Shown one piece after another: positions 1 to 22,797 of a stretch of 22,797 nucleotides of DNA. The translations under genes were made by a program, and so were the position numbers. This DNA is from a virus, in the IMG/VR virus record IMGVR_UViG_3300031243_000014, positions 1-22,797 of that record; one strand, 5' to 3'. Position 1 is the first letter of the stretch. Each line of letters begins with the position of its first letter. The notes below the pieces were generated by a model. The model made no database searches and was not told where the DNA came from. It saw only the letters and a list, made by a program, of their open reading frames with translations.

Positions 1-2
1 CT

Positions 3-374
3 TTCTGCGCCTCGCACCCTAAAGTCCGAGAGGTTGCGTGTGACCCTTATCGCTGGCAGCGCTCTATGGCAATCCTTGAGGAAATGGGACTACCGATTGT
101 AGAGTTCCCATCTACTTCTGCCGCCCGAATGGTAAAAGCTTCCGCAACTTTCTTCGATGCGGTTATGGATAACAAGCTGACACACTCTGGTGACCCCTTG
201 GTCGCTAGACACCTAGATAACGCTGTCTTGAAGATAGACAGCATAGGTCCCCGAATAGTAAAAGAAAATAGAAAGTCCAACAGGCGCATTGACGCTGCCG
301 TAGCTGCCGTGATTGCTTACGATAGGGCTACCGCAGGTAGAATGGAAGAAATAGTGCCTCAAGTATTTGTATAG
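3..374 (+). CDS. terL: Terminase large subunit, C-terminal part (5' end outside window)
   Basis: This is the last 123 codons of the packaging motor protein that cuts concatemeric phage DNA and pumps it into the prohead. The reading frame is open from base 3 with no start, so the gene begins before the window. The visible part matches the RNase H-like nuclease domain of actinophage terminases: a VACDPYRWQRSM segment, then an IVEFPSTSAARM stretch, LTHSGDPLVARHLDNAVLK, and a basic KENRKSNRRIDAAVAAVIAYDRA helix near the end. The nuclease-domain Asp in ACDPY is one of the expected metal ligands (family knowledge). The ATPase half is not in the window. It is followed after 6 bp by a small membrane protein gene and then the portal gene, the usual packaging order. 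Identification rests on recalled family patterns, not a search. Confidence 0.9.
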   Translation, partial: FCASHPKVREVACDPYRWQRSMAILEEMGLPIVEFPSTSAARMVKASATFFDAVMDNKLTHSGDPLVARHLDNAVLKIDSIGPRIVKENRKSNRRIDAAVAAVIAYDRATAGRMEEIVPQVFV

Positions 375-380
375 GCGGTT

Positions 381-515
381 ATGTTAGTAATAATTTTGCA
401 GGTTTTAGGCGCGGCTTTGATTTCAGTCGGTGCCGCAATCGTTTGGCTACCCGCTGGCTTGATGCTCGCTGGTGCTGCCGCACTCCTTTTCGGAATCGCT
501 ATGGAGCGTAAGTAA
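381..515 (+). CDS. Small two-helix membrane protein between terminase and portal
   Basis: A 44-residue protein that is almost entirely hydrophobic. A first helix covers about residues 2-22 (LVIILQVLGAALISVGAAIV), a Trp-Leu-Pro turn follows, a second Ala/Leu-rich helix runs to about residue 40, and the end is the short charged MERK tail. Its TAA stop overlaps the ATG of the portal gene by one base, so translation is probably coupled. Upstream, AGGCGG lies about 4 bases before the ATG. Small two-helix proteins at this position are common in actinophage packaging operons, but their role is unknown. A holin-like or membrane-docking role cannot be told from sequence. Confidence 0.7.
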   Translation: MLVIILQVLGAALISVGAAIVWLPAGLMLAGAAALLFGIAMERK

Positions 516-1831
516 TGCTAGGAAACTTCTTTGAAAAGCGAGAAGTAAACTTTCAAACTATCTGGGGTTCAGGTGACTACGAAACTGGACAGTCCCTATC
601 TGGAACCGCAATAAACTCTGAAACCGCAATGACTGTCAACGCAGTCTTTTCCGCTGTTTCTCTCATCTCTGACACCTTGGCAACTTTGCCAGTGGACGCA
701 TACATACGTCGGGATGGCGCTAGGTACCCTCTTAGACCAAAGCCAACGTGGGTCAACAAGCCAGACGTAGACACAACCCGCGAAGCCTTCTACGGCTCTG
801 CTATCGTTTCGCTGCTCTTAGACGGCAACACCTTTATTCGCATTTATCGCAACGACAGTGGGCAAGTAGTAAACCTAGTAATACTAAATCCGATAGATGT
901 AGAGATTAGACGCAACGGCTTAGGCCGAGTCATGTTTGAAGTAAAAGGCGAAAGCCAGATGCTTAGCTCGGAAGATTTACTCTTTATTCCTGATGTAGTA
1001 AGACCGGGCAGCATGAGAGGTATCTCTCGCGTAGACGCCCTCAAAGAAAACCTAGGACTTGCTAAGGCTCTTGAGAACTATGCAGCCAAGTTCTTTGGTT
1101 CAGGTACACAGACTTCAGGTATCTTAGAAGTGCCGGGCAGTCTAACTGCTGAGCAGGCAAAGGATATGCAAAATGCTTTTGACTCTCGCCACAGAGGATG
1201 GTCAAAAGCTCACAAGACTGCAATCGTTACAGGCGGCGCTCAGTACAAAGCAACTAACGTGCCTAACGACCAAGCTCAGTTCCTAGACAGCCGCAGAATG
1301 GCAGTAGAGGACGTTGCAAGAGCCTTCAACATCCCGCCTCACCTTCTAGGTCTACCGGGAACCAACACCTATGCTTCAGTCGAGCAAAACAACATAGCCT
1401 TTGTCACACACACTCTTAGACCGATTGCTCAGAAGATAGAGGGCGCACTTACTGGACTGCTTTCTCAGGAAACAGGTCTAGAAGCATCCTTTGTAAAGAT
1501 AAGCCTAGGCGGACTTCTCAGAGCAGATGTGACCGCTCGGACGCAGGCTTACAGCACGCTATTGCAAGCTGGTGTCTACTCGATAAACGATGTTAGGTCT
1601 TTTGAGGACCTGACGCCCATAGCTGACGAATCAGCCGATACCGTTCGTGTACCGCTTGCTAGCGTAAACATAGCCGCAGCAGACCTAAGCGCCATGAACT
1701 CAAAGGTCGAGATGGCGCAGCAGCTTATTCAGATTGGCTTTGACCCTGCCGATGTTATGGCAAAGCTTGGACTGCCAGCAATCTCACACACTGGCAAGGA
1801 TTCAGTCCAGCTACAAATGGAAGATTTATAA
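515..1831 (+). CDS. Portal protein, HK97 family
   Basis: The 438-residue product fits the usual 400-450 residue length of HK97-type portals, the dodecameric ring at the capsid vertex through which DNA enters and to which the tail attaches. Family hallmarks are the early VNAVFSAVSLISDTLATLPV segment (about residues 42-61), the DGNTFI strand pair, an LKENLGLAKALENYAAKFFG helix, and the FNIPPHLLGLPGTNTYASVE region (about residues 281-300) typical of phage portal proteins. The gene follows the small membrane protein with a one-base TAATG overlap. The C-terminal residues are Met/Gln-rich and probably loop into the head. After it comes a small basic protein gene and then the protease. Confidence 0.93.
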   Translation: MLGNFFEKREVNFQTIWGSGDYETGQSLSGTAINSETAMTVNAVFSAVSLISDTLATLPVDAYIRRDGARYPLRPKPTWVNKPDVDTTREAFYGSAIVSLLLDGNTFIRIYRNDSGQVVNLVILNPIDVEIRRNGLGRVMFEVKGESQMLSSEDLLFIPDVVRPGSMRGISRVDALKENLGLAKALENYAAKFFGSGTQTSGILEVPGSLTAEQAKDMQNAFDSRHRGWSKAHKTAIVTGGAQYKATNVPNDQAQFLDSRRMAVEDVARAFNIPPHLLGLPGTNTYASVEQNNIAFVTHTLRPIAQKIEGALTGLLSQETGLEASFVKISLGGLLRADVTARTQAYSTLLQAGVYSINDVRSFEDLTPIADESADTVRVPLASVNIAAADLSAMNSKVEMAQQLIQIGFDPADVMAKLGLPAISHTGKDSVQLQMEDL

Positions 1832-1866
1832 GGTAGTTCTAATGACAATAAAGGAAAGAGAAACCA

Positions 1867-2037
1867 ATGGCACTAATACCAAACGGCTCCAAGTTGCCGT
1901 CAACGAACAAGCAGCCAGAAGTAAAGAAGCCGGAAGTGACCAAGCCTCTACCAGTGGCCCCTGTCAAGACTGTTCAGGAGACTGTCAAGTCTGTGACGCC
2001 CGTACAAGTAGACTTAAAAAAGAAGTACAAAAGCTGA
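1867..2037 (+). CDS. Small Lys/Pro/Val-rich protein between portal and protease
   Basis: A 56-residue frame, too short for most gene callers, preceded by a purine-rich AAGGAAAGAG about 8 bases before the ATG. The product is basic and low in complexity, with PEVKKPEVTKPLPVAPVK in the middle and a KKKYKS end. It should be disordered, with no Cys and no membrane segment. Its TGA lies 8 bases before the protease ATG. A second frame is open over the same bases (ATG at 1842, continuous with the protease) and would give the protease a Cys-containing N-terminal extension. I prefer this frame because its codons (AAG, GTA, GAA, CTA) look like those of neighbouring genes and the other frame uses many AGA, AGT and TGT codons. 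Function is not recognised; a decoration or scaffold-associated role is only a guess. Confidence 0.55.
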   Translation: MALIPNGSKLPSTNKQPEVKKPEVTKPLPVAPVKTVQETVKSVTPVQVDLKKKYKS

Positions 2038-2045
2038 AAGGCAAC

Positions 2046-2798
2046 ATGACTCCTAAGATGGAACAGCGCGTCAATACCGCTGGCTTTGAAGTACGCGAAG
2101 AAAGCGACGGTATGCACTTCACTGGGTATGCCGCCTTGTTTGACAGCCCTTCTGAGCCGCTACCGTTTACTGAGCGAATTGCTAAAGGCGCCTTCAAGCG
2201 CTCACTAAGCGCTCGCAACGACATAAAGTTCTTGTGGAACCACGACTCAGGCGAGATACTAGGTTCTACTCGCGCACGCACAATGACACTGAGCGAAGAT
2301 GACCGCGGACTAAAGGTAGAAGGTATGCTCCCACATACTTCTCGCGGACGTGATGTAGCAGAGCTGCTAAAGCGTGGGGATGTAGATGCGATGAGCTTTG
2401 GCTTTAGTGTCCCTCAAGGTGGGGATACATGGTCTAACGATGGCTCAGAGCGTACCTTGCGTTCAGTCAGGCTTCACGAAGTTTCAGTAGTAGCTTGGCC
2501 TGCCTATACCGCAACAGGCGGTACGGTGTCAGTCCGTAAGTTTCAGAAAGCTGCTGAGCGCGCCGATGTAAACGTCGAGGCTTTAGCAGACGCCCTAGGC
2601 AAGCTTGAAGATGGCTTGAACATCACTGGCGACGAGCAAGAGATGCTAAACAGAGTTATAACAACCCTTGCACCCGAAGCCAAGACTGAAGCAGTAGTCG
2701 AACCTGAAGTAGACTTAGAAGCAGAGCAAAAAGTCGCTCACGACTTGGCAATGCTTGAGCTAAAGAAAAAGAAGCTACAGCTAATGGACAGGAACTAA
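2046..2798 (+). CDS. Prohead maturation protease (U35/S78-type)
   Basis: The serine protease that trims the scaffold-like delta domain from capsid subunits during head maturation. Started at ATG 2046 it has 250 residues. Visible family signs are FTGYAALFD near residue 25, a catalytic-type His66 in LWNHDSGEILG, the ED-x-GL strand around residues 84-89, and the Ser117 motif DAMSFGFSV, followed by an LHEVSVVAWPAY strand typical of HK97-type proteases. A Glu/Lys-rich C-terminal helix (about residues 195-250) may act as a scaffolding tail. GAAAGG ends about 4 bases before ATG 2046; a second in-frame ATG at 2058 is possible. The frame remains open upstream to ATG 1842, which I treat as less likely. 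The stop is one base before the next gene. Confidence 0.88.
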   Translation: MTPKMEQRVNTAGFEVREESDGMHFTGYAALFDSPSEPLPFTERIAKGAFKRSLSARNDIKFLWNHDSGEILGSTRARTMTLSEDDRGLKVEGMLPHTSRGRDVAELLKRGDVDAMSFGFSVPQGGDTWSNDGSERTLRSVRLHEVSVVAWPAYTATGGTVSVRKFQKAAERADVNVEALADALGKLEDGLNITGDEQEMLNRVITTLAPEAKTEAVVEPEVDLEAEQKVAHDLAMLELKKKKLQLMDRN

Positions 2799-2799
2799 C

Positions 2800-3027
2800 A
2801 TGGCAACCAAAGATGAAATAAAAAAGGCAATCCTAGAGGTTGCTGGAAACCCTGAGTCTGGTAGTGTGTTTAACCTTGCAGGCAAGTGGGCCGATGCAAT
2901 AGTTGCACTTGATACCGTAAAAGTTGACCTAGACGCTGTAAAAAGTGAAGGCGAAGTCGTTCAGACAGCCAAATTCGACAGGCCAGCAAAAGTAACCCGC
3001 ATAACAAAGGCTGACGAGACGCGGTAG
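2800..3027 (+). CDS. Conserved short protein of the capsid region, unknown function
   Basis: A 75-residue hydrophilic protein starting MATKDEIKKAILEVAGNPES, with a helical first half (about residues 3-40) and a strand-like Lys/Val-rich end (VVQTAKFDRPAKVTRI). Proteins with this kind of start (KDEI-KAI-VAGNP) are familiar from actinophage genomes between protease and major capsid gene, but no function is established to my knowledge. It is the last gene of the packaging operon: its stop is 26 bases before a strong intrinsic terminator. A minor capsid or scaffold-associated role would fit the position (inference). Confidence 0.75.
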   Translation: MATKDEIKKAILEVAGNPESGSVFNLAGKWADAIVALDTVKVDLDAVKSEGEVVQTAKFDRPAKVTRITKADETR

Positions 3028-3052
3028 TCTCACTCCGCATTCAGGCGGGTTC

Positions 3053-3090
3053 CCCCCAGAGATTTACCCTTCTCTCTGGGGGTTTCCTTT
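3053..3090 (+). terminator. Intrinsic terminator after the packaging operon
   Basis: A perfect 10-bp stem CCCCCAGAGA (3053-3062) pairs with TCTCTGGGGG (3073-3082) across a 10-nt loop and is followed by TTTCCTTT. It separates the portal-protease operon from the capsid gene. Confidence 0.88.
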
Positions 3091-3115
3091 ACCCTGTGGA
3101 AACTTCTACTAAAAT
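3088..3115 (+). promoter_or_regulatory. Promoter candidate for the major capsid gene
   Basis: TTTACC (3088-3093) and TAAAAT (3110-3115) are 16 bases apart, just after the terminator. The predicted start leaves a leader of about 80 bases with some self-complementarity before the capsid gene. TAAAAT-TGA resembles the other intergenic -10 signals here (TAAACT-AGA, TAGAAT-TGA). Confidence 0.5.
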
Positions 3116-3200
3116 TGAACTATCGGACGTGAGTTAGCTCTGCCGTATTCGGTCAGCGTCAACGCGACTGTTATCTGTCAATTATTACTAAGGAGACACA

Positions 3201-4373
3201 ATGTCTGAGTTTATCAAATCTCAGCAGGAACTCCGCAACAACCTCATTACACAGGTTCGTGAAGTCATTGACTTCGCAGAATCAGAGGCTCGCGGACTTG
3301 ACGCTGCTGAACTATCAAAAATCAACGCAATCGAAGTTGACATCTCAAAAGCTGACGAGACTATCACTGCTGCAACACGCAGCGAGTCACGCGCCCTAGA
3401 AGCATCCGTAGCTGCCAAAGGATTTATCCCTTCGGTATCTGAGGAACGTTCTTCGTCTGACATCTTTCGCGCACTTGCGATGGGTGAACAGCGTGGACAC
3501 ACTTTTGAAAGACGTGCAGTTCTCGTGCCTTCTGCAAACACAGTACCAAAGTCGTTCTACGACGAAGTGTTTGACGTTGCTCGCGCAGTAGGACCAATGC
3601 TTGAGGTTCCACAAATCATCCAGACAACCTCTGGCGAAGATTTGACAATCCCAACTTTGAGTTCTTATTCCGCAATGACCCTAAAGGGTGCCGGGGCAGA
3701 GCTTGACGATGTTGAGCCTACCTACTCAAGCATCACACTACAATCGTTCAAATATGGTGGCATAATCCAAGCCGCAAACGAACTAGTATCCGACTCAGGC
3801 TTCGACTTGGGCGCACACTTGGCTCAGCAAGCTGGTAACGGAATGGGTTACGCAGTAAACGAAGCACTAACCGTAGGCGACGGGTCCTCAAAGCCAAGGG
3901 GTATCGTAACCGCTTCTGGTGCAGGAGTTACCGGAGCAACGGGTGTAGCTGGTGCGTTTACTGCTGACAACCTAATTGACCTTCTGTACTCGGTTGATGC
4001 AGCTACGAGGCGCAAGCCAAGCTTCGCGCTGATGATGAACACCAGCTCAATCGGTGCTGCTCGCAAGCTAAAGGACACCGCTGGAAACTACCTATACAAC
4101 ATCTCTCAGGTAGGACCCGGAGGTCAGGACACGTTTGCTGGCTTCAACGTACTAGAGAACCCACACATGGCAGACTCCGCTATTGACGCAAAGTCCGTTA
4201 TCGCAGGTTCTATTGACAGCTACAAGGTTCGCCTTGCAGGTGGGCTAGACGTTGCTTCTTCAACCGAGTTCGCTTTCCAGAACGACCTAACCACTTGGAG
4301 ATTCCTTCTTCGTGTTGACGGCGACTTGACCAGTAACACCGAAATCAAGCACTTCGTTGGTGGCGCAAGCTAA
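3201..4373 (+). CDS. Major capsid protein, HK97 fold
   Basis: The 390-residue product has the HK97 layout. An N-terminal charged helical region of about 100 residues (the delta or scaffold-like domain, with KINAIEVDISKADETITAATR) is presumably removed by the protease. The capsid core then starts near AVLVPSANTVPKSFYDEVF. Typical core segments are GEDLTIPTL, the P-domain helix ANELVSDSGFDLGAHLAQQ, GDGSSKPRGIV, and the C-terminal WRFLLRVDGDL. A strong AAGGAG lies 6 bases before the ATG. The gene sits alone between two strong terminators with its own promoter candidate, which fits the need for hundreds of copies per virion. The exact cleavage site cannot be read from sequence. Confidence 0.95.
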   Translation: MSEFIKSQQELRNNLITQVREVIDFAESEARGLDAAELSKINAIEVDISKADETITAATRSESRALEASVAAKGFIPSVSEERSSSDIFRALAMGEQRGHTFERRAVLVPSANTVPKSFYDEVFDVARAVGPMLEVPQIIQTTSGEDLTIPTLSSYSAMTLKGAGAELDDVEPTYSSITLQSFKYGGIIQAANELVSDSGFDLGAHLAQQAGNGMGYAVNEALTVGDGSSKPRGIVTASGAGVTGATGVAGAFTADNLIDLLYSVDAATRRKPSFALMMNTSSIGAARKLKDTAGNYLYNISQVGPGGQDTFAGFNVLENPHMADSAIDAKSVIAGSIDSYKVRLAGGLDVASSTEFAFQNDLTTWRFLLRVDGDLTSNTEIKHFVGGAS

Positions 4374-4392
4374 TCTCACGAAATAAGTCGAG

Positions 4393-4428
4393 GCCCTCAT
4401 GGTTGTAGGTTCCATGAGGGCTTTGTCT
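4393..4428 (+). terminator. Intrinsic terminator after the major capsid gene
   Basis: A perfect 10-bp stem GCCCTCATGG (4393-4402) pairs with CCATGAGGGC (4412-4421), with a 9-nt loop and TTTGTCTT after it. It lies 19 bases after the capsid stop codon. Confidence 0.88.
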
Positions 4429-4451
4429 TGCACGGCTGATAAAGGTAAACT
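4422..4451 (+). promoter_or_regulatory. Promoter candidate, leaderless start of the connector-tail operon
   Basis: TTTGTC (4422-4427) and TAAACT (4446-4451) are 18 bases apart. The -10 ends 6 bases before the ATG at 4458, so transcription would start at or next to the start codon. The only purine run, AAAGG, is 12 bases upstream and would not be in the mRNA. The -35 is a weak match. Confidence 0.5.
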
Positions 4452-4457
4452 AGACAC

Positions 4458-5054
4458 ATGGCAATTACTGATGGCTACACAACTCTGGCAGAAGTAAAGG
4501 CGATTCTTCGCATTACTGATGATGTAGACGATGCACTCTTAGAAACTTGCGTAGAGTCCGCTTCGCGTCAAATAGATACACATACTGAGCGCGTGTTCCT
4601 AAGCACGACTGCTACTAGGGTATTTACTCCCGAAAGCTCTTATCTATGCACAATAGATGACCTGTCTACACTCACAACTCTAAAAACTTCTTCCGCTGCC
4701 AATGGAACCTTTAACATCACTTGGGAAGCAACAGACCTTCAGTTAGAACCTCTAAACGGACTAACTGGTAGCTACTACAGCCCGTTCACACGCATTCGCG
4801 CAATTGGTGATTATGTTTTCCCGTCGGTGATGGAAGAAGCCACAGTTCAGGTAACAGGAGTATTTGGTTACGGCACGTCAATCCCTGTAGACGTAAAGCA
4901 AGCCTGCAACCTTTTGTCAATACGACAGTTCAAGCGCTACGACAGTCCTCTAGGAGTTGCCGGGTTCGGTGACATTGGAATTGTAAGAGTCAGTCGCGTT
5001 GACCCGGACATAGAGGCGCTTCTAGGACCTTACCGCAAGATGCGGATGGCCTAA
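4458..5054 (+). CDS. Head-tail connector (gp6-like adaptor)
   Basis: A 198-residue protein with the early TTLAEVKAILRITDDVDDALLETCVESASRQIDTHTERVF segment of gp6-like connectors that bind below the portal ring and close the path between head and tail. The middle is strand-rich (LTTLKTSSAANGTFN), followed by VKQACNLLSIRQFKRYDSPLGVAGF near residue 155, where these proteins have a conserved Arg/Tyr-containing helix. It opens the connector-tail operon after the capsid terminator and overlaps the next ATG by one base (TAATG). Start chosen at ATG 4458, which the promoter candidate would make leaderless. Confidence 0.85.
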   Translation: MAITDGYTTLAEVKAILRITDDVDDALLETCVESASRQIDTHTERVFLSTTATRVFTPESSYLCTIDDLSTLTTLKTSSAANGTFNITWEATDLQLEPLNGLTGSYYSPFTRIRAIGDYVFPSVMEEATVQVTGVFGYGTSIPVDVKQACNLLSIRQFKRYDSPLGVAGFGDIGIVRVSRVDPDIEALLGPYRKMRMA

Positions 5055-5458
5055 TGGCAGACCTAACAGTTATACGCACGCGTATGGCAACAAACTTAGG
5101 AACAATTAGCGGGCTAAGGTCGGCTGCTGAGATTCCTGACAACCCTACGCCGCCTATCGGCATCATCGTCCTAGAGAGCGTAGATTACGACGGAGCGATG
5201 CAGGGCGGTCTTACTACATACAACTTCTCTGTAACAGTAATCGTTGGGCGTGCAGCCGAGCGTGAGATGCAGAGAAAGCTAGATGCCTATTGCCAGCCCA
5301 CCGGAAGTCAGTCCGTGAAACTTGCGATAGAATCAGATAAGACGCTTTCTGGCGAGGTGTATGACCTTCGGGTTGAACGCTCAAGCGGAATGGGTTCTAT
5401 CACCGTAAACGACCAGAACTATTTGGCGGCTGAATTCACAGTCACCGTCTTGGCATAA
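5054..5458 (+). CDS. Probable tail terminator or tail completion protein
   Basis: A 134-residue mixed alpha/beta protein. It begins ADLTVIRTRMATNLGTISGLR, which resembles the first helix of tail terminator proteins (LTAIRDALATRL-type). A PPIGIIVLES strand, YNFSVTVIVGRA, and the charged helix EREMQRKLDAYC follow, with YLAAEFTVTVLA at the end. Tail terminators form the ring that stops tube growth and joins tail to head, and they are usually coded just before the tail tube gene, as here. No separate stopper gene is visible, so this protein or its neighbour may cover that role. The family assignment is from pattern and position only. Confidence 0.65.
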   Translation: MADLTVIRTRMATNLGTISGLRSAAEIPDNPTPPIGIIVLESVDYDGAMQGGLTTYNFSVTVIVGRAAEREMQRKLDAYCQPTGSQSVKLAIESDKTLSGEVYDLRVERSSGMGSITVNDQNYLAAEFTVTVLA

Positions 5459-5471
5459 AAGGAGAAATAAA

Positions 5472-5885
5472 ATGGCAAAATTCGTAGTAACCGCGACAAA
5501 CGTGACAATGGGTGGTGAAGATATCTCAACTGCTTGCGCCCGCGCAGAGTTGGTTATTAACGCAGCCGAAGTTGAGACAACGGACTTTGGTTCTGGTGGC
5601 TTCACTGAGGTAATCGGTGGACTTAAGTCTGGGACTCTTTCGCTCGACTTCCATCAGGACTTCGGCGTAGACGCTGTATCTACGCTGTTTCTAGACACAG
5701 TAGGAACTGTAGTGGTCTTTACACTAGTAGCAGGTAACGGAACAGCAGCCGGCACGGACACGCCTCTTTACACGGTTTCTTGCTTGATTACAAGTTTCAC
5801 ACCCGTGTCAGGTGCAGTAGGCGACCTTGGAACCTTTTCAGTATCGTTTCCGACCACAGGTGCCATCACTTACGCTACATCATAA
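5472..5885 (+). CDS. Major tail (tube) protein
   Basis: A 137-residue, strand-rich protein of low charge, with an AAGGAGAAATAAA ribosome site before the ATG. The N-terminal strands carry VVTATNVTMGGEDIS, then VETTDFGSGGFTEVIGGLKSGTLSLDF, a pattern seen in tail tube proteins of actinophages where subunits stack as hexameric rings. The C-terminal part, SFTPVSGAVGDLGTFSVSFP, resembles the last tube strands. It is followed by the frameshifted chaperone genes, the standard neighbour of a tube gene. There is no Ig-like extra domain. Confidence 0.88.
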   Translation: MAKFVVTATNVTMGGEDISTACARAELVINAAEVETTDFGSGGFTEVIGGLKSGTLSLDFHQDFGVDAVSTLFLDTVGTVVVFTLVAGNGTAAGTDTPLYTVSCLITSFTPVSGAVGDLGTFSVSFPTTGAITYATS

Positions 5886-5900
5886 GAAAAGGAAACTAAA

Positions 5901-6152
5901 ATGCGATTCAACCTACTTATCAAATTCGCGGATGGAACCGAGAAGTCAATTACAGCCAGCACGTCTGACTTGGTTGCCTTCGAGGACAAGTTCAACATTT
6001 CAGTCGGAAAGCTTGCATCTGAGCAGCGCCTAGGACACTTGCTGTTCCTAGCGTGGCACTCAGAGCAGCGAACAAAGTCTACAAAGCTTAACTATGAAGA
6101 ATGGCTAGACACTGTAGATGGCGTCGGTGAGAGTGAAGCAGACCCAAAATAA
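5901..6152 (+). CDS. Tail assembly chaperone, short form (gpG-like)
   Basis: An 83-residue acidic protein with AAAAGGAAAC before the ATG. It starts with two strands (RFNLLIKFADGTEKSITAS) and continues into helices containing VAFEDKFNISVGKLASEQRLGHLLFLAWHS, the usual pattern of phage G-type chaperones that coat the tape measure protein during tail assembly and are absent from virions. The TAA stop directly follows a slippery CCCAAAA heptamer, so a fraction of ribosomes should continue in the -1 frame. It lies between the tail tube gene and the tape measure gene, as in most long-tailed phages. Confidence 0.9.
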   Translation: MRFNLLIKFADGTEKSITASTSDLVAFEDKFNISVGKLASEQRLGHLLFLAWHSEQRTKSTKLNYEEWLDTVDGVGESEADPK

Positions 6153-6301
6153 AGGGTCTTGGCGAAAGCTCTGCTCATTGGTATATCGCAGGTATAGCAG
6201 TTGAGACAGGTATCTCGCCAAGAGAGCTTATGCAGCTAGACGACAGAATGCTGTGGACTATGTACCGTTGGATGGTTGCAAAAAACACTCCTAAGAACTG
6301 A
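5901..6301 (+). CDS. Tail assembly chaperone, -1 frameshift product (gpGT-like)
   Basis: Slippage by -1 at 6143-6149 joins the 83-residue short form to a second frame that ends at TGA 6299-6301. This adds 50 residues beginning IKGLGESSAHWYIAGIAV and ending MYRWMVAKNTPKN, total 133. The extension has the helical, Trp/Met-rich character of T domains, which recruit the tube protein to the G-coated tape measure (known for lambda). The second frame has no start codon of its own near the junction. It ends 6 bases before a terminator. The product is inferred from the canonical heptamer, the downstream stem and the conserved gene position. Confidence 0.88.
6143..6223 (+). promoter_or_regulatory. Programmed -1 frameshift signal
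   Basis: The heptamer C CCA AAA (6143-6149) is in the correct phase, X XXY YYZ, just before the TAA at 6150. After a 7-nt spacer a perfect 9-bp stem can form between TCTTGGCGA (6157-6165) and TCGCCAAGA (6215-6223). A second pairing, AAGCTCT (6166-6172) with AGAGCTT (6223-6229), nearly continues it and shares base 6223. Confidence 0.88.
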
Positions 6302-6306
6302 AGAAG

Positions 6307-6330
6307 CCCCCTCTCCGGAGGGGGTTTTCT
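6307..6330 (+). terminator. Intrinsic terminator after the chaperone genes
   Basis: A GC-rich 7-bp stem CCCCCTC (6307-6313) with GAGGGGG (6318-6324) and a UCCG tetraloop is followed by TTTTCT. It lies 6 bases after the frameshift product's stop and separates it from the tape measure operon. Confidence 0.85.
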
Positions 6331-6337
6331 CTTAGGG

Positions 6338-6343
6338 TAGAAT
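6338..6343 (+). promoter_or_regulatory. Possible -10 element for the tape measure operon
   Basis: TAGAAT (6338-6343) followed by TGA lies between the terminator and the next gene. No good -35 is visible at 16-18 bases, since that position falls inside the terminator stem. The call rests on position and on likeness to the other intergenic -10 signals. Confidence 0.35.
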
Positions 6344-6361
6344 TGACTTAGAAGATAGGCG

Positions 6362-7225
6362 GTGGTTGTGGTATTTGCAGCTTTGCTTGGTGGCTTGGGT
6401 CGCTCGTACATGGTTGGAGCCGCAACAGGATTCGGTAAGGTTTCTTCCTACGGCGACGTTGGCAGTTACGACCTAGCTAGAGTGCTTGGTACTAACGGCA
6501 ACAAGGGTTCCATTGAAATGACGGATATGGCTGCGCTGGAGCGCAGGCTAAAAGAAGTAGCCCCAGAAATCTTTCTAAAGCTAAAGCGCGAAGCACGCAA
6601 GATTGGTGTCCCGGCCAGAAACGACATTAGAGACGCTTTCTCAAAAGTAGGACCCGGCGGTCCACTCGGCCCTAGAAAAATAAACAAAAACAACAGTTGG
6701 TCAACGCGAAAAGCAAACTCTCGTCGGTACTATGACGGCTTTAACACAGTAAATGGTGACAACGGACGTCTATCTTGGTACAACAACTATTTCTCAATTA
6801 ACACTTCTGCTGGTATTGACGTCAACTACAAGAGTAGGAATGCAAACAGAAACTTATCAAAACTCAAGTTGGGTCAAGACGGTGAACTTTCAATAGTTCG
6901 TGTCAGAGTAAAGAAAGCGCCTCTAATCCTTGCTGATATGGCAGGACGTGGCGGAAGGTCAATGTACTCTAATGGCAGGTATCGCACCCAGCCTTACCAA
7001 ATAGACTTGTTTGGACGAGGCATAGTTACAAGGACTCACAAAATAAACGCAACAAACAGTGAAACTTTTGTGCAAAACCTATCAAAAGCCAAGGCTAAAG
7101 GAAGCAGCACAGGCTCGCGTTATGCTTACCCGGCATTTATAAAGCACCAGCCTACTCATCGGAAGAATGTTGGTAAGTTGATAGACATGGTTATTTACGA
7201 AACCAATAGAAGGACGGCCCGCTAA
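6362..7225 (+). CDS. Basic protein of unknown function before the tape measure gene
   Basis: A 287-residue product read from GTG 6362. GTG 6368 has a better-spaced AGGCGG, and ATG 6410 or ATG 6518 are also possible starts; the last gives a 235-residue protein beginning MTDMAALERRLKEVAPEIFL. The first 50 residues are glycine-rich and weakly hydrophobic. Then comes a charged helix (ALERRLKEVAPEIFLKLKREARKIGVPARNDIRDAF) that recalls HK97 gp10-type tail-completion proteins. The remainder is rich in Arg, Lys, Asn and Tyr and ends with an HRKNVGKLIDMVIYETNRR helix. It overlaps the tape measure start (TAATG). A gene of this size between chaperones and tape measure is not standard. A tail completion role displaced from the usual site is my best guess. 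Confidence 0.75.
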   Translation: MVVVFAALLGGLGRSYMVGAATGFGKVSSYGDVGSYDLARVLGTNGNKGSIEMTDMAALERRLKEVAPEIFLKLKREARKIGVPARNDIRDAFSKVGPGGPLGPRKINKNNSWSTRKANSRRYYDGFNTVNGDNGRLSWYNNYFSINTSAGIDVNYKSRNANRNLSKLKLGQDGELSIVRVRVKKAPLILADMAGRGGRSMYSNGRYRTQPYQIDLFGRGIVTRTHKINATNSETFVQNLSKAKAKGSSTGSRYAYPAFIKHQPTHRKNVGKLIDMVIYETNRRTAR

Positions 7226-10200
7226 TGGCAGCCCCAATTATTCTGACCATTGCGTCGGTATTCAAAAGCGCAGGATTAAATCAAGCTCGTACAGCCGTTC
7301 TCGGCGCAGGCAAAGACTTCGGTGCCTTAGCAAAGCAGATAGGTGTAGCTGCTGGCTCGTTCGGTGCATTTCAGGCACTAACAAGCTCTAAGGCTTTTAT
7401 AAGCGATGCTATAGAGCAGACCCAGAAGTTTGAGCGAAACATACTTGCCCTAAAGCAAACCTTTGAAGGCGCCTTTGGCACTATTAACAACTTTACAAAG
7501 CAAGTAGAAGATTATGGAATTTCTCAGCAACAAGCCTCTCAAGCATCAATCTTTCTGGGTTCGGTTCTAAAGCAGTACGGATTCAGTGTTACAGAGTCGG
7601 CAGACGAAACACAGAGATTAGTAACTCTTTCTCAGGACCTTGCTACGACCTATGGTTATGACCTGCAAGATGCGCTACTAGCTATCACCGCTCTGTTCCG
7701 TGGTGAGTATGACCCTATCGAGAAGTTCGGTGTGGCCATGAAGCAAAATGAGATAAACGCTTATCTCGCTAGTCAAGGACTAGGTGACCTGACCGGAGCT
7801 GAGCGTGCAAACGCTGAAGCAACAGCGCGTCTAACACTCCTGTTTGAAAGGGCAGACGATTCAGTCGGAGCCTTTACTAGAGCTGCTGACACTCTCTATG
7901 TTGCACAGTCAAAGCTTGCAGCCGTAACTGGGAACCTTACAGTCGCGTTCGGTGAGCCGCTGCAAAAGCCGCTCGCCAAGGTTACTGACGGTCTTGCGGA
8001 AATAGCACAAAGCATCGGTCCAGAGTTTGTTGAGGTCTCTGATGCCTTGGCTGACGGCATTACCAACCTAACTCCGCTATTCCTAACTCTTGCAGAAACG
8101 CTGCGTAACACAATCGTATTTATGCAGCCCGTTATAGAGCTGCTCAGTGGCTTGGCAACTCTGGTAGCAGGACCGCTAAACCTTGCCATGACCGTGTTAA
8201 ACGGAATAATGAAGTTTGCAATTCAGTTCTTTGATACTTGGTCAGCAACTATAGGTGCAGCAAAATTCCAGCTAAATAAGCTTGGTGATGCAGCAGCAAA
8301 CAGCAAGTTTATGGAGTTCATAAATAGCAGGGCTATTACCCATAACGCTAAAGAGCAACTTGCAAACATAGGCAATGCTTTTGCTACCCTTTATGACAAC
8401 ATGGTTAGAAACGAGCAAGCAGCTCGCGGAGTCAGCGGAGACTTTGAAACAGTCAGTCAGGGAGCTAGAGCCGCTTCTACCTCGGCAAGAGAAGCTGCAA
8501 CTGCTTTTAAGATTGCAGCAAGGGCAGCGGCAGATGCCGGTCCTGAGCTGACCTACTTCCAGCGTGAGCTAGAGCGCATAGGACTTTACACCAAAGATGC
8601 CGAAGGTGAGCTAACCGGGCTGGCAGCAGTGTTTGCAGAAATAGGCGAGGTAGCTGCAAAGAGTAAGGCCGCAGACGAATTCAAGCTCATGGGCTTCAAC
8701 GCTTCCCAAATAGCATACTTTTTGACTCAGCCTGACTGGGCCAGCATCTTTGGCAACATTGCACGACTGGCTAGATATGCAGCTATGGACATTAACAAAA
8801 TGTCTTACGCAGGACTTGTCTACATTGGCGAACAGAAAGCGGTTCTCGATGCCTTGCTGGCTGCGGAGTTCGGTAGCAGCAGCACTGGGCCTACAGGAGG
8901 CTCTAGCCCCAAAGAAGAAGCAGTAGATTATGTAAAGAAGTTCTTTGACTCTTTGCAAGAGGAAGTAAACAAGCAAACAGCAAGATTACAGCTCCAAAAG
9001 ATGACAGGCTCAAAGGGCCTTATTGAACAAATCCTTGGCTCTGAAAACTTCATGGACATCTGGATTCAGATAAAGCAAGGCATCATCTCACTTGGCGACC
9101 TTGAAAAGATGTTCTACAGGACAGCTGCTGGCGCTCAGGAACTTGCTGACGCTGCTGCTGCATGGGATGAGTACGACCTTGCTGTAAAGGCCGTCAATGA
9201 CCGACTAGTAGAAACAATAGCCAACATTGTTCAGCAAGCCGAGGACCTAAAGCTAACCTTTACGGACCTACTATCTGCTTTCGATGTTTTGCCAACTATC
9301 GCTATAGAGATGGGCAGCTTTGAAAAGGCTGTCGTATCTCAGCTAGACAACATAGAGCGGTCATTGCAGTCAGCGTTCCGTAATGGAGACTTGTTCGAGG
9401 CAGGCTACAACCAGCTTCGTAAGTTTGCCCAGCAAGAGCTAAGGACCCTACAAGCTATACAGCGCCAGCGTGACGACATGGCAAGTCGCTACTCGTTGTC
9501 ACAAGCTCTTATAGATGAGTACAAGACGGCTCTGACGGGGGCTATGAGCCTCACAAGTATCTTTGGGCAACTAAAGGACGAAACAGAGACTAGGACCATC
9601 ACAGAGGTCACTAGAAGCGTTGTGAGCCTTGCTGGGAGCCTACGAGCCTTCAACGTTGTGGTCACTCGCGATTACGAAGAAACCATTCAAAAGGTGCAGG
9701 ACAAGACCGCAGGGCTTCTTGACGGCTTCAGGAACATGGCGAGCAAAGCTAGAGACTTTGCTGCCAACCTGAGAACGCTGCGCGACATGGGGCTTGACCC
9801 GCAGCTATTTAACCAGCTAGTTCAGTCCGGCGTAGAAGCAGGTGGGCAAACAGCTCAGGCGCTTGTAGATGGTGGCTCTGAGACTGTCGGCGAGATAAGC
9901 ACAATCTTTGCCGAGATAAACCAGCTCGGTGCAGACCTTGGCGAAGAAGTAGCCACGACGCTGTACGGCACTGGTATTGACTTGGTTGACGGTCTTATTG
10001 AAGGCATCTTGTCAGAGCAGGAGAAGCTGGAAACCGCAGCTTACGCAATGGCAGAAGCTTTCAACAAAGCTTTTCAGTCAACATTAGCCACTGAAGTAGG
10101 CAAGGTCACTAACTCACGCAGGGACCAAGCAATCGCTGATGCAGAAGAACAAATAAGAAACATAGCTGTGCCTGAAATGCCAAAAATAAACCCCGCACTG

Positions 10201-10554
10201 CAAGAACTTGACAAACTAATTGCTGGTGCCAATGCCGCTCTAGGCAAAAACTTGTCTAGTTCAGTCAGGGCAGGCGTTACAGGAAAGCTTGGCGGATTTG
10301 AGGCTCTAAGACAAGACATAAAGAGCGGTTCGGCCAATGACCTTGGAGGAATTACTGCTGGACTAACCAGTGCTGAGGTGCAAGCAATGGCAATGGCTAC
10401 TGGCGGGCAAACAGTGAACAACTATTACAATGTAACTGCCCCCGCATCTACAAGCCGTGTTGACAGCTACTCAAACGGTCAATCCTTTGCTTCTGGGCTG
10501 GCTCACTTCAACTCTGCAAACAATAACGTCATACCAGTAATTACCGGGAGATAA
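7225..10554 (+). CDS. Tape measure protein
   Basis: At 1109 residues this is the longest gene of the window. It sits directly after the chaperones and one gene, which is the tape measure position. It is mostly alpha-helical, rich in Ala, Gln and Leu. The N-terminal region (about residues 50-250) has the QTQKFERNILALKQTFEGAFG and DLATTYGYDLQDALLAITALFRGEYDPIEKFGV patterns common to actinophage tape measures. Hydrophobic helices at about residues 285-340 may cross the membrane during DNA entry. The C-terminal third has repeated coiled-coil helices and ends in the VNNYYNVTAPAS strand seen in many tape measures. At about 0.15 nm per residue the tail would be near 165 nm. No lysozyme or peptidase domain is apparent. 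Confidence 0.93.
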   Translation: MAAPIILTIASVFKSAGLNQARTAVLGAGKDFGALAKQIGVAAGSFGAFQALTSSKAFISDAIEQTQKFERNILALKQTFEGAFGTINNFTKQVEDYGISQQQASQASIFLGSVLKQYGFSVTESADETQRLVTLSQDLATTYGYDLQDALLAITALFRGEYDPIEKFGVAMKQNEINAYLASQGLGDLTGAERANAEATARLTLLFERADDSVGAFTRAADTLYVAQSKLAAVTGNLTVAFGEPLQKPLAKVTDGLAEIAQSIGPEFVEVSDALADGITNLTPLFLTLAETLRNTIVFMQPVIELLSGLATLVAGPLNLAMTVLNGIMKFAIQFFDTWSATIGAAKFQLNKLGDAAANSKFMEFINSRAITHNAKEQLANIGNAFATLYDNMVRNEQAARGVSGDFETVSQGARAASTSAREAATAFKIAARAAADAGPELTYFQRELERIGLYTKDAEGELTGLAAVFAEIGEVAAKSKAADEFKLMGFNASQIAYFLTQPDWASIFGNIARLARYAAMDINKMSYAGLVYIGEQKAVLDALLAAEFGSSSTGPTGGSSPKEEAVDYVKKFFDSLQEEVNKQTARLQLQKMTGSKGLIEQILGSENFMDIWIQIKQGIISLGDLEKMFYRTAAGAQELADAAAAWDEYDLAVKAVNDRLVETIANIVQQAEDLKLTFTDLLSAFDVLPTIAIEMGSFEKAVVSQLDNIERSLQSAFRNGDLFEAGYNQLRKFAQQELRTLQAIQRQRDDMASRYSLSQALIDEYKTALTGAMSLTSIFGQLKDETETRTITEVTRSVVSLAGSLRAFNVVVTRDYEETIQKVQDKTAGLLDGFRNMASKARDFAANLRTLRDMGLDPQLFNQLVQSGVEAGGQTAQALVDGGSETVGEISTIFAEINQLGADLGEEVATTLYGTGIDLVDGLIEGILSEQEKLETAAYAMAEAFNKAFQSTLATEVGKVTNSRRDQAIADAEEQIRNIAVPEMPKINPALQELDKLIAGANAALGKNLSSSVRAGVTGKLGGFEALRQDIKSGSANDLGGITAGLTSAEVQAMAMATGGQTVNNYYNVTAPASTSRVDSYSNGQSFASGLAHFNSANNNVIPVITGR

Positions 10555-10555
10555 A

Positions 10556-11845
10556 ATGCCTTATGTGCAACCAAAAGTAGAAATCGGTTTCTCACCAACC
10601 GATGCCTTCTCTGGACCTTTCTTCAGGCTAGATGATGCAGTCGCAGGAGTTCTGGACAACCCTGATTACTTTATCGGCGGAGTTGCGTTTTACGATGTGA
10701 CCGAGTGGGTAAGAAGTATAGAAATAACAAGAGGCAAGCCTCAAAGGTTTGCAAACTTTCCTGCCGCGTCAGCAAGCATCGTATTCAATAATCATGACCG
10801 TAGCTTTGACCCTGAATACACAAGCTCGCCTTTTTATGGAAACATAATCCCACAGAGAAAAATAAGAATCTCAATGGGGTCGGCTCTTGCCTTTACTGGT
10901 CAGGTGCAAGACTGGAATCTAAGCTACTTGCCAAACGGTGACTCGCTGGCTCAGGCTGACATAATTGACAGCACAACGATTTTAGCTACACAAACACTTT
11001 CTGCCTCAACTCCCACAATCCAATCTACAGGAGCGCGTGTTTCGGCAATCTTGGATTCAGTCAACTGGGACAGCAGATTACGCGACATAGAAAGCGGAAC
11101 AGTAAGCTGTGGCAATCAGGCGATAGAAGAAAATACAAACGCCCTAAGCTACCTACAGAACGTATCCTCTACCGAGGCTGGCGTTTTATTTATGTCCAAA
11201 GAAGGAAATCTTACTTTTAGAAATAGAAGGCAGTACCCTAACACCGCTGGCACTCTGTTCTTCAATCAGAAAGAAGGAATACCTTACACTGGCATCGGCA
11301 TCGTCTACGGCTCAGAACTGCTGTTCAATAGCATTACTATTGCCAACGAGGGCGGAGCAACAGCCACTGCTTCTGACAGTAATTCAATAGGTACGTTCGG
11401 TCAGCGAGATTACATACAAACTGGCTTACTTGGAGAAACAGACGGTCAATCAGTAGAACTAGCCCTCTTTTACGCAGACTTATACTCTCGACCACAGTTT
11501 AGAGTTGAAACACTAGACATTAGTGTAGATGGGCTGGAGTCCTCAGAGCAAGCTCAAATCTTTGCTCTTGAGATAGGTGATGTTTGTGGCGTGGAGTTTA
11601 CTCCCAACAACATCGGCGAACCTATTGTCAAGTACCTACAAGTAATAAGAATCTCGCATTCTAAGATGCCGAACAGTCACAACATGACATTCGGTTTCCA
11701 AGAAATCAAATACTTTGCCCTAACTCTGGACGATTCTAACTTTGGTAGACTAGACGAAGATAACGTGCTAATTGTAGGCACTAGCGCGTGGACCTTGAAC
11801 GATGCAATCTTTGGCCGCCTCTCAGCGGGCATGACGGTAAGTTAG
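10556..11845 (+). CDS. Minor tail protein (distal tail/baseplate hub type)
   Basis: A 429-residue protein that follows the tape measure by one base and is therefore expected at the tail tip. It opens with KVEIGFSPTDAFSGPFFRLDD and contains WVRSIEITRGKPQRFANFPAASASIVFNNHDRSFDPEY near residue 57, a pattern known from minor tail proteins of actinophages (R-x-x-G-x-x-x-x-x-F-x-A-G-x-A-x-x-x-L-x-N-x-D-R-x-F-x-P). Then a PQRKIRI strand and many Ser/Thr-rich beta strands follow. The end, LDDSNFGRLDEDNVL, is echoed 17 residues later by LNDAIFGRLSAGM, a small internal repeat. It probably organises the tip and holds the adhesins coded next. Confidence 0.8.
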   Translation: MPYVQPKVEIGFSPTDAFSGPFFRLDDAVAGVLDNPDYFIGGVAFYDVTEWVRSIEITRGKPQRFANFPAASASIVFNNHDRSFDPEYTSSPFYGNIIPQRKIRISMGSALAFTGQVQDWNLSYLPNGDSLAQADIIDSTTILATQTLSASTPTIQSTGARVSAILDSVNWDSRLRDIESGTVSCGNQAIEENTNALSYLQNVSSTEAGVLFMSKEGNLTFRNRRQYPNTAGTLFFNQKEGIPYTGIGIVYGSELLFNSITIANEGGATATASDSNSIGTFGQRDYIQTGLLGETDGQSVELALFYADLYSRPQFRVETLDISVDGLESSEQAQIFALEIGDVCGVEFTPNNIGEPIVKYLQVIRISHSKMPNSHNMTFGFQEIKYFALTLDDSNFGRLDEDNVLIVGTSAWTLNDAIFGRLSAGMTVS

Positions 11846-11852
11846 GAATAAG

Positions 11853-12506
11853 ATGTCAGGTTACAAAGAGTGGAGTATCGGCGAAGTTGTAGAAGCTGGT
11901 GACTTTCAGACATACATTCAAAACCAAACCGTAATGAAGTTTGCTGACGCGGCAGGCAGAACCTCAGAACTTGGCGACAGCGTATCCGAGGGGATGCTGA
12001 GCTACCTCGTATCTACCGAGACTTTTCAGTACTACACTGGCGCAGTCTGGGAGAACATCTCAAACCCCGGTGACATAACCGCAGTAACCGCTGGAACCGC
12101 ACTAACAGGTGGCGGAACTACTGGCGACGTAACTCTAAATGTGGATCTAAGCGCGGTAACAATCCCTGCCTCACAGATAAGCGACCTAACAGCCACAGCA
12201 GCCGAACTAAACATCTTGGACGGCGTGACCGCAACAAGCGCAGAGCTGAACATCCTTGACGGTGTAACGGCAGACGCAACAGAGCTAAATCTTCTTGACG
12301 GGGTAACCGCAACTACCGCAGAACTAAACTATGTAGATGGCGTGACCTCGGCAGTACAGACACAACTAGACGCTAGGGTACTAGAAACAAACGGCGCAGT
12401 AACAACAGCCGCAACCGGTTCTAACGTGGTTAGGAACATCACGCTTTCAACCTCAGCACCGTCAAGCGGTTTGGACGGCGATGTCTGGTTAGTGTACGAG
12501 GCTTAG
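11853..12506 (+). CDS. Tail fibre protein with 13-residue ELN-LDGVT repeats (adhesin module 1)
   Basis: A 217-residue protein with AGGAATAAG before the ATG. The first 65 residues (YKEWSIGEVVEAGDFQTYIQ, then a SEGMLSYLVST strand) form a head domain shared with the product at 13928-14461. The middle has ITAVTAGTALTGGGTTGDVTLNVD, a fibre shaft pattern. Then four copies of a 13-residue repeat, ELN-x-x-DGVT plus four residues, run from residue 118 to about 165, of the type found in trimeric fibre shafts of many aquatic phages. The C-terminal part ends with SAPSSGLDGDVWLVYEA, a common phage fibre end. It abuts the next gene (stop TAG, then ATG). Confidence 0.82.
   Translation: MSGYKEWSIGEVVEAGDFQTYIQNQTVMKFADAAGRTSELGDSVSEGMLSYLVSTETFQYYTGAVWENISNPGDITAVTAGTALTGGGTTGDVTLNVDLSAVTIPASQISDLTATAAELNILDGVTATSAELNILDGVTADATELNLLDGVTATTAELNYVDGVTSAVQTQLDARVLETNGAVTTAATGSNVVRNITLSTSAPSSGLDGDVWLVYEA
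12204..12350 (+). repeat. Four tandem 39-bp repeats coding the fibre shaft
   Basis: Repeat units start at 12204, 12243, 12282 and 12321 and each codes ELN, two hydrophobic residues and DGVT plus a variable Ala/Thr linker. Third codon positions differ between copies, so this is protein-level rather than recent DNA-level duplication. Confidence 0.85.
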
Positions 12507-13502
12507 ATGACGGCGCACACAAAAATCGGTGGCGCTTGGAAAGATGTCGCTACAATACACGCAAAAGTTGGCGGCACTTGGAAAGAGATTACAGAAGGCC
12601 ATACTAAAATTGGTGGCGCTTGGAAGCAGTTCTACTCAAGCGGCACTGCTGGTCTAACAGTTGATTACCTTGTTATCGCTGGTGGTGGTGGTGGCGGAAC
12701 ACTTGGCGGTGGCGGTGGTGCAGGTGGCTACCGTACAAGCGCAGGTACTTCAGGTCGTGGAGCAAGTGCGGAATCAGCTTTGACTTTAGCTGCCTCGACA
12801 AATTACACCGTAACCGTTGGTGGTGGGGGCGCTGGCGCACTTGGACATAGCTATCCTGGAAGTGGGCCTAGAGGCTCGCAGGGCGTAAATTCAGTATTCG
12901 ACACAATTACAAGTATTGGTGGTGGGGCTGGTGGGTCTTGGGCAAATAATACAGGAACAAGTGGCGGTGCAGGTGGCGGTGACGGAGGAAGCATACAAGC
13001 TGGTGCGAGACTAGCAGGTACTTCTGGGCAAGGATACGATGGTGGACTACACACTGGTAGCGATTTTCCTGGTGCTGGTGGCGGTGGAGCTGGAGCGCAA
13101 GGTGGTGACACTTCAGGGACTACGGCTGGAAACGGTGGAAATGGTGTTGCTTCGTCTATTACGGGAACATCAGTAACTCGTGGCGGCGGTGGCGGCGGAG
13201 GTAACTGGGACTCAAGAGGCCCTGCTGGTACTGGTGGTTCCGGCGGTGGCGGTAACGGAGCAGATAACGCTTCAACACCAGGTTCGGCAGGCGTTGTAAA
13301 TACTGGTTCGGGTGGTGGGTCAGGTGGATTTGACTTTAACTTTCCGGCTGGGGGCGCTGGTGGTTCAGGAATCGTAATTATCAAATACCCAGACAGCTAC
13401 ACGCTAACAATCGGCGGCGGGTTAACTAGCTCAACTGCAACCTCGGGCGGATTCAAGGTAACAACATTCACCGCTGGCACAGACAACATTAGTTTCGCTT
13501 AG
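12507..13502 (+). CDS. Glycine-rich tail adhesin (module 1)
   Basis: A 331-residue protein. Residues 4-45 hold three 14-residue repeats, H(T/A)K(I/V)GG(A/T)WK plus six residues, units starting at bases 12516, 12558 and 12600. After LTVDYLVIAGGGGGG begins a long domain of glycine runs (GGGGAGGYRT, GGGGAGAQGG, GGGGGGGNW, GGSGGGGNGADN) that ends in SGIVIIKYPDSY and a short strand-rich cap. Polyglycine-rich domains of this kind form stacked polyglycine-II helices in receptor-binding adhesins such as the T-even gp38 group, and DYLVIAGGGGGG starts are common in aquatic phages. I infer receptor binding at the tail tip. The reverse strand shows a proline-rich frame that is only the shadow of these glycine codons. 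Confidence 0.8.
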   Translation: MTAHTKIGGAWKDVATIHAKVGGTWKEITEGHTKIGGAWKQFYSSGTAGLTVDYLVIAGGGGGGTLGGGGGAGGYRTSAGTSGRGASAESALTLAASTNYTVTVGGGGAGALGHSYPGSGPRGSQGVNSVFDTITSIGGGAGGSWANNTGTSGGAGGGDGGSIQAGARLAGTSGQGYDGGLHTGSDFPGAGGGGAGAQGGDTSGTTAGNGGNGVASSITGTSVTRGGGGGGGNWDSRGPAGTGGSGGGGNGADNASTPGSAGVVNTGSGGGSGGFDFNFPAGGAGGSGIVIIKYPDSYTLTIGGGLTSSTATSGGFKVTTFTAGTDNISFA

Positions 13503-13515
13503 GAAAGGAGATAAA

Positions 13516-13878
13516 TTGGCACATTACGCCTTTTTAGACGAGAACAACATTGTTACCGAGGTGATAGTCGGGCGCAATGAAGATGAAACTGTTGACGGCA
13601 TCTCAAACTGGGAAGCTTACTACGGTGAGTTTCGAGGTCAGACCTGCGTTCGTACTTCTTACAACGGCAACATTCGCAAGAACTACGCTGGCATAGGATT
13701 CAGTTACGACGCAGAGCGTGACGCGTTTATCTCACCTAAGCCCTACGCTTCTTGGTTGCTAGTTGAGGAAAGCGCACAATGGGAAGCACCAGTGCCTTAC
13801 CCAGACGACAAACTAATGTATTCGTGGAACGAAGAACTGACTGACTGGGAAGCAACCGAGTTTGAGATTGGCGAATAA
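13516..13878 (+). CDS. Small tail-fibre-associated protein, TTG start
   Basis: A 120-residue protein with an excellent AAAGGAG ribosome site 6 bases before a TTG start. It begins AHYAFLDENNIVTEVIVG and contains WEAYYGEFRGQTCVRTSYN, RKNYAGIGFSYDAERDAF, PYASWLLVEESAQWEAPVPYP and YSWNEELTDWE. This pattern (AFLD-NNIVTEVI, NYAGIG--YD--RDAFI-PKP--SW, WEAP-P-P) is familiar from many marine and freshwater phages, where the gene sits among tail fibre genes. Its biochemical role is not known; it is probably a virion or fibre-linked protein. It ends the first adhesin module before a promoter candidate. Confidence 0.78.
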   Translation: MAHYAFLDENNIVTEVIVGRNEDETVDGISNWEAYYGEFRGQTCVRTSYNGNIRKNYAGIGFSYDAERDAFISPKPYASWLLVEESAQWEAPVPYPDDKLMYSWNEELTDWEATEFEIGE

Positions 13879-13897
13879 CGCCGACTGTCACTCGCTT

Positions 13898-13905
13898 GGT
13901 AAACT
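13898..13905 (+). promoter_or_regulatory. Extended -10 promoter candidate for adhesin module 2
   Basis: TGGTAAACT (13897-13905) is an extended -10 (TGN before TAAACT), and the nine bases from 13898 repeat the GGTAAACTAGA string found before the connector operon. No convincing -35 is visible. AGGAG lies 4 bases before the ATG at 13928. Confidence 0.45.
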
Positions 13906-13927
13906 AGAGACATAACATAGGAGAATC

Positions 13928-14461
13928 ATGGCAGGTCTAGGAAGAAAAGTATTCGCCGCAGGTGAAGTGCTAACAGCAGCTAACGTGCAAGGCTATCTAC
14001 AAGACCAAGTGATTCAGGTCTATGACGATGCTTCAGACCGCACGACAGTTCTCGGAGCGGCAGTCACCGAGGGCATGGTTACATACCTAAAAGATGTAAA
14101 CACAGTGCAGGTCTACGACGGCACATCTTGGAAAGTCGTTACTTCTGACCCTACGCTCACATCTTCAGCGGCAAGCACTTACACAATTCAGGACACTGAC
14201 GCTGACCAGTATCTACAGTTCACGTCTGCGGCAACAATTACTATAAATGTCGCTACAGCTTTTTCAACCGCACAACAACTTGCTATCTTTGCAGACGGTG
14301 CTTCGCTAACTATTGAGGGTGACGGAACTGTAGTCCTATCTGGCGACGGTGTATCTGGTACAGGTGAGTCATTTACGGCTAACGGACAATACTCACTCAT
14401 TGGCATAATCTGCCTTGGCACTAACTCTTACAGGGTCACTGGAAACGTTACGGCAGCATAA
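13928..14461 (+). CDS. Tail fibre protein (adhesin module 2)
   Basis: A 177-residue protein whose first 75 residues (GRKVFAAGEVLTAANVQGYLQ, QVIQVYDDASDRTTVLGAAV, EGMVTYLKDVNTVQVYDG) match the head domain of the fibre at 11853-12506 in layout and several positions, so both probably dock to the same tail site. The rest is strand-rich, with TYTIQDTDADQYLQFTSAAT and ATAFSTAQQLAIFADGASLTIEGDGTVV, a pattern of single-layer beta domains in phage fibres. It lacks the ELN-LDGVT shaft. The stop overlaps the ATG of the glycine-rich gene (TAATG). Confidence 0.78.
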   Translation: MAGLGRKVFAAGEVLTAANVQGYLQDQVIQVYDDASDRTTVLGAAVTEGMVTYLKDVNTVQVYDGTSWKVVTSDPTLTSSAASTYTIQDTDADQYLQFTSAATITINVATAFSTAQQLAIFADGASLTIEGDGTVVLSGDGVSGTGESFTANGQYSLIGIICLGTNSYRVTGNVTAA

Positions 14462-15285
14462 TGGGATTCTTACCACTCGCACTACTTGCATCTACCGTTG
14501 TAAACAAATCTGGGCAGCAGGCTTTTACTTCGGCAGGCTCGCACACTTTCACAGTTCCTTTTGGGGTGACTTCTATCTCAGTAGTGTGTGTTGGCGGAGG
14601 GGCAGCAGGCACTCAAGACAACGGTACTGGAGGCGGCGGAGCTTTATCTTATGGTAATAACATCAGCGTCAACGGTGGCCAAGAAATTTTGTTGTTTGTA
14701 GGTAGTGGCGGAGTTCCTGCAAGTCGAAACGGTAGCGCAAGCTGGTTTAGCTCTGCTGGCTTTTTACAAGCGGGTGGCGGGAACGGCGGTTATACCTACA
14801 ATGGTGGCTCTGGTGGTTCTGGAAGCGGTACTGCTAGGTCTGGCGGTGGCTCTGGTGGCCCCGGTGCAAGCAACGCAAACAGATATGACTATATGGGTGG
14901 CGGTGGAGCTGGTGGTTACTCAGGGGCAGGCGGTGGAGGCAGAAATGCCTACCTTAGCATTGGTGGGTATCCAGGTACTGGCGGTGGCGGTGGCGGTGGC
15001 GGTACACTTTCTGGTGGCGGTGGTGTTGGCTTACTTGGTGAAGGTGCTAACGGCTCGGCGGGTACAGGAAACGATAACAGTCCCGGTGGCGGTGGCTCTG
15101 GTGGAAGTTCAGGAAGTGGTGGCAATTTTACGACTCCCGGTCCGGGTGGAGCTTACGGCGGAGCTGGCGGCGGCGGTGCAACTGGTTCTGCAAGCAATAA
15201 CGGCAGTGACGGAGCTGGCGGAGCGGTCAGAATAATCTGGGGCCGAGGTAGAGCCTTCCCATCCACAAACACAGGGAATGTATAA
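14461..15285 (+). CDS. Glycine-rich tail adhesin (module 2)
   Basis: A 274-residue protein, second glycine-rich adhesin of the window. An N-terminal segment of about 30 residues is followed by strand-forming HTFTVPFGVTSISVVCVGGG, then long glycine/serine tracts (GGGGALSYG, GGGGAGGYSGAGGGG, GGGGGGGGTLSGGGG) and the closing GGAVRIIWGRGRAFPSTNTGN, an end known from glycine-rich fibre proteins of aquatic phages. It is paired with its own fibre gene, as in module 1, but has no KIGG-WK repeats. I infer receptor binding. A frame shifted by one (14705-15235) is a Val/Ala-rich shadow, not a gene. Confidence 0.78.
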   Translation: MGFLPLALLASTVVNKSGQQAFTSAGSHTFTVPFGVTSISVVCVGGGAAGTQDNGTGGGGALSYGNNISVNGGQEILLFVGSGGVPASRNGSASWFSSAGFLQAGGGNGGYTYNGGSGGSGSGTARSGGGSGGPGASNANRYDYMGGGGAGGYSGAGGGGRNAYLSIGGYPGTGGGGGGGGTLSGGGGVGLLGEGANGSAGTGNDNSPGGGGSGGSSGSGGNFTTPGPGGAYGGAGGGGATGSASNNGSDGAGGAVRIIWGRGRAFPSTNTGNV

Positions 15286-15287
15286 CA

Positions 15288-15533
15288 ATGGCTGAAGAAG
15301 GAACATCCGTACGCATCACTAACGTGCAGGTTTATGAAAAGCTTATGGAAGTGAACGAAAATCAAATCGAGATGTTTGCCGAGCTTCGTGGCTTGAAGTA
15401 TCTCCCTGAAAAGGTTGCCAATATGGAAACTCGTTTAGCAAAGGTTGAGCTTATCGCTCGCCTTGTTTACGGCGTCTACGGCGCAACACTTGGAGCAGTG
15501 GCAGTCGGGTTAGTAAGCTTACTCAATGGGTAA
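15288..15533 (+). CDS. XhlA-like membrane-anchored protein of the lysis cassette
   Basis: An 81-residue protein. Residues 10-55 are charged and helical with heptad-like spacing (VYEKLMEVNENQIEMFAEL, PEKVANMETRLAKVELIA). Residues 56-79 form one membrane helix (ARLVYGVYGATLGAVAVGLVSLL). A coiled coil followed by a C-terminal membrane anchor is the XhlA/hemolysin-enhancer layout, in which the protein helps endolysin release next to a holin. It starts 2 bases after the adhesin gene and precedes the peptidase gene, which supports a lysis role. The ribosome site is weak. Confidence 0.65.
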   Translation: MAEEGTSVRITNVQVYEKLMEVNENQIEMFAELRGLKYLPEKVANMETRLAKVELIARLVYGVYGATLGAVAVGLVSLLNG

Positions 15534-15557
15534 GAAATACAAGCCAAGGAAATCAAA

Positions 15558-16142
15558 GTGAGACGCTTTTCTGACAGGACTGCTGATTGGCGGCTAGTCT
15601 ACGACGCTAAATACATAACCTCCCACTATGGCGAGATGAGCAACTTTCGCAAAGCAAACCGTATGCAACCGCACTCCGGCACTGACTGGGCAAGACCACT
15701 TGGCACACGCATTCCTGCAATCGCCAAGGGTACAATTCGGTTGATTCAGTACTCAGAGGTTCTTGGTTGGGTTGTCGTGCAGACAGCTATGGATAAAGAC
15801 GGCGTTGTCTGGCATCTCGGATACTGCCACATGGATTCTAAGCCGGGCTACCGAGTCGGACAGAAGCTACGCAAAGGTCAGACCGTAGGAGTTCTTGGTA
15901 ACAGTGGGGTTAGTTCAGGGCCTCACGTCCACGTCACAGCCTCGAGAACGCTCAAAGGCGTGTTCGGTGTAACGTCTGACAAGGTTGACGTTTACAAGCT
16001 AATTCTTGCCAATGTAAAGAAGCCCGTAAAAAGACCGGCTCCTCCAATGGTTGCTCCGGTAGCAAAGAAAAAGACAGCTCCTAAGCCCGTACCCGGTGGG
16101 AATAAGCGCGGCAGGTTCTGGCACTTGTTCGGTGGTAAGTAA
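15558..16142 (+). CDS. M23-family endopeptidase (endolysin)
   Basis: A 194-residue protein from GTG 15558, with AAGGA 7 bases upstream. It carries the zinc-site motifs of M23/LasA-type peptidases: His39 and Asp43 in HSGTD, His91 in YCHMD and His123-Val-His125 in GPHVHV. The fold segments GTRIPAIAKGTI and VGQKLRKGQTVGVLGNSG are typical. Such enzymes cut peptide cross-links of peptidoglycan, either for lysis or, if packaged, for entry. The position between membrane proteins favours lysis. There is no signal peptide, so it depends on holins. The last 45 residues are Lys/Pro-rich (KKPVKRPAPP, KKKTAPKP) and may bind the wall or link to it. The stop overlaps the next ATG. Confidence 0.87.
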   Translation: MRRFSDRTADWRLVYDAKYITSHYGEMSNFRKANRMQPHSGTDWARPLGTRIPAIAKGTIRLIQYSEVLGWVVVQTAMDKDGVVWHLGYCHMDSKPGYRVGQKLRKGQTVGVLGNSGVSSGPHVHVTASRTLKGVFGVTSDKVDVYKLILANVKKPVKRPAPPMVAPVAKKKTAPKPVPGGNKRGRFWHLFGGK

Positions 16143-16447
16143 TGAGCGCAATCGGCAAAAACATAAGCAAGCTGGTAGACGGTGCGTTCCTGCTAAAAGA
16201 CGAGCCTGAATCTAAGGTCGGAGCAAGCTGGAAATTTAGGCGGAAAATAATCTTCGGCTCTTACCGCTTAGGTTTTGGAATGATTGTCTTCGGCGCTTTG
16301 ACATTCCTAGTTGACCAGTGGGGTGTCGGAGTGACTTTGATAACTGGCGGCGTATCGCTTATCTCAATCATCACAACGGCGTACACTGTAAGTGCATCGT
16401 GGCAAGACGGAAAAAACAATCAAGATTGGACTAATGGAGATGTTTAG
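16142..16447 (+). CDS. Holin-like membrane protein, two helices
   Basis: A 101-residue protein with a soluble, charged first 38 residues (including KDEPESKVGASWKFRRK), then two membrane helices at about residues 40-60 (FGSYRLGFGMIVFGALTFLV) and 65-85 (GVTLITGGVSLISIITTAYTV), and a short hydrophilic tail. Its ATG overlaps the peptidase stop by one base, and its own stop lies inside the next holin gene. Similar two-helix proteins are found beside endolysins of actinophages. Whether it is a holin, antiholin or pinholin cannot be told. Confidence 0.65.
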   Translation: MSAIGKNISKLVDGAFLLKDEPESKVGASWKFRRKIIFGSYRLGFGMIVFGALTFLVDQWGVGVTLITGGVSLISIITTAYTVSASWQDGKNNQDWTNGDV

Positions 16448-16625
16448 TTTAGAATTCTGGCAGTTTGCCGGAGAACGTGCAATAAAGACCTTTGCTCAGG
16501 CAGGCGTCGCTTTCTTAGGCGGCGGAACTGTAGGTCTGTTTAGTGTTGACTGGGTAGGCTTCTTCAGCATTGCCGCTGGCTCTGCCTTGCTGTCAATACT
16601 TACCTCAATTATTACAAAGAAGTAG
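16434..16625 (+). CDS. r1t-type holin
   Basis: A 63-residue protein from ATG 16434 (or 61 from ATG 16440), overlapping the previous gene in another frame. It reads EFWQFAGERAIKTFAQAGVAFLGGG, then GLFSVDWVGFFSIAAGSALLSILTSIITKK, which matches the actinophage r1t-like holin pattern: F-W--AGERA-KTFAQ, one helix, a VDW turn, a second helix ending LTS. Holins open the cytoplasmic membrane to release the peptidase. The gene ends the rightward late region, and its last 14 bases overlap the 3' end of a convergent WhiB gene. Confidence 0.88.
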   Translation: MEMFSLEFWQFAGERAIKTFAQAGVAFLGGGTVGLFSVDWVGFFSIAAGSALLSILTSIITKK

Positions 16626-16884
16626 CGCTTAGCTTTTTTCTCATTCGGTTGCGCTCTCTTGTGTTCACGCCACCCCAGATACCGTGCTGCTCGTTATTTA
16701 TTAGTGCAAACTCCAAGCAGAGCATCTGTACCGGGCAGTGACCACAAAGCTTTGCAGCAGCGCTTCTTACGCCACCGTTGGCACCTTCTGGGAACCATGC
16801 GTCTGGGTCTGATTCCTGACACGCTGGTGCGCCTGTTTCTTTTATGCCGTCGGCTAGGGCTGTGTGCGCTTGTTCTGAGTTCAT
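16612..16884 (-). CDS. WhiB-family iron-sulfur transcription factor, full length
   Basis: A 90-residue protein with the four Cys ligands of the WhiB [4Fe-4S] cluster: Cys22, Cys47, Cys50 and Cys56 (C-x24-C-x2-C-x5-C). DPDAWFPE, typical of the family, precedes the pair. GIWGG (about residues 68-72) and a basic end, RERNRMRKK, complete the family layout. WhiB proteins bind the primary sigma factor and redirect transcription. Phage copies (for example in phage TM4) can interfere with host WhiB proteins and block septation or superinfection. The promoter candidate ends 6 bases before the ATG and no ribosome site is visible, suggesting a leaderless mRNA. It converges with the holin gene. Confidence 0.93.
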   Translation of the reverse strand: MNSEQAHTALADGIKETGAPACQESDPDAWFPEGANGGVRSAAAKLCGHCPVQMLCLEFALINNEQHGIWGGVNTRERNRMRKKLSATSL

Positions 16885-16890
16885 GGTGAA

Positions 16891-16919
16891 ACACTACTCA
16901 GCAGAGTGCAATAAAGCAA
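16891..16919 (-). promoter_or_regulatory. Promoter candidate of the first WhiB gene, leaderless
   Basis: Read on the minus strand, TTGCTT (16914-16919) and TAGTGT (16891-16896) are 17 bases apart. The -10 ends 6 bases before the ATG, so transcription should start at or near the A of the start codon (16884). Confidence 0.6.
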
Positions 16920-16930
16920 GCTGGAAAGCG

Positions 16931-16939
16931 TGCTAGCAT
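16931..16939 (+). promoter_or_regulatory. Extended -10 promoter candidate for the tRNA-like gene
   Basis: TGCTAGCAT is an extended -10 (TGN-TAGCAT) ending 11 bases before the tRNA-like gene. It is divergent from, and adjacent to, the promoter of the first WhiB gene. Confidence 0.45.
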
Positions 16940-16950
16940 TGTAAGCACAA

Positions 16951-17021
16951 GGCCGCATAGTCCAATGGTAGAGACAGCCCCAATACGGGTTGAAGTCTAG
17001 GTTCGATTCCTAGTGCGACCC
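16951..17021 (+). tRNA. tRNA-like gene with 6-nt anticodon loop, identity unclear
   Basis: The acceptor arms GGCCGCA (16951-16957) and TGCGACC (17014-17020) pair in six of seven positions, with a C-A mismatch at the third. The D arm has GTC/GAC (16960-16962, 16973-16975) around AATGGTAG. The T arm is perfect: CTAGG, TTCGATT, CCTAG (16997-17013). The variable loop is GAAGT. The anticodon stem AGCCC (16976-16980) pairs with GGGTT (16987-16991) with one G-T pair, but it encloses only CAATAC, six bases with no U at the position before the anticodon. At 71 bases it is short. CCA is not encoded. It may be a degenerate tRNA, a decoy or an atypical functional tRNA; amino acid identity cannot be assigned. 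Confidence 0.65.
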
Positions 17022-17038
17022 CTAAGCAAGGTATTAAC

Positions 17039-17076
17039 ACCGCACTGTCTTTTGAGCAATCAGGAGGTGGTGCGGT
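17039..17076. terminator. Weak hairpin between the tRNA-like gene and the second WhiB gene
   Basis: ACCGCAC (17039-17045) can pair with GTGCGGT (17070-17076) over a 24-nt loop, followed on the plus strand by TGTCTTT. It could end the tRNA-like transcript. The long loop and poor T-run make this uncertain. Confidence 0.3.
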
Positions 17077-17085
17077 TGTCTTTAA

Positions 17086-17343
17086 CTATCTTTCGTCTGC
17101 CGATGTGCCGCCCCACACGCCGTGCCTCTGGTCAGTCTCGACAGCAAACTCAAAGCACTCGTTGATAATCGGGCATGAATGACACAAAGCCTTTGCAGCC
17201 TTAGTTGCTGCGGCTCGCAATTCAGTCGTGTCTAAATCTTCCGGAAAGAACAAAGCCGGAACTCTTTCGCAAGGAACGCCACCTTCTTGGTGAATGCTTG
17301 ATAACAGTTTAATATACCTACTTGTAATCTGTCCGTTGCTCAT
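17086..17343 (-). CDS. Second WhiB-family protein, short C terminus
   Basis: An 85-residue protein from ATG 17343 with ligands Cys25, Cys54, Cys57 and Cys63 (C-x28-C-x2-C-x5-C) and the GVWGG turn at residues 75-79. It ends only six residues later (TSADER, TAG, then another stop in frame). The basic tail that follows the turn in DNA-contacting WhiB proteins, present in the neighbour as RERNRMRKK, is therefore missing. The N terminus differs fully from the other copy, so the two are not a recent duplication. It could bind the sigma factor without normal DNA contact. The frame is open further upstream to 17619, but that would overlap the exonuclease gene and the WhiB homology begins at 17343. 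Confidence 0.9.
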   Translation of the reverse strand: MSNGQITSRYIKLLSSIHQEGGVPCERVPALFFPEDLDTTELRAAATKAAKALCHSCPIINECFEFAVETDQRHGVWGGTSADER

Positions 17344-17353
17344 AGTAATCTTC

Positions 17354-17362
17354 ACAATACCA
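17354..17362 (-). promoter_or_regulatory. Extended -10 candidate of the second WhiB gene
   Basis: On the minus strand TGGTATTGT fits TGN-TANNNT and ends 10 bases before the ATG, giving an expected leader of only about 3-5 bases. No clear -35 or ribosome site is present. Confidence 0.45.
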
Positions 17363-17378
17363 ACAAAAGGAGATAAAT

Positions 17379-18257
17379 ATGGAATTGTACGCACCGGAAA
17401 CGCTGAACGGAGCAAAGCTACTTGGCATATACCCTCCGGGAAGCCCTGAGTGGCACGCTGCGCGGTCTTTAGGCATCGGGGGTAGTGAAGTAGGCACCAT
17501 ACTAGGTTTGAACCCGTGGGAGAGCGCCTACGCCTTGTGGGCAAAGAAGCTAAACCTAATACCGTCAGAGATAAAAGAGAACTGGGCAATTCGGTTCGGT
17601 AAAGCTTTTGAAGCGCCAATCCTTATGCTCTGGGCCGAGGAATACCCGGAGTGGGAAGTCTTTGAGACTGGCACATACGAAGATGAGCATTGCTCTTACC
17701 GACGCGCTAACCCTGACGCGATTGCTAAGCACCGGGTAACTGGCGAGCTAATGGTTATTGAAGTCAAGACCGCTAGGACAACTTGGGATGATGTGCCTAG
17801 GGCTTACTTAGCTCAGGTGCAGCACTACATGGGAGTTACAAAGATAAAGAAGGGCATCATCGTTGCAGTTGCAGGAATGACTTGGAACGAATACGACGTG
17901 CCTTACAACCAAGACATAATAGACGTGCAGAACACTGCCCTTGAGCGATTCTGGAATTCAGTCAAGACTGAGACAAAGCCTAACTGGGATGGCTCAGAAG
18001 CCACTTACAACGCTGTCAGATACATGAACCCTGACCTTGAGGGCGTAGAAGTCGAGCTAGGACCTCTTGGCGAAGAACTCTATCGCGCTCAGATAGCAGC
18101 CGACGAGGGTTACAAGTACCTAATGTTGCTCAAATCAAGGACCTTAGATACTATGGGTTCTGCAAAGTGGGGAGTGGTAAACACTGTCCGGGTAGCATCA
18201 CGACAACTCAGAGCCGGGTCCCCGTCTTTGATAGTAAACAAGAAAGCAAACTTATGA
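17379..18257 (+). CDS. YqaJ-type recombination exonuclease
   Basis: A 292-residue protein of the YqaJ/lambda-exonuclease fold, which degrades one strand of duplex ends to expose single strands for annealing. Seen motifs are GIGGSEVGTILGLNPWESAYALW (residues 32-54), the FGKAFEAPI helix with Glu78, the active-site Asp113 in RRANPDA, the Glu128-x-Lys130 pair in VIEVKTAR, and the AYLAQVQHYMGV helix. AAAGGAG lies 7 bases before the ATG. It starts the rightward early operon and its stop overlaps the next start (ATGA). An ERF-like annealing protein is coded one gene later, which completes a phage exonuclease-annealase pair. Confidence 0.93.
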   Translation: MELYAPETLNGAKLLGIYPPGSPEWHAARSLGIGGSEVGTILGLNPWESAYALWAKKLNLIPSEIKENWAIRFGKAFEAPILMLWAEEYPEWEVFETGTYEDEHCSYRRANPDAIAKHRVTGELMVIEVKTARTTWDDVPRAYLAQVQHYMGVTKIKKGIIVAVAGMTWNEYDVPYNQDIIDVQNTALERFWNSVKTETKPNWDGSEATYNAVRYMNPDLEGVEVELGPLGEELYRAQIAADEGYKYLMLLKSRTLDTMGSAKWGVVNTVRVASRQLRAGSPSLIVNKKANL

Positions 18258-18478
18258 GTGAAGAAAGAGAATCAGAGCCTCTAGAGATAGGGCTTGGCAG
18301 CTACGTGGGACTCCGTAAAGGAGACACGTTAATTACCGGACTGATAAACGGCATGAAGCTGGCAGACGGAATCCTAGAGCGCATCTCGCTTGAAGAAATA
18401 GACCTGTGGTTCTACATGGACGCAGGTTGGGGATTTATAAAAACCGACGAAGAAACAGAGGATGAAGATGAAGTTTGA
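18254..18478 (+). CDS. Acidic 74-residue protein, unknown function
   Basis: Read from ATG 18254, which overlaps the exonuclease stop as ATGA. The product is strongly acidic at both ends (SEERESEPLE; TDEETEDEDEV) with a hydrophobic centre (YVGLRKGDTLITGLINGMK, then LEEIDLWFYMDAGWGFI). No Cys, no membrane helix and no family that I recognise. Its position between exonuclease and annealing protein suggests a small accessory of recombination or a DNA-mimic-like regulator (speculation based on charge only). A longer upstream frame to 18167 overlaps the exonuclease and is unlikely. Confidence 0.7.
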   Translation: MSEERESEPLEIGLGSYVGLRKGDTLITGLINGMKLADGILERISLEEIDLWFYMDAGWGFIKTDEETEDEDEV

Positions 18479-19094
18479 TTTAAGCAAGTACAGCACAGTC
18501 GCAGAAAGACTGGCTAAGTTTCACGCAGACCACGAAGATGGGCGAATCGTCACCCAGTGGATAAACGCAAACGAGTATGATTCTTGGGACGCAAAAGACC
18601 CTAACGTAAAGCGAATCTGGGTTATCAAGACGTCTCTGTACCTAACTGCTGGCGACCAAGCCAACAACCTACCTAAAGCCACTGGACACGCATTTGAAAT
18701 AGACGGTGGACCGGGTGCAAACCAGACCTCCGCCATGGAAAACTCAGAATCGTCAAGTCTTGGGCGAGCGCTAATGGTGATGGGTTACAGCATGAATAAA
18801 GACTTAAACACCTTGGCATCTAGGGAAGAAATGGAAAAGGTGCAGCGTGGAGTGGGCAGTGTCAAAACATTCACAGACTACCCTAAGCCAAGTTTAAGAG
18901 ACTATGAAGCAGAGGCATCTAAACTTACAGATGTAGACGGATTACGCTGGCTATACGCTCAAGCAAAGGGCGAAGGCGCGACTACCGATGTATTAGAGAG
19001 GCTGGCTGAACGTGCAAAATCTTTCAGTGCTGAAGGCGAAGATTCGGGAAACCGAGGAAGCGTATCACCTAGCAAGAAAGCTGGGGCGGCATGA
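18468..19094 (+). CDS. ERF-like single-strand annealing protein
   Basis: A 208-residue protein from ATG 18468, which has GAGG 6 bases upstream; ATG 18462, in frame, would add two residues but touches the GAGG. It starts KFDLSKYSTVAERLAKFHADH, continues through IWVIKTSLYLTAGDQANNLPKATGHAFE, and carries AMENSESSSLGRALMVMGY (about residues 86-104), close to the N-E-T-S-A-x-G-R-A-L-x-x-x-G-Y box of ERF-type recombinases. Such proteins pair complementary single strands made by an exonuclease, here the YqaJ-type enzyme coded upstream. The C-terminal third is charged and variable. ERF membership is inferred from the box and context. Confidence 0.72.
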   Translation: MKFDLSKYSTVAERLAKFHADHEDGRIVTQWINANEYDSWDAKDPNVKRIWVIKTSLYLTAGDQANNLPKATGHAFEIDGGPGANQTSAMENSESSSLGRALMVMGYSMNKDLNTLASREEMEKVQRGVGSVKTFTDYPKPSLRDYEAEASKLTDVDGLRWLYAQAKGEGATTDVLERLAERAKSFSAEGEDSGNRGSVSPSKKAGAA

Positions 19095-19209
19095 GCTGGC
19101 TAAGTTCTGGAACAATGAAGTCATTCATTATTTGTTGGTGCTAAGTGCTGCACTCAGAGATAATAAAGGAGATAGCGGACCTGACGGCGGAGAACCGCCG
19201 GGGGTCTGA
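19012..19209 (+). CDS. Small helical protein overlapping the annealing-protein gene
   Basis: A 65-residue frame from GTG 19012 (GTG 19027 is a second choice) overlapping the end of the annealing protein gene by 83 bases in another frame. The first 45 residues read as a good amphipathic helical region (AKIRETEEAYHLARKLGRHELAKFW, then VIHYLLVLSAAL). The end is Gly/Pro/Asp-rich. No convincing ribosome site. It also overlaps the next frame (19145) by 65 bases. Function unknown. I keep it because the helix composition looks protein-like across the whole non-overlapping part and no other frame fills 19095-19144. Confidence 0.5.
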   Translation: MQNLSVLKAKIRETEEAYHLARKLGRHELAKFWNNEVIHYLLVLSAALRDNKGDSGPDGGEPPGV

Positions 19210-19471
19210 GGCTCTATACGAATGCGAAGTCGAATTAGCGATAGCAGAAAACACGCTAGACCTAATCGAACAGAAGGCGTTTATACGTGCTGAAGGCACT
19301 GTGGCGGATAGAACTGCCCTTTCACGCCTTGAAGCCGCTGACGCACGCTTACAGCGCGATTTACGCAAGGCTGAGGCGAACCGAGTCCGTGTAAAGATTC
19401 GGTCATTGGAAAGCGCACTGATGGCTACAGCCACTCAAGCCAAACTAATGCAAGCTGAAACGCGACTGTGA
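19145..19471 (+). CDS. Coiled-coil protein of the recombination region
   Basis: A 108-residue, almost wholly helical protein read from GTG 19145. It is Ala/Glu/Arg-rich with long heptad-like runs: IIKEIADLTAENRRGSEAL, ELAIAENTLDLIEQKAFI, ADARLQRDLRKAEANRVRVK, KIRSLESALMA. It includes AFIRAEGTVADR, similar to the RA--AEG---DR segment of small coiled-coil proteins often coded beside recombination genes in actinophages. No function has been shown to my knowledge. Its stop overlaps the GTG of the HNH gene as GTGA, so translation is coupled. The ribosome site is weak. Confidence 0.72.
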   Translation: MLHSEIIKEIADLTAENRRGSEALYECEVELAIAENTLDLIEQKAFIRAEGTVADRTALSRLEAADARLQRDLRKAEANRVRVKIRSLESALMATATQAKLMQAETRL

Positions 19472-19806
19472 AAGCCGCAGAAACGCGCAAGCTACGCGCT
19501 CGCGACCTGTGGTGCTGGCACTGCGGCGAATCTAACGACCTTGTACCGCACCATGTCCAGAACAGAGGCATGGGCGGCTCTAAAATCGCAGACAACCTAC
19601 AGAACGTCATTCTCATCTGCTCTGAGTACAACTTGCGCATGGAAAGCGACGCTAACGTGGCTGCTGAGGCAAGGGACTTCGGACACAAAGCCTCTAAGTT
19701 CTCTGCACCCGGCCATCCGATACTTGACTACACACGTCGTATCTGGTACTCACTTGACAAGCAAGGCGGCAAGCACGAAACTGAGCCTCCTAGCTACCTA
19801 ATCTAA
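19468..19806 (+). CDS. HNH-type nuclease-like protein
   Basis: A 112-residue protein from GTG 19468 overlapping the previous stop. The first half holds the HNH/zinc layout: CWHCGES (Cys-x2-Cys near residue 16), VPHHVQNRGMGGSKIADNLQNVILICSEYN (His pair, Asn, then Cys), and RMESDA. In actinophages this pattern (HH--NRGMGGS---N-I-LCS--N---ESD) is regularly called HNH endonuclease. The second half is charged and ends TEPPSYLI. The third His of the canonical motif is replaced by Tyr-Asn (SEYN), so catalytic activity is uncertain. A role in recombination or DNA processing fits the operon. Confidence 0.75.
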   Translation: MKAAETRKLRARDLWCWHCGESNDLVPHHVQNRGMGGSKIADNLQNVILICSEYNLRMESDANVAAEARDFGHKASKFSAPGHPILDYTRRIWYSLDKQGGKHETEPPSYLI

Positions 19807-19818
19807 GAAAGGAACCTG

Positions 19819-20544
19819 ATGAGCATTTCAGCCTTGGCACTGTCGCTTTACCACTCAAAGTCAACATACTCTAACCGACTGGTGCTAATTGCGATTGCCA
19901 ACTTCGAGGGCGAAGAAGGAGCGTGGCCAGCTATCGAAACTATTGGCAGGCTTGCAGGCGGCATAAACAGGAGAACAGTCCAGCGCTCAATAGACGCTTT
20001 GATGGAGCTAGGCGAACTGACTGAAGAACGCAGAGAGGGTATTACCAACAGATACAGGATTACACTTACCTGTCCTGACGATTGCGATAGAAGCTCTCAG
20101 CACCGCAAAAAGAAGGGGGGTGGTGTGGAGACCACCCGTGTACAAATACTACAGGGGGGGATGGCATCTGCGACACAGGGGGGTGGTGTACAGACCACGG
20201 GGGGGGTGGTGTCCAGACCACCCGAACCATTAGATAACCATCAAAGAACCATTACTAGAACCGTCAGGGCAACAAGGTTGCCGGATGAATGGGAACCCAA
20301 TGACAAGTTGATGGCTATGTTTGTGACTAAATGGCCGGACGTAGATACTCGGCTACAAACAGAAAACTTCTGCCTTCATTGGAGGTCTAACGGAAAGCCG
20401 ATGAAGAACTGGGACCTTGCGTTTCAGAAGTGGATGAACACGGAGCAAGAGAGAGCTAAGCGTTTTGCCAGAACTCGTAACGACAGAGAACATCAAAAAA
20501 TGGAACAACAACGAATAATGAAGGAGTGGGGAAATGAATCTTAA
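19819..20544 (+). CDS. Winged-helix replication initiator with iterons in its gene
   Basis: A 241-residue protein with AAAGGAACC before the ATG. The N-terminal 85 residues form a winged helix: SALALSLYHSKSTYSNRLVLIAIAN, then PAIETIGRLAGGINRRTVQRSIDALMELGELTEE and NRYRITL, the layout of phage replication proteins of the helix-turn-helix/DnaD type. Residues 95-150 are a Lys/Gly/Thr-rich linker (KKKGGGVETT, GGGVQTTGGVV) coded by DNA repeats. The C-terminal domain (about 155-241) has RLPDEWEPNDKLMAMF and FCLHWRSNGKPMKNWDLAFQKWM, typical of initiators that load helicase at the origin. By analogy with lambda O, the linker DNA may be the binding site. Its end overlaps the next gene by 11 bases. Confidence 0.85.
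   Translation: MSISALALSLYHSKSTYSNRLVLIAIANFEGEEGAWPAIETIGRLAGGINRRTVQRSIDALMELGELTEERREGITNRYRITLTCPDDCDRSSQHRKKKGGGVETTRVQILQGGMASATQGGGVQTTGGVVSRPPEPLDNHQRTITRTVRATRLPDEWEPNDKLMAMFVTKWPDVDTRLQTENFCLHWRSNGKPMKNWDLAFQKWMNTEQERAKRFARTRNDREHQKMEQQRIMKEWGNES
20115..20223 (+). repeat. Iteron-like repeats, candidate replication origin
   Basis: Three copies of an 18-bp near-palindrome, GGTGGTGT-NN-AGACCACC, lie at 20119-20136, 20182-20199 (last base G) and 20205-20222. Each is preceded by a run of four or more further G. A fourth G-run with ATGGC (20154-20165) looks like a decayed half copy. They code residues 101-135 of the initiator. The CCATTAGATAACCATC stretch just after is more AT-rich. Confidence 0.7.
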
Positions 20545-20980
20545 TGAGACAAAGATGCTGCTGAAGGAAATAGCAGTCCTTGACAACAGAAGGCTTGATG
20601 AGGCTATGGCTGCTGCTTGGCAGTCAGTTATCGGGCATCTAGACTTTGACACAGCTAGGGCTGCGCTTATACTCGCAAGGCAAGATGCAACTATCAACTA
20701 CCTAGAGCCTCGTCACATTGTCTCTTGGGCTAAGGAAGCTAGGCATCGAGCAACTAAGAACGTCAACGACGAGCCAACACCAACTAACGTCGCACCTGAG
20801 CCAATCTGTATTCACCAAATAAAAGTCATGTCGTGTACAGACTGTTGCAGAGCCTTAGCGGAGAAAGCAGACGAGTGGCGGATGTTTGAATCACCCTGCA
20901 AGGACAACGATTTTACGGACTTTATGTTCAAATCGCAAAAAGAACTACACACATGGGCTAAGAAAAACGTCTATAGTTGA
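20534..20980 (+). CDS. Replication-region protein with zinc-ribbon-like tail (possible helicase loader)
   Basis: A 148-residue protein with AAGGAG 8 bases before the ATG, overlapping the initiator gene. The N-terminal 75 residues are helical: TKMLLKEIAVLDNRRLDEAMAAAWQSVIGHLDFDTARAALI, then YLEPRHIVSWAKEA, a pattern seen in proteins coded right after the initiator in actinobacterial phages and prophages. Next comes CIHQIKVMSCTDCC (about residues 92-105), a Cys-x-His then Cys-x2-Cys set that could hold zinc. The lambda order O-P (initiator, then helicase loader) suggests a loader-like role, but that is inference; no ATPase motif is present. The C terminus is charged. Confidence 0.65.
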   Translation: MNLNETKMLLKEIAVLDNRRLDEAMAAAWQSVIGHLDFDTARAALILARQDATINYLEPRHIVSWAKEARHRATKNVNDEPTPTNVAPEPICIHQIKVMSCTDCCRALAEKADEWRMFESPCKDNDFTDFMFKSQKELHTWAKKNVYS

Positions 20981-20983
20981 AGT

Positions 20984-21247
20984 GTGTTTGAATTCGTTGA
21001 CTGTCATCGCTGCGGTTATACCTTTGAGGTAAATCGCAAAAGAAGAAAGTTGCGAATGCTTTGTCAGAGTTGTAGAGTAACAAAAGCAACAACAATAAGA
21101 ACAGAAGATAAGGCTTGCTTGCCTTGGCACGGTAACTTCGGAGTAGATTTAGTTACACCGATTGACGACGAGGGACACCCTGTACACCACGGCATCAGGA
21201 CTTGTGGTAACAACGATTGTGTGCAGACGGCACACATAGAAGGGTAA
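20984..21247 (+). CDS. Cys-rich zinc-binding protein, HNH-like end
   Basis: An 87-residue protein from GTG 20984, three bases after the previous stop, without a clear ribosome site. The first third is a zinc ribbon: CHRCGYTFEV then CQSCRV (two Cys-x2-Cys pairs around a Lys/Arg-rich loop). The rest has ACLPWHGNFGVDL and ends RTCGNNDCVQTAHIEG, which resembles the C-x4-C-x4-H zinc site at the end of phage HNH proteins (C-N--CVNP-HL). The central catalytic His-Asn core of an HNH nuclease is not obvious. It may bind DNA or RNA. Function unknown. Confidence 0.65.
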   Translation: MFEFVDCHRCGYTFEVNRKRRKLRMLCQSCRVTKATTIRTEDKACLPWHGNFGVDLVTPIDDEGHPVHHGIRTCGNNDCVQTAHIEG

Positions 21248-21251
21248 GAAC

Positions 21252-21530
21252 ATGGCACAAATCAAGATTACAGACGCAACAGTAGCTTTCCTAAACTCAA
21301 AGGGCTTTACCGCAAAGGCTCAGGTTATGGTGTTAGGCGAGATGCGCGACGAGTATTACAAAGTATGGACAGACGAGAAATTTAGTGAAGGTGATGTTGT
21401 CGAGATTGTTGGCGACCTGTCATCTCGCGTCGAGGAATTCACAAGCAAGCGCACTGGCAACCTAGAGCGCACTGCTGCTATTCACATAAACAACCCCCTC
21501 ATCAAGGCTGGCTCGGACGCTCCGTTCTGA
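21252..21530 (+). CDS. Small OB-fold-like protein, possible single-strand DNA binding
   Basis: A 92-residue protein with AGAAGGGTAAG before the ATG. It is strand-rich: QIKITDATVAFLNSKGFTAKAQVMVLGE, then YYKVWTDEKFSEGDVVEIVGDLSSRVEEFTSKRTGNLERTAAIHINNP. The YKVWT, EGDVVEIVGDLS and AAIHINNP segments resemble OB-fold strands of SSB-like proteins (YFTVWT, GD-V-V-G-LS, IHVNNP). It lies in the replication operon beside a resolvase gene. I infer single-strand DNA binding; the long acidic tail of true SSB proteins is absent. The stop overlaps the next ATG (TGATG). Confidence 0.6.
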   Translation: MAQIKITDATVAFLNSKGFTAKAQVMVLGEMRDEYYKVWTDEKFSEGDVVEIVGDLSSRVEEFTSKRTGNLERTAAIHINNPLIKAGSDAPF

Positions 21531-21676
21531 TGGTTAAGTTTGTGGGGCTGTTCACTGCAATGCTGCTTGTGTTACTTGGCACACAGGCAGAACCTATCAC
21601 TGGCACCATCGCCTTTGTGTGGGCAGCCCTACATCTCATTGCTGTCTACAGGGATTGGTATGTCAATCAAGATTGA
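21530..21676 (+). CDS. Small membrane protein overlapping the RusA gene
   Basis: A 48-residue frame from ATG 21530, which overlaps the preceding stop (TGATG). Residues 2-19 (KFVGLFTAMLLVLLG) and 24-40 (ITGTIAFVWAALHLIAVY) are two membrane helices, with AEP between them and a charged RDWYVNQD end. Its last 17 bases overlap the RusA start in another frame. The coupled start, balanced helices and end motif (RDW) make a real gene likely. Function unknown. Confidence 0.65.
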   Translation: MVKFVGLFTAMLLVLLGTQAEPITGTIAFVWAALHLIAVYRDWYVNQD

Positions 21677-22085
21677 GGTATTTGGCAATCCGGCACCACA
21701 AGGCTCCAAAGCTGTCTATCACGGCAGAGTAGTAGAACAATCAGCCAAGACTCTAAAACCGTGGCGCAAGGCAATCGCAGATGCCTGTCACGAATGGGTA
21801 ACAGATGACCACATATTCCTGTTAGGCCCAGTGCAAGTAGAAATAGATTTTTATCTAGCTCGCCCGGCTTCGGTCAAACTGACTAAGCGGGCTTTTCCTA
21901 TAGTGCCACCAGACATTGACAAGCTATGCCGCAGCACCCTTGACGGCATTTCTCAGGGACTCAACGGCAAGGTCGGTAACGGACTTATCTGGGGCGACGA
22001 TGCTCTAGTTGTTGTGCTGATAGCCCGCAAGTATTACGCGGATGACCGACTGCCCGGCGCTGACATTACGATTAGCGCTTTATAA
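21660..22085 (+). CDS. rusA: RusA-type Holliday junction resolvase
   Basis: A 141-residue protein from ATG 21660, with AGGG about 5 bases upstream. It follows the RusA plan: SIKIEVFGNPAPQGSKAVYH (P-x-P-x-x-K-type start), a WRKAIADAC helix, PVQVEIDFYLARP strand, PPDIDKLCRSTLDGISQ (acidic residues of the metal site and conserved Lys) and GLIWGDDALVVVLIARKYYAD. RusA dimers cut four-way junctions formed during recombination and replication and clear branches before packaging, fitting the exonuclease and annealing genes upstream. The frame extends upstream to 21540, but that part belongs to the overlapping membrane protein gene in another frame. Confidence 0.9.
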   Translation: MSIKIEVFGNPAPQGSKAVYHGRVVEQSAKTLKPWRKAIADACHEWVTDDHIFLLGPVQVEIDFYLARPASVKLTKRAFPIVPPDIDKLCRSTLDGISQGLNGKVGNGLIWGDDALVVVLIARKYYADDRLPGADITISAL

Positions 22086-22113
22086 CGGTTCGGTAACATA
22101 CGCCTCTATAAGC

Positions 22114-22142
22114 TTGCAGTTACTCTTTTGAAGCCCTAGTCT
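22114..22142 (+). promoter_or_regulatory. Possible promoter for the genes after rusA
   Basis: TTGCAG (22114-22119) and TAGTCT (22137-22142) are 17 bases apart in the 79-bp gap after the resolvase gene, the largest gap of the early region. AGAAGGG precedes the next ATG. Confidence 0.35.
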
Positions 22143-22164
22143 TTTATTAGAGAAGGGAATACAA

Positions 22165-22371
22165 ATGAAAGTACACGAACTCAAGCAACAAATTGACGCA
22201 AACCTAGATGTGCTTTTTCAGTCTGGTTACGACCTTGGCTGGAATTCAGTCATAGAAGAAATTCAGCAACGCGCTGACAGTGAATGGAACGCAAACAATA
22301 AAACTACCGCAGTAATACTGCTGAAGCTGATATCTCAGCTCAACGGAGAGGATTGGACCAATGATGATTAG
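22165..22371 (+). CDS. Small helical protein, unknown function
   Basis: A 68-residue acidic protein with AGAAGGGAATACAA before the ATG. It is helical throughout: ELKQQIDANLDVLFQSGYDLGWNSVIEEIQQRADSEW, then KTTAVILLKLISQLN. The SGYDLGWNSVIEEIQ segment (G-x-x-x-G-W/Y-x-x-V-x-x-x-I) is similar in layout to DGIRIGAEYAT-RK in the next gene, suggesting related small helical proteins. Function not recognised. It overlaps the next start by 11 bases. Confidence 0.68.
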   Translation: MKVHELKQQIDANLDVLFQSGYDLGWNSVIEEIQQRADSEWNANNKTTAVILLKLISQLNGEDWTNDD

Positions 22372-22612
22372 AAACTGGTCAGACTTCAAGTACGAGGTCG
22401 CAGACTTGCTGTTCGGCAAGCAAATGGATAGTGCATACAAGGATGGCATCAGGATTGGCGCAGAGTATGCAACTAGAAAGCTGAGCTTTGAAGTTGGTCT
22501 AAAGCGCCGCTTGACTCTTACTAAGACAGAAGAGCGCGGCTACAACCACGCAATAGTGGCAGTAGAGCGCATGAAGCCAGAGATAGCAAGCAAAACAGGA
22601 GCGTCAGTATGA
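22361..22612 (+). CDS. Small basic helical protein, unknown function
   Basis: An 83-residue protein from ATG 22361 (ATG 22364 is in frame and equally possible), with GGAGAGG about 8 bases upstream inside the preceding gene. It reads WSDFKYEVADLLFGKQ, DSAYKDGIRIGAEYATRKLSFEVGLKRR, then TKTEERGYNHAIVAVERMKPEI. The GIRIGAEYATRKLS and ERGYNHAIVAVE segments recall small actinophage proteins with a G-x-x-x-G-x-x-x-A-x-R-x-I helix. Net positive. The stop overlaps the start of the redoxin gene as ATGA. Confidence 0.68.
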   Translation: MMIRNWSDFKYEVADLLFGKQMDSAYKDGIRIGAEYATRKLSFEVGLKRRLTLTKTEERGYNHAIVAVERMKPEIASKTGASV

Positions 22613-22797
22613 GAATCCCAGTGCAAGTGTTTACAACGCCATCGTGCGTCCAGTGTGCAGCCACTACAAGGCTTATGGACAAGCTAGGCATTATCTATGA
22701 CAAGGTAGACCTAACGCAGCACCCGGAGGCGCTAGAGCGATTCAAGCTCATCGGTCACACGACTGCACCGATAGTTGTTACTGACCGCAAAACTTGG
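22609..22797 (+). CDS. nrdH: NrdH-like glutaredoxin (3' end outside window)
   Basis: The first 63 residues of a thioredoxin-fold protein. It opens RIPVQVFTTPSCVQCAATTRLMDKLGI with the redox motif Cys-Val-Gln-Cys (residues 13-16), followed by YDKVDLTQHPEALERFKLIGHTTAPIVVTD, whose Ala-Pro pair matches the cis-proline loop (T-A-P-V-V) of NrdH and glutaredoxins. NrdH passes electrons to ribonucleotide reductase and is common in actinophages, where it helps supply deoxynucleotides. The start overlaps the previous stop (ATGA). Truncated by the window edge, so the tail and any downstream reductase genes are not seen. Confidence 0.87.
   Translation, partial: MRIPVQVFTTPSCVQCAATTRLMDKLGIIYDKVDLTQHPEALERFKLIGHTTAPIVVTDRKTW

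Follow-up and report, generated by a model that had tools for sequence, protein, structure and literature searches.

The locus raises the question of where the phage begins to replicate, because short repeats are clustered inside the gene for its presumed replication initiator. The window, meaning the whole analysed stretch of viral DNA, is 22,797 nt long. Origins formed by iterons within the initiator gene are known from phages lambda and SPP1; to our knowledge, the origins of most sequenced phages, above all those of actinophages, are unmapped. The first-pass annotation had read the repeats as a lambda-like origin bound by the initiator itself. From the sequence comparisons described here, positions 20119-20265, in the stretch coding for the predicted disordered linker of the initiator, very probably constitute the phage replication origin, which would operate by the mechanism proposed below. 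The coordinates of the features are collected in Table 1.

Table 1. Features of the putative in-gene origin and its surroundings (window coordinates).
Feature	Position	Strand	Description	Basis
Replication initiator gene	19819..20544	+	241 aa; winged helix, disordered linker (predicted) and DnaT-like C-terminal domain	
N-terminal winged-helix coding part	19819..20094	+	Putative iteron binder	AlphaFold model; Foldseek
Iteron 1	20119..20136	+	GGTGGTGTGGAGACCACC	Motif search, shuffles
Decayed iteron copy	~20159..20176	+	Slot of fourth iteron, 23 bp before iteron 2	By eye
Iteron 2	20182..20199	+	GGTGGTGTACAGACCACG	Motif search, shuffles
Iteron 3	20205..20222	+	GGTGGTGTCCAGACCACC; codon phase unlike copies 1 and 2	Motif search, shuffles
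Phased AACC[A/G]T[C/T] array	20225..20265	+	Putative unwinding or strand-capture element	Pattern counts, shuffles, scans
DnaT-like C-terminal domain coding part	20275..20454	+	Residues 153-212; putative contact to loader or helicase	Pfam DnaT
Next gene	20534..20980	+	148 aa; overlaps initiator stop; candidate helicase loader	Conserved beside initiators

The initiator product matched phrog_8540 (replication initiation O-like, E=1.5e-20) and phrog_1032 (E=3.8e-17), and the PHROG families matched carried the descriptions 'replication initiation O-like' and 'replication initiation protein'. Searched alone against Pfam, the protein gave HTH_36 (2.5e-5; 24.4 bits against a cut-off of 25) and DnaT (5e-4), both just below the curated cut-off; family-wide, HTH_36 was found in 22 of 23 members and DnaT in 13 of 23. 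Judged by these matches, the protein can be placed among the HTH_36 phage replication initiators of the O-like PHROGs. An AlphaFold model computed with 21 sequences comprised a winged helix to approximately residue 92, a linker predicted to be disordered (pLDDT below 50 in residues 93-148), and helices from residue 162. All iteron copies fall in the stretch coding for this linker, and linker and repeat region coincide exactly. Foldseek searches with the winged helix returned many winged-helix structures at a probability of ~1.0 and E-values of ~0.01-0.03, including 4pt7 ('Structure of initiator').

The iterons are 18-bp near-palindromes that were recovered with the motif GGTGGTGTNNAGACCACC (0, 1 and 0 mismatches in iterons 1, 2 and 3, respectively), and no further site was detected at up to 3 mismatches anywhere in the 22,797-nt window. 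Counted on both strands, the three sites yielded six matches where 0.07 were expected, and the largest value in 100 dinucleotide shuffles was 2. The slot of the decayed copy is occupied by a better, intact-like copy in the relatives L029 and L024. Motif search, shuffles and the AlphaFold model confirmed the three near-palindromes and the decayed copy that the first-pass annotation had placed inside the initiator linker. Its description of an encoded GGGV-TT repeat was correct for iterons 1 and 2 (GGVETTRV and GGVQTTGG, both in codon phase 0) but not for iteron 3, which encodes a different peptide, GVVSRPPE, because it lies in codon phase 2. This frame difference and the further repeat array that follows iteron 3 are additions to the earlier description.

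Comparison with relatives located the conservation in the DNA. Relative to L034, which is 77% identical to the window protein over residues 1-143, third codon positions were 82% identical in the origin and 45% identical in the winged-helix part (Fisher p=4e-5), as anticipated by the earlier proposal that the repeats are kept at the DNA level in related phages, silent positions included. The iteron arms are unaltered in very close relatives: in L023, 0 of 48 arm bases were changed as against 3 of 6 centre bases, and one of the central changes replaces Ser by Trp. Sliding DNA identity to L034 and L024 reached its maximum, 0.89-0.91, across the iterons and the first part of the array, and thus in the linker, not in the folded domain. 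In L024-L033, outer bases were altered on both arms together (GGCGGTG..ACCGCC) with the palindrome preserved, and L034 is an intermediate in which one arm is altered. A difference in iteron 3 of L030 was present only beside the contig end, after a frame change, and was treated as an assembly edge instead of a real change.

A profile scan of IMG/VR gave 458 stretches with a relative of the initiator, of which 80 were kept, and 54 non-redundant relative genes were compared, those of isolated Arthrobacter and Curtobacterium phages included. The relatives are largely metagenomic contigs, and many share ancestry. Most of the 54 carry 2-5 repeats of their own in this linker, and the repeat sequences differ widely; the copies sit in different frames in many relatives, and synonymous (peptide-preserving) codon shuffles seldom reproduced the repeats. 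Repeats missed by the automatic count were visible by eye in L086, L088, L090 and L096, and no clear iterons were found in L083, L094 and L097 among the 54 genes. Centre spacings in the palindromic families are typically 19/24/23 bp, and the annotated lambda iterons, starting at 39034, 39054, 39078 and 39101, are spaced 20/24/23. Iteron sequence thus appears to turn over across the relatives while the geometry stays. Since the repeats are kept as DNA and the relatives hold linker repeats at nearly fixed spacing, the lambda-like in-gene origin is well supported, also by the lambda spacing. The GC-skew curve had no switch at 20.1 kb and was uninformative, the window being a genome fragment. For the relative Curtobacterium phage Root, whose 15,138-bp genome is complete, the cumulative skew minimum was located at 14,434, inside the initiator gene; no weight was given to this, because the curve declines nearly monotonically.

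Immediately downstream of iteron 3 lies GAACCATTAGATAACCATCAAAGAACCATTACTAGAACCGTCA, in which array copies start at 20225, 20236, 20247 and 20259, in steps of 11, 11 and 12 bp and in codon phases 1, 0, 2 and 2. AACC pairs 9-13 bp apart were found in 50 of 58 genes (peptide-preserving shuffles: mean 22, maximum 30), and the 11-bp step was observed 49 times in these genes as against 12.7 +/- 2.7 in peptide-preserving shuffles. In the window, 11.5 bp separate the last palindrome's centre from the start of the array, and the same distance from the last iteron centre to the first AACC was scored for 26 of 29 palindromic genes. Two of the exceptions, L050 and L051, also gave 11.5 bp when re-read by eye, and the third, Arielagos, seems to hold a further degenerate iteron. 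This register partly reflects descent, because many relatives share ancestry. It was rejected as a rule for all initiators with an AACC array, as it is confined to the family of the window; the families found by the scans described below have mainly direct-repeat iterons and registers other than 11.5 bp. Across the family, the GC content of the array segment was on average 16 points below that of its own gene and was lower in 96% of cases, and its coding strand has half the G; in the window, the array and the sequence onward have 41% GC, compared with 50% for the gene. An AACC array of this kind was not described in the open-access literature searched, and its fixed register in the window's family and its wide occurrence seem to be new as far as that literature shows.

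The iterons and the array appear to be inherited with the N-terminal domain. The initiator of L035 aligned with residues 1-143 of the window protein at 77% identity and with nothing beyond, its C-domain resembling that of Arthrobacter phage RedFox; that of L008 aligned with residues 149-215 at 67% and with nothing before. Both comparisons place the join where the AACC array ends on its 3' side, from which it follows that the winged helix is transferred along with its iterons and array, and that the C-domain is swapped. For the evolution of initiator specificity, winged helix, iterons and array may be regarded as one cassette set against exchangeable C-domains. The initiators of L008 and L012, which have the same C-domain and another N-domain, contain A-rich repeats (AAGAAGAACAAGTT and AGAATACAAAGTTT) with a 15-16 bp period in the place of the array. 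These are possibly another type of unwinding element, and their occurrence with another N-domain suggests that the type of array goes with the N-domain.

AACC arrays elsewhere were located by a gene-independent scan of IMG/VR for three AACCRTY copies at an 11-bp period, which matched at least 119 stretches. Among the matches listed, 73 were situated in a long ORF at residue 70-260, and an iteron array was detected automatically upstream in 54 of these 73. The in-ORF matches listed form 53 distinct clusters, of whose representatives 39 match HTH_36 and approximately 40 match PHROG replication-initiation families. A strict 11-bp period was discarded, as arrays of 10 and 12 bp were also found in iteron-bearing initiators: a period of 10 matched 65 stretches, 26 of them in-ORF with iterons, and a period of 12 matched at least 120 (27 in-ORF with iterons among the matches listed). 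The scan counts, some of them lower bounds, are not to be taken as rates. The controls gave 17 stretches at period 16, with 1 in-ORF with iterons, and 23 stretches for the scrambled pattern ACACRTY at period 11, with 0 in-ORF with iterons. Arrays of different period encode different peptides (EPSLNHQGTVNEP, NHQEPSLTIKEPS, EPSLEPSLEPS), so the common factor is the DNA and not the peptide. A four-copy pattern scanned against a genome collection gave 103 matches, mostly unrelated repeats, with only 4 clear initiators. Three Achromobacter genomes were among these, so that the matches include proteobacterial elements, and a similar array was present in the initiator gene of a Pseudomonas phage, where neighbouring genes are annotated as a DnaC-like loader and a DnaB-like helicase. 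AACC arrays were also found in other initiator-like ORFs with no iterons detectable upstream (L126, L130, L158, L225), which indicates that the array can occur independently of winged helices that bind iterons. We suggest tentatively, and with somewhat less than even confidence, that arrays of AACC[A/G]T[C/T] repeating once per helical turn are an origin component found generally in phage initiator genes, across initiators and host phyla that are otherwise unrelated; that their sequence is recognised, most likely in the unwound single strand, either by the initiator or by a conserved helicase-loading partner; and that linker peptides of the EPSLNHQ/TINEPS type are their coding shadow. Arrays of AACC[A/G]T[C/T] outside long ORFs, such as the GGTTGCCAAACCAT-type tandem repeats (L145, L153, L182, L198 and similar), are unrelated to initiators or non-coding.

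Other explanations of the repeats were weighed against the in-gene origin. One possibility is that the sites are operators by which the winged-helix protein represses its own operon or sets its timing, with the origin elsewhere; the near-palindromic form of sites inside its gene would suit this, as would the many repressors among its Foldseek matches. Little probability was assigned to this explanation, because the sites are ~300 bp inside the gene and not at a promoter, their number, spacing and adjoining low-GC array fit origins rather than operators, and the protein matches replication-initiator families. The palindromes could also fold in RNA, and the 3' end of the array is indeed where the domain swaps have their breakpoints, so that mRNA hairpins or a recombination hot spot for swapping initiator modules might be considered. 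Both are highly improbable: Rfam gave no match for the repeats as an RNA element, different sequences at equal spacing fit a protein-DNA geometry better than hairpins, and the wholly different repeats of the relatives offer no shared homology for recombination.

The remaining alternative, that the repeats are kept for the protein as a flexible Gly/Thr- and EPS/NHQ-rich linker expanding by slippage, agrees with the disorder predicted by AlphaFold and with the repetitive encoded peptide. It is scarcely credible, however, as the copies lie in different frames and encode different peptides, silent sites are the most conserved, AACC at 10-, 11- and 12-bp periods encodes different peptides in other initiators, and the signal is lost in peptide-preserving shuffles. 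The same evidence upholds the earlier suggestion that the peptide repeat is a by-product of selection on the DNA, and it offers a DNA-level explanation for low-complexity linker peptides.

For the in-gene origin, a mechanism can be proposed by analogy with characterised systems. The lambda O protein, when bound to the iterons within its gene, opens an A+T-rich region of 40 bp next to them (PMC5043065); in SPP1, gp38 binds the oriL repeats within gene 38, and the DUE is AT-rich (PMC6316719); in RK2, TrfA binds the iterons and, sequence-specifically, one DUE strand at once (PMC4081077). In the window, the N-terminal winged helix would bind three to four iterons, approximately two helical turns apart, as dimers on the 18-bp near-palindromes, and the iteron-bound initiators would build an O-some-like complex. 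Strain from this complex would open the adjoining AACC[A/G]T[C/T] array, which is rich in A and C and phased with the helix. The initiator or a partner would hold one of its two strands, and the DnaT-like C-terminal domain would bring in the helicase, possibly via the product of the next gene. Which protein reads AACC is a testable question raised by this scheme.

The window resembles lambda gene O and ori-lambda in that iterons, likewise 18-bp near-palindromes (spacings of 20/24/23 in lambda and 19/24/23 in the window's relatives), lie inside the initiator gene between a DNA-binding N-domain and a C-domain, with a low-GC segment directly downstream and a next gene that overlaps the initiator stop. 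It differs in the iteron sequence, in the DnaT-like C-domain, in the AACC array, which is absent from the A+T-rich stretch of lambda, and in a next gene that is only a candidate loader. Of the characteristics of a lambda-type origin, three were found: the near-palindromic sites between N- and C-domain, the DNA-level conservation and the adjacent low-GC segment. Bacillus phage SPP1 (gene 38 and oriL, gp39 loader, gp40 helicase), likened from its published description, has origin repeats within the gene of the origin-binding protein and the same gene order, initiator then loader, the latter a candidate in the window, where the next gene is without a match to gp39. The initiator seems to have less in common with lambda O itself than with the SPP1-type arrangement or with a separate lineage of O-like proteins. 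The 13-mer DUE repeats of RK2 are also short repeats beside iterons, approximately one per turn, whereas the window motif is AACC[A/G]T[C/T] with a 10-13 bp period and lies inside a coding region. Initiators of the HTH_36 type from Arthrobacter and Curtobacterium phages (Decurrovirus and relatives, 15 kb genomes) share a homologous N-domain and carry, in the corresponding position, an AACC array and palindromic iterons of their own, but their iteron sequences and C-domain differ from those of the window. They are annotated only as HTH DNA-binding or hypothetical proteins, apart from one RefSeq record (Decurro, 'replication initiation O-like'). The probable in-gene origin of the window is a further case of the known lambda/SPP1 arrangement, and the AACC array is, as far as the open-access literature shows, a new part. 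The resulting rule (iteron spacings of 19/24/23 bp, 11.5 bp between the centre of the final iteron and the first AACC, and further AACC copies every ~11 bp) makes origins predictable from sequence inside genes annotated merely as helix-turn-helix proteins.

The next gene is of a type also found beside the initiators of seven relatives (L037, L066, L075, L080, L091, L092 and L095); in L038, L042 and L044 the next gene reads by eye as a DnaB-type helicase. Its product gave no match to a Pfam loader family, no PDB sequence match and no Foldseek match at E <= 0.001, gp39 (1NO1) being unmatched by sequence or fold. The gene may play the lambda P-like loader role that the first-pass annotation had suggested. 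The putative loader gene is adjoined by 20984-21247 (+), which encodes a small protein with zinc-ribbon-like cysteines (weak Pfam matches), and similar proteins follow the initiators in L024, L026, L034, L041, L049 and L077.

The initiator is flanked by a YqaJ/RecE-type exonuclease (17379-18257), a protein of the uncharacterised PHROG family phrog_11717 (18462-19094) and a RusA resolvase (21663-22085), and the same recombination-replication cluster surrounds the initiators of Arthrobacter phages Galaxy and RedFox. Two short WhiB-like frames with the motif C...CGHCPV...C...GIWGG were noted by eye in the ORF list at 16612-16884 (-) and ~17086-17400 (-), and would point to an actinobacterial host. 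Further upstream, 11853-12506 (+) encodes repeated 12-residue ELNILDGVTAT units and is followed by two very glycine-rich proteins (12507-13502 and 14461-15285); the three are likely tail-tip or adhesin parts.
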